The translations under genes were made by a program, and so were the position numbers. A DNA stretch of 64,000 bases from Leptolyngbya sp. SIOISBB (GTDB taxonomy: Bacteria > Cyanobacteriota > Cyanobacteriia > Phormidesmidales > Phormidesmidaceae), in contig JAAHII010000001.1 of assembly GCA_010671905.1 (NCBI GenBank), positions 2,480,001 to 2,544,000 of the forward strand, written 5' to 3'. Under the pieces are notes generated by a model, which was given only the letters and a program-made list of their open reading frames with translations, was not told the DNA's origin and did not search any database. Of this stretch, positions 1 to 64,000 are shown in pieces (positions within the stretch are counted from its first letter, which is position 1; each line of letters opens with the position of its first letter).

Positions 1-118
1 GTGTGATCGCGAGCCATAGACCCAGACCGCCTAAAGTCATCCAAGCCCAGAAAGAGCGTTGGCTACGCCTCATATGCGCAACTAAACTCCCGGTTCTTCC
101 CCCAGACTTGTCGCCCAT
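1..118 (-). CDS. N-terminal fragment of a membrane-anchored or secreted protein (partial)
   Basis: On the minus strand an ATG at 118 opens a frame with no stop that runs off the left edge of the window. The 39 visible residues begin MGDKSGGRTG, then a basic stretch (MRRSQRS), then a hydrophobic run (FWAWMTLGGLGLWLAIT), the pattern of an N-terminal signal anchor. A GAGG lies 8 bases upstream of the ATG and supports this start; an internal ATG before the basic stretch is an alternative. The product cannot be named from so short a fragment. It is read in the same direction as the DUF309 gene to its right. Confidence 0.45.
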   Translation of the reverse strand, partial: MGDKSGGRTGSLVAHMRRSQRSFWAWMTLGGLGLWLAIT

Positions 119-251
119 TATTCGCCCCTCACATCAGTTACTAAAGACGCTTCCCTATTATTGTCAGTTCCCGTCGCCTGATCCCGCATCCGTATTAATT
201 TTTGTGCGATCGCTGCTCCATTCCGTCGTTTATATACACACTTGATGACAT

Positions 252-710
252 TCAATCTGTAGTTTGATTGGTCTCGTCGACATAGTGAATTTGCCATCGA
301 GGCAAAGTGTGTGCGGCTGCCGTAGCAGGCTGACCGAGTTGGCTTTGGCTAAGGGCCTCTGCCAGTAGCGTTACCTGCTCAGCCCCTAACTGTTGCGCCG
401 CCTCTAACCAAGGACTGGCGCAATCCAGTAAATCGGTGACATTCACGTTGTAGTAATGGGGTTCAAAAGGTGCCAGCCGACTGATGCCCTCCCCCAGCAA
501 AATGGCTGTGCCACGCCAGTTATGGTTGCCGAGATGATAAAGCGCCACCGCCAGCTGCAAAATGCCTTGAAAGAAAGGTTTTTCAGCGATCGGGGCGGTC
601 ATCCAGATGGCTTCTAAGGTGTCATGGCAGGCGTAATAATCGCCCTGATTAAACTGCTGAATGCCTGTATGCAGTGGGTGATGATCAGCGGACAGTGGGT
701 CTAGAGACAT
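252..710 (-). CDS. DUF309 domain-containing protein
   Basis: This 152-residue protein carries the DUF309 signature: FNQGDYYACHDTLEAIW near residues 20-36, followed by FFQGILQLAVALYHLGNHNWRGT around residues 45-68. DUF309 proteins are small helical proteins found in cyanobacteria, plastid-bearing plants and other bacteria; their biochemical role is not established, though the conserved H and E residues suggest a metal or ligand site. The length is usual for the family. It is transcribed away from glmM, and the 119-bp gap between them holds both start regions. Family assignment is firm; no function is claimed. Confidence 0.85.
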   Translation of the reverse strand: MSLDPLSADHHPLHTGIQQFNQGDYYACHDTLEAIWMTAPIAEKPFFQGILQLAVALYHLGNHNWRGTAILLGEGISRLAPFEPHYYNVNVTDLLDCASPWLEAAQQLGAEQVTLLAEALSQSQLGQPATAAAHTLPRWQIHYVDETNQTTD

Positions 711-829
711 AAGTCAGGCGATCGGTGGACAAATTCATCCTCATTCAGATTGAGGATTGTGCCAATAGACTACAGATTATTAAGCATAGGTGGTATTCTC
801 CACTGATGAGTGTGTGAGGAGTCGGTTTT

Positions 830-2272
830 ATGGTAAGCACCCCAACACGGCCTTTGAGTCGTCAAAATTTGTCACTGCCGCAGGGCTTAGGCTGGCACGC
901 TTTGGCGTTGCCTGAGACCAAGCTGTTTGGTACTGATGGCATTCGCGGTCCTGCAGGTGACTTGTTGAATGCTCCTCTAGCGACCCAGATTGGCTACTGG
1001 GCAGGGCGGGTGTTGCAACAGCACTATGGCACTCAGGGACCCGTGCTGCTCGGCCAAGACTCCCGTAATTCTGGACATATGTTGGCCTCTGCTTTGGCAG
1101 CTGGTCTGACGTCAGCGGGTTTAGAAGTCTGGAATTTGGGTTTATGCCCGACTGCGGCAGTCGCGAATTTAACGCCGACGGTTGGGGCCATCGGCGGCGT
1201 GATGATTTCGGCCAGTCACAATCCCCCTCAGGACAATGGCATCAAGTTTTTTGGCCCAGAGGGCACCAAATTGCCGACCGAGGTACAGCAGCAGATTGAG
1301 CGATCGCTGCGAGGATTAGAGGCCCCAGCTCAGACCACCAATACAGTCTGGGGGCAATGGCATCATCGCCCTGAATTAGTGGGTCAATATCTCAACTTTT
1401 TGCGAGAACCGTTACCTAGTCTCAACTTGAGCGGTTTGAAAATCGTACTAGATATGGCCTGGGGAGCCGCTGCCGGCATTGCGACCCAGGCGTTTGATAG
1501 TACCGGCGCAGAGGTGATTGGGATTCACGGATTGCCGGATGGCGATCACATCAACGTGAATTGCGGTTCCACTCATTTAGAGCCGCTCAAAGCGGCTGTG
1601 CGAGAACATCAAGCCCATATCGGCTTTGCCTTCGACGGTGATGCTGATCGCGTGATTGCGGTGGATGGCCAAGGTCGTGTGGTCGATGGTGACTATATTT
1701 TGTATTTCTGGGGCAAGACGCTGAAGGCAGCGCAGCGCCTGCCAGACAATTTAATTGTCTCAACGGTAATGGCGAATTTGGGGTTTGAGCGTGCCTGGAA
1801 TGCGTTAGGCGGCTCCCTGTTACGCACTAAGGTGGGTGACCAGCACGTCCATGCTGAGATGGTTGGCCGTGGGGCCAAGTTGGGCGGTGAGCAATCAGGA
1901 CACATTCTTTGCCATCATTACAGCCTGACGGGTGACGGCATTTTGACCGCCCTACATCTTGCGGATCTGGTACAGCAAGTAGGGGGGTCCCTGGCAGCTT
2001 TAGTGGATCAAAGTTTCACCACCTATCCCCAACGATTAGAAAATGTGCGGGTGGACGATCGTGATCGGCGCAAAAATTGGCAGACCTGTGATGCGGTGAC
2101 GCGAGCGATCGCTCAAGCCGAAACCGATATGGGAGACCTTGGTCGGGTTCTAGTCCGCCCCTCGGGTACGGAGCCATTGATTCGGGTCATGGTTGAAGCT
2201 GAGCAGCAGCCATTAGTGGATCATTGGACGGATCATATTGCGGCGGCTGTGCGATCGCACTTAGTTGGTTAG
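830..2272 (+). CDS. glmM: Phosphoglucosamine mutase GlmM
   Basis: GlmM interconverts glucosamine-6-phosphate and glucosamine-1-phosphate, the step that leads to UDP-GlcNAc for peptidoglycan and lipopolysaccharide. The 480-residue protein shows the alpha-D-phosphohexomutase layout: LFGTDGIRG near residue 32, the phosphoserine loop [17 protein letters not shown] near residues 125-141, the metal loop [12 protein letters not shown] in the middle, and the sugar-phosphate loop [14 protein letters not shown] at the C-terminus. All key residues are present. The start ATG follows a GAGGAG ribosome-binding site. An N-terminal extension of about 25 residues precedes the conserved core, as in other cyanobacterial homologues. 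A strong hairpin lies 45 bases after the stop. Confidence 0.96.
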
Positions 2273-2317
2273 AAGTCCTGACGGCACTTATGGATGCCTG
2301 TGCATCTAGATGACTTA

Positions 2318-2353
2318 GCCAAGGCGGCGTGGGATTTCTCACGCCGCCTTGGC
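2318..2353 (+). terminator. Perfect 14-bp hairpin after glmM
   Basis: The arms GCCAAGGCGGCGTG (2318-2331) and CACGCCGCCTTGGC (2340-2353) are exact reverse complements around an 8-base loop. The stem is GC-rich and sits 45 bases downstream of the glmM stop. No T-run follows, so it is a probable terminator or 3'-end stabiliser rather than a classic intrinsic terminator. Confidence 0.65.
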
Positions 2354-2599
2354 TGTGCGCGAAAGTGCTGAGTCCCTGAGCAATTGCAGCTAGAGAGTTC
2401 GCTGATCGGGTTGTCGAGATGAGACCAATCTGCGCCTTCTAACAAACTTTGTTTGCCCTGCAGGCCAACGGAGCCATGTTGGAGTGCTGCGATGGCAGGC
2501 TGGGCAGACGAGCTCACAAGTTGCCATGGCTGCGCGCATCTCATGCAATATATGGTTTCTGGGATGGGTTATCAGCCAGACGCGAAAATCCAGAAAATC

Positions 2600-2703
2600 T
2601 ATTGCCAGCTGCAGTTTGATTAGATCGCCCTGAATTGCTGAAATCGCTTTCTGGTAGCCATTTCAATTCTGCATTCCGACCTCCGCATGCCGCATGCTGC
2701 TAC
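2600..2703 (+). repeat. 105-bp dispersed MITE-like repeat, copy A (diverged)
   Basis: This intergenic segment is a diverged copy of an element found again at 17099-17203 and 24726-24829. Shared blocks include GCAGTTTGAT at 2611, CATTTCAATTCTGCATTCCG near 2659 and the tail ATGCTGCTA. The terminal inverted repeat seen in the other copies is eroded here. No coding capacity is evident. Confidence 0.75.
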
Positions 2704-2924
2704 ATGACTCATTGTCTGCTCGACGGATCCATTACTATCGCAGTGCTGTGCAGCACTTTTCTTTTTTGAGGAAGTAAATTGACTTGGGCCACCGCAGTCG
2801 GTCACACAGTCTAGAAGAGACCGATTAAACTAGGGAGTGGTCAGGGTACTCTTGGGTGGACAAATAATGTCCTGGTGTCAAGCGCCGACTGGCTATCGCA
2901 GGTACGAATTTGAAGGCACGTTTT

Positions 2925-4841
2925 ATGGCAAACCGTTTGCGTCAACCCTCTTCTCTTCGACGAACTGCTCAAGTAGCAGCTTCTGGCTTGTTGACGACGA
3001 CTTGGTTTTTGATGCAGAGTTTAGCGGCCTTACCGCCGGTGTTAGCTCAGACCGAAGAAGATGATTCGCTAACCTATGGTGAGTTTTTAGCCTTAGTTGA
3101 TTCGGGCCAAGTAGAGCAGGTCGATATTGATCCTAACCGCAGCACCGCTGCGGTCACCCTGAAGAGTGATGGTGAAGATGATCCGCCCCAAGAGGTCACT
3201 TTATTTGAAGGGGATGCTAACAATCCGGAGCTGATTCAACGCCTGCGCGCGCAGGACGTGGATGTTGAAATAGAGCCCGAAGGGGGCGGCAATGCCTTGG
3301 CTTGGATCGCCACCAACACATTAGTCATTATGCTCTTGCTGTTCGGCCTGCTGCTGATTTTGCGGCGTACGGCCAACAATGCCGGGGGCGCTATGAGCTT
3401 TGGTCGATCGCGAGCGCGCTTCCAAATGGAGGCCAAAACGGGTGTGCAATTTGAGGATGTCGCGGGTATTGAAGAAGCGAAAGAAGAACTACAAGAGGTG
3501 GTCTCTTTCCTTAAGAATCCGGAAAAGTTCACGGCGATCGGAGCCAAGATTCCCCGTGGGGTGATGCTAATCGGTCCTCCCGGAACTGGTAAAACGTTGC
3601 TGGCTAAAGCGATCGCGGGAGAAGCAGCCGTACCTTTCTTTAGCATTTCCGGTTCAGAATTTGTGGAAATGTTCGTGGGGGTTGGGGCCTCTCGGGTGCG
3701 TGACCTGTTTAAAAAGGCGAAAGAGAATGCTCCCTGCATCGTTTTTATCGACGAAATTGATGCCGTAGGTCGACAACGGGGGACAGGGATTGGTGGTGGC
3801 AATGATGAGCGAGAGCAAACCCTGAACCAACTGCTGACCGAGATGGATGGTTTTGAGGGCAACAGCGGCGTGATCGTGATTGCTGCGACTAACCGGGTAG
3901 ATGTGTTGGATATGGCCCTCATGCGGCCCGGGCGGTTTGACCGCCAAGTGATTGTCGACTTGCCAACCTATGGCGGCCGGTTGGAAATTTTGAAAGTCCA
4001 TGGGCGTAATAAAAAAATCGCCGATGAGGTTTCCATGGAGGCAGTGGCTCGTCGGACCCCTGGATTTTCAGGGGCGGAGCTGGCCAACCTGCTGAATGAA
4101 GCGGCTATTCTCACGGCCCGTCGCCGCAAAGAAGCGATCACCATGCAGGATATTGAAGACGCGATTGATCGACTCACGATTGGTTTGAGCTTGACCCCCC
4201 TACTGGATAGTAATCGCAAGAAAATGACGGCTTATCATGAAGTCGGTCATGCTTTGTTGACTACATTGCTGGTACATGCAGATGCCCTCAATAAAGTCAC
4301 CATCATTCCTCGCTCTGGCGGGGTTGAGGGCTTTACCCAATCTCTGCCAGATGAGGATGTGATTGACAGTGGTCTCTATACGCGCAATTGGTTGCTAGAT
4401 CGAATCACCGTCGCTTTGGGGGGCATGGCGGCTGAGGCAGAGGTGTTTGGCGACCTCGAAGTGAGTACTGGCGCTGGCGGCGATATCAAGCAGGTGACCA
4501 ATTTAGCGCGACAAATGGTGACGCTGTACGGCATGTCAGAGTTGGGACCAGTGGCGTTAGAAAATATGGGCAATGAGGTCTTCCTCGGGCGTAACATGAT
4601 GCCCCAAACGGAATACTCGGAAGCCATGGCCGCGAAGATTGACAAGCAGGTTCGGGCGATCGCGCAGCAGGGGTATGACCGGGCTCGTAGCATGCTCAGG
4701 GAAAACCGGGAACTCATCGACTACCTCGTGGATCGGCTACTAGAAATTGAAACCATGGACGGTGACGAATTTCGACAAATTGTGGAACGGTACACAGATA
4801 TGCCAGAGAAGCAGACTCAGCAACCGTCAGCGGCTGTCTAG
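2925..4841 (+). CDS. ftsH: ATP-dependent zinc metalloprotease FtsH
   Basis: FtsH is a membrane-anchored AAA protease; cyanobacterial forms act in quality control of membrane proteins, including turnover of damaged photosystem II D1. From the ATG at 2925 the protein has 638 residues: an N-terminal hydrophobic segment (about 12-37), an extracytoplasmic domain, a second membrane span (about 118-143), Walker A GPPGTGKT (about 217-224), Walker [12 protein letters not shown], the second region of homology ending in RPGRFDRQV, and the zinc motif HEVGH (about 438-442). A TTG at 2910 would add five residues, but the ATG is the likelier start. Cyanobacteria usually carry four FtsH paralogues, and which one this is cannot be fixed from sequence reading alone. 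Confidence 0.95.
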
Positions 4842-5154
4842 GGAAGGGCCATGGCACTGATGGAACGGGGCAGAAAGAGCGACTGTCTAAGTGCTGATGC
4901 TCCTCCTCCTCAGTTCGCTGCTGTTGCGTGAAGTTGTCATACCTGTTGCCTGACGCTTGCTCAGCAATCAGCCTGGATATTGAAAGCATTCATCTCAATG
5001 CATGGATATGGCGGTCTTGGCAAGCAACTTTTACGGTGACGAAAAGTTTATTGAACTTCAGCAACAAATCCGTGAGAAGTCTCTCTGCAACCTTTAGCCT
5101 GTAACTAAGGGAAAACTATTTAGCGCTTAACTTGCTGCTGTTCTGGCCAAACTT
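4842..5154. other. Intergenic, nothing recognised
   Basis: This 313-bp gap between ftsH and the response regulator shows no convincing gene, repeat or hairpin. It presumably carries the promoter of the downstream regulator. Confidence 0.5.
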
Positions 5155-5826
5155 ATGCCGCTGACAATTTTAGTCGTAGATGATGATGCGGGTACCCGGC
5201 TCTCCCTACAGGATTATTTAGAGTTGGAAGGGTACCTGGTCGCGACCGCTGAAGATGGCTGGCAAGCCCTAGAACTGCTTGATCGATGTCAGCCTCAGCT
5301 CATCATCACGGACATTAGCATGCCTCGGATTGATGGCTTCGCTTTTTTGAAAAATTTACGGCAGCAGCCAGCGTGGCGACTGTTGCCGGTGATTTGTTTG
5401 ACGGCCCGTACGCAGACGCAAGAGCGGGTGCAGGGGTACCAGTTTGGTTGTGATGTCTATATTGAGAAACCCTTCGAGTTGCCGGAAATTGGGGCCGTCG
5501 TGAAAAACCTGCTGGCGCGATCTCAGCTGATTCAAACGGCTTGGCTGCAATATCAGCGATCGCCCGCGCCCGCCCCTGCCGCGATGCCGTCTCCTTCCTT
5601 ACAGTTAGAACCGCCCGCAGCAGTTGAAGACTTTTCCCTAACGGATCGCGAGCAATCAGTCTTAGATTTATTGTCAGAAGGCATGTCCAATGCGCAGATT
5701 GCCGCCACGTTATTCCTCAGTCCCCGCACCATTGAGAAATACGTTACGAACCTGCTGCGCAAAACTGATACCAGCAATCGCTCTGAACTAGTCCGGTTTG
5801 CCATGGATCACCATCTGGTGGAATAA
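5155..5826 (+). CDS. NarL/LuxR-family response regulator, Rre1/Ycf29-like
   Basis: This 223-residue protein joins an N-terminal receiver to a C-terminal LuxR-type helix-turn-helix. The receiver is canonical: acidic triad D9-D11, phospho-acceptor D53 in IITDISMP, a Thr in CLTART and a Lys in YIEKPFE. The HTH is LTDREQSVLDLLSEGMSNAQIAATL followed by SPRTIEKYVTNLLRK. The segment TQERVQGYQFGCDVYIEKPFE is very like the cyanobacterial and plastid Ycf29/Rre1 group, which responds to heat and other stress together with the kinase Hik2. That subgroup assignment rests on remembered similarity and should be treated as probable. It is a single gene, and RuBisCO activase follows about 180 bp later in the same direction. 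Confidence 0.85.
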   Translation: MPLTILVVDDDAGTRLSLQDYLELEGYLVATAEDGWQALELLDRCQPQLIITDISMPRIDGFAFLKNLRQQPAWRLLPVICLTARTQTQERVQGYQFGCDVYIEKPFELPEIGAVVKNLLARSQLIQTAWLQYQRSPAPAPAAMPSPSLQLEPPAAVEDFSLTDREQSVLDLLSEGMSNAQIAATLFLSPRTIEKYVTNLLRKTDTSNRSELVRFAMDHHLVE

Positions 5827-6007
5827 CGGACACAAGCTGACTTCTCTATCTTTAGATGCAAATCTGATATCGCAGTACAGCATCCACCCTGGATAATAGG
5901 GGATGTTGCTCCTACTGGTCAGACAAATACTCTGACTGCTCTATGAACGGGCAACTGACTGTGGCTATAAATTTCCTGCTGTGCGATCGCCTGATGCTCA
6001 CCCGGCT

Positions 6008-7318
6008 ATGACTTACTACATCTCTCCGCGATTTCTGGATAAATTGGCTGTTCACATCACCAAAAACTACCTCAATCTAGACGGGGTCAGAGTGCCGCTA
6101 ATTTTGGGAGTGCATGGGCGTAAGGGGGAGGGCAAGACCTTTCAGTGCGAGTTGGTCTATGAGCAGATGGGGATTGAGGTTGTTCACATTTCCGGCGGAG
6201 AGTTAGAAAGTCCTGATGCTGGCGACCCGGCCCGATTAATTCGCTTACGATATCGCGAAGCAGCAGAACTGGTGCGAGTGCGCGGCGTGATGGCGGTACT
6301 GATGATCAACGATTTGGATGCAGGGGCTGGGCGGTTTGACGCCACGACTCAATACACCGTCAATACCCAGTTGGTGAATAACACACTGATGAATATCGCC
6401 GACAACCCGACGAATGTGCAACTGCCCGGCAGTTATGATGATCAGCCCATCCAGCGGGTCCCCATCATCGCGACCGGCAATGATTTTGCCACGCTGTATG
6501 AACCGCTGGTGCGCGATGGCCGTATGGAAAAGTTCTACTGGCAACCAGATCACAGCGATCGCATCGGTATCGTCCAGGGTATTTTTGCCCCCGATAACTT
6601 AGGGGCAGCAGCGATTGAGCGCTTGGTGGAGACCTTTCCGCAACAGGCGATCGATTTTTACGGTGCCTTGCGAGCGCGTATCTATGATGAGCAGGTGCGT
6701 GACTTCATCCATTCAGTCGGCATTCAGTCGGTTTCTAGTCGGGTGGTCAATTCGGACCAGCCCCTACGATTTGCCAAGCCCCAATTTTCCCTCGACCATC
6801 TGCTAGCAGTGGGACAACAAATGGTGGAAGAGCAGCGACGGTTGCAAGAGATGCGTTTAGCAGACCAATATAACCGGGTGCTGAGAGAGCGATCGCAGGC
6901 TCCGGCCGCTCCATCATCCCCCTTTTATCGGGCTTATAACAATGCGGTGATCGATCCTGCCGCGTCTAATGGTCATCGTGACTCGGATGTGGCACCATCG
7001 GTCTCGTCATCGCCCACTGCGGCGACGGCAAAGTCAATCTTGCCGCCAGAGACGGTGCGTCATGTCGAGACATTGCTGGATCAAGGCTACCGCATTGGAC
7101 TGGAACATGTGGATCAACGACGGTTCCGCACGAATGCCTGGCGGAGCTGCTCGACCATTAATACGCAAAATGTTGGTGAGGCTATGACAGCTCTAGAGCA
7201 ATGCTTGGTGAGTTTGCCTGGTGAGTACGTGCGCTTGATTGGCATTGATCCGAAAAATAAACAGCGCGTTCTAGAACAAATTATTCAACGCCCAGCAGGG
7301 GCGATCGGGGCATCTTAA
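6008..7318 (+). CDS. rca: RuBisCO activase with RbcS-like C-terminal domain
   Basis: The 436-residue protein is a cyanobacterial Rca. Its AAA+ core contains a Walker A GRKGEGKTF, a Walker B VLMINDLDAG and a downstream ATGNDFATLYEPLVRDGRMEKFYW region matching plant activases. After a low-complexity linker (Ala/Ser/Pro-rich, about residues 295-345) comes a RuBisCO small-subunit-like (SSUL) module: VRHVETLLDQGYRIGLEHVD and RRFRTNAWRSC. In this family the AAA+ ring removes inhibitory sugar phosphates from RuBisCO, and the SSUL domain tethers the enzyme to RuBisCO in carboxysomes. I chose the ATG at 6008 (MTYYISPRF) because it matches the family N-terminus; a GTG at 5981 is possible. Confidence 0.93.
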   Translation: MTYYISPRFLDKLAVHITKNYLNLDGVRVPLILGVHGRKGEGKTFQCELVYEQMGIEVVHISGGELESPDAGDPARLIRLRYREAAELVRVRGVMAVLMINDLDAGAGRFDATTQYTVNTQLVNNTLMNIADNPTNVQLPGSYDDQPIQRVPIIATGNDFATLYEPLVRDGRMEKFYWQPDHSDRIGIVQGIFAPDNLGAAAIERLVETFPQQAIDFYGALRARIYDEQVRDFIHSVGIQSVSSRVVNSDQPLRFAKPQFSLDHLLAVGQQMVEEQRRLQEMRLADQYNRVLRERSQAPAAPSSPFYRAYNNAVIDPAASNGHRDSDVAPSVSSSPTAATAKSILPPETVRHVETLLDQGYRIGLEHVDQRRFRTNAWRSCSTINTQNVGEAMTALEQCLVSLPGEYVRLIGIDPKNKQRVLEQIIQRPAGAIGAS

Positions 7319-7628
7319 TTCGGCTGAAAGGATGGCGTGTGAGTGCTCAGAGTTGAGGGGCGTTCGAATTCAAGTCACCAACGCTCAATCTGGCCAGTCT
7401 TTAACTTTCTAGGAGACGCTGGCAAGTCTGGTGCCGCTGGTGCTGAAATGGTTCTGCTGGAGGGATGAATTTTGCTACAACTCGGCAACCAGGCAAAAAA
7501 GGCGGTAGCCTATTGAAATATGAGAATTTCAGAGGTCAGCTCACAGTTGTGATGCTGCTTCTGTTAGAAGGCGGCCTGAGTTTTCAAGTTGCCACTTAAC
7601 TTTTGTTTAGACCCTCTGGACGTGACGC
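7319..7628. other. Intergenic, nothing recognised
   Basis: The 310 bp between rca and the NAD kinase gene hold no recognisable gene, repeat or clear terminator. Confidence 0.5.
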
Positions 7629-8546
7629 GTGCCCAAGGTTGGGATTATTTACAACGACATGAAGCCAGCAGCTCAAGAAGCTGCTGAACTTTGGCGAGAT
7701 AAGCTAACCATGCAAGGCTGTGAAGTTCACACAGCCACTGGGTTGGGCGGGCTGTTGGGGTATTCCAGTCCGGCTGGCCCGATTTGTCATACGCCGATCG
7801 ATAGTCTGATTCCGCCTCACTTTGACGCAGAGATGGCGTTTGCTGTTGTGTTGGGGGGAGACGGCACCGTGTTATCGGCCTGCCGACAAGTGGCGCCAGC
7901 GAGTGTGCCGTTGCTGACGGTGAATACGGGACATATGGGCTTTTTGACAGAGACCTATATTAACCAGTTGCCTAAAGCCATTGAACAAGTTTTAGACGGC
8001 AATTATCGAGTTGAAGAGCGCTCGATGATGGTGGTTAAGGTTTGCCATAGTGACGGTGCTGTCTGGGAGGCTCTCTGTTTGAACGAGATGGTGTTGCACC
8101 GCGAGCCGTTGACTAGCATGTGCCATTTTGAGGTGGCGGTGGGCCATCACGCCCCGGTCGATATTGCTGCGGATGGGGTGATTATTTCTACCCCGACGGG
8201 TTCAACCGCTTATTCCCTCTCTGCCGGCGGCCCGGTGATCACGCCTGGTGTGTCTGTGACCCAATTGATTCCCATTTGTCCCCATTCGCTGGCATCACGC
8301 GGCATTGTTTTTCCAGATTCAGAGCAGGTGAAAATTACGGCGGCGAATACTGATCCACTCGTGATGGTGGTCGATGGCAATGCTGGTTGTTACGTCATGC
8401 CAGAAGATTGGGTAGCTACAGAACCGTCTCCGTATCCGGCAAAGTTTATTCGATTGGGGTCGCCTGAGTTTTTCAAGGTTTTGCGAGAAAAGTTGGGCTG
8501 GGGGCTCCCCCATATTGCTAAGCCGACTTCTGTGGAATTGCCTTAG
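7629..8546 (+). CDS. nadK: NAD kinase
   Basis: The enzyme phosphorylates NAD to NADP using ATP or polyphosphate. The 305-residue protein shows the diagnostic motifs in order: GGDGT ([15 protein letters not shown], about residue 77), [18 protein letters not shown] (NE/D motif) and the conserved [15 protein letters not shown]. Residue order and length are normal. The start is a GTG at 7629. Cyanobacteria usually encode two NAD kinases; the N-terminus [13 protein letters not shown] resembles the sll1415-type form of Synechocystis, an assignment made from memory. Confidence 0.94.
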
Positions 8547-8706
8547 CGGGCTTAATAAGTCGATTCGAGATCGCTCATGGTGTATAACTGCGGACTCCGC
8601 TACTATTGGGGGCTAAGCCAGTAATTGCACTTAGGTGCTGCTTCGCTCACTTGTGCAGAGTGCAGGTTTAGCCTGCATTCCCAACCATTTTGGGGTTGCT
8701 ATCAGC

Positions 8707-9402
8707 ATGGAAAGTAACGCTGTCGATGTCGTTCCTCAAGTTTTATTAATCTGTGCGAATCCTGACTTAACCGATCGCATCAGCCATGATTTGGCAGAAG
8801 CCGGTTATGGCGTGAATACTGCTGCAACCGGAATGCGGGGTCTGGAAAAAGTCAAGCGCTCACAACCGGCTCTGGTTATTGTGGATCGTCTATTGGGGAG
8901 TGAGTCTGGTTTGACCGTGTGCCAACAGCTCCGCAGTGAGCAGTTTTGCTTGCCAGTCCTGCTATTGATGGCGCGTGACGCATTAGAAGATCGCGTTGCC
9001 TGCCTCGAAGCAGGCGCTGACGACTATTGTCTCAAACCCTATCAGGCAGATGCGTTCCTCAAGATTGTGCAAATTTACTTGCAACCGGGTGACATTGCGG
9101 CAGAACAACTCCGATTTGCTGATCTCACCCTAGATTTAGGGACTCGAACAGCCTCCCGCAGTAGTCGCACGATTCCACTAACCACCAAAGAATTTGAGTT
9201 ACTCCGTTACCTGATGGAGCACCCTCGCGAAGTCTTAGCCCGTGAGCAAATTCTGGAAAATGTCTGGGGTTACGATTTTGTAGGCGAGTCCAACGTGATT
9301 GAAGTGTATGTGCGGTATCTGCGCCTCAAGATTGATAGTGATCACGATAAGCGTTTGATTCAGACCGTGCGGGGTGTCGGTTACGTCCTGCGTGAAAGCT
9401 GA
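8707..9402 (+). CDS. OmpR-family response regulator with atypical receiver, NblR-like
   Basis: From the ATG at 8707 the protein has 231 residues: a receiver followed by a winged-helix DNA-binding domain (LTTKEFELLRYLMEH, then VWGYDFVGESNVIEVYVRYLR and the terminal TVRGVGYVLRE). The receiver is degenerate. The acidic pair at the end of the first strand is replaced (LLICANPDL) and the switch Thr is a Met (LLLMARD), while the acceptor-position Asp (VIVDRLLG) and the Lys (CLKPY) remain. NblR, the cyanobacterial regulator of phycobilisome degradation and stress survival, is known to be an atypical receiver of this kind, and the overall sequence resembles it. The identification is probable, not certain. 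A longer frame starting at 8635 exists but adds nonconserved residues. Confidence 0.82.
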   Translation: MESNAVDVVPQVLLICANPDLTDRISHDLAEAGYGVNTAATGMRGLEKVKRSQPALVIVDRLLGSESGLTVCQQLRSEQFCLPVLLLMARDALEDRVACLEAGADDYCLKPYQADAFLKIVQIYLQPGDIAAEQLRFADLTLDLGTRTASRSSRTIPLTTKEFELLRYLMEHPREVLAREQILENVWGYDFVGESNVIEVYVRYLRLKIDSDHDKRLIQTVRGVGYVLRES

Positions 9403-9547
9403 ACCGGGCTAATCTGTGGTGCTGCGGTGCAGTGCTTTGAATCGACAACTGAACTATTGCTACAGTTGCCCAAACCGATAGATGAGTACGAAGATATCCG
9501 GTGCTGTGGAGTGTCTTTTCCAAATGCTCAGACAGTGAAATATGACG

Positions 9548-10186
9548 TCAGTAGGTACCCAAGGCCTCATTATTTAGCTTTTGGGGAGTCTGAGCGATCG
9601 CATACGCCCCATGTTCGCGATATAGCCAGCGATGGACTTCAGCCAGTTGCGTAAAGCGAGTCTGTAGAGTCTGAAACTTGGCTAAACTGGCCTGTTCGAG
9701 ATCGCACCGGGCCTGTAGTGCCGGGTCTACCATCCCAATATTCGGTACCGCTTCGAAAGTGAGGTGCACTGGTTGGTGACAGGGAGATAGCGCAAATACC
9801 CACTCAAAAATGGCTTGCGTTCTCGGTAAGTGAAAAGCTGATGTGATGACATGCAACCTGCGGAGTTGTAGTGGCTCAATGTGCTGTAGCCGCGCAAAGT
9901 AGGCGTTACCAACCGTGTCTAATGAAACTGTCTCGGGCAAAATTCGAGCACCCTCAATCCCACGATGCTGTAGATAATGCGCAGCGGCGACGGATTCTAA
10001 AATGGGGAAGCCATGAACATCCATCGGCGGTGGTTTATGGGGAGTACCCGCACTCAAAGGGATGAAAAATTGAGGGGATGGACGGAGGGCGATCGCCCGC
10101 TCTAAGCGCGCTTGTACCCACGGTAAAACGTCACCTGATGCGGCCAAACCGCCTCCCGGAATCAACACTGCATCAATTGAATTCAT
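9548..10186 (-). CDS. YdcF-like / DUF218 family protein
   Basis: The 212-residue protein begins with DAVLIPGGGLAASGDVLPWV and contains ILPETVSLDTVGNAYFAR and LRRLHVITSAFHLPRTQAIFEWVF, the three conserved blocks of the YdcF/DUF218 (ElyC/SanA) family. Members act in envelope or vancomycin-tolerance functions in other bacteria, or are cytosolic nucleotide-binding proteins of unknown role. No membrane segment is visible here, so it is probably cytosolic. I use the ATG at 10186; a GTG at 10210 would extend it by eight residues. It lies just downstream of the MscS gene in the same direction, with a gap of about 85 bp. Confidence 0.85.
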   Translation of the reverse strand: MNSIDAVLIPGGGLAASGDVLPWVQARLERAIALRPSPQFFIPLSAGTPHKPPPMDVHGFPILESVAAAHYLQHRGIEGARILPETVSLDTVGNAYFARLQHIEPLQLRRLHVITSAFHLPRTQAIFEWVFALSPCHQPVHLTFEAVPNIGMVDPALQARCDLEQASLAKFQTLQTRFTQLAEVHRWLYREHGAYAIAQTPQKLNNEALGTY

Positions 10187-10271
10187 CGCTTTTGCAGGCC
10201 TGCTTGTCACTGTACTGGTCGGGTTTGTCCCCGCGCTGAGATTCGGCTAAATCGCCCAATGGAGTTAGTGT

Positions 10272-11251
10272 CTACGGTGATTCGGCGCTCTCTAAAGCTG
10301 CTGCTTGGGGGTAGGGCAACTGATGTCGGGCACAGGCCCGTTTGACCCTTCGGATCAGATCAGTTTGGTAGACAAACTCGTCCCGAGTATCCATCGGATA
10401 CGCTTTGAGCTTGAGATGGGTAGCCCAGGGTTGTTCTGCAATAACGACAGTGATCGGTCGCTTGAGTTGGGTATACCGACGGCTATAGGCCACCTGGTAT
10501 AAGAGTTGTGAGACCAGCTCAATATCGGCTTCGTGAGCGAAGTAAAAATCTGTCACGATTTGCGCTTCTAATTGCCCACTATTCGCATTCGCAATGGGAT
10601 GGTTCCAAGCGGTGTTGTGGGGAATCGTGACGGTGTCATCGCTGGGGGTGCGCAGTCGGACTTCGCGCAGACCGTAATTCACGACTTCGCCATAGTAGTC
10701 ACCAATGCGAACGCGATCGCCCATGCGAAAGGAGCCCTCCAACAGGGTGACAATCCCCGCCAGGATGGAGCTGATATAGTCCTTAAAGACAAATCCCAGC
10801 GCCACGGCGATGGTGCCGGTGAGTGCCAGCAGGTTAGACCGGTGAGATTGACAAACAGATGCAAAAGGTGAGCGATTGCCACGACTAGCACCAATACTTT
10901 TAGGAATGGTACCGACTGCTTGATCATCAGTCGAAAGCGGCGGGGCACTTTTTCAGAAATTGCCGTTGTAAAACTCTGGATTGCAGTCAGTAAAGCATAG
11001 ACAAGCATCACGGTGATGACGGCATGTCCCCCTATCCGCAAGCTGAACGCTTGCCGCGTTGATAGCTGAATCGCCTGGCTGTAAGGCGGGGGCAGGGGCA
11101 ATAGCTTGAGTTGGAGTTCAAGATTTTGAGTGATGCCGGCTGGCAGAGCGGCTAGAGGGGCGACTTTCTCTTCTACAACTGTGGGGGGTATCCAGTGACG
11201 GGTCATCCACTGAGGTAGCGATCGCCACAATCCTGACAACTGTTTGATCAC
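10272..11251 (-). CDS. MscS-family mechanosensitive channel, frameshifted
   Basis: Two overlapping minus-strand frames together make one small-conductance mechanosensitive channel of about 325 residues. The first frame (from 11251) gives an N-terminal region with hydrophobic helices ending in LLHLFVNLTG. The second supplies the pore helix and beta domain (VALGFVFKDYISSILAGIVTLLEGSFRMGDRVRIGDYYGEV). The frames meet near 10835-10845, where one base appears to be missing; one more A in the short A-run would read LTGLNLLALTGTIAVALGF. MscS channels open under membrane tension to relieve osmotic shock. This is either a sequencing error or a recent pseudogene; the rest is intact, and I favour error. 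Confidence 0.82.
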
Positions 11252-11369
11252 CCGATCGTCTCCAGTGCTCTGGACTCCATCCTAGGCCTCAGGCTCAACG
11301 TATCCGCCTCAGTACGACACAATCGTTGCAGAGTGGCGACTGTACGAATAATTGCGTAAGGAAACTTGA

Positions 11370-11398
11370 TTGAGATTTTGGCCCCATGAGAGTATATT
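11370..11398 (+). promoter_or_regulatory. Sigma-70-type promoter for a small transcript
   Basis: A -35 box TTGAGA (11370-11375) and a -10 box TATATT (11393-11398) are separated by exactly 17 bases, an excellent housekeeping promoter. Transcription would start near 11405, about 130 bp before the 45-residue ORF. Confidence 0.6.
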
Positions 11399-11404
11399 AA
11401 GAAA

Positions 11405-11503
11405 TACAAAGGTCCTTCTCCGCATGCCGCTGGAGAACGTTCCTCATAGTGATGATTGCCAGGATAGTCTTTCGTGAATTCGTCGACATATCCTGGTTTT
11501 TTT
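11405..11503 (+). ncRNA. Predicted ~100-nt small RNA or attenuated leader
   Basis: This unit runs from the promoter at 11370-11398 to an intrinsic terminator at 11459-11503. It contains a small internal hairpin (TTCTCC ... GGAGAA, around 11415-11437). No ORF of note lies inside it, and I do not recognise it as Yfr1, SRP RNA, tmRNA, 6S or RNase P RNA. It may be a free small RNA, or the 5' leader of the 45-residue ORF at 11534 with the terminator acting as an attenuator. The call rests on sequence signals only. Confidence 0.45.
11459..11503 (+). terminator. Intrinsic terminator upstream of the 45-aa ORF
   Basis: CCAGGATA (11459-11466) and TATCCTGG (11489-11496) form a perfect 8-bp stem, followed directly by a run of seven T (11497-11503). 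The loop is long (22 bases), so efficiency may be moderate or regulated. Confidence 0.65.
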
Positions 11504-11533
11504 ATTGTCAATCCTAGATTTTAGAGAGTTGCT

Positions 11534-11671
11534 ATGGCTAGCAAAGAGCAAGTTCAAAAGCACTTGTCCCTCAGTGCCAACATTAAGCTCAGCCCCAACG
11601 TGCCAGATGAAAAGGGCGAACAGGCCCGAAAGATCCGCATTATGGAGCATGTCAACCGCAGCAAAGGTTAG
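11534..11671 (+). CDS. Small hypothetical protein (45 aa)
   Basis: An ATG at 11534 opens a 45-residue frame beginning MASKEQVQKHLSLSANIKL and ending EHVNRSKG. It is hydrophilic and charged with no membrane segment or cysteine. GAGAG (11524-11528) is a weak ribosome-binding site. Codon use and the tidy start suggest a real small gene, but I do not recognise the family. It is preceded by the promoter and terminator unit at 11370-11503, and its stop overlaps the left arm of a 76-bp inverted repeat that could serve as its terminator. Confidence 0.5.
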   Translation: MASKEQVQKHLSLSANIKLSPNVPDEKGEQARKIRIMEHVNRSKG

Positions 11672-11745
11672 GGCGCGTCATCAATTAATCTCAGAAACCT
11701 TTGGGGCTAGGCATGACCGCGCCCGCACTCACTCAGCAGATTAGG
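11670..11745. repeat. 76-bp inverted repeat, left arm
   Basis: This arm matches the reverse complement of 13501-13576 with only a few substitutions, mostly toward the end nearer the M23 gene. The unit itself is nearly palindromic: GGGCGCGTCAT at its start pairs with ATGACCGCGCCC at 11713-11724 with one bulge. It begins at the stop codon of the 45-residue ORF. Confidence 0.85.
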
Positions 11746-11795
11746 GGCTGTCGTTCCTTTGCTGAAAGGATTTGACTGCTAAATGATGACAGACC

Positions 11796-12998
11796 CTAGA
11801 GATACGCCATGGGATTAACCGGCGAGCCATTCTGCCGTACTTCAAAATGCAGGTGTGGCCCCGTCGACAGCCCCGTCGAACCGACGGCCGCGATCGCCTG
11901 TCCTTGGCTAACTGATTGCCCCACACTGACAAACAGACGGCTGCTATGGGCATATAGGGTCGTAATCCCGCCACCGTGGTCAACAATGACCGTGTTGCCA
12001 TAGCCTCCGTACCAGCCTGAAAAAATCACTCGCCCTGTGTCGGCAGCGTAAATCGTGGTACCCGACGGTGCGCCAAAGTCGACCCCCGCATGGAGGCGAG
12101 AGGTGCCGAGAATCGGGTGGCGTCGGTAACCAAAGCCGCTGGTTATGCGTCCATTGACTGGAAAAACAAAAACTCCCGTGCCGCGAATGACCCCAGTCGC
12201 TGCGGCGACCTTTTGGCGAATGAGGGTGGCAATTTCTTCGGAATCTCTGGCTAATTGAGCTTGTGCCGCCTCTAGCGCTGCCTGATCAGTCTCTAATCGA
12301 CTGATTAGCAGCTCTTGCTGTGACGCTTCCGCTTCATACTGTTGCTTCTTCGCCAGCAATTCTTGGCGTAGTAGAAATACTCGCGTCTTTTGGGATTCGA
12401 CGACGGCGCGTTGCTGTTTAATGTCATCGGCTTTGGCCTTGAGGTCAACCAGCACATTGCGATCAGCATCATAAACTCGCCGCAACTGATAGCGGCGATC
12501 AAGAAATTCGTTGAAATTTTCACTCTGCAGCAGCACTGCCCAACCTTCACCACCTTGCTGGCGCTGCAAAAACTGTAGTCGTCCCACCGCTGCTCTGCGG
12601 ACCTCTTCATAGGCGGCTTCGGCTTTGAGCAAATCGCTCTCCAGCCCTTTGAGCTGTGCTTCAGCGATTTTCAGCCGCGATTCGGTCTCGGCAATTTGTT
12701 CAGTCGTCGCGGCAATCGTGTTTTGCAGCAAATCTAAATTTTGTTCGGCTTGATTGGTTTGCCGCTGTAATTGTTCGGTTTGCTGCTCGATGTCTTGGCG
12801 CTTTTGGTCGATGCTTTCCTGTTGTTCGCGTAAATCTTGGATGGATTGACTGATCAGCACCGGGCGCTCCATAGCCGGTAAAGGTGTCTGCACAATCAAG
12901 GTGTGGCAAATCGCGATCGCGATCGCCAATATCAAGGTACTCACCCACCATTGCCGCAGGCGCACTCTTGCAGTTTGTTGCATTGGCTTTACGGTCAT
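11796..12998 (-). CDS. M23 family metallopeptidase with coiled-coil (EnvC/NlpD-like)
   Basis: From the ATG at 12998, which follows AGGTGA, the protein has 400 residues: a basic N-terminus, one membrane span or signal ([20 protein letters not shown]), a long Gln/Glu-rich coiled coil (about residues 55-260), and a C-terminal lysostaphin-like M23 domain. The domain has [23 protein letters not shown], where H and D are zinc ligands, and the signature GPHLHFEVR. Such proteins cut peptidoglycan crosslinks or activate amidases at division and separation sites. All catalytic residues are present, so it may be an active endopeptidase. A GTG at 13064 gives a longer alternative start. The gene is bracketed by the 76-bp inverted repeat. 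Confidence 0.9.
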
Positions 12999-13854
12999 GT
13001 TTTTATCACCTGCGCTCAAGGCCGTTAGGTTGGTGCGATCGTCGTCAACCTCAATGAGAATCACCGCATTTTAGCGATAAAGAGACGATCTCGAAAACTT
13101 CTCTCAAGACTCGCAACCTGTTTGTGTAAGGACTCATATCCGCTTCGACACTACGTTACGCACCGCTACCGGTAGATCTATCGCAGACAAAATCTACTAC
13201 ATATAGTCCAACTTGGCAGCCATTGATCAATAATTGCAACCCTATGATGTGCCGGCAAGCACTTTACTAGACTGCGGCGTCAGCTAGCCAATCCCTGGAT
13301 TGTTGAAGTGTGCGCAGTGAAGCTCAGGAGATCACAGCGGGACGAATCTGATGACTTCTGCGATGTCATAACTGCCTTGCGGCTTCTGGCTTTGGGATCA
13401 GGACGCCTGACAACGGTATCAACATAACCGTGGCTCATGCTTGGAATTCAATAGTTTTAGTGCGTGCAGCTGGCCAACTGGCTGATATCGACAGCTCGCC
13501 CCTAGCCTGTGGAGTGAATGCGGGCGCGGTCATGCTTCGCCCCAAAGGTTTCTGAGATTAATTAATGACGCGCCCTCGATGAGTCGTAAACATCCTCTAA
13601 CAAAGTTATCTGTGAACGCTCACTCTAACGTTAATGCTGATCGCAACAACTCTTACAATGAAAGTAAATAAAGGTGATCAGCGGTCTGGTGTTGCCAACT
13701 CTGACAGGGCAATGACTTGCAGAGGCATTGTCTGCTAAGGGACAAAAGCATTAACAAGTTCTTTTGCCAATGTGTACGGCAAGGCTACTGCTAAAGATTT
13801 AAAACTGACGACATTTGTGGATGCAAATGTCATACGAACTAAGGAGGTATATCG
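12999..13854. other. Long gene-free stretch upstream of glutathione reductase
   Basis: About 850 bp without a supported gene. It contains the right arm of the 76-bp inverted repeat (13501-13576) and must hold the promoters of the divergent M23 peptidase and glutathione reductase genes. Nothing else was recognised. Confidence 0.55.
13501..13576. repeat. 76-bp inverted repeat, right arm
   Basis: This is the partner of 11670-11745 in opposite orientation, about 1.75 kb away. The best conserved part spans the block GACGCGCCC (13567-13575) back through AACCTTTGGGGC on the other strand. It is intergenic. Confidence 0.85.
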
Positions 13855-15208
13855 ATGGGCTACGATTTCGACTTATTTGTCATTGGTGGGGGCTCCGGGG
13901 GGATTTCTTCTGCGCGGAGAGCTGCCCAATATGGTGCAAAGGTTGGAGTTGCCGAATCTTGGACCTTAGGCGGCACCTGTGTCAATCGTGGCTGTGTTCC
14001 GAAAAAGCTGATGATGTACGCATCACGCTTTCCGGAACAATTTCAGGCGGCCACTGGTTACGGTTGGAGTAGCACTGACAGCAAATTTGCTTGGCCTCAG
14101 CTGATCAAGGCCGTCGAAACCGAGCTGAAACGCTTAAATGGTATCTACGAGGGCATGTTGGAGCGCTCAAATGTACAGGTGTTTCCGCAATATGCCAGTT
14201 TTTTAGATGCGCATACGCTAGATGTGGGCGGCGAAAAAGTCACCGCCGATAAAATTCTGATTGCTGTTGGCGGTAAGCCGGTGGCCCCTCCCATTCCTGG
14301 CATTGAGCACGCGATCACCTCAGATGACATTTTCCATCTACCGGAACAGCCGAAAAAAGCCGTGATTTTAGGGGGTGGCTATATCGGTTGTGAGTTTGCC
14401 TGCATTCTGAATGGTCTAGGGACTGAGGTGACTCAGGTGATTCGGGGTGAAAAAAATCCTGCGGGGCTTTGATGAAGATATCCGTGATGAGATTCAGAGC
14501 AAGATGGTTGCCGATGGCATCCAGATCATGACCAAAACGGCCATCAAACACATTGCCAAAACGGATACGGGTATCGATGTTTGTGTCTTGATTGATGGCC
14601 ATGAAGAGCACATTTTGGCTGACGTGGTGAGTTTGGCGGCTTTAGGACGCAAACCCAATATTGACAACCTGGGCTTAGAAAATACTCAGGTTGAGCTGGC
14701 CGCTGGCGCGATCGCGGTTGATCAATACAACACTACGGCTGAACCTAACGTGTTTGCCGTGGGCGACGTGACTGATAAGGTCAACTTGACCCCAGTAGCT
14801 ATTTCTGAGGGGCGAGCCTTTGCTGATACGCAGTTTGGTGGTCAGTCTCGCACAATGAGCTATGACAACATTCCGACCGCGGTATTCACCTCACCAGAGG
14901 CGGCTACTGTCGGCCTGACGGAAGCAGAAGCGATCGCTCAATACGGTGAAGATGGCATCAAGGTCTATCGATCTAAATTTCGGCCCATGTTTTACACGCT
15001 GCCCAACATTCAAACTAAGACGCTGATGAAGCTGATTGTGCATGTTGAGAGCGATCTTGTGCTTGGGGCTCATATGGTCGGCGATGATGCGGCTGAAATT
15101 ATTCAAGGCGTCGCCATTGCACTGAAAACCGGAGCCACTAAGGCCAATTTCGACGCCACCGTCGGCATTCACCCCAGTGCTGCTGAAGAGTTTGTCACCA
15201 TGCGCTAA
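13855..15208 (+). CDS. gor: Glutathione reductase, frameshifted
   Basis: The enzyme reduces glutathione disulfide with NADPH. The first frame gives the FAD-binding GGGSGGISSARRAAQYGAKV, the redox disulfide GGTCVNRGCVPKKLM and the NAD(P)-binding GGGYIGCEFACIL. The second frame gives the rest, including FAVGDVTDKVNLTPVAI and the dimer-interface HPSAAEEFVTMR. The break is at a run of seven A at 14450-14456; six A would read straight through as VIRGEKILRGFDEDIRDEI. With that single correction the protein has about 450 residues, the family norm. A strong AAGGAGGT lies 5 bases before the ATG. The simplest reading is a homopolymer error rather than gene loss. Confidence 0.9.
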
Positions 15209-15240
15209 TTCCCGATAGGACGCTCATCGCTTGATCCGAC

Positions 15241-15279
15241 AGTCACCTCAGGTAAGGTACTTGGGGTGACTCTTGTTTT
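15241..15279 (+). terminator. Intrinsic terminator of glutathione reductase
   Basis: AGTCACCTCAGGT (15241-15253) pairs with ACTTGGGGTGACT (15259-15271) over 13 positions with two G-U pairs and a 5-base loop, followed by a T-rich tract. It lies 33 bases after the gor stop. Confidence 0.85.
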
Positions 15280-15407
15280 GGCAGAGATGTGTGCTTTTCC
15301 AGCTTCTGTATCTGTTTGTACTAATGCTCCTAGAAATCGCTACCAACCATCCCATTTGAGTTTCTAGAGATGCTCCAGAGAGGATCACGTGTTGTTTGGC
15401 TGCGAGA

Positions 15408-15791
15408 TTAGGCTACCGCTGGAACCTCAGAAGGATCAGAACGTTGCGCGATCGCCTTAGCTGATTTTGCGGCTTTACCTGACAGAATGCGATTGCCCGA
15501 TTCAGCCATTTTGAGCACCTCACATCCTGGCGGTGCAGGAAAGGCACCAGCCAACTTTGCCGCAACCTTGGGTGGAGCTTCGAACAGTAGATTGGTGAAG
15601 CCCTCAGCCTCATGGCGATTGATTAACTTAGCCTGCAGCTCAAATAATCTGAGCGCAACTAACGGATATACCTGTTGCGGAATCCCTAACAGTACCCAAC
15701 CCTTTTTTTCCTTCGCTCGCCGAAACCGGACGGTCTCCCAAATGGGGGACGCAAAGGATATATCAGTAGAGGTGTTAACAAGGGTCGACAT
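15408..15791 (-). CDS. Hypothetical protein (127 aa)
   Basis: I do not recognise this protein. It has a plausible globular core (WETVRFRRAKEKKGWVLLGI, then PLVALRLFELQAKLINRHEAEG) and an Ala/Lys-rich tail that ends SEVPAVA. There is no signal peptide, membrane span or cysteine cluster. It is convergent with gor and stands alone. The codon pattern and absence of overlapping recognised genes make it a likely real gene, but no function can be given. Confidence 0.6.
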   Translation of the reverse strand: MSTLVNTSTDISFASPIWETVRFRRAKEKKGWVLLGIPQQVYPLVALRLFELQAKLINRHEAEGFTNLLFEAPPKVAAKLAGAFPAPPGCEVLKMAESGNRILSGKAAKSAKAIAQRSDPSEVPAVA

Positions 15792-16120
15792 AGCAGCTCA
15801 ATTGCGAACATCTGTTCTATCTATGGTAGTTCGTCAGTACTTACTTGACAAGTTCCCGCATCATCTCTTTGCAGAGTGAGGATTACCATCTCACTCATGG
15901 AGGACGTGCTGATGTGGACAGACCTGAGCTATATTCTCTGACGATGGCCCCAGTACCTTGACTTGCTTCTCTTATGAACGTTTCATTGCAGCGCTGCTTG
16001 CTCAAACTTAAGAGGATTCTCCTTCAGGTTGACAGGCTTTCAGATCGAAGACTCCCATTTGCGAAGAATTTAGCCTAAAATATGAGATCTGTGAATAAAC
16101 TGACCGTTCTGGAGAAGCTG

Positions 16121-16357
16121 ATGCCTCGTCATTGTGATCTCACTGGCAAAAAAGCCAATAATGCCTTTGCCATTTCCCACTCTCACCGCCGTACTAAGCG
16201 CTTACAAGAAGCCAACCTGCAGTCTAAGCGTGTTTGGTGGCCTCAAGGCAAGCGTTATGTGAAACTGCGTCTTTCTACCAAAGCCATCAAAACCCTTGAG
16301 AAAAAAGGTATCAATGCTATGGCTCGCGAAGCTGGGATTGATTTATCAAAACATTAA
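16121..16357 (+). CDS. rpmB: 50S ribosomal protein L28
   Basis: From the ATG at 16121 the protein is 78 residues, the usual cyanobacterial length. It opens [20 protein letters not shown] and continues with the conserved [14 protein letters not shown] and a basic middle segment. A GGAGAAG lies just upstream of this ATG, whereas the longer frame from 16082 adds 13 residues not seen in the family. L28 binds 23S rRNA in the large subunit. A clear terminator follows. Confidence 0.96.
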
Positions 16358-16404
16358 ATTCTGAGCAGTGGCACTCACTTGACGGTCAGTCGTGTCTCTC
16401 CTAA

Positions 16405-16440
16405 TTCCCTGAAAGATCTGAACTTTCGGGGAATTTTGTT
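16405..16440 (+). terminator. Intrinsic terminator of rpmB
   Basis: TTCCCTGAAAG (16405-16415) and CTTTCGGGGAA (16423-16433) form an 11-bp stem with one G-U pair and a 7-base loop, followed by TTTTGTT. Confidence 0.85.
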
Positions 16441-16586
16441 GTGGATTCAGTGATTGCTGGGGTTGAGCAAGCGCAAGCGGTGCTGCTTGCCTCTAGCGTT
16501 TCAGCGAGAGCCTGAGATCTATAACTTCTAGTCTGCAAAGATGGCCATAAGGCAACCTGTAATTGGCAGAATCAAGGTTTTCTAAA

Positions 16587-16994
16587 ATGTCATCTTCTTC
16601 AATCGGTGAAACTCAGTTGTCAGTCTTGCTAACAACGCTACGGCCTCAGTTACACCCATCAGTTTTTGTCTTCGCCACGTTGTCTACCACGACGATACCG
16701 CTTGGTGTGGAGCCGATTTGTCAATTTCAAGAGCCGGAAGGATTGACGCTCATCATGCCTCAATTGCAGGCTGATCAGGCTCAAATACCTTATCAATATC
16801 CCTGCCGCATGATTACCTTGACCGTGCATTCCAGCTTGGCAGCAGTGGGCATGTTGGCGACCATCACCCAAGCTCTGTCAGCCGCAGGCATTAGCACGAA
16901 TGTGGTGTCAGCTTACTTTCACGACCACCTATTTGTGGCCTGCGATCGCGTTCAAGATACTCTAGATTGCCTGGCTAAATTGGCAGCTCAGTAG
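16587..16994 (+). CDS. ACT domain-containing protein
   Basis: From the ATG at 16587 this is a 135-residue protein of the two-lobed ACT type found in many bacteria (DUF2241-like). The N-terminal part contains LRPQLHPSVFVFATL and EPEGLTLIMP, and the C-terminal part is a clear ACT fold, MITLTVHSSLAAVGMLATITQALSAAGISTNVVS. ACT domains bind amino acids and other small ligands to regulate enzymes; no catalytic domain is attached here, and the ligand is unknown. A TTG at 16563 would extend the frame but looks unlikely. Confidence 0.82.
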   Translation: MSSSSIGETQLSVLLTTLRPQLHPSVFVFATLSTTTIPLGVEPICQFQEPEGLTLIMPQLQADQAQIPYQYPCRMITLTVHSSLAAVGMLATITQALSAAGISTNVVSAYFHDHLFVACDRVQDTLDCLAKLAAQ

Positions 16995-17046
16995 CTCTGC
17001 CAGCAGATTATGGATACCGAGCACACAACACTCACCCCCCCCAAAT

Positions 17047-17097
17047 CTCCCCTAGCCCCATGGCCGTCCTATCAGCTCATGCATGGGTCTAGGGGAG
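17047..17097 (+). terminator. 16-bp hairpin downstream of the ACT gene
   Basis: CTCCCCTAGCCCCATG (17047-17062) pairs with CATGGGTCTAGGGGAG (17082-17097) with one mismatch around a 19-base loop. It lies 53 bases after the ACT gene stop and abuts repeat copy B. There is no T-run, so a terminator role is tentative. Confidence 0.5.
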
Positions 17098-17098
17098 G

Positions 17099-17203
17099 TA
17101 TAGCAAGCCGCAGTTTGATCAGGCCGACCTGGATAATTGGAACCAGCTTCTGGCAAGCATTTCAATTCCGCATTCCGACCTCCGCATTCCGAATTCTGCT
17201 ATA
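17099..17203 (+). repeat. 105-bp dispersed MITE-like repeat, copy B
   Basis: The element starts TATAGCAAGCCGCAGTTTGA and ends ATTCTGCTATA, so its ends TATAGCA and TGCTATA are a 7-bp terminal inverted repeat. The right half repeats the motif GCATTCCG internally. Copy C at 24726 is nearly the same and copy A at 2600 is diverged. Confidence 0.9.
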
Positions 17204-17463
17204 GCTTGTGAGGCTCAGGACAGCAGCAATAGAATCCGAACCGCCCAAGCCTCAAGCTTTAGATGTCTAATGCAGCATCAAAAAGAGCGATACAGCGGAT
17301 GCGATCGCCACATAGCTCCAGAGCAAATCAACTGGCAGTAGATCAAAACTCTGATCAACCCGCATCTGATCGGCGATTACAGCAACCTTAACTTCATCTC
17401 TGCCGCTGTTTCCACGGTTTGGATAACGCATGTTAAATAGCCTTTTTCACAATGTACAATCAA

Positions 17464-17481
17464 TGTAACAAATTCGTTACA
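17464..17481. promoter_or_regulatory. 18-bp palindromic operator candidate
   Basis: TGTAAC (17464-17469) and GTTACA (17476-17481) are perfect inverted half-sites around a 6-base centre, in an AT-rich stretch about 275 bp upstream of the rhodanese-like gene. The form suggests a dimeric regulator site. It does not fit the NtcA spacing (GTA-N8-TAC) or the usual CRP-type consensus exactly. Confidence 0.4.
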
Positions 17482-17754
17482 GGACTGCATGACTTCTCAG
17501 AAGTCGTAACTTCGGCACTCAATCCCCTTGTTCTTGCAGATAGTTGTTTTGCCCGCAGCAGGGCTGGTTTGACCGACTAGAGTCCTCGATAAATTTGGTT
17601 TACAGACTGAGGTCAACGTAGGAGTGACCTGATTGCTTGACCGGATGTGGTCTTAAAGTAGATGCATAGAGAGTGGTCGCTTTGCAAGAAGTTAGAAGTT
17701 TTGTTAACTTTCAGGTGAGGTGAAACTCTAGACGCAACTCAATAGGTATCTGAA

Positions 17755-18132
17755 ATGGCTAATCGCTTATTTGGTATTTTTCCGAAGCCTGCTGCTATGC
17801 AGGAAATGTCACGTGTGTACGACCTCAAAGCGCGTCTTGATTGGGGAGAGCCTGCGCTCACCATCATTGATATCCGGGATCGTCAAATGTTTAACGAGAG
17901 CCATGTCATGGGTGCGATTTCCATGCCCATCGCTGAGTTGTTAAGACGCATCCAGAGCGCGCTGGAGTATGAGCGTGATATTTATCTGTACAGCCACACG
18001 GATGAAGAAGCAGTTGAAGCAGCTAGTCAACTGCGGGCCGCTGGCTACAAAAAGGTATCTGTACTGCGCGGTGGCGTCGCTGCCTGGAAAGCTGCTGATT
18101 TTCAAGTTGAAACCGGCATGGCCATCGTATAA
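17755..18132 (+). CDS. Rhodanese-like domain protein lacking the catalytic cysteine
   Basis: The 125-residue protein has a rhodanese fold: TIIDIRDRQMFNESHVMGAISMPI, then the active-site loop region, then AASQLRAAGYKKVSVLRGGVAAWKAADF. In active sulfurtransferases the loop begins with Cys after a hydrophobic strand (for example VYC). Here it reads IYLYSHTDEEAVEAA, with Ser in the Cys position, and no other cysteine is present in the protein. It is therefore probably catalytically inactive and may act as a binding or regulatory domain. There is no signal peptide. It is a single gene, convergent with the RNase D gene. Confidence 0.88.
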   Translation: MANRLFGIFPKPAAMQEMSRVYDLKARLDWGEPALTIIDIRDRQMFNESHVMGAISMPIAELLRRIQSALEYERDIYLYSHTDEEAVEAASQLRAAGYKKVSVLRGGVAAWKAADFQVETGMAIV

Positions 18133-18143
18133 ACCGAGATCTT

Positions 18144-18176
18144 GCCTTACAGGCATGACTTACATGCCTGTAAGGC
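18144..18176. terminator. Bidirectional hairpin between the rhodanese gene and rnd
   Basis: GCCTTACAGGCATG (18144-18157) and CATGCCTGTAAGGC (18163-18176) form a perfect 14-bp stem with a 5-base loop between two convergent genes. No long T-run is present on either side. Confidence 0.7.
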
Positions 18177-18199
18177 GATGAGGCGATGCTGCAAAGCAG

Positions 18200-18841
18200 T
18201 TAATGCTCGAATACGTTGGGATATTGCAGAAGGTCGAGGGCAACAAAGGTGGGAATGCAGTCAAAGCATTCTACTGCTAGTTGCCATCGGCTTTCTCGCT
18301 TGAGCATGTGAGTCAACGTTTGTCGAATCGCGTGCAGAAAGCGGACATCGTTGGCGGCATAGCGTAACTGCTCTTCCGAAAGGTTGAGCGCATTGCCCCA
18401 GTCGGAGCTTTGTTGGGTTTTATCTAGTTCGATGCCCGCTAGCTCTCGCACCAGTTCTTTCAGACCATGCCGAGGGCTATAAGTGCGACTTAGTTTACTG
18501 GCTACTTTCGTGCAGAAAATCGGACTTACCGCAATGTCTAGGTGATATCGCAGAGTCGCCAGATCGAACCGGGCAAAGTGAAAAATTTTGGTGATGTTGG
18601 CCGCTTCCATTAAGCGCTTAAGGTTGGGGGCAGCTTGTTGGCCGAGTTCAATGCGTACCACGGAGACATAGCCCGACTCATCACATAACTGCACCAGGCA
18701 AAGACGATCTCGCCAGGGCAGCAGCCCCATGGTTTCGGTATCGACGGCGATCGCTTCAGCTGCCAAGTAGCGCTTTAATAGAGTATCCGAGAGGTCGCGA
18801 TCGCAGACCTCAAACATGTCTGGGCTCAACACCTCACTCAC
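18200..18841 (-). CDS. Ribonuclease D-type 3'-5' exonuclease
   Basis: The 213-residue protein is a stand-alone DEDDy exonuclease domain. Exo I is [10 protein letters not shown] (D and E metal ligands), Exo II is [16 protein letters not shown], and Exo III is [11 protein letters not shown] with the Tyr and Asp of the DEDDy type. It lacks the HRDC domains of Escherichia coli RNase D, as is usual for the short cyanobacterial form. Substrates in such proteins are RNA 3' ends; the precise role here is unknown. Its ATG overlaps the trpB stop by four bases (ATGA), which implies translational coupling. Confidence 0.9.
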
Positions 18842-20121
18842 GATAAATTCCCCAAGGCTTTAGCGACGGTCTGCACATCTTTATCGCCCCGACCCGAGCA
18901 ATTAATGACGATTCGCGGGTTGCCCGACAATTGAGGACACAGGGTTTCTAAATAGGCGAAAGCATGGGCCGTTTCCAGGGCCGGGATGATGCCTTCCAGT
19001 TGCGATACTAGCTGCAAGGCGTCGAGGGCTTGTTGGTCAGTGACGCTGTAATATTCGGCGCGGCCAATTTCTTTCAAATAGCTGTGTTCTGGCCCGACGC
19101 CTGGATAATCTAATCCAGCACTGATGGAATGGGCTTCTTGTACCTGGCCATTGCTGTCTTGTAACAGGTAACTCATGGCCCCATGTAATACACCTACCCG
19201 TCCCTGGGTCAGAGTGGCAGCGTGTTTGCCAGAGAGTACCCCTTCCCCCTCGGCCTCAACGCCAATCATGCGGATGGCCGTATCGCCAATAAAGTCATGG
19301 AACAGGCCCATCGCGTTAGAGCCACCACCCACACAGGCCAGCAAAATATCGGGCAAACCGTTCCACTTTGCCAAACATTGCGATCGCGTTTCTTGACCGA
19401 TGACAGCGTGAAAATCTCGCACAATCATGGGATAAGGATGCGGTCCGGCGACGGAACCCAAAATGTAGTGAGTAGTTTCGACGTTGGTCACCCAATCGCG
19501 AATGGCTTCGGACGTGGCATCTTTGAGGGTGCCAGTACCCGCCGTTACCGGACTGACCTCAGCTCCCATCAAACGCATCCGAAACACGTTAAGTGCCTGC
19601 CGCTCCATATCTTGTACGCCCATGTAGATGACGCACTTGATGCCAAACCGGGCACATACGGTGGCAGTTGCTACGCCATGTTGTCCAGCGCCAGTCTCGG
19701 CGATGACGCGCGCTTTACCCATACGCTTGGCCAGCAGCACCTGTCCCAGGGCATTGTTAATCTTGTGCGCCCCTGTGTGGTTTAAGTCTTCGCGCTTCAG
19801 GTAAATTTGAGGCCCGTTACCGTCGGGACGGGCATAGTGGGCGGTTAAGCGCTCTGCAAAATAGAGCGGCGTGGCTCGACCCACATAGTCCTCTAGCAAA
19901 CCATCTAATTCCGCTTTGAAATCTGCGGTGTCGCGATAGCGATAATAGGCTTCTTCTAGTTCTGCGAGGGCGGGCATCAAGGTTTCAGGGACATATTTGC
20001 CCCCAAATTGTCCAAACCGTCCTAGCGGATCAGGCCGGGATGAGAGTGCTAGCGCCTCAGCCGAGAGCTGATTAGGTGGCGTTGGTTGGGTGTTAGAAGG
20101 TGAGAGCGGCGTCTGAGTCAC
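18838..20121 (-). CDS. trpB: Tryptophan synthase beta subunit
   Basis: TrpB condenses indole and serine to tryptophan with pyridoxal phosphate. The 427-residue protein has an N-terminal extension of about 30 Pro/Ser/Thr-rich residues, then [19 protein letters not shown], the PLP lysine in [27 protein letters not shown], the phosphate-binding [10 protein letters not shown] and the terminal [13 protein letters not shown]. All motifs are intact. Genes for the alpha subunit and the rest of the pathway are not in this window, which is normal for cyanobacteria with dispersed trp genes. It heads a two-gene unit with the RNase D gene. Confidence 0.97.
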
Positions 20122-20336
20122 AGGGGTACAGCAATGAACGACGACAATGAACCCTCATTATACGGAATGGCGTGGGCTCCCCTGAGGTGAGATGGACTTA
20201 ATAAAGCGAGAAAAATGCCTGATCGCCCCCTAGTCAGTTGCCATACTTGAAGGTGAAACATCTGGGGGGTACTCAGCGCTGATTGACCTCAGCTAAACAT
20301 CACCCTCTTTGTCAGGAGCCTTTGGTAGCTTTAACT

Positions 20337-21020
20337 ATGATCACCGTTGCTCAAGCGCGGCCCAGCGATCGCGCCGCCTTTATCCGCCGCACCTATCTAC
20401 ATTTGGCAGGTGCCATCTTGGCCTTTATTGCCGTTGAATCCCTGCTGTTTACTACGGGCGTGGCTGCCGCGATTACCCACTTTGTCACAGGCGGTCGCTT
20501 TGTTTGGCTCGCGATCTTGGGGGGCTTTTCGCTCTTGGGGTGGTTTGCCCGCAGCCTGATTGCCCGCGCCAAATCGGGTGAACAACAATACTTCGGTTTG
20601 GGTATTTATGTTGTGGCCCAAGCGCTCATTTTTGCGCCACTGATTTACCTTGCTGCCGTATTTGGGGGAGAAGATGTGCTCCCTATCGCTGCGGGATTGA
20701 CGCTATTACTCTTTGCCGGGTTAACCGCGATCGTCTTCACGACGCGGCAAGACTTTTCTTTCCTACGAGGATTTCTCACCATTGGTGGTTTCGTCGCCCT
20801 GGGCTTAATTCTTTTCAGCGTGCTGTTTAGCTTTTCGCTAGGGCTAATCTTCTCTGGGGCGATGGTCATTTTCGCCTCGGCGGCCATTTTGTATGACACC
20901 TCTAAGGTGATGAAGCACTATTCGCCTGATCAGCATGTGGCTGCGGCGCTAGAGCTATTTGCGTCCGTCGCGTTGCTGTTCTGGTATGTGCTGCAAATTG
21001 TCATGGCCATGCGCCGATAG
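20337..21020 (+). CDS. Bax inhibitor-1/YccA family membrane protein
   Basis: From the ATG at 20337 the protein has 227 residues and about seven hydrophobic segments, beginning FIRRTYLHLAGAILAFIAVE. The conserved block AILYDTSKVMKHYSPDQHVAAALELFASVALLFW near the C-terminus holds the Asp and His residues typical of the BI-1/YccA family (UPF0005). These proteins act as pH-sensitive calcium leak channels or protease modulators in characterised cases; the role in cyanobacteria is unknown. A TTG at 20283 would lengthen it by 18 residues, but the ATG matches the family start better. Confidence 0.9.
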   Translation: MITVAQARPSDRAAFIRRTYLHLAGAILAFIAVESLLFTTGVAAAITHFVTGGRFVWLAILGGFSLLGWFARSLIARAKSGEQQYFGLGIYVVAQALIFAPLIYLAAVFGGEDVLPIAAGLTLLLFAGLTAIVFTTRQDFSFLRGFLTIGGFVALGLILFSVLFSFSLGLIFSGAMVIFASAAILYDTSKVMKHYSPDQHVAAALELFASVALLFWYVLQIVMAMRR

Positions 21021-21203
21021 CGAGGTGTTGGTGAAGCCGGCGCGGAGGGCTTGGATCGATGAATCGAGGGTCGAACCAGCTCCTCACCGAAGGGCACCGA
21101 TTGACCAAACTCGCAGTCCTGGGCAGCAACACTGCAGCTTATGAGATTGGCCTTCATGGACTTGAAGACTGCTGTCAGTTTCTCTCTGGAACCAACATGT
21201 GCA

Positions 21204-22724
21204 TCACCTTAATTCACAAAACTTGCGGGCGTTGTCAAATTCGGGATCTTGCCAAGAGTAAGCAAAGTGGCTGACGGAGTTGATTTCGGGAATAGCTTGG
21301 CGAATGGCTTGCATTTGGGTTTCTAGCGAGGGGCGATCGCGGAAAGATTGGCCCCACGCGCCAGCGATCGCGGGTTTCACAAATTGTGCCCCCTGTGGCC
21401 CCGCCGATGCCATCACCCGACGAATTTCATCCAAAATACAGCCGGTGTGACCACAAACGCCATAGGCCATGGGATGCCAAGACATCCATGTGGGGAAGCG
21501 ATCCCAATATTGCAGTCGCGAGTCAAAGCCATTGCCCACGACTTGATTGCCCCGTGGAAAAAAGACGGCACCGGTCCGCAATCCCTGTTGCTGAGCTAAC
21601 TGTCCTGATTCGGTGAGATAGTCCACCACCCCTTGCACCGCATGGGCCACCGAAAGTCGCCAAAGCTCATTTTGTAAGGTGGGCAATAAGCTGGACGGCT
21701 CGTTGTCCCCCCCCGGCAGGCGGCTTTGCCAAAGGGGTTCAGAGTCGTTGGGATACAGTCGTCCAACATCGGTTAAATCACTCTGCAGTAAGTGACCACG
21801 GCTGATGTAGCGGCGGATCAACTCCAGTCCTTGGGCATTGGTTGCCCGCCGCAGCAAGGCATTCCGCGAGGCGTCGCCATAGATCCACAGATCAGCGACG
21901 TTGCTGGCGACTGAGTAACTGCCAGTGCCTCGGGGATAGCGAATGTAGTCAAACAGAACGCCTTGAGGTCGACGCTCAACCACCTCTGACAGCATGACTT
22001 GAAAGTGTTGCTGAGCTTCTAGGCTATAGGGATCAACAAAGACCTCTTGGGCATTGCTGCTCAACCCATTTTGGGCAAAGGCATAGGTGTCTTGCCCTTG
22101 TCCATTCACGGCCAAGTTATCGCGTTGCTGGGCCTCTAAGGTATAGGTGTAGCCAAAGTTCAGCGAAAAGACCCAAGCATAGGTTTCTAAGCCCCGAGGA
22201 GGAGCCTTGGCGATCGCTTCTGCCAACAAATCGCGTCTTTCATAGCCAGCGGCCTGTACAACTGAAGGCCAGACGGTCGGATTGTCTGCTTTTGGCAGCA
22301 AGACCATACCGCTATAAAACGCCTCCGCATAAACCTGGTTGTAACCCAGATTGGCAATGCGATCGAGCACTGCCTCTAAAATGCCGGGCTGCAAATCACA
22401 AGGATATAGCCGTAGCCAAACTGCCTGTTCACGAGGCCAATTGGCGGCTCGACATTGGTTGAGAGCCTGCGCATGTTCGGCCACGAGCGCCTCATATTGG
22501 CTCTTCGCCTGGGCGTCATTATTTTCAAAAGCGGCTCGCCTGAGGGCCTCTTTGCGGGAGGCATCGGCTTGAGAAATCTGGCAGTAATCATTGAGTTGCA
22601 CTGCCCCCTGTGCCGTCTCCGGCAAGAGGGCACCCCAGATCATTAAGCACCCTAGCCAGAGACCGGCGGTGGGTCTTAGCAAAGCCTGCAGTGACGAACG
22701 CCATCGTTTATGCGAACCTTTCAT
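21204..22724 (-). CDS. Secreted family 10-type (GHL10-like) glycosyl hydrolase
   Basis: From the ATG at 22724, preceded by AGGA, this 506-residue protein has a signal peptide (basic MKGSHKRWRSS, then a hydrophobic core ending near ETAQGA). A variable helical region follows, and then a TIM-barrel of the DUF187/GHL10 type: WLRLYPCDLQPGILEAVLDRIANLGYNQVYAEA, LETYAWVFSLNFGY and RPQGVLFDYIRYPRG. GHL10-type enzymes are thought to act on cell-wall or exopolysaccharide glycans in the periplasm or outside. Related proteins are common in cyanobacteria, but the substrate is unknown. The gene is convergent with the BI-1 gene. Confidence 0.8.
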   Translation of the reverse strand: MKGSHKRWRSSLQALLRPTAGLWLGCLMIWGALLPETAQGAVQLNDYCQISQADASRKEALRRAAFENNDAQAKSQYEALVAEHAQALNQCRAANWPREQAVWLRLYPCDLQPGILEAVLDRIANLGYNQVYAEAFYSGMVLLPKADNPTVWPSVVQAAGYERRDLLAEAIAKAPPRGLETYAWVFSLNFGYTYTLEAQQRDNLAVNGQGQDTYAFAQNGLSSNAQEVFVDPYSLEAQQHFQVMLSEVVERRPQGVLFDYIRYPRGTGSYSVASNVADLWIYGDASRNALLRRATNAQGLELIRRYISRGHLLQSDLTDVGRLYPNDSEPLWQSRLPGGDNEPSSLLPTLQNELWRLSVAHAVQGVVDYLTESGQLAQQQGLRTGAVFFPRGNQVVGNGFDSRLQYWDRFPTWMSWHPMAYGVCGHTGCILDEIRRVMASAGPQGAQFVKPAIAGAWGQSFRDRPSLETQMQAIRQAIPEINSVSHFAYSWQDPEFDNARKFCELR

Positions 22725-22929
22725 GCCAATCCTATGAACCTCTCGCTTTGGCAAAGTAGACGCGCCCAGGCCACTCTACGTTTCACGGTCTCGCGGTGAT
22801 TGACAGTGCGCCCCTGACCATCGGCGGCTTGAGCCTGATCAGGGAGACAGAGGGGCGTCCCTAACCGAAACGGCAATAGCCAGGTAGGGGGCGGCAGCTT
22901 CATCACCTAGGCGAAATCGATGCCCCATT

Positions 22930-23298
22930 CTAGTCGGCTGAATCCGAATTTTCCTCAGGGTGATTAATATTGGCTTCACCTAGAGTTGTCGCCTCTAGCT
23001 CCAGCTCGCCTTGTAACTCCTTGACGAGAGTATGCAATCGCATCCGCTGAATGTAAGGCCACCCACCATTGACTTCAATATCGCGGAGTAGGGCATACAG
23101 CCGTTGGCGATTGGTAGGCAGGGACGCTTGAAACCAGTCGTCCCGAATTTGGCTATGCAATTGTTCTAGTAACCGCAGGAGTGCTAACAGCTCAATTTCG
23201 TGGCCCGCCCGAGCGATCGCTGCTTGCTCAGCGGTCTGCGCCAGCAGCTTCAAATCGTCCGGCAATTGATCAAAATCGATATCAATGCGATCGCCCAT
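22930..23298 (-). CDS. Conserved hypothetical protein (122 aa)
   Basis: I do not recognise a named family. The protein is acidic and almost entirely helical: DIDFDQLPDDLKLLAQTAEQ, a Leu-rich helix (LLALLRLLEQLHSQIRDDW), the segment RQRLYALLRDIEVNGGWPYIQ and an acidic tail. It has no membrane segment. The start ATG overlaps a GCGATCGC site. The gene lies 200 bp from the glycosyl hydrolase gene in the same direction and is divergent from psbO. It is probably a real cytosolic protein of unknown role. Confidence 0.65.
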   Translation of the reverse strand: MGDRIDIDFDQLPDDLKLLAQTAEQAAIARAGHEIELLALLRLLEQLHSQIRDDWFQASLPTNRQRLYALLRDIEVNGGWPYIQRMRLHTLVKELQGELELEATTLGEANINHPEENSDSAD

Positions 23299-23544
23299 CG
23301 TCGTTATGTTCCCATGAGACCTAATTAGTCAAATCTCACTTACTCTATCGGTTTCTCTTCCAGCAGCCAGAAATTAATTTTGTTTACATTTCTTTGCTTT
23401 CGAGTCTGAATCTTGTGACTCTGCCATCCTTCGTCGCTAAGCCATGTAGAATGCTAACTTGAAGCTTTGGATCGCATCCCTATTACGGCTCAAAATCGTT
23501 CCCAAGCGTCCCAACTAGGGGATGCTTTATGAGGACGTAGATCG

Positions 23545-23615
23545 CCCTGTATTCCTGACAGGGTTCGTGATTGAACCCATGTGGTTTGCGGTAAACACAT
23601 TAACTGCCCTGTCAG
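23545..23615 (+). promoter_or_regulatory. Structured psbO leader with alternative hairpins
   Basis: ACAGGG at 23558-23563 can pair with CCCTGT at 23545-23550 (short hairpin) or with the CCCTGT inside CCCTGTCAG at 23607-23615 (9-bp stem with 23555-23563). GGGTTC (23561-23566) can also pair with GAACCC (23573-23578). These pairings exclude one another. The block ends 80 bases before the psbO ATG, so it could form part of the mRNA leader if transcription starts upstream. Confidence 0.4.
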
Positions 23616-23694
23616 TTCGCCAAGGCTGAGATTAATATTCTGCTCCGACAGAACCCCATTTCATACAGAGACTCTATTGCTTTTGAGGTTGACC

Positions 23695-24530
23695 ATGAGG
23701 TATCGCGCGCTCATTGTGGCTTTCCTGGCGGTTTGCTTAGGATTTGTAACCGCTTGTAGCAGTGGTCCAGTTGCCACTGCTGATGTTCCCCAACCTACGA
23801 CGAAATCCGCAATACTGGATTGGCAAACAAATGTCCTCAGCTCTCTGAGGCAGCCCGAGGTACGATTCCGATCACTGGTGATAAATCCGTTCAAATTGCT
23901 GGTTTGTGTTTAGAGCCCACTAACTTTTTCATCAAAGAAGAGCCGATCAACAGCCGCCGTGAAGCGGAATTTATTGCGGGTAAATCATTGACCCGTTACA
24001 CCTCCTCCTTAGATCAGGTGCGGGGTGATCTCATCCTCGAATCTGATGGTAGTCTGACCTTTGTCGAAAAAGGCGGGATGGATTTTCAGGCTATCACTGT
24101 ACAATTGCCTGGCGGTGAGCAAGAACCTTTCCTCTTTACCGTGAAAGGATTGGTCGCTAGTTCTCAAAGCGACTTGAATGCGATTACGACCTACACCGAC
24201 TTTGAAGGTGACTATCGCGTGCCTTCTTATCGAACGGCTAATTTCCTTGATCCCAAGGGTCGTGGCTTGGCTACTGGCTATGACACGGCGGTCGCGTTGC
24301 CTGCCCGTGGTGATGAAGACTTACTGCGCGAAAATGTGAAGGCGTTTGATATTTTAGAAGGTCACATTTCGCTCATGATCTCTAAAGTTGATGCTGAAAC
24401 GGGTGAAATTGGCGGTACGTTTGAAGCGATACAACCCTCTGACACCGATATGGGTACGGCAGAACCTGTAGATGTCAAAATCCAAGGCATTTTTTACGGA
24501 TATCTTGAAGAGGCCTTTGAAGCGGCATAA
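23695..24530 (+). CDS. psbO: Photosystem II manganese-stabilising protein PsbO, frameshifted
   Basis: PsbO is the 33-kDa lumenal subunit that stabilises the Mn4CaO5 cluster of photosystem II. The first frame gives an export signal (MRYRALIVAFLAVCLGFVTAC, lipobox-like) and the mature start. The second frame gives TYDEIRNTGLANKCPQLSEAARG, then LTRYTSSLDQVRGDL, LPGGEQEPFLFTVKGLVASS and the terminal VKIQGIFYGYLE, all PsbO signatures. The break lies at a run of four C near 23788-23791; five C would restore one frame of about 278 residues. The start ATG follows GAGGTT. An oxygenic phototroph can hardly lose this gene unnoticed, so sequencing error is the likeliest cause. A very good terminator follows. 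Confidence 0.93.
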
Positions 24531-24576
24531 GCAAGGTTTAGCCTAGCTATTTTCTGACAAGCTTGATCAGCATTGT

Positions 24577-24607
24577 GGGAGGGGTCGTCGGCCCCTCCCT
24601 ATTTTTT
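24577..24607 (+). terminator. Intrinsic terminator of psbO
   Basis: GGGAGGGG (24577-24584) pairs with CCCCTCCC (24592-24599) with a 7-base loop, followed by TATTTTTTAT. It lies 46 bases after the psbO stop and is the textbook form. Confidence 0.92.
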
Positions 24608-24725
24608 ATGAGGACTTTTTCTGCCAGGGTTGAACAAGTTCGACTCGCCCTGATTGAGGCACAAAAGCGACTGCTTGACGGGAGCGCGATCGCGACTCGT
24701 TGCTGCGAAATAATCGCAGCCCACC

Positions 24726-24829
24726 TATAGCAAGCCGCAGTTTGCTCAGGTTGCCTGGATTTTTGAAATTGCCTTCCGGCATGCATTTCAATTCCGCATT
24801 CCGACCTCAGCGTTCCGCATTCTGCTATA
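24726..24829 (+). repeat. 105-bp dispersed MITE-like repeat, copy C
   Basis: Starts TATAGCAAGCCGCAGTTTGC and ends GCATTCTGCTATA, with the same 7-bp terminal inverted repeat as copy B (17099-17203) and the same orientation. It sits between the convergent psbO and phoX terminators. Confidence 0.9.
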
Positions 24830-24875
24830 AAAGCCCTCAGTGTCTTCCTAAAGTAGGGAAATGACACTAAGGGCT
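24827..24875 (-). terminator. Intrinsic terminator of phoX
   Basis: Read on the minus strand, AGCCCTTAGTGTC (from 24875) pairs with GACACTGAGGGCT (to 24832) with one mismatch, followed by TTTTATA. It lies about 40 bases after the phoX stop, and its T-run merges into the end of repeat copy C. Confidence 0.8.
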
Positions 24876-24913
24876 GATTCAGTCGCATCAGTTAAGGGGG
24901 CAGCAGCGATCGC

Positions 24914-27121
24914 TTACACCAACGTGCCACCGTCGATTTTGCGCACCGCTACAACCGCTGGACGCGGAGCCGCATTGACCTTTTTACTAGGCCAATTAGA
25001 GCCTAAAGGCACATTGCGTTCCTGAGTAAACAGTTGACCATCGGTTGTTTTCATCGCAAACTTGCGAGTCTCAAACGCACCGTTTTTGCGGGCTCCATGG
25101 GTTTCTCCCGGATGCTGAGCAGCTAAGAATAGCGTGGATTGATCTTGGGTAATGAACGGCCCACACATTTCACATTCCATCGGCCCGTAGCCAAACATAA
25201 ACGCCTCGCCCGCATTGGGTCCCGAGGTGGGAATATACCAAACCGAATTGTTGCCAAACAGTCCCCGCAGGTTAGATTGACTGACCGGATTCCCCTCTTC
25301 ATCGATACGACTCGCGACTTCTAGGTTGTGCTTACTGGTGGACATATCGGTCACCATCCACAAGTGGCCGCTGCCGTCGATTTCCAAGTTATCCGGGTTC
25401 GAGAACCCAAAGCCCCCTTCAGAGGGTTCGCCACCCAGGGCTATCATTTCCCATTCGAAGGTCATCGCTGCTGGATCGTTACTGGTCTCTCGCAACTTCA
25501 TGATCCAGCCATGTTCATAAGGTGTTTCGCCATTGGGGCCTTGGAAGATGGTGTTGTCAGGACCGCCATCCCCTCCCGGACCACCGGAAGTAAAGGCGAT
25601 GTATAGAGTGCCGTCCGCTGCTACATCCGTATCTTCTGGACGAGCTGTGCAGGTAGCGCCAGCAGCGTTGGCGGCAAAGTGAGCATCAATCAGAATGGCT
25701 CCCTGCTGCTCCTCTGCAGTACCTTCATAGAGATCGCCTAACGTTTTATACTGTTCAACTAAAGCTTGCATGTCAGCATCGGAATCGACTTTGACGATGC
25801 CCCCTTCAGGCCGCTGGGGCATGGTAATCATGCCGCCTGCGACTTGACTCGGCATATCAGGATTTACAGCCGTATCGGTTCGGAGCGCGAGCCATTGACC
25901 GGTGCCGTCAGCGTTAAATTTGGCAGCATAGAGCATCCCCTCTGCCATCAGTTGGGAATTGGCTTTGCTTGTGGGGTTCATCACGGTGCCTGCACTGACG
26001 AACTTATAGAGGTGCCCACCCCGGCGATCACAGCCAGAATAGACCGCCAGTTTTTGATTCTCAACGGCACGGATGGCGACCGCTTCATGGCGATACCGGC
26101 CTAGCCATGTATGCTTGACGCCATAGTCGTCGGGATTGGCCGGATCAACTTCCACCATCCAGCCATACTTATTCCCGGCGTAGCCAAAGACGCCCCCTAA
26201 GCCATCAAAGTCATCCACTTCAACGACAAAGGGTTTTTGTGAAGTGGGCATCGAAGTCCCGTCAGCAAACACCGGCTCAGGAACATAGTTTTGGAAATTC
26301 TCTTCAGCACTTAAGACGGTACCCCAAGGCGTCGTGCCCCCAGCACAGTTATTAAACGTCCCGATAATGTTGTCGCCGAGGTCATCAATGTAGCCTTGGC
26401 CTGATGGTTTGTTAAACACCACCACGGCTGGCCCCGTTGCTGTTAAATAGCGACCATCTTCTAAACCAGAGATGCCAGTAATGCGGCGATCGGCATCCGA
26501 GAAGGTCCGCTCCCAAGCACCTGACGCATTGCGACGCACCGATACTACACCGATGCCCACATCGATCAGCGCTTCTTTACCCAGCGCTCGGAGTTGATTC
26601 TTGAGAGGCGCGATTTCCGGAATCGCGTCAAAGTTAAGGCCGCCTTCCCCTGCTGTCTCAGCTGCGGCCTTAATGGCTTCTAACGGTAATGGTTTACCAA
26701 TCACCTCAGAGTATGTTTCTAGCCAGGTGCTACCGCTGATGTATTCAAAATTAATTGTTAAGTAGCCTTCGTTGGGCGCGGTTTCCACTAAAGAAAGATA
26801 ATCGTTGTTGTAGCCAAACCGAGAATCACCGACGTCATCGCCCCAAGCACCGATGACGTCGTAGGTATAGCCCTTGGGCACAACGACATCATCTTTGACG
26901 ACATACTGACCAAATTGCACCGGTTCATCAGTTTTGGCAAGGCCCATGTAAGGCATGGGCATGGGGCCAGCTACCGGCTCAAAGGGCAGGGTGCTAGCCA
27001 TCGCTGGGGCACCTTGAAAGGGCCTTGCCAGTTCGCCACCAGAACGTCCAAAAGACCCGAGGGTAGTGGCCCCGGCGGTTGCGCCCATAAACATCAAAAA
27101 TTGTCTGCGCTTTAAACTCAT
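24914..27121 (-). CDS. phoX: PhoX-family alkaline phosphatase (DUF839), Tat-exported
   Basis: PhoX hydrolyses extracellular phosphomonoesters with a calcium-iron centre. From the ATG at 27121, which follows AGGTCATC, the protein has 735 residues. It begins with a twin-arginine signal (SLKRRQFLMFMGATAGATT), followed by the DUF839 beta-propeller: FGYNNDYLSLVET, EGYLTINFEY, NNCAGGTTPWGTVLSAEENF, HEAVAIRAVE and HLWMVTDMS. The segment YGPMECEMCGPFITQDQSTLF near the C-terminus is typical of PhoX-like proteins. A Pho box about 195-225 bp upstream fits induction by phosphate starvation. Related DUF839 proteins without proven phosphatase activity exist, so the substrate is inferred. Confidence 0.88.
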   Translation of the reverse strand: MSLKRRQFLMFMGATAGATTLGSFGRSGGELARPFQGAPAMASTLPFEPVAGPMPMPYMGLAKTDEPVQFGQYVVKDDVVVPKGYTYDVIGAWGDDVGDSRFGYNNDYLSLVETAPNEGYLTINFEYISGSTWLETYSEVIGKPLPLEAIKAAAETAGEGGLNFDAIPEIAPLKNQLRALGKEALIDVGIGVVSVRRNASGAWERTFSDADRRITGISGLEDGRYLTATGPAVVVFNKPSGQGYIDDLGDNIIGTFNNCAGGTTPWGTVLSAEENFQNYVPEPVFADGTSMPTSQKPFVVEVDDFDGLGGVFGYAGNKYGWMVEVDPANPDDYGVKHTWLGRYRHEAVAIRAVENQKLAVYSGCDRRGGHLYKFVSAGTVMNPTSKANSQLMAEGMLYAAKFNADGTGQWLALRTDTAVNPDMPSQVAGGMITMPQRPEGGIVKVDSDADMQALVEQYKTLGDLYEGTAEEQQGAILIDAHFAANAAGATCTARPEDTDVAADGTLYIAFTSGGPGGDGGPDNTIFQGPNGETPYEHGWIMKLRETSNDPAAMTFEWEMIALGGEPSEGGFGFSNPDNLEIDGSGHLWMVTDMSTSKHNLEVASRIDEEGNPVSQSNLRGLFGNNSVWYIPTSGPNAGEAFMFGYGPMECEMCGPFITQDQSTLFLAAQHPGETHGARKNGAFETRKFAMKTTDGQLFTQERNVPLGSNWPSKKVNAAPRPAVVAVRKIDGGTLV

Positions 27122-27314
27122 GATGACCTGTTCTCTCTCTTCGAAGTCGGTAATTTGAGCCTCTGGCATCAGCACGACAGGGTTGCATGGAAGAGGAGCG
27201 CCATCGTTAAGACAACACAGATACTGTCGTCGCTAGTCGGCAGCGATCGCTCCGGGCAAAAAGTTCTCAATGCTGATAGCGAGAGGCTTTTCAGCATCGA
27301 ATCTTACGCCTAGC

Positions 27315-27344
27315 AAGTTAATGTCAGGTAATCAGAAGGTTATG
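27315..27344 (-). promoter_or_regulatory. Pho box upstream of phoX
   Basis: On the minus strand three 8-bp repeats lie at 11-bp spacing: CATAACCT (27344-27337), GATTACCT (27333-27326) and ATTAACTT (27322-27315), each followed by three free bases. This matches the cyanobacterial SphR/PhoB site, direct repeats of the form YTTAAYYW separated by 3 bp; the outer two repeats fit at 7 of 8 positions. A TAAGAT suitable as a -10 box follows 8 bases downstream of the last repeat. Confidence 0.72.
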
Positions 27345-27387
27345 AGGACTGTAATGGATGGAACCGAAAGTTATGACAAGGATAGGG

Positions 27388-28296
27388 TTATGGCACCGGT
27401 ACGGAGTCCAACAGTGCCTGGATGAGAGTCATGCCTTGATGTCCACCTGCCGGAATCAAGCGATGCGCTAAGACGTAAGGTGCTAGGTGCTTGACATCAT
27501 CAGGTAGGGCGTAGTCGCGATCGCTTAAAAAAGCCAAGGCCTGCACGGCGCGATAAAAAGCGACGCTGCCACGCGGACTGACCCCCAAGGTGATATCGAC
27601 GTGATCGCGGGTAGCTCGCACCAATGACAGGATGTACTGCGTGACCGATGTCTCGACATGGATGTCAGCACAGGTGGCTTGAATGGCGGCGACCTCTTCT
27701 GGAGTAATGCAGGGGGGGATATCCTGAGGCCGCGTGGGAGCAGCGAGGCGGTTCAGCATATTGGCCTCTTCTGTCTCCGAGGGATAGCCGAGGGAAAAAG
27801 ACAGCGCAAAACGATCCATCTGGGCTTCTGGCAAAGGGAAGGTGCCCTGATATTCCACGGGGTTTTGGGTGGCAATGACGAAAAACGGGGTCGGCACCGT
27901 TCGCGAAACACCATCTAGCGTGACCTGATGTTCTTCCATCACTTCCAGCAGGGCCGACTGGGTCCGTGGGGTGGCTCGGTTGATTTCGTCCGTTAGCAGC
28001 ACATGGGCGAACACCGGCCCTGGCATAAACTGAAACTGGCCGCTACTAGGGTTCCAAATGTTGGTGCCGGTAATGTCAGCAGGAAGGAGATCAGGCGTAC
28101 ACTGCACGCGTTGAAATGAGCCATCAATGCAGCGAGCTAGCGACTTCGCCAAGAGGGTTTTGCCCACACCAGGCACATCTTCTAACAGGGCATGGCCCCC
28201 CGAAAACAATGCCACTAAGACTAGCCGAATCGCATCTTCTTTGCCGACGATAGTTTTGCTGAGGTTAGCAAACAATTGCTGGACGCGATCGCTCAT
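27388..28296 (-). CDS. MoxR-family AAA+ ATPase
   Basis: The 302-residue protein shows the MoxR/RavA layout: Walker A EDVPGVGKTLLAKSLA (about 38-53), the MoxR motif RVQCTPDLLPADITG, Walker B VLLTDEINRATPRTQSALLEVMEE, and sensor 1 FFVIATQNPVEYQGTFPLPEAQMDRF. A C-terminal lid (GVSPRGSVAFYRAVQALAFL, DDVKHLAPYVLAHR) completes it. MoxR ATPases act as chaperones that mature metalloenzymes or membrane complexes, generally with a DUF58 or VWA partner. No such partner is visible here. It lies 59 bp downstream of ribF and is probably co-transcribed. Confidence 0.93.
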   Translation of the reverse strand: MSDRVQQLFANLSKTIVGKEDAIRLVLVALFSGGHALLEDVPGVGKTLLAKSLARCIDGSFQRVQCTPDLLPADITGTNIWNPSSGQFQFMPGPVFAHVLLTDEINRATPRTQSALLEVMEEHQVTLDGVSRTVPTPFFVIATQNPVEYQGTFPLPEAQMDRFALSFSLGYPSETEEANMLNRLAAPTRPQDIPPCITPEEVAAIQATCADIHVETSVTQYILSLVRATRDHVDITLGVSPRGSVAFYRAVQALAFLSDRDYALPDDVKHLAPYVLAHRLIPAGGHQGMTLIQALLDSVPVP

Positions 28297-28355
28297 GGAG
28301 TTCCCTAACGGTGGCTACTGGCCCTATGATGCCCCGTGGCCCGGCAAATTGCCTA

Positions 28356-29423
28356 CTACAGCACGGCTAACGCCGCTGCACAATCGGCTTGAATCTGAGC
28401 TTTGAGATGATCTAACGAATCAAATCGCTGCTCTGGCCGTAAGAAGCCCTTCAGCGCTACCGTCAGCGTTTGACCATATAAGTCCCCTTGCCAGTTGAGC
28501 AGATGCACCTCAATAGATTGATTTTGACCATCGACCGTTGGGCGGACTCCGAGATTCATCACAGCCGGTAAACCTTGGTCAGCGGCATGGCCGGGCACAC
28601 CATAGACCCAAGCGCTATACACGCCCGTGCGCGGCAGAAATTTTTCAGGCGGCACCTGTAGGTTAGCGGTGGGAAAGCCGAGTTGGCGACCCAGTTTTTG
28701 CCCCTCAACTACGCGCCCTAAGAGGCGATAGGGCCGCCCCATGAGCTGCTGCACTTGGTCAATATCCCCCGCACACAGGGCTTGTCGAATGCGAGAGCTG
28801 CTAATGCGATCGCCGTCCTGGTGGGCCAAATCGACGACCGTTACCTGAGTTCCTTGTTGCTCGGCTAGGTGTTTTAGCAAGGTTACGTCGCCTTGCCGCC
28901 GATGACCAAACCGAAAATCAGCCCCGACACTAATGTGGCGCGCTTGTAATCGGCCTAACAACACCTCTTTGACGAAAGCATCTGGCGGTAAGTTAGCCAA
29001 CTCGGTATTGAAGGGCAGTAGCACCAGTTGGCGCACACCCAACAGCTTCATGAAGGCCGCTTTTTCTTCCAAGGGAGTGAGCCAAGGCCGTGATTGGCCA
29101 GAGAAGAATTCTTGTGGGTGGGGGTAGAACGTAACGACGGTCGGAATCGGGGATGGCGCACCTGGGGGCGGATAGGCGGGAGGCGTCGCGGCCTCAAAAT
29201 CACAGGTATCTAACAAGAACGGACAGCGATCGCTGTAGCCACGCAAGGTTGCTAATTCGGGAGGAGCGGTCAGATGCTTGGCAGCTAAGACCTGGGTATC
29301 ACTGGGCGCAGTTGGTAAAATTGGGCGAATCACGGTTTGATGGCCGAGGTGAACGCCATCGAAGTTCCCCAGGGCAATGTCCGTGGGGGTATGAGCCGTT
29401 GACAGTGAAGAAGTAATCCACAC
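28356..29423 (-). CDS. ribF: Bifunctional riboflavin kinase / FAD synthetase
   Basis: RibF converts riboflavin to FMN and then FAD. The N-terminal nucleotidyltransferase domain has ALGNFDGVHLGHQTVI, TFYPHPQEFF and ISVGADFRFGHRRQGD, then DRISSSRIRQAL. The C-terminal kinase domain has YRLLGRVVEGQKLGRQLGFPTANL and MNLGVRPTVDGQNQSIEVHL. At 355 residues it is longer than the usual 305-320. The extra length is a Pro-rich insertion of about 45 residues (roughly 45-95) between the first helix and the TFYPHP strand. The insertion removes no motif. It precedes the MoxR gene in the same direction. Confidence 0.95.
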   Translation of the reverse strand: MWITSSLSTAHTPTDIALGNFDGVHLGHQTVIRPILPTAPSDTQVLAAKHLTAPPELATLRGYSDRCPFLLDTCDFEAATPPAYPPPGAPSPIPTVVTFYPHPQEFFSGQSRPWLTPLEEKAAFMKLLGVRQLVLLPFNTELANLPPDAFVKEVLLGRLQARHISVGADFRFGHRRQGDVTLLKHLAEQQGTQVTVVDLAHQDGDRISSSRIRQALCAGDIDQVQQLMGRPYRLLGRVVEGQKLGRQLGFPTANLQVPPEKFLPRTGVYSAWVYGVPGHAADQGLPAVMNLGVRPTVDGQNQSIEVHLLNWQGDLYGQTLTVALKGFLRPEQRFDSLDHLKAQIQADCAAALAVL

Positions 29424-29542
29424 GTTTACATTTTGACATAATCTTGTCCGGTGATGGCGAAAAGACTGATAGAGATGTGTCTATCGCGTCTCTATCTAAT
29501 CGGCTGTGTCTTTATCTACCAAGGTGGGACAATGATCACCGT

Positions 29543-30418
29543 CTATGCTAGAACAGCGGGTTCTGGGGCTGACATAAGGTCAATGACCATGCCCTCTTTC
29601 GCCACCACACTGTTGGGAAATTGCTCTGCCGTATCTTGGGCAACTTCATCCATAAAATCGTCATTATGGAGTGGATCATGATGGAAAATCACTAACTGCT
29701 TGACGTTGGCAGCTTTGGCAATTTTTACCGCTTCTTGCCAAGTCGAGTGTCCCCAGCCAACCTTGCTGGATTTTTCGTTGTGATACTCGTTGTCGGTATA
29801 GGTGGAGTCGTAAATCATCACGTCGGCATCCTGCGACAGCCATAACACATTTTCGTCCAGGCGGTCAGGAAAATGCTCGGTATCGGTAATATAAGCAGCG
29901 GTTTTACCGTTCCAACTGACGCGATAGCCAACGGCTTCACCGGGATGATTCAATAATGTGTTCTGAACTTTGACATCGCCCAGCTCAACAGCTTCACCGA
30001 TGTCAATGTCACAGAATTTCATATCCGCCCCCATGATCTGCAGGGGCACAGGAAAGTTAGGGTGCAACATTTGGTCGTTCAAACGTTGCTCAATGGTGCT
30101 GCCATTCGGGGCGATCGCGCCATAGATATTGATTTTGTTGCCGGGCACAAAGGCCGGGACAAAAAAGGGAAAGCCTTGAATGTGATCCCAATGGGAATGA
30201 GTAAAGAACATGGTGGCATCCATCGGCATTTCTGAGAGGAGCTTCATCCCGAGTTCTCTCAGCCCAGTACCACCATCAAAGATCAACAGCTTGCCACCCA
30301 CGCGCATCTCGATGCAAGACGTATTGCCACCGTAGCGAACAGTGTGAGATCCAGGGCAGGCAATGCTGCCACGGACTCCCCAAAAACGGATCAAGAACTG
30401 GTTTTCTGTATCAGACAT
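29543..30418 (-). CDS. MBL-fold metallohydrolase
   Basis: The 291-residue protein opens FLIRFWGVRGSIACPG, a strongly conserved N-terminus of a metallo-beta-lactamase subgroup related to phosphodiesterases and RNase Z. The metal-binding HxHxDH motif is THSHWDHIQGF (about residues 73-83), with further ligands in NHPGEAVGYR, ITDTEH and IFHHDP. All ligands look present, so it is probably an active dinuclear zinc or iron hydrolase. The natural substrate is unknown; cyclic nucleotides are a possibility for the subgroup. It stands alone between ribF and surE. Confidence 0.85.
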   Translation of the reverse strand: MSDTENQFLIRFWGVRGSIACPGSHTVRYGGNTSCIEMRVGGKLLIFDGGTGLRELGMKLLSEMPMDATMFFTHSHWDHIQGFPFFVPAFVPGNKINIYGAIAPNGSTIEQRLNDQMLHPNFPVPLQIMGADMKFCDIDIGEAVELGDVKVQNTLLNHPGEAVGYRVSWNGKTAAYITDTEHFPDRLDENVLWLSQDADVMIYDSTYTDNEYHNEKSSKVGWGHSTWQEAVKIAKAANVKQLVIFHHDPLHNDDFMDEVAQDTAEQFPNSVVAKEGMVIDLMSAPEPAVLA

Positions 30419-30607
30419 GGGTGTGTTGCTTCAAGAATTGGCAAGTCGCTGCGAAATTTGCCCCGACACTGACCATTAATATGCCCTAATGGTATTGAAA
30501 ATTTCGAAAGACTGCTTGATCAAAGTGTTGCCCAAGATAATTCTATCGAATCGGTTTGTGGGGAATCTTTACAAAGCCACAACCGTTGCTTACGCACTGG
30601 AGCTTGT

Positions 30608-31492
30608 TCATGATTTCACGGTCTCTTCTGACGAATCAGGACGAAGTAGCGGAAGATCGCACTGGGTCTGCCAAGCTTGCAGTTGCCCAATGCCCAAATG
30701 AGAGGTCAGGTTATATTGCAGCGGTGTCATCGTAATCCAATTTTGCTGAATTGCCATGACATCGGTGGGGACGTGTTCTAGAGCCGCGAACTGAGGCAAC
30801 TGCTGCAGTTTTTCAGCTAAGAGTTGATAGCTGTCTTCATCGTGATCCACGGGTTCTAGAACTTCGCCAGCCAGCCAGTAGTAGGTTTTGCCGCGTGGAT
30901 CAACCCGCTTTTCAAACAAATCGACATAGCGCCGCACGCCTTGGCGCGCAATCACACATCCTTTAATGTCGATCGCTTCCACAGGTGGAATGTTGATATT
31001 CAGCAGCATCAGCTCGGGCAAAGGCTGATCTGTGATGATCTCTAATAATTGCTCGGCAAATTGCGCGGCTGGCCTAAAGTCACGGTTAGCGAAACTTGTC
31101 AGACTAAACGCGATCGCCGGTATTCCTTCGATGACGCCTTCCATCGCGGCAGAAACAGTGCCTGAATACAAGACATCAGTACCTAAATTGGCCCCTTGGT
31201 TGATGCCTGACAGCACCATGTCAGGGGGCTCGTCGAGAATTGCGCCCAAGGCTAACTTGACGCAGTCTGAAGGGGTGCCAGAGCAAGCCCACGCTTGAAT
31301 GTCAGGATGAAAGACGCCCTCCACTAACTCGGCTCGAATCGGGTCATGCAGGGTCAAACCGTGCCCGGTCGCAGAGCGCTCGCGATCGGGGCAAACCACG
31401 ACAACCTGATGGCCGGCCGTGGCGAGGCGGTCAGCCAAGGCCCGGATGCCCATGGCAAAGACGCCGTCGTCATTACTAATCAGTAATCTCAT
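30608..31492 (-). CDS. surE: 5'/3'-nucleotidase SurE
   Basis: SurE removes phosphate from nucleoside monophosphates and short polyphosphate. The 294-residue protein begins [19 protein letters not shown] (metal-binding Asp pair) and contains [32 protein letters not shown] and [19 protein letters not shown], the full family signature. A C-terminal extension of about 30 residues beyond the usual domain end is present. It is a monocistronic gene read opposite to pheS. Confidence 0.95.
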
Positions 31493-31836
31493 AAAGTCTC
31501 AGTCTGGTCGCTCTCGTAGGAGCCGTCAGAGGTCAGTGAACAGAGTTCTCATTGTAGGGGTCTACTGATGATCAGTTGTCTGGCTAGCTGCCATTGAGTC
31601 TGAGCCCGATGGCAGACCTTGGTGTCGTGGGAAATTGCTGGCCGAGGCGATCGCGTCCCCCATACAATAGAGTGGTTAGAGTGTTCCCGCTAATGTTCAA
31701 GCTCTCATTAGAGAGGCCGACTACTGGTAAGGGTTGGCTGTTCCTGATTGAGGGCAGCTCGATAGAGCGCTGGTGACGTAGGCTGGACACGTTTTTTCAA
31801 GCAAGCGTCCCTGCCGCTGTCGTAGATTTCGTTTAG
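31493..31836. other. Intergenic, nothing recognised
   Basis: The 344 bp between the divergent surE and pheS genes hold no supported gene or repeat. They presumably contain both promoters. Confidence 0.5.
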
Positions 31837-32848
31837 ATGCCTGGCATGACCCCACCTTCCATGAGTTTAGAATCTGATTTGCAAACCCTACAGTCGTCAG
31901 GTGAGGCCGCGATCGCTGAGGCTGACAACCTAGAGGCTTTAGAAAAAATTCGCCTAGACTACTTGGGCAAAAAAGGTAAAGTCTCCAAAGTCCTAGGGGG
32001 GGATGGGTAAGTTATCGCCCGAAGATCGTCCTCGCATTGGGTCTTTAGCCAATCAGGTCAAAACGGCTATCCAAACCCAGTTGGAAAATCAGAAGACAAC
32101 CCTGCAAAATGCGGCTATTCAGGCCCAGCTGGAGTCTGAAACCCTCGATGTCACTATGCCTGGGGTGTATCAAGCCCAAGGTCGGGTGCATCCCATCAAT
32201 AGCATCATTGACCAAATCACCGAAATCTTCGTCGGTTTAGGGTACACCGTGGCTAGCGGGCCAGAGGTCGAGTCCGATTATTACAATTTCGAAGCGCTGA
32301 ATTTCTTGCCTGACCACCCCGCTCGTGACATGCAAGATACGCTGTATTTGCCGAATGGTGACTTGCTGCGCACCCATACGTCAAACGTGCAGATTCGCTA
32401 TATGAAAGAGCACGAGCCGCCCTGCCGAGTCCTCGCCACGGGCCGCTGCTATCGGCGCGACACGGTGGATGCAACTCACGCTGCTGTCTTCCATCAGATT
32501 GAGTTTTTTGCCGTCGACAAAGGAATTACCTTCACCGATTTGCGCGGTACGATTCGAGCTTTCATTGACGCGCTGTTTGGTGATATTCCAATTCGCTTTC
32601 GCCCGAGCTACTTTCCGTTTACGGAGCCTTCAGCTGAGGTTGACGTGGAATGGAATGGGCAATGGTTAGAGGTCCTAGGCTGCGGCATGATTGACCCCAA
32701 CGTGATGGCAGCAGTAGGGTATGACCCAGAAGTCTATACCGGGTTTGCCGCTGGACTAGGCGTCGAACGTTTGGCGATGGTGCAGCACGAAATCGACGAT
32801 ATCCGTCGCCTCTACAGCAGTGACCTGCGCTTTTTGCAACAGTTTTAG
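31837..32848 (+). CDS. pheS: Phenylalanine-tRNA ligase alpha subunit, frameshifted
   Basis: PheS carries the catalytic site of the alpha2-beta2 phenylalanyl-tRNA synthetase. The first frame gives the N-terminal coiled coil ([25 protein letters not shown]). The second continues [20 protein letters not shown] and includes motif 2 ([20 protein letters not shown]), the HQIEFFAVD block and motif 3 ([18 protein letters not shown]). The frames join at a run of seven G at 31996-32002; six G would read KVLGGMGKL without a break and give about 337 residues. In-frame ATGs occur at 31837, 31846 and 31861, and which is used is uncertain. The gene is essential, so the break is probably a sequencing error. 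Confidence 0.93.
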
Positions 32849-32879
32849 ACTGATGGACTGGCATCAGTCTAAAACTGTT
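32838..32879. terminator. Bidirectional hairpin containing both stop codons
   Basis: A perfect 18-bp stem (AACAGTTTTAGACTGATG at 32838-32855 with its exact complement at 32862-32879) and a 6-base loop lies between convergent genes. It includes the last codons and stop of pheS and reaches the stop codon of the HAD gene. Confidence 0.75.
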
Positions 32880-33586
32880 TAGGCTTGCGAATCTGCTCCT
32901 GAACTTACCTGAGTAGCAATGATGGCGACGGCGTCTTTCAGTGTGTCGACGATGAAATCAGGGTCGTAAGTCGAGAGGCGATCGCGATCGCGAATGCCAC
33001 TCAAGACGGCAATGACGGGCAAGTCGTGAGATCGCGCTGCAGCAATGTCGGCTTCCGTATCGCCAATCATCCACGTCTCTGTAACTGGGGGCAGTTCGCC
33101 CATGGCTTTTTCAATGAGCCGAGTTTTTTCGATCACGTCGTGAGTTTTGACATACACGTCAGGTAGGCAGTACTGCACATCCTGCGGGAAAAAATGCCTG
33201 AGCCCGTGTTGCCCTAATGCAAAGCTGAGAGCATGCTGTCGCCGCATCGTGACGACAGCCAAATGAGGTGTGAGGGCCTGAATCTGCTCTAGCGCATCCA
33301 CCGCTGAGGGCACCGGCTGATCATACTTCAGGTAATCATGGCTATGCACGTTTTCTCGTCGCAGGAGAGCAAAGCGGCGAGCTTGATCGTCATGTAGGCC
33401 TGAAATCGCCCCAATCTGCCGCTCCGGCACTTGGGCGCGCTTCAGTCGCCAAAACTCCCCTTTTGCCAATTGGGTAATTGTTTGATCGGGCTCTTTAGCC
33501 GCCTCTAAACAATACTGATAGACCTGGTAATACCGCTCTGACACATCCATGATCGGACCGTCAAAGTCGGTGAAAATGCGCAACAT
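32879..33586 (-). CDS. HAD-superfamily hydrolase
   Basis: From the ATG at 33586 the protein has 235 residues. HAD motif I is IFTDFDGPIMD (nucleophile Asp and acid Asp), motif II is LAVVTMRR, a Lys lies in the EKTRLIEKAM region, and motif IV is WMIGDTEADIAAA. A helical cap (about residues 17-95) places it among C1-capped phosphoglycolate-phosphatase-like members. The substrate is unknown. A TTG at 33595 is a possible longer start. The gene is convergent with pheS and shares its terminator hairpin. Confidence 0.85.
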   Translation of the reverse strand: MLRIFTDFDGPIMDVSERYYQVYQYCLEAAKEPDQTITQLAKGEFWRLKRAQVPERQIGAISGLHDDQARRFALLRRENVHSHDYLKYDQPVPSAVDALEQIQALTPHLAVVTMRRQHALSFALGQHGLRHFFPQDVQYCLPDVYVKTHDVIEKTRLIEKAMGELPPVTETWMIGDTEADIAAARSHDLPVIAVLSGIRDRDRLSTYDPDFIVDTLKDAVAIIATQVSSGADSQA

Positions 33587-34293
33587 ATCCAGCAACTATC
33601 CTTAAAAAATAGAAGGTTGACTGCGGGCAGTTCCCGGCTCATCAAGACCGCAGAAAACAGAGTCTTAAACAACGAGTTTGCCTGATGCTCAGGCGGCAAG
33701 AGACCCTCAAGAGGGCTCGTAGACGGAGGTTTTCTGCTCTAGAGTTTGGCAGTGAGGACAAGCTAAAGGCAGGATGAATGGATCGATCTCAATAAAGATT
33801 TATTACGAATGATCTTACCTGTTTTCAGGACATTTCGGCGATCTCAACTCAACCGTATAGTCTGAGGTCGCATGCATCGCGCCGAACCAGGGCTAATCCT
33901 GAAGTCCTCACACGGGGGCGCTTACTCACTTTCTCGTCGAGGGGATGCTGCAGGCATTCTCATCATGGTCTATTGTCATCTGCCAATCCAGTGAAACTTT
34001 CTATGGGCGATCGCTGAGCATGCTTATGCGTATCTGCTGATATTCAATCGCGAATTTTGCCAGCTGCTGCACTCCCAATTTTTGGAGTGGGCAAACGACA
34101 AACAGACGTGCCGCCCCATCTTAAATATCGGTACGGGCCTGAATGATCAGAATTTTTCTGTGTGACCGGTTGGGATGCTGAGAGCGCTTGGCGATAGCTC
34201 TTTGAGCGGAATTGAGGATCCATCAGGGCGGCAGGTGCTGCGGTGCCTCAGATAGAGCGATACAATCCATGAGGTAAGTCCGAGAAAAAACAT
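33587..34293. other. Long intergenic region, no gene recognised
   Basis: About 700 bp separate the HAD gene and the DUF2854 gene, which are divergently oriented. I found no convincing frame and none of the sequence hallmarks of RNase P RNA, tmRNA or tRNA. One small inverted repeat, CTCCCAATTTTTGGAG near 34074, is the only local structure noted. Confidence 0.5.
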
Positions 34294-34866
34294 ATGTTGC
34301 GGAAAACGTCCCTAGGGAATGTGCTGTTGGTAGTGGGTGGCATCCTCACAATTGTAGGATTTGTCGCCTATTTTCAAGATAATGCGACTCTCAACCTGGC
34401 AGGCTTCTTTTATGGCATTCCAGTCCTGTTGGGGGGCTTAGCCTTACGGGCCGCAGAGTTGGAACCGACCCAATATTCTCAGGAGACGACGCCAGAAGTG
34501 GCTGCCTTAAGGGATCAACAAGCGACCCCAACCCAAAACCAGGTCCGTAGCGATGTGACTCGTTATCGCTATGGCCAAGCAGCTCACCTAGACGAGGTGT
34601 TAGAGCGACTGGGCCTCTCTCCCACTGACGAAGAGCGCCCAGAATTGGTAGCGGTGCGAGAGGAGTCAATTGATGGTGCCTATGCACTGGTTTTGGAGTT
34701 TGACTCGCCTTTTATTGCTCTCGCGAAATGGCTAGAAAAACAAACCAAAATTGAAACGTTTTTTGGGCCGAACATTCGCGCTGAGATCACTGAACCGAGC
34801 GAAAACAAGGTTGAGTTGGCGTTAATTGCGATCGCGACTCCAGAACCTGCTGAAACGACTGCCTAA
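34294..34866 (+). CDS. DUF2854 domain-containing membrane protein
   Basis: The 190-residue protein has two closely spaced N-terminal membrane helices (VLLVVGGILTIVGFVAYF and LAGFFYGIPVLLGGLALRA) and a soluble C-terminal domain with RYGQAAHLDEVLERLGL and YALVLEFDSPFIALAKWLEK. This is the DUF2854 layout, conserved in cyanobacteria and in plant plastids, which suggests a thylakoid- or plastid-related role. The function is not known to me. It precedes the exonuclease gene in the same direction with a 127-bp gap. Confidence 0.88.
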   Translation: MLRKTSLGNVLLVVGGILTIVGFVAYFQDNATLNLAGFFYGIPVLLGGLALRAAELEPTQYSQETTPEVAALRDQQATPTQNQVRSDVTRYRYGQAAHLDEVLERLGLSPTDEERPELVAVREESIDGAYALVLEFDSPFIALAKWLEKQTKIETFFGPNIRAEITEPSENKVELALIAIATPEPAETTA

Positions 34867-34993
34867 AGGAGTCTGCAAAGACAGGCGGTAAAGCACGGAA
34901 TGAGCGAAATGGGTAGCGGAGCCAAGGTTTAAGTACCTGACTACTCACGAATCTGGCCCCCAGCTGACATAACATTGGCGACTCTTTCACCCC

Positions 34994-35986
34994 ATGTCAT
35001 TAATCACTGTGAGGCCTGAAGGGCTCTATTGCTCTGCTGGTGACTTTTATATCGACCCGTGGCGTCCGGTCGAGAATGCGTTGATTACCCATGCCCATGC
35101 TGACCATGCGCGATCTGGCTCAGAGAGCTATGTGGCGATCGCCAGTGCTGAGGGGGTCTTACGTAAACGACTTGGGCAAGACATTGCGCTGCAAGGGATA
35201 CAGTACGGCGACAAGCTGAAATATGGCAATACTTGGGTGTCCTTTCACTCGGCAGGGCATGTGTTGGGGTCAGCGCAGGTGCGAGTCGAGCATAACGATG
35301 AAGTCTGGGTCGTGTCAGGCGATTACAAGCGCTGTGCGGATCCCACCTGTGCGCCCTTTGAGGTGGTGCCGTGTGATGTGTTTATTACGGAAGCGACCTT
35401 TGGCTTGCCTATTTACAAATGGGATACGGGTGAAGAAACGGCGCGTCAAATCTATGAGTGGTGGCAGTCCGATCGCGAGCGGCCCTCTATTCTTTTTTGC
35501 TATGCCTTTGGGAAAGCGCAGCGGGTGCTGAGCGAATTAGCCAAATTTACCGATCAGACGGTGTACGTGCATGGAGCGATCGCTGCCCTCAATGACATCT
35601 ATCGCGAGCAGGGCGTGCAGATGCTACCGACGGTCAACACCGCTGATATGCCCAAGAGCCACAAATATACTGGAGATCTAGTCCTAGCGCCCCCCTCGGG
35701 GCACCGCTCAAGCTGGATGAAGCGCTTCAAATCACCGCAAACAGCCTTTGCATCTGGATGGATGGCAGTGCGAGGGGCACGGCGACGGCGCGGTTATGAA
35801 CGAGGCTTTGTGCTCTCTGACCATGCTGACTGGTCGAGCCTGATTCGCACGGTGCAAGAAACCGGTGCCAAGCAGGTGTATGTCACCCATGGCCAAAACG
35901 ACATTCTCTCCCGCTATCTACAAGAGGTTTGTCATGTCAACGCGCAACCTCTAGAGACCTTGTTTGAAGGGGAAGGTGATATTTAG
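34994..35986 (+). CDS. Ligase-associated-type MBL DNA exonuclease
   Basis: The 330-residue protein belongs to the metallo-beta-lactamase/beta-CASP-like exonuclease group. It has the metal motif THAHADHARSG (about residues 32-42), HSAGHVLGSAQVRVE, VSGDYKRCADPTCAPFE, and the C-terminal LSDHADWSSLIRTVQETGAKQVYVTHG. Orthologues near ATP-dependent ligase genes in other bacteria are annotated as ligase-associated DNA exonucleases; no ligase gene lies near this one. The last 20 codons and the next few bases are partly repeated about 2.5 kb downstream at 38441. Confidence 0.87.
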   Translation: MSLITVRPEGLYCSAGDFYIDPWRPVENALITHAHADHARSGSESYVAIASAEGVLRKRLGQDIALQGIQYGDKLKYGNTWVSFHSAGHVLGSAQVRVEHNDEVWVVSGDYKRCADPTCAPFEVVPCDVFITEATFGLPIYKWDTGEETARQIYEWWQSDRERPSILFCYAFGKAQRVLSELAKFTDQTVYVHGAIAALNDIYREQGVQMLPTVNTADMPKSHKYTGDLVLAPPSGHRSSWMKRFKSPQTAFASGWMAVRGARRRRGYERGFVLSDHADWSSLIRTVQETGAKQVYVTHGQNDILSRYLQEVCHVNAQPLETLFEGEGDI

Positions 35987-35997
35987 AGTTTCAGTAT
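35931..35997 (+). repeat. Direct repeat: 3' end of the exonuclease gene (intact copy)
   Basis: The tail of the exonuclease gene, from GTCATGTCAACGCGCAACCT through the stop codon to TTTCAGTAT, is matched by 38441-38505 at roughly three quarters identity in the same orientation. The 2.4 kb between the two copies holds the helical-repeat gene. Confidence 0.7.
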
Positions 35998-36267
35998 GCG
36001 GGCAAGGACTGGCAGTCAGAATAGAGCCTTGAGTCGGACTCGTCTAAGTACACGACTTGGCATGTTCTAACCTCGAACTCACCAATGTGGATAGTTGGGA
36101 TGTATGGCCCACGATTCTTTCATGGCCAATTATCCAGCATGAAGTTATACCAGTTCTCCAGAATAGAGCTACAGATCGGAATTGAGAGCTATGGGGGCAA
36201 GGGGAGCAGGGGAAAGGATGTGTAGCTAGATTTTAGAGAATCGGTATTAGGCAGATTGTGCCGACCA

Positions 36268-38428
36268 TTAATAGTTGGGGGCGATGGTGAAAGCCTGCTC
36301 GGCAATTATGAGGCCCTGCTCAATTTGCCCGGCTTCAATCAGCGCGATCGCGATGTGGCTGAGAGCAGCAACTTTTTCACTTGGCGTGTCAATTTGCTCG
36401 GTTAGAGCCAAAGCCTGATCGGCTTGTCCTGACTGCGCCCAAGCGGCGGCGATCGCCCGCAATGCTATGTCTTGCGAGTATCCACTCTCTATCGTCTGAG
36501 CAATGAGCAACGCTTGATCAAATTGTTCTGCTTGAGCGACAGCAACGGCTAAAGCGGCCAGTATATCTTTGTGTCGCAACCGCAAGAACCCATGATCTAC
36601 GGATTCGAGAGACAGATCTTGCAGGATGTTCAACGCCTGGTCGTAAGCGCCAGAGGTGAGCAGACCAGCGCTGATGGAGAGTAATACTGTGGATTGAGTG
36701 TGGGCATCGCTGATTTGCTCTGCCAAGACGATCGCGATGTCGAACTGTTTGGCGGCAGCAAACGCTAGCGCAATTTCTTGTTGTGCCCAATTTGCCACCA
36801 CGGTTTCGTGAGCGATGCCTTCGAGTTCTGCTGCAGTGGCGCGTCCGGCTTCGTAGTCTCCAGAACTGATCTGGGTTTTGACAACTTCAGCCAACACAAC
36901 CGCTTTTGCTAGGGCAAGTGGCGATGTTAGCGCTGGGGCATCCGCAAAGTCTTCGCGTGAAGGGAAATACTGGAGTTGCAGAATATAGTACAGGTCTAGC
37001 CAATGCCAACTGGTTAGGGCGGTGCGATCGATCTCTAGTGAGGAGTAGCGGTCACACCTAAAAGTAGCGGAACGGCAAGCCAAACCGGTCACCCTATCCA
37101 AATTGTCGATCGCCGTCCCCGGTGCTGAGGCGTATTGTTCAATGAAAGCCCAAGCAGCCTCGGTATCGCCCGCCAGTTTCATAGCCGTTGAGATCGCGAG
37201 AAAGTTTCGCACGCGCCAGACCCCATATGCGCCCTCATCATCAGCCGCAAAGCGTTGCATCGCTTCCTCATAGGTGGCGACGGCTGGAGCAAACGCTTGT
37301 TGTTCTGCTAACTCAACGGCAGCAGCCCCCAAGATCAGGCCACGCGGGGCGGTATCAAAGGGATCTAGATGGGTTTCTAGTTGGCTTAGTAACGCCCGAT
37401 ATTGCGCTTCAGAAAAGTCTTGATAGGCCGCAAAGCCTAGCCATATCGGGGTCAATCCCCCCAAAAACCAGCCTTCTGAGCGTGGGAGGACATCCATGAG
37501 CACTTGGTGGACGGCGTCGCTGCCTGCAGTTGCCTGGGTGCTTTGCAGTAGAGGTACGAAGAAGACGGACTTCAAAATAGGCAGGTCCCGTCTCGCCTGC
37601 TCAGCCTCGGGTTGCAGCGACTCTAATATCTGGCGAGACTGATCGACGGCACCAATTTCCGCTAGGCCCAGGATGACAGCCCCGACGGCTTCAATTTCGT
37701 CAGGCTCCTGGGCTTGGTTGAACCCTTGCTGGGCTAACAATATCGCCTGCTGAAATAGACGATCAGCCCGCTCAGACTGTTGTTGTTCCGCTAGAGCAAC
37801 CCCGGCACAGGAGAGCGCCGCAATTCGATACAAGGGCGTCTCCATCAATTCGATCAGGGCGATCGCTTGCTCAACCTCATTGGTTTGAATGAAATGAGTG
37901 ACCAGGTGAGCTATCGCTTCGCCTCGATGGTTTTCTTCTTCGATCAACATCGCCGCTGCCACGGCCGCCTTGCCCTCTCCCCGCCGCAGTCAGGGCAAAT
38001 ACCACGGGGAACGCCGCATTGTCCTGATAGCGATCGCCAATGACATCTTCACCTTCGATTCGCTGCAGCAACTCCAGAGTTGCATCCGGATAGCCATTCG
38101 CAGCCAACGCTAGAGCAACACTACGAGCCTGATCGAAATGTTGATAGCTGCCGGATGTAAAGCGCTCAACAATGTCTAACGCGAGTTGCGGCTGTCCTTG
38201 TTCGACCAAAGCGATCACCACATTATTGGGAAAATCGGTCTCACGAATACCAGCGGTGGACGAGTTAGTCTCGCGCATCTGACGGGAAAAGCAAATGCGA
38301 TCAATGCCTTCAAGGCGGATGAACGGGCGATCGTCACGGTAATCAAGATGGTGAGCCTGGGCAGGTTGGCAAAATGCGACCACCGCAGTGATGACAAAGC
38401 TAACAAGAGAAAGCGGCGATCGCGTCAT
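36268..38428 (-). CDS. Secreted alpha-helical (TPR-like) repeat protein, frameshifted
   Basis: Two minus-strand frames form one protein of about 720 residues. The first begins at an ATG near 38428 with a signal peptide (MTRSPLSLVSFVITAVVAF, cleavage after QPAQA) and breaks near 37970. The second continues AAVAAAMLIEEENHRGEAIAHL to the end. The body is a series of degenerate 33-36 residue units of the type ALLIAQTIESGYSQDIALRA, with the recurring core AxAxAxAGQxDQALxLAEQI. These resemble TPR/SEL-type superhelices that bind proteins. A G-run near 37980 is one base too long for a continuous frame. I know of no specific function. Export to the periplasm or outside is inferred from the signal. Confidence 0.7.
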
Positions 38429-38440
38429 GCCCGTACTTGT

Positions 38441-38505
38441 GTCATCAATGCCCAACCTCTAGAACCTGATTTGAAGGAGGAGGTGATCTTTAGACTCTCA
38501 GCTAT
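38441..38505 (+). pseudogene. Relic of an exonuclease-gene 3' end
   Basis: This short stretch encodes RTCVINAQPLE, matching EVCHVNAQPLE at the C-terminus of the exonuclease at 34994-35986. It then loses one base, so the match to the remaining nucleotides continues in another frame past the old stop. It lies just upstream of the helical-repeat gene on the opposite strand and appears to be a leftover from a duplication. Confidence 0.6.
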
Positions 38506-38525
38506 ACTTTCCAAAACGATTCAGT

Positions 38526-39023
38526 TTAATTGGGTTTGACCCGCATGAGGGTTTGGCCAAATTCTACGGGTTGAGCGTTATCAACCAGAATTTCAACGAC
38601 TTCTCCAGAGACTTCGGCTTCCAATTCATTCATTAGCTTCATCGCTTCGATGATGCAAACAGTTTGTCCCGTTTGAATGCGATCGCCAATATCCACAAAT
38701 GAAGGCTCCTCAGGCGCGGGGGAGCGATAAAAGGTACCAACCATTGGGGAAGTGATTTCGAGTAGATTGGAGTCGACTGAAGGGGGTGGCGTGGGAGCCG
38801 GGGCCGGTGGTGTAGAACTCACAGGCTGTACCACTGGTACTGCTGGGGCCGTCACCGACTGTTCTGGGGGCGCGACCGCGATCACAGAGGCAGCAGCCGA
38901 GGCGATCGCCCCCTGCTTCCGGAGAGTGAGTTCAAAATCAGCCCCCTTGAGGGTAAGTTCCGAAATATCGGTCTGGCCGAGCGTCGTCACCAGTTCCCGC
39001 AGTTCATTGAAATTCAGTTCCAC
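38526..39023 (-). CDS. accB: Biotin carboxyl carrier protein of acetyl-CoA carboxylase
   Basis: AccB carries the biotin shuttled between biotin carboxylase and carboxyltransferase in the first step of fatty-acid synthesis. The protein starts with VELNFNELRELVTTLGQ, continues with a Pro/Ala-rich linker (about residues 45-85), and ends in a biotinyl domain with the biotinylated lysine in CIIEAMKLMNELE. Two GTG codons could start it: 39032 and 39023. The second is preceded by GGGAG at a spacing of 8 and matches the family N-terminus, so I use it (165 residues). It lies just downstream of efp, the usual cyanobacterial pair. Confidence 0.95.
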   Translation of the reverse strand: MELNFNELRELVTTLGQTDISELTLKGADFELTLRKQGAIASAAASVIAVAPPEQSVTAPAVPVVQPVSSTPPAPAPTPPPSVDSNLLEITSPMVGTFYRSPAPEEPSFVDIGDRIQTGQTVCIIEAMKLMNELEAEVSGEVVEILVDNAQPVEFGQTLMRVKPN

Positions 39024-39088
39024 TAATCGCACTCCCTACCAACAGCGTGAAGTCGCCCCGAGTCTAATAGTCACCCGAGAATTTAAGG

Positions 39089-39646
39089 CTATTCCCGGCC
39101 TAAATATGAATCGTTCCGGGTATCAACTTTGATTTTCTCGCCAATTGAGATGAACAACGGCACCATCACCTGAGCGCCCGTTTCCACGATGGCAGGCTTG
39201 GTACCTCCCGTCGCAGTATCCCCTTTGACACCGGGATCCGTTTCTGTCACTTCCAGAACGACAGAGTTCGGCAGCTCAACTTCTAAGATTTGGTCGTTCC
39301 ATCGAATCACGTTGACTTCCATCTCTTCTTTGAGATACTTAACGCGATCGCCCACCTGTTGTTCGCTCATGCGGACTTCTTCAAAGGTTTCCATATCCAT
39401 AAACACCAAATCTTCGCCGTCGCGATAGGTGTGCTGCATCACCTTTTTCTCTAGATTGGCTTGGGGAACGGTTTCACCAGCGCGAAATGTTTTTTCAACC
39501 GTGTTACCAGTTTGAACGTTTTTGAGCTTCGTGCGGACGAAGGCAGACCCCTTACCTGGCTTGACGTGCAGGAATTCAACTACCCGCCAAACTGACCCAT
39601 CCAGTTCAATACTGACGCCCGTACGAAAGTCGTTGCTGGAAATCAT
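39089..39646 (-). CDS. efp: Elongation factor P
   Basis: EF-P relieves ribosome stalling at polyproline stretches. From the ATG at 39646 it has 185 residues, the family length, starting [20 protein letters not shown]. The tip loop reads [17 protein letters not shown], so the residue at the modification site is Lys rather than the Arg of rhamnosylated EF-Ps. Domains II and III follow, with [19 protein letters not shown] and the terminal [18 protein letters not shown] longer frame from 39682 adds 12 nonconserved residues. It is followed by accB in the same direction after 65 bp. Confidence 0.97.
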
Positions 39647-39789
39647 AACGCTGGCTACCCGTGGCTCTTTGCATATCGGCACCTCATTTTACCGCTCAGT
39701 AGCCAACTTTCCAGAATGCTTCTGGAGATGCCCACGCTATGGCAAGATCAAAGACGTTTGCTTAATGTGACTCATTGCGATCCCGATCC

Positions 39790-40920
39790 ATGCATTTATT
39801 CAACCGATGGCTCATGTGCCTGGTCCTGAGTGGCCTGTTCTGGGGAGGGTGCCTCACCGGAGAAGCCTTGCTGGGAGCTAGTCCCAATGCCCAAGCCGCG
39901 CCCTTGTCTTCTACGTTGGTGGCCTACTTGCCACCGGGCAATGCCGTGACCGATGGTCGCGCGTTGCTGCGTTACTCACTACCGATTGACAACAAAGATA
40001 TTCGGACTGTCCAAAAAGATTTAGAAGGTTTGTCAGAGTGGCTGCGCAGCAAGCGCTGGGGGCCGGTCATTCGTGATGCGAATAAATTGAGTAAGCTGCT
40101 AGGTCGCCGCCGTGATGCCATCTTGGCGGATGTGCCGCCAGCCAGTCAGGCACTGGCCGCTGAGTACTTAGATGATATTCGGACTGGCATGGATGTCATC
40201 GTTGAAGGAGCCAAGGCCAAAAGTCGGGAGATGGTTTGGACTGAACGCGGTGCGCTGTTGGAAAAAGTGGGCGCAATTGAGGAAATGATGGTCACTGAGT
40301 TTCCGTTTGATGTGCCAGCTGAATATAGCAACCTGCCTCAGCTCAAGGGTCGTGCCACGGTTGAGTTTGAAACCAACAAAGGGACGATGACGGCGGTGAT
40401 TGATGGCTATTCGACCCCAGTTACGGGTGGCAACTTTGTCGACTTGGTGCAGCGGGGTTTTTATGACGATATGCCCTTTACGCGGGCAGAAGATAACTAC
40501 GTCCTGCAAACGGGTGATCCAGCTGGCCCAGAGAATGGGTTCATTGACCCAGCAACGGGAGAATATCGTGCGGTACCGTTGGAAATCTTGGTCAAAGGTG
40601 ATGAAGCCCCTACCTATGGCGCCACTTTAGAGGAACTGGGGCGATATTTAGAAGATCCAGTGCTGCCATTCTCAGCCTTTGGGGTGATGGGCTTTGCGCG
40701 ACCTTCAGTCGATGTAAATGGGGGGTCCTCACAATTCTTCTTTTTCTTGTTTGAACCAGAAATGACCCCCGCTGGTCTGAACTTGTTGGATGGCCGCTTT
40801 GCCGTATTTGGCTGCGTAGTGGAAAACAAGGAAGTACTGGAACAACTCAAACAGGGCGATCGCATCATCTCTGCCAAAGTGATCGATGGGCTGGAGAATC
40901 TAGTACAACCGACGACTTAA
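39790..40920 (+). CDS. Lumenal cyclophilin-type peptidyl-prolyl isomerase (CYP38/TLP40-like)
   Basis: From the ATG at 39790 the protein has 376 residues: a signal peptide (hydrophobic LMCLVLSGLFWGGCLTGEALLG, cleavage near NAQAAP), an N-terminal four-helix domain (about 50-180, RTVQKDLEGLSEWLRSKRWG), and a C-terminal cyclophilin domain (VEFETNKGTMTAVIDGY, TGGNFVDLVQRGFYDDMPFTR, FGVMGFARP). This architecture is that of plant CYP38/TLP40 and Synechocystis sll0408, needed for photosystem II assembly and repair. The catalytic Arg of classical cyclophilins is not clearly preserved, as in CYP38, so isomerase activity may be weak. thiL follows after 12 bp and is probably co-transcribed. Confidence 0.92.
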   Translation: MHLFNRWLMCLVLSGLFWGGCLTGEALLGASPNAQAAPLSSTLVAYLPPGNAVTDGRALLRYSLPIDNKDIRTVQKDLEGLSEWLRSKRWGPVIRDANKLSKLLGRRRDAILADVPPASQALAAEYLDDIRTGMDVIVEGAKAKSREMVWTERGALLEKVGAIEEMMVTEFPFDVPAEYSNLPQLKGRATVEFETNKGTMTAVIDGYSTPVTGGNFVDLVQRGFYDDMPFTRAEDNYVLQTGDPAGPENGFIDPATGEYRAVPLEILVKGDEAPTYGATLEELGRYLEDPVLPFSAFGVMGFARPSVDVNGGSSQFFFFLFEPEMTPAGLNLLDGRFAVFGCVVENKEVLEQLKQGDRIISAKVIDGLENLVQPTT

Positions 40921-40932
40921 GGAGAATACTCG

Positions 40933-41931
40933 ATGAATCAGCCAACAGTGGCTGATGTGGGTGAGCTGGAGTTGCTGAAGCGGCTCCAGCCTTTTTGTGC
41001 GCAAGATTTACTTGGAGACGATGCCGCAGTATTGCCCCCGCGATCGCAATCCCAGGTAATCACCACGGATGTGCTGGTCGATGGTGTGCATTTTAGCGAT
41101 CACACCACTTCGCCGACAGCGGTCGGTTGGCGAGCCATCGCCGCTAACCTGTCTGACTTAGCCGCGATGGGCGCTAGCCCCACTGGTGTAACGGTGGGCT
41201 TAGCCCTGCCTGGTGCAACGCCGGTCATTTGGGTGGAGCAAGTCTATCAAGGCATGGTCGATTGTTTACAAACCTACGGCGGCAAAATCATCGGGGGCGA
41301 CGTGGTGCGATCGCCGCAAACCATGCTCTCCATCACTGCTTTGGGGGAGGTGGCACCCCAACGAGTCATTCGTCGCGATCGGGCGCAACCGGGCCACGTC
41401 ATTCTCGCAACGGGTTGGCATGGCGCTTCACGAGCCGGGTTAGAACTCTTGCTACAGCCACAGAAATCCGAGTACCTCTCAGAAACTAATCGGCAAGCCT
41501 TCATTCAGGCTCACCAGTATCCCCTACCTCGTCTGGATGTCGTGGGTTTGCTAGCAGCGTTAGAAGATGAGGAATTTTTAACGCTTGCTGGAATGGACAG
41601 CAGCGATGGTCTGGCCAATGCAGTGCTGTGGCTATGTCAGGCCAGCGGAGTCGGAGCAAAGTTGAGGCGATCGCGCTTGCCCATTCCCCCATCGCTCACG
41701 ACCTGGGTGGGCGATGAAACTGCTCTGAATTGGTGCCTCTATGGCGGCGAAGACTTTGAGCTGGTCCTTTGTTTGCCTGCGGAAACGGCGCTAGAACTGT
41801 TGCCTGTTTTGGGCGATCGAGCCAGCATCATTGGCACTATTGAGGCAGGTTCTGAAGTGGAGTTGGTGGATGATGTCAGTGGCGAACCCGACCTGAGGCT
41901 CACTTGGGATGGCTGCTTTCAACATTTTTAG
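40933..41931 (+). CDS. thiL: Thiamine-monophosphate kinase
   Basis: ThiL phosphorylates thiamine monophosphate to the diphosphate coenzyme. The 332-residue protein has the AIR-synthase-like ATP-binding fold: LGDDAAVLPP, TTDVLVDGVHFSDHTTSP, WRAIAANLSDLAAMGASP, IIGGDVVRSPQ and the C-terminal GMDSSDGLANAVLWL and YGGEDFELVLCLP. An AAGGAG precedes the ATG with good spacing. It directly follows the CYP38-like gene. No TPP riboswitch was recognised upstream of the unit. Confidence 0.95.
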   Translation: MNQPTVADVGELELLKRLQPFCAQDLLGDDAAVLPPRSQSQVITTDVLVDGVHFSDHTTSPTAVGWRAIAANLSDLAAMGASPTGVTVGLALPGATPVIWVEQVYQGMVDCLQTYGGKIIGGDVVRSPQTMLSITALGEVAPQRVIRRDRAQPGHVILATGWHGASRAGLELLLQPQKSEYLSETNRQAFIQAHQYPLPRLDVVGLLAALEDEEFLTLAGMDSSDGLANAVLWLCQASGVGAKLRRSRLPIPPSLTTWVGDETALNWCLYGGEDFELVLCLPAETALELLPVLGDRASIIGTIEAGSEVELVDDVSGEPDLRLTWDGCFQHF

Positions 41932-42041
41932 AATGGTGGTCGAGACACAATTTGCCATGTCGATTGACCGTCGAGAGTCACACAACTGCCTTTAGTAAAC
42001 GATAGACTTAAATCAATAAGAACGTCGCGGAGGTATGAACG

Positions 42042-42914
42042 GTGGCTCACCTCAAAAATCGCCGTCCCCAAAACGTGAATGGTGATATTTATGTCGATGC
42101 TTCCTGCATTGATTGCGATACCTGCCGCTGGATGGTGCCAACGGTCTTTAGCCGGGAGGACGGGATGTCGGCGGTGTATCATCAGCCAACATCCGAGGCA
42201 GAACGTTTGGCCGCCCTGCAAGCAGTGCTCTCCTGCCCGACGGCGTCCATTGGCACTGTTGAACCGCCTAAGGACATGAAGGCCGCTCAGGCGAGTTTGC
42301 CCATCCCCATTTCGGAGAATGTGTATCACTGCGGCTACCATTCTGAGCAGTCTTACGGGGCGGCGAGCTACTTCATTCAGCGACCAGAGGGCAATATTTT
42401 GATCGATTCCCCTCGCTTTGCCGCACCTCTGGTCAAACAGTTGGAGTCCCTTGGGGGTGTGCGGTATCTGTATTTGACCCATCGCGATGATGTGGCCGAC
42501 CACCAGAAGTTTCACGATCGCTTTGGCTGCGATCGCCTCCTTCATGCTGACGACATCACCGCTGGCACAGCCAATATTGAGCTGCCCCTCGCCGGGACGA
42601 ATCCCATTGAGCTAGCGCCCGACCTACAAATTATTCCTGTCCCTGGCCACACGAAGGGGCATACCGTGTTGCTGTATCGCGATCGCTTCCTGTTCACGGG
42701 GGATCATCTGGCGTGGTCGGTGCGGCTGCATCAGCTTCATGCCTTTCGCAACTACTGCTGGTATTCCTGGTCGGAGCTAGTCGAGTCGATGGAAAAACTC
42801 GCCACCTATGATTTCGAGTGGGTGTTGCCCGGTCACGGTCGCCGCTTCCACGCCGACCCCATCACCATGCGAGTGCAAATGCAGAAATGCCTCGATTGGA
42901 CGCGATCGCAATAA
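42042..42914 (+). CDS. Ferredoxin-domain / MBL-fold hydrolase fusion
   Basis: The 290-residue protein starts at a GTG preceded by GCGGAGGT. The first 75 residues form a short ferredoxin module: a CxxCxxC cluster motif in DASCIDCDTCRWMVP and a fourth Cys in LSCPTASIG, enough for one 4Fe-4S cluster. The rest is an MBL domain with TYLTHRDDVADH-like metal site (LYLTHRDDVADHQKF), PVPGHTKGHTVLLY, FTGDHLAW and LPGHGRRF. In the first motif the usual second His is Asp. Such fusions are found in cyanobacteria and plant plastids, but the substrate is unknown. A redox-coupled hydrolase or oxidoreductase role is an inference. Confidence 0.87.
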   Translation: MAHLKNRRPQNVNGDIYVDASCIDCDTCRWMVPTVFSREDGMSAVYHQPTSEAERLAALQAVLSCPTASIGTVEPPKDMKAAQASLPIPISENVYHCGYHSEQSYGAASYFIQRPEGNILIDSPRFAAPLVKQLESLGGVRYLYLTHRDDVADHQKFHDRFGCDRLLHADDITAGTANIELPLAGTNPIELAPDLQIIPVPGHTKGHTVLLYRDRFLFTGDHLAWSVRLHQLHAFRNYCWYSWSELVESMEKLATYDFEWVLPGHGRRFHADPITMRVQMQKCLDWTRSQ

Positions 42915-43210
42915 ATCTAGCTTCGATCAGTGATCCCGGTCAGGCCCGTTGCTGACAGCCCAAATCACGGTTGCACCATCGCCCGGTCATTGACGTTTTG
43001 TGGGCGATTCCCGGAATTGCATATCCACCCACCGTAAAAACTGATACCTGTGAGCGACCGGCATCATGGCGGTTTTGGGTTGGTTGCCAACCTTAGGCCG
43101 GAGGCCGAGAGCGCTATTGAGTCATGCTGCAGCATTACTTAAGCATCTGCCCACCTGAATGCTCGTTGCCTAGTTGCCCATAAGCCGTTTCGCTGACGAC
43201 AGATTTCATT

Positions 43211-44449
43211 TTGCCTAATGTCCTGGTGGCCAATTCCAGTAACTCTATAAACCATGCCCCAGCGGCAGCTGGTTCCAGCGTGCTATTGATTGATGCGGCT
43301 GGCCCTCCGGCAACAGCGCTCCTGATGGCGCTGATCGATCGCGATATCACGGTCTATCAGGTCCAGGCGATCGCTGATGCCTGGATCTTGATCACCGCCC
43401 ATCGTCCCCAAGTAGTCCTGTTGACCATCCGATCAGGTCAGGATGAAGGCTACGAATTTTGCCGTCAAATGCGACAGATTCCCCAGACGGCCAGCATTCC
43501 GATCTTGTTTGTCGGGCCTGGAGAAAATAAGCACGATCGCCTCCGAGCTTTTGAAGCGGGGGGCGTTGATTTTATCAGCACGCCCTACTGGCCAGAAGAA
43601 GTGCTCGCGAGAGTGCAACTCCATCTCTCGTCTGCTCCTAATCGGCTGCGCCCACCTGATGCCAACCCGCCAGCGATCGCTCAGCGAGGGTATGCGCCCT
43701 TATTAGCAAACTTACAAAAAACGCTGCATCAGCAAACCCTCAAGCTACAGGCGCAGAATGTGCAGCTGCAGCGAGAAATTCACGAACGTCAGGAAATTGA
43801 AACCGCGCTGCGCCAGGCTCAACAAAAATCGGAACAGTTGTTGCTCAATATCCTGCCGGAAGCGATCGTGACTCAGCTCAAACAGTGTCAGGGATCGCTG
43901 GCTGAGCGCTTTGATGAAGCGACGGTATTATTTGCCGATATTGTGAACTTCACCCCCATCGCTGCCCAGTGCACCCCGCTTGAGTTGGTGAATTTGCTCA
44001 ACCAGATTTTTTCGGAATTTGACCGCTTGGCAGACAGCTATCAGCTCGAAAAGATCAAAACCATTGGGGATGCTTACATGGCGGTGGGGGGCGTGCCCGT
44101 GCCGCAAGCCGATCATGAGATCGCGGTGGCCGATATGGCTCTGGCCATGCAGGCCGCCATCCGTCAGATTACTCCGGTGGGTGAGATGCCGCTACAACTC
44201 CGCATTGGCATCAATACCGGCTCGGTGATTGCTGGTGTCATCGGCATCAAAAAGTTCAGCTACGACCTGTGGGGCGACACCGTGAACGTGGCGAGCCGTA
44301 TGGAATCCCAAGGACAGCCCGATAAAATTCAAGTTACAGAAGCCACCTATTCTCGATTACGCGATCAGTTTCGCTTTGCCGCAGCCCAGGAACTTGAGAT
44401 CAAAGGCAAAGGTCTAATGCGAACTTATTATTTGCTGGGGCGGTTGTAG
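43211..44449 (+). CDS. Receiver-linked class III adenylate cyclase
   Basis: The 412-residue protein has an N-terminal receiver-like domain (about 20-145), a coiled coil (LKLQAQNVQLQREIHERQEIE) and a C-terminal class III cyclase domain. The cyclase has both metal Asp residues (LFADIVNF and KTIGDAYM), the Lys and Asp that select ATP (KIKTIGD and YDLWGDTVN), and the transition-state Asn and Arg in NVASRME, so an active adenylate cyclase is likely. The receiver is degenerate. The acceptor Asp is Thr (VVLLTIRSGQD) and the N-terminal acidic pair is missing (LLIDAAG), so phosphorylation is improbable. The start is a TTG with no clear ribosome-binding site and is uncertain. Confidence 0.9.
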   Translation: MPNVLVANSSNSINHAPAAAGSSVLLIDAAGPPATALLMALIDRDITVYQVQAIADAWILITAHRPQVVLLTIRSGQDEGYEFCRQMRQIPQTASIPILFVGPGENKHDRLRAFEAGGVDFISTPYWPEEVLARVQLHLSSAPNRLRPPDANPPAIAQRGYAPLLANLQKTLHQQTLKLQAQNVQLQREIHERQEIETALRQAQQKSEQLLLNILPEAIVTQLKQCQGSLAERFDEATVLFADIVNFTPIAAQCTPLELVNLLNQIFSEFDRLADSYQLEKIKTIGDAYMAVGGVPVPQADHEIAVADMALAMQAAIRQITPVGEMPLQLRIGINTGSVIAGVIGIKKFSYDLWGDTVNVASRMESQGQPDKIQVTEATYSRLRDQFRFAAAQELEIKGKGLMRTYYLLGRL

Positions 44450-44689
44450 TCTCTCGCTGTTCACCCTCGCGATACACTATTGAAGTTTGTGAGAATGAGC
44501 ATTCGCGGTCATGTCTCCAGCCCCATGGCTGGGTGGACGGATAACCTTTCTCTGAGGCTGATCTGAGGTGCCGATAGTACGGCCTACTAGGCTCCTCGTT
44601 AACAGGCCTACAGCGAGCTGACGACAGCGAAAAAGTCTCAATTTCTCCTTGCCTCAATGACGGCCCACCGGCAGGAAGATAACGAAGTT

Positions 44690-46846
44690 ATGGCAACGTT
44701 CCTATTGGAAGTTGGGACAGAAGAACTCCCCGCAAGTTTTGTCGAAGAAGCCCTAGCGCAATGGCGCGATCGCATTCCGGCAGAGCTGGACGAGGCTTTT
44801 TTGACGCCCGGAGACATCCGCTACTACGGGACCCCTCGACGCCTCGCCTTGCTGTTGACTGACCTGCCCGAAAAGCAACCTGACCGCGAAGAAGAAGCCA
44901 AAGGTCCTCCGGCCAAAGCGGCTTTCAAAGATGGCAAGCCGACGAAAGCAGCAGAAGGGTTTGCCCGCTCTAAGAACGTCAGCGTCGAAGCGTTAGAAAT
45001 TCGCGATACAGACAAAGGCGAGTTTGTCTTTGTGCAACATAAAATTCCGGGTCGACCAGCCGCAGAACTGCTCAAAGAGTGGGTGCCCCAATGGATTTTA
45101 GGTCTGGAAGGCAAACGCTTTATGCGCTGGGGCGACGGTGATTTCAAGTTTCCGCGTCCGATTCGTTGGTTGATTACGCTGCTCGATGATGAGCTGATTC
45201 CTCTCACACTCGAAAACGGTTCCGAAAAGTGTGAGAGCGATCGCGGGACTCAGGCTCACCGCGTCCTGCATCCCGAGCCGATTACGCTACAACAGGCACA
45301 AGATTACGTCGGTACCCTACGTGACGCGTTTGTCGAGGTGGATGTCGACCAGCGCCAAACACAGATTAAAGCAGCAGTCGAAAAAGCTGCTGAGTCTGTG
45401 AGTGGCATTGCCCGCATTGACGCCGATCTGCTGAGTGAAGTCGCTAACTTGGTGGAATGGCCCACTGCTGTAGTCGGGGAGTTTGAGACCGACTTTCTGG
45501 AGTTGCCATCAGAAGTCGTGATTATGGAAATGGAGAGCCATCAGCGCTATTTCCCTGTTTTACAGGCGGCTAGTTCTGACCAACTGCTGCCGTATTTCAT
45601 CACGGTGTCGAATGGCGATCCGCAAAAATCTCAGCTCATCGCTGAGGGCAATGGCCGGGTCATTCGAGCGCGGCTCTCGGACGGCAAGTTTTTCTTCGAT
45701 GCCGATCGCGCGGTTTCCCTTGACACCTTTGTCACCAAACTAGAGGCCGTGACGTTTGAAGAGCGCTTGGGGTCGATGGGGGCAAAAGTGGATCGCATTG
45801 AGGCGATCGCGACCCTCATTGCCGATCAGCTTGATTTGACCGATACGGAGCGGCTGCATCTGCACCGGGCGGCACACCTCTGTAAAGCCGACCTCGTCAC
45901 CCAAATGGTGGGCGAATTTCCCGAACTGCAGGGCGTCATGGGCGAAAAGTACGCTCGCCATAGCGGTGAGCCCGAGCCCGTTGCCGTTGCCATGGCAGAA
46001 CATTATTTGCCCAGAGGGGCTGGTGATAGTCTCCCCCAAACACTCATCGGCCAAGCCCTTGGGCTGGCCGATCGTCTCGATACGCTAGTGAGCATCTTTA
46101 GTTTGGGGATGTTGCCGACAGGATCATCTGATCCCTTTGCCCTGCGTCGAGCCGCGAATGCGATCGTCTCCGTCACGTGGAACGCCAACCTCGACATCAA
46201 TTTGCATGAGTTATTAGATCAAGTCGTCAACAACTTTGTAGACAATCCAGAGTTGACGGTCGATAGTGCCGAGCCATTGCGATCGCAGCTCCAGGACTTC
46301 TTTTTGCAGCGGGTACAAACCTTGCTGCAGGATGACTTACAGGTTGATTACGACTTGGTCAACGCCGTCTTGGGAGAAAACGATCCCACCTATACCCAGC
46401 GGGCGCTAGCGGATTTGTTGGATGTGCGAGATCGCGCCACCTACTTGCAGTCCATTCGTCAGGACGGCACCCTCGCCAAGATTTACGAAACAGTGAACCG
46501 GGCTGCTCGCTTGGCGGTTCAGGGCGATTTGAATACCGCACCGCTAGATCCGGCTGCGGTGGTGGATACGGATCGCTTTCAGCAAGCATCGGAACGTGCT
46601 TTTTACGATGTTTTGCAAACGTTACTGCCACAAACCGAGGCGGCTCAGCGAGATCGCGATTATCAACAGCTGATCACCGGGCTAGAACAGGCCGCTCCGG
46701 TCGTGAGTCGCTTTTTCGACGGGCCAGATAGCGTGCTGGTGATGGACAAAGATCCTGACATCCAGCAAAATCGACTCAATCTGCTGGGTCTACTCCGTAA
46801 TCACGCGCGCGTCTTGGCTGACTTTGGCGCCATTGTGAAAGGCTAA
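44690..46846 (+). CDS. glyS: Glycine-tRNA ligase beta subunit
   Basis: GlyS is the large subunit of the alpha2-beta2 glycyl-tRNA synthetase. From the ATG at 44690, preceded by AGGAAG, it has 718 residues. It opens with [22 protein letters not shown] and includes [47 protein letters not shown] and the HD-like core [20 protein letters not shown]. The tRNA-binding C-terminal domain ends [22 protein letters not shown]. The alpha subunit gene is not in the window. murD follows after 18 bp, so the two are likely co-transcribed. Confidence 0.96.
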
Positions 46847-46864
46847 TCGGGTCATCAACCAGAT

Positions 46865-48208
46865 ATGGACAAACAGGCTCACGTCATTGGGTTGGGAAAA
46901 TCAGGGATAGCCGCCGCTCGGCTACTCGCTCAGCAAGGTTGGCAAGTCGTGTTGAGCGATCGCACCACTACGCCCTTACTGGCAGATGCGGTTCCAGCTT
47001 TGCAGGCAGAGGGGATCAAAGTTCAATTGGGACACAGTTTTTCGTCTCACGACGAGGCCGCATTGGTGGTCGTGAGTCCGGGTGTGCCGTGGGATATTCC
47101 GCCGCTAGTCGAAGCTCGGGCTAGCGGGAAGGAAGTGATTGGCGAAGCCGAATTCGCCTGGCGCACCCTCAGAGATCGTCCCTGGGTGGGCATCACCGGC
47201 ACCAACGGCAAAACCACCGTGACGGCTCTGACGGCAGCGATTTTTCAAGCGGCGGGACTCCAGGCCCCGGCCTGCGGCAATATTGGTGAGGCGATCGGTG
47301 AATTGGCGCTGAACTCCATCTCTCCAGATTGGGTGATTGCTGAACTGAGCAGTTATCAAATTGAGGCGGCGGCGACATTAGCCCCCAAAATTAGTCTGTG
47401 GACGACTTTTACCCCTGATCACCTGGCGCGCCACAAAACCTTAGAGAACTACTTCCGCATTAAGGCCAAGCTGCTGCACCAATCTGAGCAGGTGGTGCTG
47501 AATGGCGATGATCCTTATCTGCGAACCCACGCTGCGGATTTATTCCCGCAACCGTATTGGACTAGTGCCAAAGGACGAGAGGCGATCGCCCCCCTCCCAC
47601 CCTTGGTTTACATTGAGGCCGGATGGGTCAAAATCAACGACACCCCCATCGTGGCCGCCGATGCCTTGAACATGGTGGGTGAGCATAACCAGCAAAATTT
47701 GCTGCTAGCCGTGGCGGCAGCGCACCTAGCAGGTCTGGAACCAGCTGCGATCGCTCGTGGTGTGGAAACGTTTCCGGGAGTCCCTCATCGATTAGCACGG
47801 GTCGCCACCTGGCAGGGGATCGATTTTATCAATGACAGTAAAGCGACTAACTACGATGCAGCGGCAGTTGGACTCAGGGCGATAGCGCCTCCGGCCATTT
47901 TGATCGCTGGCGGCGAGGCTAAGGACGGCGACGATGCGGATTGGCTGCAGGAAATTCAAGCCAAGGCCGCCACTGTATTGCTCATTGGCAAGGCGGCAGC
48001 ACAATTTGCCACTCGGTTAGATGCGATCGGCTTTTCTGAGTATGAAATTGTGGAAACGATGGAGCGGGCAGTTCAGCGCAGTCGCGAACTTGCACCACAG
48101 CTTGCTGCCAAAACCGTCTTGCTGTCTCCGGCCTGCGCCAGCTTTGATCAATATCCCAACTTCGAAGTGCGCGGCGACCACTTCCGCGACTTGTGTCAGG
48201 TGACTTGA
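46865..48208 (+). CDS. murD: UDP-N-acetylmuramoylalanine-D-glutamate ligase
   Basis: MurD adds D-glutamate to UDP-MurNAc-L-alanine in peptidoglycan synthesis. The 447-residue protein has the N-terminal Rossmann region ([20 protein letters not shown]), the ATP loop [44 protein letters not shown], and the C-terminal [13 protein letters not shown] and [19 protein letters not shown]. All family motifs are present. It follows glyS closely and is followed by a hairpin. Confidence 0.96.
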
Positions 48209-48225
48209 GCCGCACGACAGGTCGG

Positions 48226-48277
48226 CATCTATGAGATTGCCCTGATGAGTTAAATTCACCAGGGCAACTCTCAGATG
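48226..48277 (+). terminator. Hairpin after murD
   Basis: CATCTATGAGATTGCCCTG (48226-48244) pairs with CAGGGCAACTCTCAGATG (48260-48277) with a minor bulge, 18 bases after the murD stop. No T-run follows. A second short palindrome, TCCCAACGTTGGGA, lies further on near 48382. Confidence 0.6.
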
Positions 48278-48463
48278 TCATGAACCTAATTTTGATGTGC
48301 AACTATCCTGTTTGCCTCTCCCCAACTCCATCCCCTTAAATCTCTCGTAAGCAAGCACTTGCAAGATTTTCGACTCCCTTCTCCCAACGTTGGGAAAACG
48401 GGATGGGGATGGGAGTGAATGCAGAATTGATCAGCTTTCCAGGAAAGTTGCACATTGCATTGA

Positions 48464-49534
48464 TTAAGCCCAGGGAGACATCAACGGCAGATAGTTCTGC
48501 AAGACAGCCCAGAAGTTCGTGTTGGCTGGGTTAGCAACCTCTTCAACATGCAGTTCATAGATCGTATCTGGGAACGCAAAGTGGACAGAGCCCAGCTTTT
48601 TCAGCAATCCACAGGGATGCAGCCGATGTTGCTCAGGGTAGCGATAGCAAAAGCGTCGCCAGATATGCTCTTGCAGCCAATGATTCATCGCGCCATGGGC
48701 ATGATAGCCAAACTCCTTGGTCATAAAGGGTTGATCCTTACGGCGAATGGCTTGGATATAGCTGACGGGCACGCCAATGGGGAAGACAATGGGCTTTTTA
48801 CGCCGATGGCCATCGCGATCGCGCCAGTTGCGCATCACTTGAACCATCGCCTGCTCATTCGTCACGGGTGCTCCAGCCAGAGTCGTGACCCGGCGGTAGC
48901 GGGCAATATCGCGCTCTAGCCATTGCAACAGGTCAAAAAACAAGTAAGGGCTATTTTGCAGACGCACATACTGCTCAAGATCATCGGCGAAGTCAGCTGG
49001 CAACTCATGACGATGGAGTCCCACATCGAGTGGATTGGCCGTCATCCCAGGCAACAGTTCATCAATGAAATAGGCCCGCATCGCCTGTTGCATCAAGCTC
49101 AAAGAGACTTCAAACTCCGTTAAGGAAGGGGCTTTTAAGACACGGTCAACCTCAACCTTGTGCTTGGCCGCCACCTGGTGCAAGTGCCTAACCGGGGCTG
49201 GGATGCCGATTTGCTTAGTACTGGGTCGGCTTTTCACCTGGTTCAAGCTAAAAGGATTAAGTTTGAATCGCAGCGCCGACAGGGTGTAGGCATCTCGTGG
49301 CTGTTGCCAAGAGTTGACTGGGGTGAGTCGGGCGATCGGTGCCACATCATCTCCGTATGGACAGACCTTGGGATTCGGTCCTTGATACTTGACTAAGTGC
49401 CGAGAAACGGTGGGTTTAGCCTCAAATTGAGGGAGCCCTCTCCCATTCAGGTCAAGTTGCCATTGATACTTGGGATAAATGCTCAAGGGAACTTCGGTAC
49501 GAATACAGGTGGTCCAATCGGTATTAGCAAGCAT
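48464..49534 (-). CDS. Hypothetical protein (356 aa), family not recognised
   Basis: From the ATG at 49534, preceded by TGGAG at a good spacing, this 356-residue protein opens MLANTDWTTCIRTEVPLSIY. It is soluble and rich in Arg, His and aromatic residues, with blocks such as NPKVCPYGDDVAPIARLTP, LSLMQQAMRAYFIDELLPGM, RRKKPIVFPIGVPVSYIQA and HAHGAMNHWLQEHIWRRFCY. It has no signal peptide or membrane span. I do not recognise a family or catalytic motif. It is flanked by long AT-rich intergenic DNA on its 5' side and stands alone. Codon use is not obviously different from its neighbours. Confidence 0.75.
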   Translation of the reverse strand: MLANTDWTTCIRTEVPLSIYPKYQWQLDLNGRGLPQFEAKPTVSRHLVKYQGPNPKVCPYGDDVAPIARLTPVNSWQQPRDAYTLSALRFKLNPFSLNQVKSRPSTKQIGIPAPVRHLHQVAAKHKVEVDRVLKAPSLTEFEVSLSLMQQAMRAYFIDELLPGMTANPLDVGLHRHELPADFADDLEQYVRLQNSPYLFFDLLQWLERDIARYRRVTTLAGAPVTNEQAMVQVMRNWRDRDGHRRKKPIVFPIGVPVSYIQAIRRKDQPFMTKEFGYHAHGAMNHWLQEHIWRRFCYRYPEQHRLHPCGLLKKLGSVHFAFPDTIYELHVEEVANPANTNFWAVLQNYLPLMSPWA

Positions 49535-50332
49535 GAGTAAACTCCAAAAAGAAATAAACCGGTAGGTAGAAGTCAGGAAATGTCGTAGATGCCTAAACTG
49601 GTCTGCCAATGCTCGTCAGCGAAAAACTAACGAGAAACTTTCTTGAAACTGTGCTTTTATCAGACTTTGCTAATCAATTTGGCACTCAAAAAGACCTAAA
49701 TAGAACGTTTAGCTGCCTTCAGGAGAAATTTGGGGAGGCATGACAACGAGCTATTTTTAAAAATTGTTAGCGCACAACTCTTTCACCTATTCATGGCAAT
49801 AGGCGCAAAAGTTGTATGTCAAAAGCACATTTTTTGATGAGCTGGCCCAGTCATCTGACTACGTACACCCTGGCCATCATTTCGCAGATCGATCCATGAC
49901 CTGCGAAATCATATTCTGATCGTAGAGAAAAAATTGTCCATAAAAACCAACTGGTTAATATTACTGAAGTGCTCTGTGGCTTCAGATACCATGCGATTTC
50001 AGTCTATGATTTCGATTGAATTTAGCTGTCAAGATACTTCTCTTTTGTGCTGGAGAAAATTAAGTTAGTCAGCGATGAGTCGATCATTCCTGGTTAAGGC
50101 TGAGTGGATGATTTTTTTGGTGCAACTGAGGTTGAGAGCCGGTACTCAAAGTTATTCTTGGTTTGTCTTTGGAGAACGTTTGCAGCCGCTTTGCGCTGAT
50201 CAACCCGTAACGTCTATTTGGAAGAAAGGCTATCTAGCCGCTAGTATCTTCTTAACGGTGTGGACATCTACCATAAAGGTATTGCTAATTCAAGTGTGAC
50301 AATTTAGCTGTTCCGTATATCAGACAACTCTT
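49535..50332. other. Long AT-rich intergenic region
   Basis: About 800 bp between two divergent genes, visibly richer in A and T than the surroundings. It has one perfect 9-bp inverted repeat, ATTTCGCAG (49879-49887) with CTGCGAAAT (49901-49909), that could be a hairpin or operator. A 74-codon frame at 50075 lacks support. Promoters of the unknown gene and the FIST operon must lie here. Confidence 0.5.
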
Positions 50333-51490
50333 ATGTTCAAAGTTGCGGTTGGGCATAGTATTGACCCTGACTCTTTGATGGCTGTCCAGGAAGCAATCCA
50401 GCAGTGCCGAGAGCGCCTTGCTGGTCATGCGCCGCAAGCTGGCATTCTCCTGTGCGGGATTGATTTTGATCATCAGGTGATTCTCAACTACATTTGCAAG
50501 ATGTTTGCCGATATTGCTTTGATCGGTGGCACAACGGTCGGTGAGATGTCCTCCCAGATGGGTTTTCATGAAGACTCTCTGACGTTGATGCTGTTTTGCT
50601 CGGACGAAATTGAGATGCGAGCCGGGTTAGGCCTTGGGGTGTCTCAAGATGAGTTAGCTGCGGCACAGCGCGCCATTCCTGACCTCAATGGAGCCGAGCC
50701 CAAACTCTGTTACGCGATCGCCGAAGGGTTAGGGGTGGATGGCGTAACCATTGTTAAAGGGTTAGGGAGTGCTCTGGGAGAAGGGATCCCTATCTTTGGT
50801 GGCTTGGCAGGGGATGATTGGCGATTTGAGCAGACTTACCAGTTCTTTGGTAATCAGGTATTGCAAGATGCAGTTACGACCTTGATCTTCTCTGGCAACC
50901 TGTTTGTATCTTGTGGTGTGGCGACCGGGCAGCATCCGATTGGGAAACAAGGCCGGGTGACCAAAGCCCGTGGCAATACCCTCTACGAAGTGGAAGGTCA
51001 ATCAGTCAAGGTATTCTACCAACGCTACTTTGGGAATGCGATCTCAATTGAGCTCGCAGGCGGCTCATGGGGTGGTGCGGTCGCTGTTTTTGAACCCGGA
51101 GAAGAAACCTTCTATGTGCGATCGCCGAACAACCAAGATACGCAGACAGGGAGCATCGAATATTTTGGCAATATTCCCGAGCATTCTCTGATTCAATTTA
51201 CAGAAACGAATACAGAATCCCTCTTGTCTGCAGCAAGAGAAGCGCTCGAAAAAGCACAATCAACCTATCACGGTCAGCACCCGAGTGCGGCCTTGATAGT
51301 TTCGTGCTCATCCCGGATGAAATTGTTGGGAACGCGAGCCTCAGAAGAATACAGCATTGCTCAAAGTGTTTTGCAAGACTTACCCAACATTGGGTTTCAC
51401 GCCTACGGCGAGATCTGTCCGCTGGCTGATCAAGGTAAATCCTATTTTCATAATGAAACCTTCACGGCAGTGCTGATGGGTACTCAATAA
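50333..51490 (+). CDS. FIST-domain sensor protein
   Basis: The 385-residue protein is made of a FIST N domain (about 25-200: LIGGTTVGEMSSQMGFHEDSL, GLGSALGEGIPIFGGLAGDDW) and a FIST C domain (about 215-370, with ITKARGNTLYE-like VTKARGNTLYEVEG and the terminal IGFHAYGEICPL). FIST modules are extracytoplasmic-type or intracellular ligand-sensing domains, thought to bind amino acids or similar molecules, and often sit beside kinases or cyclases. There is no signal peptide or membrane span, so sensing is probably cytosolic. Only six bases separate it from the hybrid kinase gene, so they form an operon. Confidence 0.92.
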   Translation: MFKVAVGHSIDPDSLMAVQEAIQQCRERLAGHAPQAGILLCGIDFDHQVILNYICKMFADIALIGGTTVGEMSSQMGFHEDSLTLMLFCSDEIEMRAGLGLGVSQDELAAAQRAIPDLNGAEPKLCYAIAEGLGVDGVTIVKGLGSALGEGIPIFGGLAGDDWRFEQTYQFFGNQVLQDAVTTLIFSGNLFVSCGVATGQHPIGKQGRVTKARGNTLYEVEGQSVKVFYQRYFGNAISIELAGGSWGGAVAVFEPGEETFYVRSPNNQDTQTGSIEYFGNIPEHSLIQFTETNTESLLSAAREALEKAQSTYHGQHPSAALIVSCSSRMKLLGTRASEEYSIAQSVLQDLPNIGFHAYGEICPLADQGKSYFHNETFTAVLMGTQ

Positions 51491-51496
51491 CTTGCC

Positions 51497-53104
51497 ATGT
51501 CGTCAACTAACGCAGAACCTGATCCGGTTGATTTAACGCTACAACTTAAGACGCTAGAAAGAGAAAATCGTATTCTGAAAAAAAAACTAGCCCGCTCAGA
51601 ACATACGCGATCGGAATTGGAGACTGCGAGTCAGCGCCGAGAGCTGATGCTTAAACAAGTGATTCAAGAGGTAGAAAAGGCTAGCGCTGCCTTGGAAAAA
51701 GCTAAAGAGGTCGCGGACAGTGCGAATAAAGCCAAGAGCGAATTTTTAGCGAATATGAGCCATGAGCTGCGAACACCGTTAAATGGCATTTTGGGCTATG
51801 CCCAAATCCTTGGCCGGACAGAAAATCTCTCTGGCCGAGGCAAAACGGGACTCAAGATTATCTATCAATGTGGCGATCATTTGTTGACGTTGATCAACGA
51901 CATTTTGGATATCTCTAAAATTGAAGCTCACAAGATGGAGCTGTTTCATCAAGGCTTTGATTTCACCTCTTTCTTGCAAAGTGTGGTGGAAATCTGTCGC
52001 GTACGCGCCGACCAAAAGGGTATTGCTTTTCTCTATGAGGCCGATCACGAGCTGCCCAAGCAAATTGTTTCGGATGAACGGCGTCTGCGACAAGTGCTCA
52101 TTAACTTGTTAGGCAACGCGGTGAAATTTACCGATGTCGGTGAAGTGGTCTTGCGGGTGAGCTTAATGGAGCGGGATATCAAGACTGGACTGAACCGCCT
52201 CCGCTTTGAGATCCAAGATACTGGGGTGGGGATGCACCCAGAGCAAATTCACAAAGTCTGTCTGCCATTTGAGCAAGTGGGTGATTACAGTTTGAGAGAA
52301 GGAGGAACGGGCTTAGGTCTGGCGATCAGCAGTCAAATTGTGCATATGATGGGAAGCCACCTGGAAATTGAGAGTGAGGTCGGTGTTGGCAGTCAGTTTA
52401 GTTTTACCGCCGAGTTCTTGGAAGAACGTGGTCAATATCGCCCTTCTTTGAGCCAGAGTGGCCGACGGATAATCGGGTACGATGGGCCTGAGCAGACCAT
52501 CTTGATCGTGGACGATCGCTGGGAAAATCGATCTGTTATGGTCGATCTGCTGAAACCATTAGGCTTCAGAATGTTGGAGGCAAAGAACGGCGAAGCAGGC
52601 CTCTCTCAAGCCATTGCAAGTCGCCCAAATCTCATTATTGTTGACTTGCTCATGCCTGTGATGAATGGCTTTGAGTTATTAGCCCGGCTGAGTCATCATC
52701 GCGATCTCCACACGGCACCTAAAATCGTTTCATCCGCCAGTGTCTTTGAAACCGATCGCCAAAAAAGCTTGGCGGCTGGAGCGGTTGCCTTTTTACCAGA
52801 ACCGATACAGACCGAGGAATTACTAGCACTTGTTAAACAACATTTACAGTTGAAGTGGGTTTATGGCCAGCCTTTGCCTGTAGAAGATCCGCATGAAACC
52901 TCTGTTGACCAGGTGACAGCTAGCCCACCGGCTGAAATTTTGGCGGAACTGCGTGAATTTGTGCGAAAAGGGGATCTAGATGCCTTGATCCAAGCCGCCC
53001 AGCAGCTCGATGGACAGTACCAACAATTTGCGAAGACTGTGATATCGATGTCAGAACAGTTTCAAGTTAAGCAACTCAAGGCTTTTCTGAAACCAAACCG
53101 ATAG
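51497..53104 (+). CDS. Hybrid sensor histidine kinase
   Basis: The 535-residue protein has an N-terminal coiled coil (about 10-85), a HisKA domain with the phospho-acceptor His in [20 protein letters not shown], an intact HATPase ([33 protein letters not shown]), and a receiver (about 335-455). The receiver has acidic residues in [10 protein letters not shown] and acceptor Asp in [13 protein letters not shown], but the conserved Lys is Glu (AFLPEPIQ). A C-terminal helical tail of about 75 residues follows. There is no sensory or membrane domain, so the FIST protein encoded just upstream probably supplies the input. The next gene encodes a receiver/pseudokinase that could be a partner. Confidence 0.93.
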
Positions 53105-53113
53105 CTCCTTACT

Positions 53114-54498
53114 GTGGAAATCGTTGTACTTGAGATGGAATCACCTACATCTGACTTTTCTGACTTTATTTTAATCGTCGATGATAACCCGGCCAATCTA
53201 TCGGTACTGGCTCAAACCCTGAAAGGAGCTGGATGTGCGGTGCGTGTCTCAGTGGATGGTGAAAGTGCGATCCAGCAAGTAGAAGAAGAAATGCCCTCGT
53301 TGATTTTTGCTGGACATCATGATGCCAGGCATCGATGGCTTAGAGACTTGTCGTCGGCTGAAAGAAAATCCTGCTACTTGCGAAGTGCCGGTTATTTTCA
53401 TGACAGTTTTAGACGATGTAGATCATAAAGTACATGGTTTATCTTTAGGCGCTGTTGACTATATTACTAAGCCTTTCAATGAGTCAGAAGTACTGGCTCG
53501 GGTACTGGCTCACTTAAAGACTCATGATCTTCTACACAAAATCCAAGAACAAAATTATCAACTGAAGCAGGAAATTGTTCTACGAAAAAAAACAGAGCAT
53601 AAACTTCGGAAACTCAACCGGGAGTTGCAACGAATTCAAATTGAACTCTTACATAAAGAAAGGTTGTCATCAATTGCTGAGATGGTTACGGGCATTGCTA
53701 ATGAAATCAATAACCCGATTGGCTGTATTTCTGGAAACATTGAGTTCTTACAGGAGTACTCCAAAAATATCTTGAGACATCTCGATCTGTATCAGCAGCA
53801 AGGTGTTGAAGAGAGTGCTCTAATTACACAACATGCTCATGATATCGAGCTGAATTATATCCGCCAGGACTTGCCCACAGTAATTGAATCAATCCAAAGA
53901 AGTACTAATCGTATCGTTGCGATTAGTAAATTCATAAAAATATTCGATCGCTACGATATTCAGCAAAATAAAAAGTATGAATTCGATATTCATGAACTAT
54001 TGGATGGAGCGCTATTGCTTTTAAAGCATCGCCTCAAACCCGAGACCGATCGCGCCGCGATAGAAGTCACGAGAACTTACGGTGACTTGCCCAGAGTTCC
54101 TTGTTTTCCAGGACAGCTCAATCAGGCTTTCACCGATGTTTTGAGTATCCTCATTGATGCATTTGATGAGCGTTGTAAACTGTCCCCCGATGCATCGACA
54201 AATAGTCTTACCCATTGGCAAGAGCAGACTCCCCTGCAAATTCAAATTCGAACCACAATTGAAATGTCGTGGGTGATTATTCGGATCAGGGGCAATACCA
54301 GCGCACTACTGACAGAACCACAGTTTGCCAGCCCTGAGCCCAGTGCAGAAAGCAGCCCCCTGTTTGGCAACTTTGATGTAGAGCTCTTGATTGCTCGTCA
54401 AATCGTCGTCGATACCCATGGGGGGTGAGCTGAACTTTATCTCTACATTCAATACAGAAATTGTGATGATGTTACCCCTCAATAATCCAGCGCAGTAA
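53114..54498 (+). CDS. Receiver linked to degenerate histidine-kinase domain, two frameshifts
   Basis: Three frames form one protein of about 460 residues. The N-terminal receiver is canonical once a T-run at 53304-53308 is read as four T: LIVDDNPANL, LILLDIMMPGIDG, IFMTVLDD, YITKPFNE. A coiled coil follows, then a kinase-like region in which every catalytic box is altered: the H-box is TGIANEINNPIG (Asn for His), the N-box lacks its Asn residues (TDVLSILIDAF), and no DxGxG or GTGLGL is present. A second break in the six-G run at 54420-54425 hides the real end; with five G it continues DTHGGELNFISTFNTEIVMM and stops at 54498. The start is a GTG at 53114 or an ATG at 53135. It closes the FIST operon. 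Confidence 0.82.
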
Positions 54499-54689
54499 TC
54501 ACTGCACCTTGCTAGGGCTGTCCTGATCTCTGCGTATTGCCGCAGCATAGTCGTGGGGAGATGGCATCCTCAACCCACTGATTAGACTATTCGGGGGCGA
54601 TAAAAATGACTGCCCTCAGGGCCAATGAAGCAGTGCCACTGGATAGGTATTAAACATGCCTGCACGCTGCCCCAATCTAAACGCTCGGG

Positions 54690-55772
54690 TCACAAATAAT
54701 ATTTGAGAACTTCGATCGTGGCGTGCCCGGTGCGTGACCAGCTAAATTGAGCGGCGCGATCGCAACCAGCGTTACTCAAGTGCCGGATTAGCGCTGGTTC
54801 ACAGATCAGGCGGTGCATATGATGGGCGATCGCTCTCGCGTCAGTCGGCTCGACTAACAGTGCGGCATCCCCTGTCACCTCGGGAATTGAGGCAAGATTA
54901 GAGGCGATCACTGGCGTGCCGCAGGCCATGGCCTCTAGCACGGGTAGGCCAAAGCCCTCCCACAAACTGGGAAAAATCAACGCTAGGGCTTGATTCAGCA
55001 GGCCAGGTAGCTGTGCATAAGAGACGTAGTTTAAAAACTTGACTTGGGGCGTAATGCCTAATTCAGCCGCTTGGCGTTGGAGCGCTGGAGTGTAGCGGAG
55101 ATCTTCGGGACCCGCAATCCATATTTCGTAGTCCTGGCGGTTGGGGAGTTGAGCAAAGGCTTGCAGGGCGATCGCCGTGTTTTTATAGGGGGTTTGCCGT
55201 CCTAGTAGCAAAAAGTAGTTTTGCCGGGGCAGCTCCAAAGGTCGAAAGTGTTGGGCATCGTGCGCTAGTAAAATGGGCGTGATTTTTTGCGGACTGACGT
55301 CATAAAACTGCGTTAGGTCAGCTGCCGTCGCGGCAGAATTGCAGAGGATATGTTCAGCGGCCTTCACGACCTGCGGCACATAATACCGATGCAGCCAAGT
55401 TTGCGCCTGAGATACCTGAAATCGCAGCGGAATCAGGTCGTGCACCATCACAATAGACCGGCAATTAGCAAATAGCGGTGCCTCAATAATGGGAGCAAAG
55501 AGGAGAGGGCGCGCCGCCGATCGTGCCGTCAGCTCACGATAAATCTGTGGCAGCCGAAACTGAGTCCACAGCAAACGGCGCAGATGTCCCTGCAGTCCAT
55601 ATTCAGCCGTCATATCATCAGGCACGGGCTGGTACTCAGGCAGACCGCTGGCCGCAGTGGCTAGATAGCGCGGGTGCAGGGGCGCCAGATATGGCAAGAG
55701 GTTGAGCGCGTAGTTAGTGGTGCCAGTGGGTCGGCGTAATAGATAGGCAAGATTCACCAGCATCAGCATCAC
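54690..55772 (-). CDS. Glycosyltransferase family 4-type protein
   Basis: The 360-residue protein is a GT-B glycosyltransferase. The C-terminal nucleotide-sugar domain has [40 protein letters not shown] and the family signature [20 protein letters not shown], with the E-x7-E pair intact. The N-terminal acceptor domain has [17 protein letters not shown] and [10 protein letters not shown]. Such enzymes build exopolysaccharide, lipopolysaccharide or glycolipids. No other polysaccharide genes lie next to it, so the acceptor is unknown. Confidence 0.92.
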
Positions 55773-55900
55773 GGCTCCTGGACCGTTTGCCGTTTAACCA
55801 AAGCAGCCTCTGAGATATGAGAACCCAGAGCTCCAGTGCCATGATGATGCACCCACTGTCGTCTGTTCTCAGATGAGAGGCCGATCAACTGAAATGGGGC

Positions 55901-56518
55901 TTATTCTTCACCTTCCGGCGCGGCTTCACTTTCCGGCGCGGCCTCGCCTTCGGGGGCGGCGGGAGCGGGTTCGGCCCCCTCGGCACCACAATAGGTATTG
56001 ACTTCGTTGATGATCGTGGATTCTTCTACGGAGAGTTCTTGAATCTGTTGGACTGCCTGTACCGTTTGTTGTTGGGACTCTTCAATCTTGGCGGGCAGAT
56101 CGGCCTCAGTTTCCACATCTTGTACGATGCTCATCGCCGAACTGGCTTCGGTCAATGCCCCGCTAAAGCCCTCGACCATCTCGATGTAGCGATCGCGATA
56201 GCTGATCAGTTGCTCATCATCGAGTTGAGTACTGTTTAACTCGACGGAGAGGGCATCGAGGTCACTGACCACACCGTTGACAGCCTCTACATATTGGTCA
56301 GCAGCGGATTTAATATCGTCCAAACTTTTAACTTGGGCCGCATTGGCACTGAAGGCTTGAATGTTGCTCTCAAAAGCGGGCATAAAGCCTTGGGCTTTAT
56401 TCACAATTTCCGCCAGGCGATTGCATTGTGAAACTTTGGATTCACCACAGCCAACTGCCAGCAAAGCGATCACGGCACTGGCTGAAACCACTCCCAGACG
56501 GCGGCGAACTGTCAGCAT
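55901..56518 (-). CDS. Predicted lipoprotein (helical, acidic tail)
   Basis: From the ATG at 56518, preceded by AAGGAG, this 205-residue protein has a lipoprotein signal: MLTVRRRLGVVSASAVIALL followed by the lipobox AVGC. The mature part is mostly helical (VKSLDDIKSAADQYVEAVNG, then QQQTVQAVQQIQEL) with two cysteines, one near each end, and a low-complexity acidic tail built of APEGEAAPESEAAPEGEE. It would be anchored to a membrane on the outer face. I do not recognise a specific function; related short lipoproteins with this N-terminus are common in cyanobacteria. Confidence 0.72.
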   Translation of the reverse strand: MLTVRRRLGVVSASAVIALLAVGCGESKVSQCNRLAEIVNKAQGFMPAFESNIQAFSANAAQVKSLDDIKSAADQYVEAVNGVVSDLDALSVELNSTQLDDEQLISYRDRYIEMVEGFSGALTEASSAMSIVQDVETEADLPAKIEESQQQTVQAVQQIQELSVEESTIINEVNTYCGAEGAEPAPAAPEGEAAPESEAAPEGEE

Positions 56519-56830
56519 GAATTTCTCCTTCCAAGGTCTAACGTCAATCACAGGTAGTGGCCGATGATACCGGCTTGGCACATGATACTCTCGATTGCCT
56601 ACTCTACCCGGTAGATTTAGGGGACATTGAGCAGGATACCCACAACTTGGGGGTTCCCATCTTAAAAGTCTTGGGAGCTTGCTCAGAAAGCTGAAATGAA
56701 ACTGATAGGATCAGAATCCTGACTCAATACTCAATTTGAGCGGAACCTCTCACCATTTAGTGCATCAATCATTGCTAATAATGACCAACTGCACGGTCTG
56801 ACACATTTTGTAGAATCTCTCAACGAAATT
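56519..56830. other. Intergenic, nothing recognised
   Basis: The 312 bp between the divergent lipoprotein and ycf51 genes contain no supported gene or repeat and presumably hold their promoters. Confidence 0.5.
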
Positions 56831-57370
56831 ATGCCAACCCCTGCTGATTTTCTAGAAGCCACAAAATATTTTGGGATTGCCACCCTCACGCTGGCGGGCA
56901 TTACTTTACTAGCCTTTGCGCTAGGTTGGGGAATTCGCTTTCGGCTGGTGGGGATTACCAGCTTTATGGGGGTACTGACGGGGGGCATGCTGGGCCTCAG
57001 CTTTGAGCCCTTTACACCGAGCGTTGTGCCGGGATCAGTCCCTTATAAAACGGTGTATGACTCGGGGGCGGCGCAAATTGTGATTAAAGTTTCCGAAACG
57101 ATTACCCCCAATGAGCTCGAAGCGACGCTGCAACAAGCGGCGAGTAACTTGCTGAAACCGAGCCGCTTGGGGGGGATGGGGGTAGCACCGACGATTCGCG
57201 CCCGGACGATTGTGCATGAACCCGGCAGAGTGTCGAATTTGGTCTATCTGGGTCAGGTGCAACCCATCCGCGAGTCAGGGGCTGAAACGACGCTAAATAT
57301 CGAGATTTTTGAGAGCGCTTTTGACACCCTGGCTCAGTCGTCGCCATCTCTGACTGACCACAATAGTTAA
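56831..57370 (+). CDS. ycf51: Ycf51 family protein (DUF2518)
   Basis: The 179-residue protein starts MPTPADFLEATKYFGIATLT and has two N-terminal membrane helices (LTLAGITLLAFALGWGI and GITSFMGVLTGGMLGLSF). A soluble domain follows with VPYKTVYDSGAAQIVIKV and LEATLQQAASNLLKPSR. This is the Ycf51 layout, found in cyanobacteria and some algal plastid genomes. The function is not established. The short gap to the dehydrogenase gene (about 40 bp) suggests the two could be transcribed together. Confidence 0.88.
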   Translation: MPTPADFLEATKYFGIATLTLAGITLLAFALGWGIRFRLVGITSFMGVLTGGMLGLSFEPFTPSVVPGSVPYKTVYDSGAAQIVIKVSETITPNELEATLQQAASNLLKPSRLGGMGVAPTIRARTIVHEPGRVSNLVYLGQVQPIRESGAETTLNIEIFESAFDTLAQSSPSLTDHNS

Positions 57371-57410
57371 TGAAGTATTTTGATGAAACGCTAACTGTAG
57401 ATTGAACGCT

Positions 57411-58577
57411 ATGAACTCAACCACTGTTCCGCCGTTGATGATCGCTCCGGCTCAAGTGAGTCGTGGAGCTGGGGTATTGGCCACCTTAGGGGCCACGATC
57501 GCTGCTCTGGGCAAACGACCGTTGGTGATTGGGGGCGATCGCTCCCTGGCGCAAGCCGCCCCTTTCTTAGATCCGGCGATCCAAGATTTGGCGGCTTTAA
57601 CGACCTCCTATGGAGCTGACTGTAGCGAAGCGACCTTAGCGCGTTTGGCGGTCGCGATCGCGGAACATCAGGCTGATCTGGTGATTGGCGTGGGCGGTGG
57701 CAAGGCTCTGGACACCGCTAAGCTCGCCGCTCATCAGGCACAACTGCCGGTGGTGACCATTCCCACCTCGGCCGCGACCTGTGCAGCTTGGACCGCCTTA
57801 TCCAATGTTTACTCCGAGCAGGGAGCCTTCCTGTATGACGTGGCGCTAGCGCGTTGTCCTGACCTGCTGATTTTGGATTATGACCTAGTCGCGACAGCGC
57901 CTCAACGCACCCTCGTTGCGGGGATTGGGGATGCCTTGGCCAAGTGGTACGAGGGTTCAGTCAGTAGCGGCGATTCGGTGCAGACGCTAGTGATTGCGGC
58001 TGTGCAACAGGCCCGGGTGCTGCGGGATTTGCTGCTGCAAAAGACCCCTGCCGCTTTGGCGGAGGAGCCAGGTGGCGCTACCTGGTGTGAAGTTGTGGAT
58101 GCCTGTGTATTACTGGCAGGCGTTATGGGCGGGCTTGGGGGGGCTCAATGCCGCACTGTGGCTGCCCATGCGGTGCACAATGGTCTGACTCACTTACCCG
58201 AAAGTCATGGCATCCTGCATGGCGAAAAAGTTGCCTATGGCATCCTTGTCCAGTTGCGCTTAGAAGAGATTGCCCAGCAGTCTTCTTTGGCGTACACCGC
58301 GCGACAGCAGCTCATCCAGTTTTACGAGGCCACGGGCTTACCCAAAACTCTGGCGGATATGGGCATGGACGATGTCCGGATCAGTGATCTTGGCCGGGCG
58401 GCTGAGATTACCTGTCGGCCTCAATCTGACATTCATCATTTGCCGTTTAGCGTCACCCCTGAAGCCTTGATGGGAGCCTTGATGACCACAACCGCCCTGG
58501 AGATGAAAGTAAAAAAATCGGGAGCGGCCACTCAACCATCGAGGAGGGCGGAAAAATCGGCGGTGCGATCGCGGTAA
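57411..58577 (+). CDS. Iron-containing (glycerol-type) alcohol dehydrogenase
   Basis: The 388-residue protein is a group III NAD(P)-dependent dehydrogenase of the glycerol dehydrogenase branch. The nucleotide site is VIGVGGGKALDTAKLAA, followed by PVVTIPTSAATCAAWTALSN. Metal ligands are expected at VAGIGDALAKWYEG (Asp), HAVHNGLTHLPES (His) and HGILHGEKVAYG (His). A basic Ser/Arg-rich tail of about 20 residues extends the usual C-terminus. The substrate cannot be fixed; glycerol, 1-propanol-type alcohols or a sugar-derived alcohol are all possible. I use the ATG at 57411; a TTG at 57402 is an alternative. An aminotransferase gene follows. Confidence 0.9.
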   Translation: MNSTTVPPLMIAPAQVSRGAGVLATLGATIAALGKRPLVIGGDRSLAQAAPFLDPAIQDLAALTTSYGADCSEATLARLAVAIAEHQADLVIGVGGGKALDTAKLAAHQAQLPVVTIPTSAATCAAWTALSNVYSEQGAFLYDVALARCPDLLILDYDLVATAPQRTLVAGIGDALAKWYEGSVSSGDSVQTLVIAAVQQARVLRDLLLQKTPAALAEEPGGATWCEVVDACVLLAGVMGGLGGAQCRTVAAHAVHNGLTHLPESHGILHGEKVAYGILVQLRLEEIAQQSSLAYTARQQLIQFYEATGLPKTLADMGMDDVRISDLGRAAEITCRPQSDIHHLPFSVTPEALMGALMTTTALEMKVKKSGAATQPSRRAEKSAVRSR

Positions 58578-58660
58578 CGGTCTTAGTTTAAGCTAGATAA
58601 TCTGATACTTTTGCACAGTCAGCGCATCCGCGCTGCGACATTTACGAGAGGATCGCGGGC

Positions 58661-59863
58661 ATGAATCTGGATTGGCTGCAACCAGCAGAGCGGGTTCGGC
58701 GTCTGCCCCCCTACGTGTTTGCCCGATTAGATGAACTGAAGGCCAGCGCTAGGGAACGGGGACTTGACCTGATTGATTTGGGGATGGGTAATCCTGATGG
58801 CCCCACCCCCCAGCCCGTGATCGATGCGGCTCGTGCAGCGGTTCAAGACACTGCTAATCATGGCTATCCCCCTTTCGAGGGGACAGGTAGCTTTCGGGAG
58901 GCGATTACGCGCTGGTATCAACGGCGCTATGGCGTGAGTCTCGATTCCAATGGGGAAGCGTTGCCGCTGCTGGGATCGAAGGAAGGACTGGCTCATTTAG
59001 CCATGGCTTATATCAATCCCGGTGATACCGTATTGGTGCCCACCCCTGCATATCCGGCCCATTTTCGGGGTCCCGCGATCGCTGATGGCAACATTTACGA
59101 CTTGCCCCTAACTGCCGAAAATAACTGGCTCATCGACATTGCTGCCATTCCGGAATCGGTGGCGCGCGAGGCGAAAGTCCTCTTTTTCAACTATCCCAAC
59201 AATCCTACGGCGGCGACGGCACCGCGTGAATTTTTTGAAGAGATTGTGGCCTTTGCCCGGCATTACGAAATCATGCTGGTGCATGACCTTTGCTATGCCG
59301 AACTCGCCTTCGACCACTACCAACCGACCAGCCTGCTAGAAATTCCGGGTGCCAAGGACATTGGCGTGGAGTTTCACACCCTTTCCAAGACGTACAACAT
59401 GGCCGGCTGGCGCGTGGGTTTTGTGGTGGGTAATCGCCACATCATTCAGGGCCTGCGGACGCTGAAGACCAATCTCGACTACGGCATCTTTTCGGCCTTG
59501 CAAAAGGCGGCTGAAACCGCGCTACAGCTACCAGACAATTATCTGGAAGAGGTGCAAACTCGCTATCGCACCCGCCGCGATTTTCTCATGCAAGAATTTG
59601 CGTCACTGGGGTGGGAAGTGACGAAGACCCGCGCCACGATGTACCTCTGGGTAGCTTGTCCGCCAGGCATTTCTTCCACCGACTTTGCCCTTTCCGTAAT
59701 GGAACAAACCGGTGTCGTATTTACTCCCGGTAATGCCTTTGGTCGGGGCGGTGAAGGCTACTTCCGAGTCAGTCTGATTGCCGATTGCGATCGCCTCGGC
59801 GAAGCCATGAATCGACTGCGCAAGGCCAATATCACCTTTGGGCCAGTCGCTGCCAAAGTTTAA
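58661..59863 (+). CDS. Class I/II aminotransferase (LL-DAP/aspartate type)
   Basis: The 400-residue PLP enzyme opens with PPYVFARLDELKASARERG and LIDLGMGNPDGPTP. The PLP lysine is in HTLSKTYNMAGWRVGFVVGN, with NYPNNPTAATA and the substrate-carboxylate Arg in GYFRVSLI. The overall sequence resembles the cyanobacterial aspartate aminotransferase and LL-diaminopimelate aminotransferase group; distinguishing them needs a tree. Length and motifs are complete. A GAGAGGA precedes the ATG. Confidence 0.9.
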   Translation: MNLDWLQPAERVRRLPPYVFARLDELKASARERGLDLIDLGMGNPDGPTPQPVIDAARAAVQDTANHGYPPFEGTGSFREAITRWYQRRYGVSLDSNGEALPLLGSKEGLAHLAMAYINPGDTVLVPTPAYPAHFRGPAIADGNIYDLPLTAENNWLIDIAAIPESVAREAKVLFFNYPNNPTAATAPREFFEEIVAFARHYEIMLVHDLCYAELAFDHYQPTSLLEIPGAKDIGVEFHTLSKTYNMAGWRVGFVVGNRHIIQGLRTLKTNLDYGIFSALQKAAETALQLPDNYLEEVQTRYRTRRDFLMQEFASLGWEVTKTRATMYLWVACPPGISSTDFALSVMEQTGVVFTPGNAFGRGGEGYFRVSLIADCDRLGEAMNRLRKANITFGPVAAKV

Positions 59864-59917
59864 GAACAGGCAGAATCGATGATGTAGTGCGATCGCTTCA
59901 TTTCTTCAAAAGCTGAT

Positions 59918-61161
59918 ATGAAACTTCTCGCTAAGCGGATGTTATTGATCGCGCTTTCGGTAGCTTCTGCAATCACCCTAATTTTCTCTCACTCTGCTGA
60001 AGTACAAGCCAGAGATAACGATAATCAGACATTTCTGGACTGGTGCCTGCAATACGATGAGCTACCAGAAGCGACTCAATACAGTGTGCAATATCTCCTG
60101 GCAAATGCGGACACAGATGATTGCCACGAAGCAAACGAGACACTGACGACTCAGACTAAGCTGAGAAAGCGAGGACCTGCTGTTAGAGAGGCGACTTCCA
60201 GCCATTCGCCTCTCTAACAGCAGTGACTGATATTGAGTTCAGACTAGCGGTTCGAGACTCTCCTAGCATTGATTTCACGCCTCTTGCTAACCTGCCTGCT
60301 TTAACACGACTTAAAGTACAGGGAAAAGTCCATGATCTGACACCGTTTTCAGTCCTAGAAGATGTAGAAGAATTGTCAATTACATCTTATGCATCCAGCG
60401 GTGATCCTAGCCTTCAGGATTTATCGCCCCTTACCTCGCTTGGCAGCCTAAAATGGCTTCGGATCGATACACCGAATGGAGCCATTAGTGAGTTAGCACC
60501 CCTTGCAGAGTTGAGACATTTAGAGGAACTGAGGATTTTCGGGGAACATGACATCAGCGACTTGAGCCCGATCGCTACCTTGAATCGTCTAAGAATTTTG
60601 AATTTAGGTGCAAATCCGCTTCACGAGTTGCAGCCGCTTCACGATTTATCTGCTCTAACTGAATTCAGCATCTCACAAAGCGAGGTGAGTGATTTATCGC
60701 CTTTGCAGGAACTATCTCAACTGCGTGATCTGCGGATTGCTCATAACCAGGTCAGTGACCTGTCGCCCTTATCTGAACTCCGAGATTTGACAGAGGTAAG
60801 TCTAAATGGCAATCAGATTAATGATCTCAGTCCACTGCAGACCTTGAGTAACCTCCAGAAGCTGAATGCATCTGAAAATCAAATCACCGACATTACCCCG
60901 CTGGCAAACTTAACTGAATTAGAGGGCATCAACTTAACCGACAACCGCATCAGTGACCTGAGCGCTCTTGCAAATCTTGACCAACTGCAGTTCTTGGCCA
61001 TTAGCGGCAACCCCATTACGGATTTGTCACCGCTGTCTGGACTCACCAATCTCGAATATTTGGAGATTCCTAGTGATCCGGATTTGGATCTCAGTCCCCT
61101 AGAGGCTCTGTTTGAGCAGGGCAATCTACGGATTCGACAAGGACGATGTGGGCGTTGTTAA
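59918..61161 (+). CDS. Secreted leucine-rich repeat protein, apparently frameshifted
   Basis: The first frame gives a signal peptide (basic MKLLAKRM, hydrophobic LLIALSVASAITLIF) and a short domain with two Cys (FLDWCLQYDELPEATQYSVQY, DDCHEANETL). The second frame, open from 60187, gives about ten LRR units of 22 residues such as LTEVSLNGNQINDLSPLQTL. The repeats already begin upstream of any good start codon (DFQPFASLTAVTDIEF at 60193), so the two frames look like one gene of about 413 residues with a shift near 60190. LRR proteins of this internalin-like type bind proteins outside the cell. The break lies inside an 18-bp perfect inverted repeat, so a genuine disruption is also possible. Confidence 0.75.
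60177..60223. repeat. Perfect 18-bp hairpin inside the LRR gene
   Basis: CTGCTGTTAGAGAGGCGA (60177-60194) is the exact reverse complement of 60206-60223, with an 11-base loop. It coincides with the point where the LRR reading frame changes. Confidence 0.8.
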
Positions 61162-61253
61162 GTGAGTTCAGGGTGCAATCGCGCCTTACTATTAGATAGA
61201 TTGCGGCCAGAAAGTCTAGCTTTCATTATCACGATAAAACGGAGCAGCATGTC

Positions 61254-61442
61254 ATGTTTAACATTGGCTGGACGGAAGTCATCTTAGTTCTCGGCGTGGG
61301 GCTGCTCATCTTCGGCCCGAAGAAGATTCCGGAACTCGGTCAAGCCTTGGGCAAAACCTTGCGGATTGTCAAAGATGAGCTAAACACTACCGATGTTGAA
61401 GAGACTGCCTACATCGAAGAGGAAGACGAAGAGCGCGCTTAA
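61254..61442 (+). CDS. tatA: Twin-arginine translocase subunit TatA/TatE
   Basis: The 62-residue protein has the TatA form: a short N-terminal stretch MFNIGWTEV, one membrane helix VILVLGVGLLIFGP, and the hinge with amphipathic helix KKIPELGQALGKTLRIVKDEL, then an acidic tail. TatA oligomers form the conduit for folded twin-arginine proteins such as the PhoX protein encoded at 24914-27121. Cyanobacterial TatA is often longer, so this is a short form. It is followed by a hairpin and a heptad repeat. Confidence 0.93.
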   Translation: MFNIGWTEVILVLGVGLLIFGPKKIPELGQALGKTLRIVKDELNTTDVEETAYIEEEDEERA

Positions 61443-61449
61443 AAAATCC

Positions 61450-61470
61450 TGGACTCGAAACCTGAGTCCA
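61450..61470 (+). terminator. Short hairpin after tatA
   Basis: TGGACTC (61450-61456) and GAGTCCA (61464-61470) form a 7-bp stem with a 7-base loop, 8 bases after the tatA stop. The following sequence is A- and C-rich rather than T-rich. Confidence 0.5.
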
Positions 61471-61504
61471 AAACCCAAAACCCAGAACCTGAAACCTAAA
61501 GCCT
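61456..61504. repeat. STRR-like heptanucleotide repeat
   Basis: Seven consecutive 7-base units run in phase, including AAAACCC (61470-61476), AAAACCC (61477-61483), AGAACCT, GAAACCT and AAAGCCT (ending 61504). Degenerate heptads like these resemble the short tandemly repeated repetitive (STRR) sequences described in cyanobacteria. The tract lies in the convergent gap between tatA and ftsX. Confidence 0.65.
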
Positions 61505-61556
61505 AACTCTTCAACCTGCTTTGCCTCACCTTGCCCATCGAAACTCCTAGGTTTCC

Positions 61557-62459
61557 CTAACGCAGTGCATATTTACGCACGGCTACCAGACTGCCTAAGA
61601 GACCGATGATGCAGCCTAAGCCCAGTAAAGAAACCGGCAACAGAAGGGTTTGTCGAGGGCTGAGTTGGAGGCCGTTCATGACAAATTGAATGAAGTCTGG
61701 CTGTTGATTCACCAGTTCATACAAAAACTGATGGATACCGGCCAGCAAGCCCCAAGCGACTCCTGCACCGACCAGACCAAAAAAAGCGCCTTGAAGAATG
61801 AACGGTAGGTAGATCCAGGCGTTAGTTGCACCGACGAGCTGCATGACCTCAATTTCTTGGCGGCGAGCCATCACGATCAAGCGAATGGTGGTGGTGATGA
61901 CCGCGATCGCGGTCAAACTCAAAACGCCGATCACAAAAAAGCTTGACCAGCGTAGCCCCTGATTGAGCTGCTCAATGCGCTTCACGGCTTCGTCGATGTA
62001 CAGTACATCGCTGACACCCTGCATGTTTCGCAATTGTGAGGCCAGCTGGGGCACATTTTCTGAGCGATTCGCTTTCACTCGCAGCGCATCTACCAGAGGG
62101 TTGCCCTTCAGCTGTTCTGTGGCCCCGGCAATATCCGAAATTCCTAAATCAGCGACCAACTGTTCCCAAGCCACCTCTTTGGAGATGGATTCGACATTGG
62201 TCACTTCTGGCAAGGCAGCGACGGTATCACTGAGCGAAGTCGCTTGAACGCCACTGTCTAGATAGACCGAGACTTCGAGTTGGCTACCAAACTGGTTGAG
62301 CAAGCCTTCGAGTTGCCAACTGGCTTGCAAACTAATGCCAAATAAAAATAACAGCACCGTCATGGTGCTAATCGCGGCCCAGTTCATCCAGCCGCCCCGC
62401 CGCAACCCTAGGAGGGTTTCGCGAATTAAATAATCAGCTTTAGTGAAAGCCTTAAACAT
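61557..62459 (-). CDS. ftsX: Cell division ABC transporter permease FtsX
   Basis: FtsX with FtsE regulates peptidoglycan hydrolases at the division site. From the ATG at 62459 (a second ATG lies one codon upstream) the protein has 300 residues. A first membrane span (ISTMTVLLFLFGISLQA) is followed by an extracellular loop with VSVYLDSGVQATSLSDTVAAL, and three more spans lie in the C-terminal FtsX domain (IVMARRQEIEVMQLVGATNAWIYLPF marks its start). ftsE is not adjacent. The M23 peptidase encoded at 11796 is the type of enzyme FtsX is known to activate, though a link is inference. Confidence 0.94.
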   Translation of the reverse strand: MFKAFTKADYLIRETLLGLRRGGWMNWAAISTMTVLLFLFGISLQASWQLEGLLNQFGSQLEVSVYLDSGVQATSLSDTVAALPEVTNVESISKEVAWEQLVADLGISDIAGATEQLKGNPLVDALRVKANRSENVPQLASQLRNMQGVSDVLYIDEAVKRIEQLNQGLRWSSFFVIGVLSLTAIAVITTTIRLIVMARRQEIEVMQLVGATNAWIYLPFILQGAFFGLVGAGVAWGLLAGIHQFLYELVNQQPDFIQFVMNGLQLSPRQTLLLPVSLLGLGCIIGLLGSLVAVRKYALR

Positions 62460-63187
62460 CACATCAACCAGGGATAGCAGGAAACGATTGCGAGTACCTT
62501 AGTTCTAAAAGATGAGCACTGAGCGGTGACGCCTCATGATTCTAGAATCTCGGCACTGCCATGAGCGATCTTTTGTAACTTGTCTGTACTGTCAACACCC
62601 TGGACATCGCGCTGCATCGTCGATGGTTCAGACTCCATCACGACTACATAGAGTGTGGCTTAAACTACGTGGGAAATAGAGGCTTTGTCAAGCAGGCGCA
62701 GTGAAGGTTTACAGTGCGATCGCCCCGCTGTGAATTGCCCGGTTACCGCAGCGATGCATGGGTGAAACTGTGCTGATTTTTGCCATTGACAGCAACTTGT
62801 CTGGGGGTGAGATTGCGCGAGTCGGTCGCAAAAGTCGCGGCAAAATCATTGTGTTTCAGGATGGGCAATGACGACGTTCGACATCGATGATCGAGGCCGA
62901 ATTGCAACTCCTAGCCTGGGCTTAACCGGCTCAGTCGGCAGCGCGAAAGCGCCGGCAGCAAAATTCGTAACTTTCAGCCGTCATTGAGACCGATTTGGTT
63001 CCGGCAATCATTTCCCGACGATAACAGGCAAATTTGCCTGCAATTCAGTAAGCCTGATCGACGAGGCGCGATCGCGCCTCCGGCTCACGGCTAGGAGAAT
63101 GGCGGCAGAGTTTTGAGAAAAGTGCGCCACATCAGGGTTCTATTGCTACACTCTGAGACACTTAGACTGACTGTACTACTACTCACA
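62460..63187. other. Long intergenic region with palindrome and two micro-ORFs
   Basis: About 730 bp without a recognised gene. It holds two small frames that overlap as ATGA: 62758-62871 (37 codons, MGETVLIFAIDSNLSGG...) and 62868-62987 (39 codons, MTTFDIDDRGRIATPSLG...), and an 18-bp perfect palindrome at 63063-63080. The frames read like fragments of a real protein, possibly a decayed gene. Confidence 0.45.
63063..63080. other. 18-bp palindrome around a HIP1 core
   Basis: GAGGCGCGATCGCGCCTC is a perfect palindrome centred on a GCGATCGC octamer. Such extended HIP1 sites are common in cyanobacteria and need no regulatory explanation here. Confidence 0.6.
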
Positions 63188-64000
63188 ATGGCAACGCGCC
63201 GCCTTTATCGCAATCTTGCTGCTCAGCGTCGGCAACGTAAGCGCCGAGCTACGTTCTTTTCGATTTTGCTGATCGGGGGCGGGGCATTATTATTGCAGGC
63301 TTTTCAAATTGCTGCGGGCTACCTAGAAGTCCCGATCACGATAGGGACCATTCAAGTGGGCAAAACCCTGACTGAGAGTGCAACTCTCATCGGCCTACAG
63401 GATGTTAAATCGGCGAATGGGCGCCCCCAGATTTCTCCGTTGCCTCAAGCGCAAGAAGTTTGGGAATGTGATGTGGTCATAGTGGGGGGCACGCTGGGGG
63501 AGTCGCAGCGGCCAATCATGCGATGCGGGCGGGTGCTCAGACCTGCTTGATTGAAGTCACGCCTTGGCTGGGGGGGCAGGTGAGTTCTCAAGGAGTGTCG
63601 GCGATCGACGAGTCGCGCTCGATGCGACAGATGCAAAACTTTTCTGAAAGTTGGCGCGAGTTCAAACGTCTGATTCGGGGTCAACCTCTGAGATTACCGG
63701 GGTGGACGGGGATGAGCGATCGCCGATTCATTTACGAGACCAATAGCTGCTGGGTGGGCTCACTCTGTTTTTTGCCCAGGGCAGGAGCGAATGCCACTGA
63801 GCAATTGTTAAAAGCGGCCTTAGAAGCTTCACCCCAAAGTCGCTGGTCTACCTCTACCGCCTTTAAAGGGGCCGCTTTTGATACCTCAGGACGTAACATT
63901 ACCGCTGTGTACGCGGTGCAGCGCACCCCGAAGAATGACAACTATCTGCCTCGGGGACGCCTGTCTCAAGAACTGTATGACTGGTATGCCTGGTCGAGCA
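63188..64000 (+). CDS. FAD-dependent oxidoreductase, N-terminal part, frameshifted and cut by the window
   Basis: From the ATG at 63188 the protein begins with a basic segment (MATRRLYRNLAAQRRQRKRR) and a hydrophobic span (ATFFSILLIGGGALLLQAFQI), likely a signal or membrane anchor. The FAD-binding DVVIVGGTLGGVAAANHAMRA appears only if the five-G run at 63494-63498 is read as six G; otherwise the frame stops at 63550. Downstream sequence reads IEVTPWLGGQVSSQGVSAID and continues open to the window end. It fits the FAD_oxidored (PF12831-type) family. The substrate is unknown. The break is probably another homopolymer error. Confidence 0.8.

What the first reader, a model, noticed from the sequence alone, without database searches (positions are those of the whole stretch)
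35931..38505. Duplicated exonuclease tail flanks the helical-repeat gene
The last codons and following bases of the exonuclease gene (35931-35997) reappear in degraded form at 38441-38505, including the peptide VNAQPLE/INAQPLE. The 2.4 kb between them holds a single large secreted repeat protein. This is the footprint expected of insertion by duplication, or of a tandem gene copy replaced by new DNA.
Basis: seen in the sequence. Interest (0 to 1): 0.55.

Follow-up and report, generated by a model that had tools for sequence, protein, structure and literature searches.

The report
Gene-tail scar beside inserted gene
A cyanobacterium gained a gene between two neighbouring genes, and a worn-out piece of one neighbour's end was left behind; similar leftovers occur at several other genes, so they may mark places where new genes were added.

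Summary
The repeat is real: the exonuclease gene's last 57 coding bases and 11 bases beyond its stop (35930-35997) recur, decayed, at 38440-38505 (score 77; 500 shuffles reach at most 33). G001, G005 and G012 have exo and accB side by side without the 2.4 kb: a lineage-specific insertion holding one frameshifted helical-repeat gene and a MITE-like repeat.

The footprint recurs. G002 and G003 have accB, an aminotransferase gene, then a decayed accB tail. Scans of G000 (1.26 Mb), G001 and G012 (0.4 Mb each) kept 12 downstream tail copies, 2 upstream and no head copies; 3 of the 12 are tandem copies or an artefact. At hisB (G000), moxR and SNF2 (G001) the tails differ mostly at third codon positions, which simulated duplication with decay reaches in 0-3 of 2000 runs: both tails had belonged to working genes.

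Best reading: one-sided recombination joined new DNA at a gene's end and stranded the resident gene's tail. For exo itself the scar is too short to exclude local duplication with decay. New variant of a known kind (homology-facilitated illegitimate recombination).

The parts
34994..35986 (+). intact exonuclease gene (ligase-associated DNA damage response exonuclease, TIGR04122)
   Evidence: NCBIfam 486.6 bits, cut-off 325
35930..35997 (+). tail copy 1: last 57 coding bases plus 11 bases after the stop
36146..36249 (.). dispersed MITE-like repeat with imperfect inverted ends; 29 other matches in the genome
   Evidence: boundaries and inverted ends read by eye
36268..37990 (-). C-terminal part of the inserted helical-repeat gene (ORF call 36268-37962; 564 aa)
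37877..38428 (-). N-terminal part of the same gene (183 aa from ATG at 38428; signal-peptide-like start read by eye), in another frame because of a one-base shift
38429..38437 (.). approximate junction between inserted DNA and the exonuclease remnant, within about 10 bases of the repeat gene's start codon
38438..38505 (+). scar (tail copy 2): decayed 3' end of an exonuclease gene, with gaps that break its frame
38526..39032 (-). accB (biotin carboxyl carrier protein), the neighbour of exo in relatives that lack the insert
   Evidence: TIGR00531

Best explanation
The stretch at 38438-38505 is a scar: the stranded 3' end of the exonuclease gene that used to end beside accB. DNA carrying the repeat gene was joined into the exo-accB gap by one-sided recombination. 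Incoming DNA (an exonuclease 3' part followed by new DNA) paired with the resident exonuclease and was exchanged there; its far end was joined without homology inside the resident gene's 3' part. One full exonuclease results, followed by the new DNA and then the resident's leftover tail next to accB. Shown: the repeat, its end at stop +11, the empty site in three relatives, the lineage-specific insert, and like anatomy at accB (G002/G003), hisB (G000), moxR and SNF2 (G001). Inferred: that the incoming DNA carried exo sequence, the order of events, and transfer between cells.
For: Empty sites. Mirror case accB - aminotransferase - accB tail in G003 and G002. hisB: 4.9 kb insert, hisB and exbD about 0.23 kb apart in G003, no hisB tail copy in the gaps of G001, G003 or G005. 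Third-codon share of differences against simulated duplication plus decay: hisB 36 of 47 (0 of 2000 runs reach it), moxR 9 of 10 (3 of 2000), SNF2 14 of 19 (1 of 2000), accB of G002 23 of 39 (5 of 2000), 3299583 9 of 14 (39 of 2000). Homology ends between -13 and +11 of the stop in exo, hisB, moxR, SNF2, accB and 3299583. Donor-like order for moxR: G000 has moxR next to a relative of the same new gene and no tail copy. Exo tree groups G000 with G003 (91/92) against five joined neighbour genes, which group it with G001+G005 (100/100).
Against: For exo the codon test is silent (4 of 7; 471 of 2000 runs reach it). The exo tree conflict is not significant (AU p 0.10) and G003's exo is itself out of place. 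The scar scores best with its own exo tail (68; next G001, 57), and where the two copies differ six of seven relatives side more often with copy 1. The hisB tail data reject none of five topologies. No genome with exo beside the repeat gene was found (20 neighbourhoods), nor accB beside this aminotransferase in listed matches outside G002/G003 (the second list is cut). pfkB ends at +80 and does not reject decay; nor do accB of G003 and uma2; groEL is reached by 77 of 2000. A tandem paralogue with an open frame (2318999) also shows third-position excess (39 of 49) and an end near the stop (-13), so these signs alone do not prove transfer.
Confidence: 0.5

Rival explanations
1. Local duplication at insertion: a break in the exonuclease tail was repaired by joining new DNA between two sister copies (or a tandem duplication was followed by loss), so the tail was doubled within one genome and the outer copy has decayed since.
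For: The scar scores best with its own exo tail (68 against 57 for the next). Decay is not rejected for exo, pfkB, uma2 or accB of G003. One pair in the scan (2644482) is plainly a tandem duplication of a neighbouring gene plus a tail.
Against: hisB, moxR and SNF2 remnants carry third-position differences that 0-3 of 2000 simulated decays reach. In most cases the alignment ends near the stop codon, which a copy made within one genome has no reason to do, although decay beyond the stop could also shorten alignments.
Confidence: 0.32
2. An old functional tandem copy (paralogue) of each gene was truncated by later insertions or deletions, without transfer.
For: It would also give third-position differences; the tandem paralogue 2318999, whose frame is still open, does (39 of 49).
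Against: exo has one listed match in each of the 49 genomes with a hit, and accB one in most. No second full exo, accB or hisB was seen in the stretches of relatives examined.
Confidence: 0.12
3. Site-specific integration of an island into the 3' end of exo by an integrase, with the repeats as attL and attR.
For: An intact gene at one end and a displaced tail at the other is the classical anatomy (recalled); SGI1 islands at the 3' end of trmE are one example (PMC8409611, search listing only).
Against: The only gene called in the 2.4 kb is the repeat gene, without recombinase matches. I saw none in the frames of the pfkB, hisB, moxR and SNF2 inserts (by eye). A different target gene each time does not suit one integrase.
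Confidence: 0.05
4. Chance similarity.
For: The stretch is short.
Against: Score 77 against a shuffle maximum of 33 in 500, and in register with the gene's end.
Confidence: 0.01

Closest known systems
Homology-facilitated illegitimate recombination (de Vries and Wackernagel 2002; Prudhomme 2002; Meier and Wackernagel 2003; seen only as references in passages of PMC5361080 and PMC2884548)
   Same: One end of incoming DNA anchored by homology, the other end joined without homology; gains non-homologous genes.
   Different: Described in transformation experiments. Here it is inferred from remnants at housekeeping genes in a cyanobacterial genus, with the resident gene's tail kept.
Sequential displacement of T6SS effector genes in Vibrio (PMC5361080, passages read) and Rhs C-terminal displacement (named there)
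   Same: New DNA anchored in a conserved gene pushes the old 3' end downstream, where it remains as an orphan.
   Different: There the displaced ends are variable effector ends and kept immunity genes. Here they are ordinary conserved gene ends that decay.
Small variable segments of bacterial genomes (PMC2884548, passages read)
   Same: The authors attribute much small-scale diversity to illegitimate recombination, possibly assisted by homology.
   Different: No gene-tail scars or codon test in the passages seen.
Merodiploid formation by transformation (PMC3784515, abstract and outline read)
   Same: Uptake of DNA partly repeated in the chromosome produces duplications.
   Different: Tandem duplications of about 100-900 kb, not gene-tail scars.

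Membership tests
homology-facilitated illegitimate recombination product | non-homologous DNA gained relative to an empty site | tested here: met
   G001, G005, G012 have exo and accB adjacent without the insert
homology-facilitated illegitimate recombination product | homology tract on one side only | tested here: inconclusive
   shared stretch lies in the exo tail and ends at stop +11; the donor is unknown, so the tract in the incoming DNA is inferred
homology-facilitated illegitimate recombination product | foreign origin of the anchor stretch | tested here: inconclusive
   exo tree groups G000 with G003 (91/92) against the neighbour tree, AU p 0.10
homology-facilitated illegitimate recombination product | illegitimate junction, often with a few bases of microhomology (recalled) | not testable with these tools
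   needs the donor sequence
transposon insertion with target-site duplication | transposase or terminal inverted repeats at the insert's ends and a short fixed duplication | tested here: not met
   the duplication covers 66-68 bases; the only inverted-end element seen is internal, at 36146-36249
integrase-made genomic island at a gene's 3' end | tyrosine or serine recombinase in the element | tested here: not met
   the repeat gene is the only gene called in the 2.4 kb and has no recombinase match
Rhs/T6SS C-terminal displacement | polymorphic toxin with constant N-terminal and variable C-terminal part | tested here: not met
   exo is a TIGR04122 exonuclease matched over residues 3-327 of 330 and its last codons are alike in relatives

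The most novel reading that the evidence does not exclude
Tail scars are a general, readable record of gene gain by one-sided recombination at housekeeping genes: each scar keeps the resident allele's 3' end, so the insertion point, the direction of joining, the relative age and the donor-recipient divergence can be read from single genomes, and gains are biased to gene 3' ends. In this cyanobacterial genus they may account for a sizeable part of single-gene gains.
Probability: 0.3. Interest if true: 0.68.

Novelty: new variant of a known kind. Interest (0 to 1): 0.48.

Why it matters
How single genes enter bacterial chromosomes without mobile elements is mostly inferred from presence and absence. 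A scar that keeps the displaced end of the resident gene would make such events datable and directional, and would show that core genes serve as landing anchors. It can be tested on any set of genomes with a scan for downstream tail remnants and a codon-position test.

Tried and rejected
An exonuclease profile found no further convincing remnant in the gap; the only other match was weak (E 6.1, 38160-38206), so a longer tandem exonuclease copy is not visible. Tail copies were sought and not found in the G004 exo-accB insert, downstream of hisB in G001, G003, G004, G005 and G012 (G004 without shuffles), or downstream of pfkB and moxR in relatives. In the rest of the G003 interval three of four tests were negative and one was marginal (33 against a shuffle maximum of 32). 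Downstream of SNF2, G012 was negative and G005 marginal (39 against 34). Rfam gave one sub-threshold lncRNA match at 40013-40069, taken as chance. The fold of the repeat protein's C-part was weak (mean pLDDT 58, all-helical), so no fold search was made. PDB and family searches gave only weak TPR-like or unrelated matches.

A test of third-position excess against one third was too easy, because an intact copy under selection already adds third-position changes. I replaced it with simulations of duplication plus decay (omega 0.05 for the intact copy, chosen by me); exo, pfkB, accB of G003 and uma2 then no longer reject decay. Tree tests for exo and hisB are inconclusive. Empty sites for pfkB, moxR and SNF2 were not resolved.

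The 80 exonuclease loci from named genomes (1.52 Mb, mostly other bacteria) gave 7 tail-down, 1 tail-up, 0 head-up and 2 head-down on the same strand, 2 head on the opposite strand and 17 internal. 6 of the 7 are in Pseudomonas loci, most with nearly the same span, so they are not independent.

Rows dropped before counts: queries with more than two overlapping hits, hits inside a same-strand ORF of 90 codons or more, and hits with under 30 coding bases. One search lists the dropped tail/head rows for G000 only (12 rows: 7 tail-down, 3 tail-up, 2 head-up); most are paralogues by blastp, and one head-up row (3272275, 134 bases at 69%) is not an evident paralogue. G001 and G012 were not checked in that way. 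Rows other than tail or head: 10 for G000, 1 for G001.

Of the 12 kept tail-down rows (9 G000, 3 G001), 2693697 is a false frame opposite a BMC shell-protein pair, 2318999 is a tandem paralogue with an open frame and 2644482 belongs to a tandem duplication. 3249389 is weak, uma2 belongs to a family that I recall as multi-copy, and groEL has only 126 bases between the copies. exo, pfkB, hisB, 3299583, moxR and SNF2 remain as the clearer ones. Change on re-checking: because of these rows I lowered the best explanation from 0.55 to 0.5 and the novel case from 0.35 to 0.3.

Names backed by Pfam: hisB, pfkB, moxR (AAA_3), SNF2, exbD, groEL, Uma2, the Crp-like regulator 3299583 and the aminotransferase; 'hisC' is my finer reading. 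DUF58, PEP-CTERM, acyltransferase, hydrolase and CAAX-protease labels are by eye (recalled).

Full report
WHAT IS THERE. The end of the exonuclease gene (34994-35986, TIGR04122, 486.6 bits, cut-off 325) recurs downstream. The best local alignment is 35930-35997 against 38440-38505, three gaps, score 77; 500 shuffles reach at most 33, and stretches sampled elsewhere in the window at most 36. A profile from 21 exonuclease genes finds 38438-38492 as the gene's 3' end (E 0.0022). Similarity ends 11 bases after the stop; the next 40 bases match at 11 of 40. The gaps break the frame, so the second copy is a remnant.

Between the copies lie a MITE-like repeat of about 104 bases (36146-36249; 29 other matches in the genome; inverted ends seen by eye) and one gene on the minus strand. 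It runs from ATG at 38428 to 36268 and is broken by a one-base shift near 37975-37990 into 183 and 564 codons. Its C-part is all-helical in a weak model (pLDDT 58), with weak TPR-like matches. Its start codon lies about ten bases from the remnant, and it is co-directional with efp and accB.

EMPTY SITES. 49 of 95 genomes (own included) have an exonuclease match, one each; the match in G034 is a fragment. I fetched 20 neighbourhoods. In G001 and G005 (same genus) and G012 (same family) exo and accB are convergent neighbours within about 100 bases; in G004 772 bases of other DNA lie between them. The other 16 stretches show no accB (G003's lies outside the stretch fetched; several contigs are short). 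The repeat gene has no hit in the 20 stretches, and its C-part only partial matches of 23-47% identity in 25 other genomes of the 95. The insert is thus lineage-specific in this sample. The G004 insert carries no tail copy (scores 19-22, shuffle maxima 31-34), so an insert at this spot need not create the repeat.

THE SAME FOOTPRINT ELSEWHERE. In G003 and G002 intact accB is followed by an aminotransferase gene and then by a decayed accB tail (G003 C115 8222-8440). The G003 remnant is 82% identical to its own accB and 71-79% to the other six compared. I then scanned 1.264 Mb of contiguous own chromosome (906 ORFs of at least 120 codons), 0.4 Mb of G001 (320 ORFs) and 0.4 Mb of G012 (300 ORFs) for partial copies within 20 kb. 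With at least 30 coding bases, tail copies downstream on the same strand number 9, 3 and 0; tail copies upstream 1, 0 and 1; head copies 0.

Three of the 12 are not scars: a false frame opposite a BMC shell-protein pair (2693697), a tandem paralogue with an open frame (2318999) and part of a tandem duplication (2644482). One possible head copy had been filtered out in G000. The excess of tails over heads is therefore suggestive, not established.

The clearest cases are these. hisB at 3344376-3345014 has its remnant 4.9 kb downstream behind acyltransferase-like frames; in G003 hisB and exbD are about 0.23 kb apart, and in G001 and G005 another small frame sits there without a tail copy. pfkB at 2231203 has a remnant 3.4 kb away behind hydrolase-like frames. 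A Crp-like regulator at 3299583 has one 1.7 kb away. In G001, moxR at 577864 and SNF2 at 771330 have remnants 1.7 and 1.9 kb downstream.

TWO WORKING GENES, NOT ONE DOUBLED. If a tail is doubled and one copy decays, third codon positions should hold about 0.42-0.46 of the differences (simulation). Observed: hisB 36 of 47 (0 of 2000 runs reach it), moxR 9 of 10 (3), SNF2 14 of 19 (1), accB of G002 23 of 39 (5), 3299583 9 of 14 (39). Weaker or silent: groEL 17 of 30 (77), uma2 19 of 35 (176), accB of G003 14 of 26 (234), pfkB 30 of 63 (344), exo 4 of 7 (471). The open tandem paralogue 2318999 gives 39 of 49 (0), so the sign marks a formerly working copy and does not by itself tell transfer from paralogy. 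The hisB tails differ at third positions (36 of 103) about as tails of different species do (40-52 of 110).

Alignments end near the stop codon in exo (+11), hisB (-11), moxR (-4), SNF2 (+8), accB (-13 and +1), 3299583 (-7), groEL (+4) and uma2 (+7); pfkB reaches +80, 3249389 +16. This fits two genomes that share the coding part but not the flank, though decay can also shorten alignments. For moxR a donor-like order exists: G000 has moxR followed by a relative of the same new gene (65% identity) and no tail copy in the 1.5 kb after it. The spacer is homologous (78 of 106). G004 and G005 have no match to the new gene; G003 and G012 have weak partial ones.

PHYLOGENY. Five joined neighbour genes place G000 with G001+G005 (100/100), but exo places G000 with G003 (91/92). 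The AU test does not exclude the neighbour topology for exo (p 0.10), and the hisB tail data reject none of five topologies. At the 11 sites where the exo tails differ, G001 sides with the scar at 4, G005 at 2 and G003 at 1; too few to decide. G003's exonuclease lies about 16 kb from accB (14 kb from the accB remnant) and on another contig than the DUF2854 gene, so either lineage could have received it.

MECHANISM. Most likely, incoming DNA carrying a gene's 3' part plus new DNA recombined with the resident gene, while its other end was joined without homology inside the resident gene's 3' part. The result is an intact gene, the new DNA, and the resident's stranded tail. Shown: repeat, empty site, recurrence, codon pattern in several other cases. 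Inferred: transfer between cells, donor, and application to exo. A bias to tails, if real, may be selective, since a stranded head keeps promoter and start codon; this is conjecture.

KNOWN COUNTERPARTS. Homology-facilitated illegitimate recombination is described for three transformable species (as cited in PMC2884548, passages). Displacement of effector genes in Vibrio T6SS clusters was explained in the same way, with an old 3' end shifted back (PMC5361080, passages). I ran seven literature searches. No title or abstract start listed there describes decayed tails of housekeeping genes as scars of gene gain; this is limited to that open-access library, those terms and the listed rows.

VERDICT. 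The single case is modest; the recurring, codon-tested footprint is the interesting part.

Noticed in passing
36146-36249: Dispersed ~104-base repeat with imperfect inverted ends (TATACCAGTTCTC...GAGAATCGGTATTA), 29 other matches in the genome, up to 90% identical; looks like a MITE.
   Followed up: partly
37975-37990: One-base frameshift in a G-rich run splits the inserted repeat gene; it may be a decaying passenger or a sequencing error.
   Followed up: no
L187 5824-9214 (G003) and L189 144-3445 (G002): accB - aminotransferase - decayed accB tail - ~245-aa membrane-protein-like frame: another insertion with tail scar in the same gap in sister species.
   Followed up: yes
L071 (G004), between accB (6726-7229) and exo (8990-8001): A different 0.77 kb insert (CAAX-protease-like by eye) in the same gap, without tail copy; the gap seems to accept genes repeatedly.
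   Followed up: partly
L271 (G000 C1 2693079-2694107): Two BMC shell-protein frames in tandem; they gave a false tail hit through an ORF on the opposite strand.
   Followed up: yes
17128-17203 and 24754-24829: Direct repeat of 76 bases, 84% identical, 7.6 kb apart in the window; not examined.
   Followed up: no
L120, L128, L136, L149, L157: Pseudomonas loci share a 50-80 base tail copy about 1.3-6 kb downstream of a gene, most with nearly the same span.
   Followed up: no
G000 C1 3252413-3252546 and 3272275-3273744: A possible head remnant (134 bases, 69%) lies upstream of a 489-codon gene, with a 6430-codon ORF between: the only candidate head scar.
   Followed up: no
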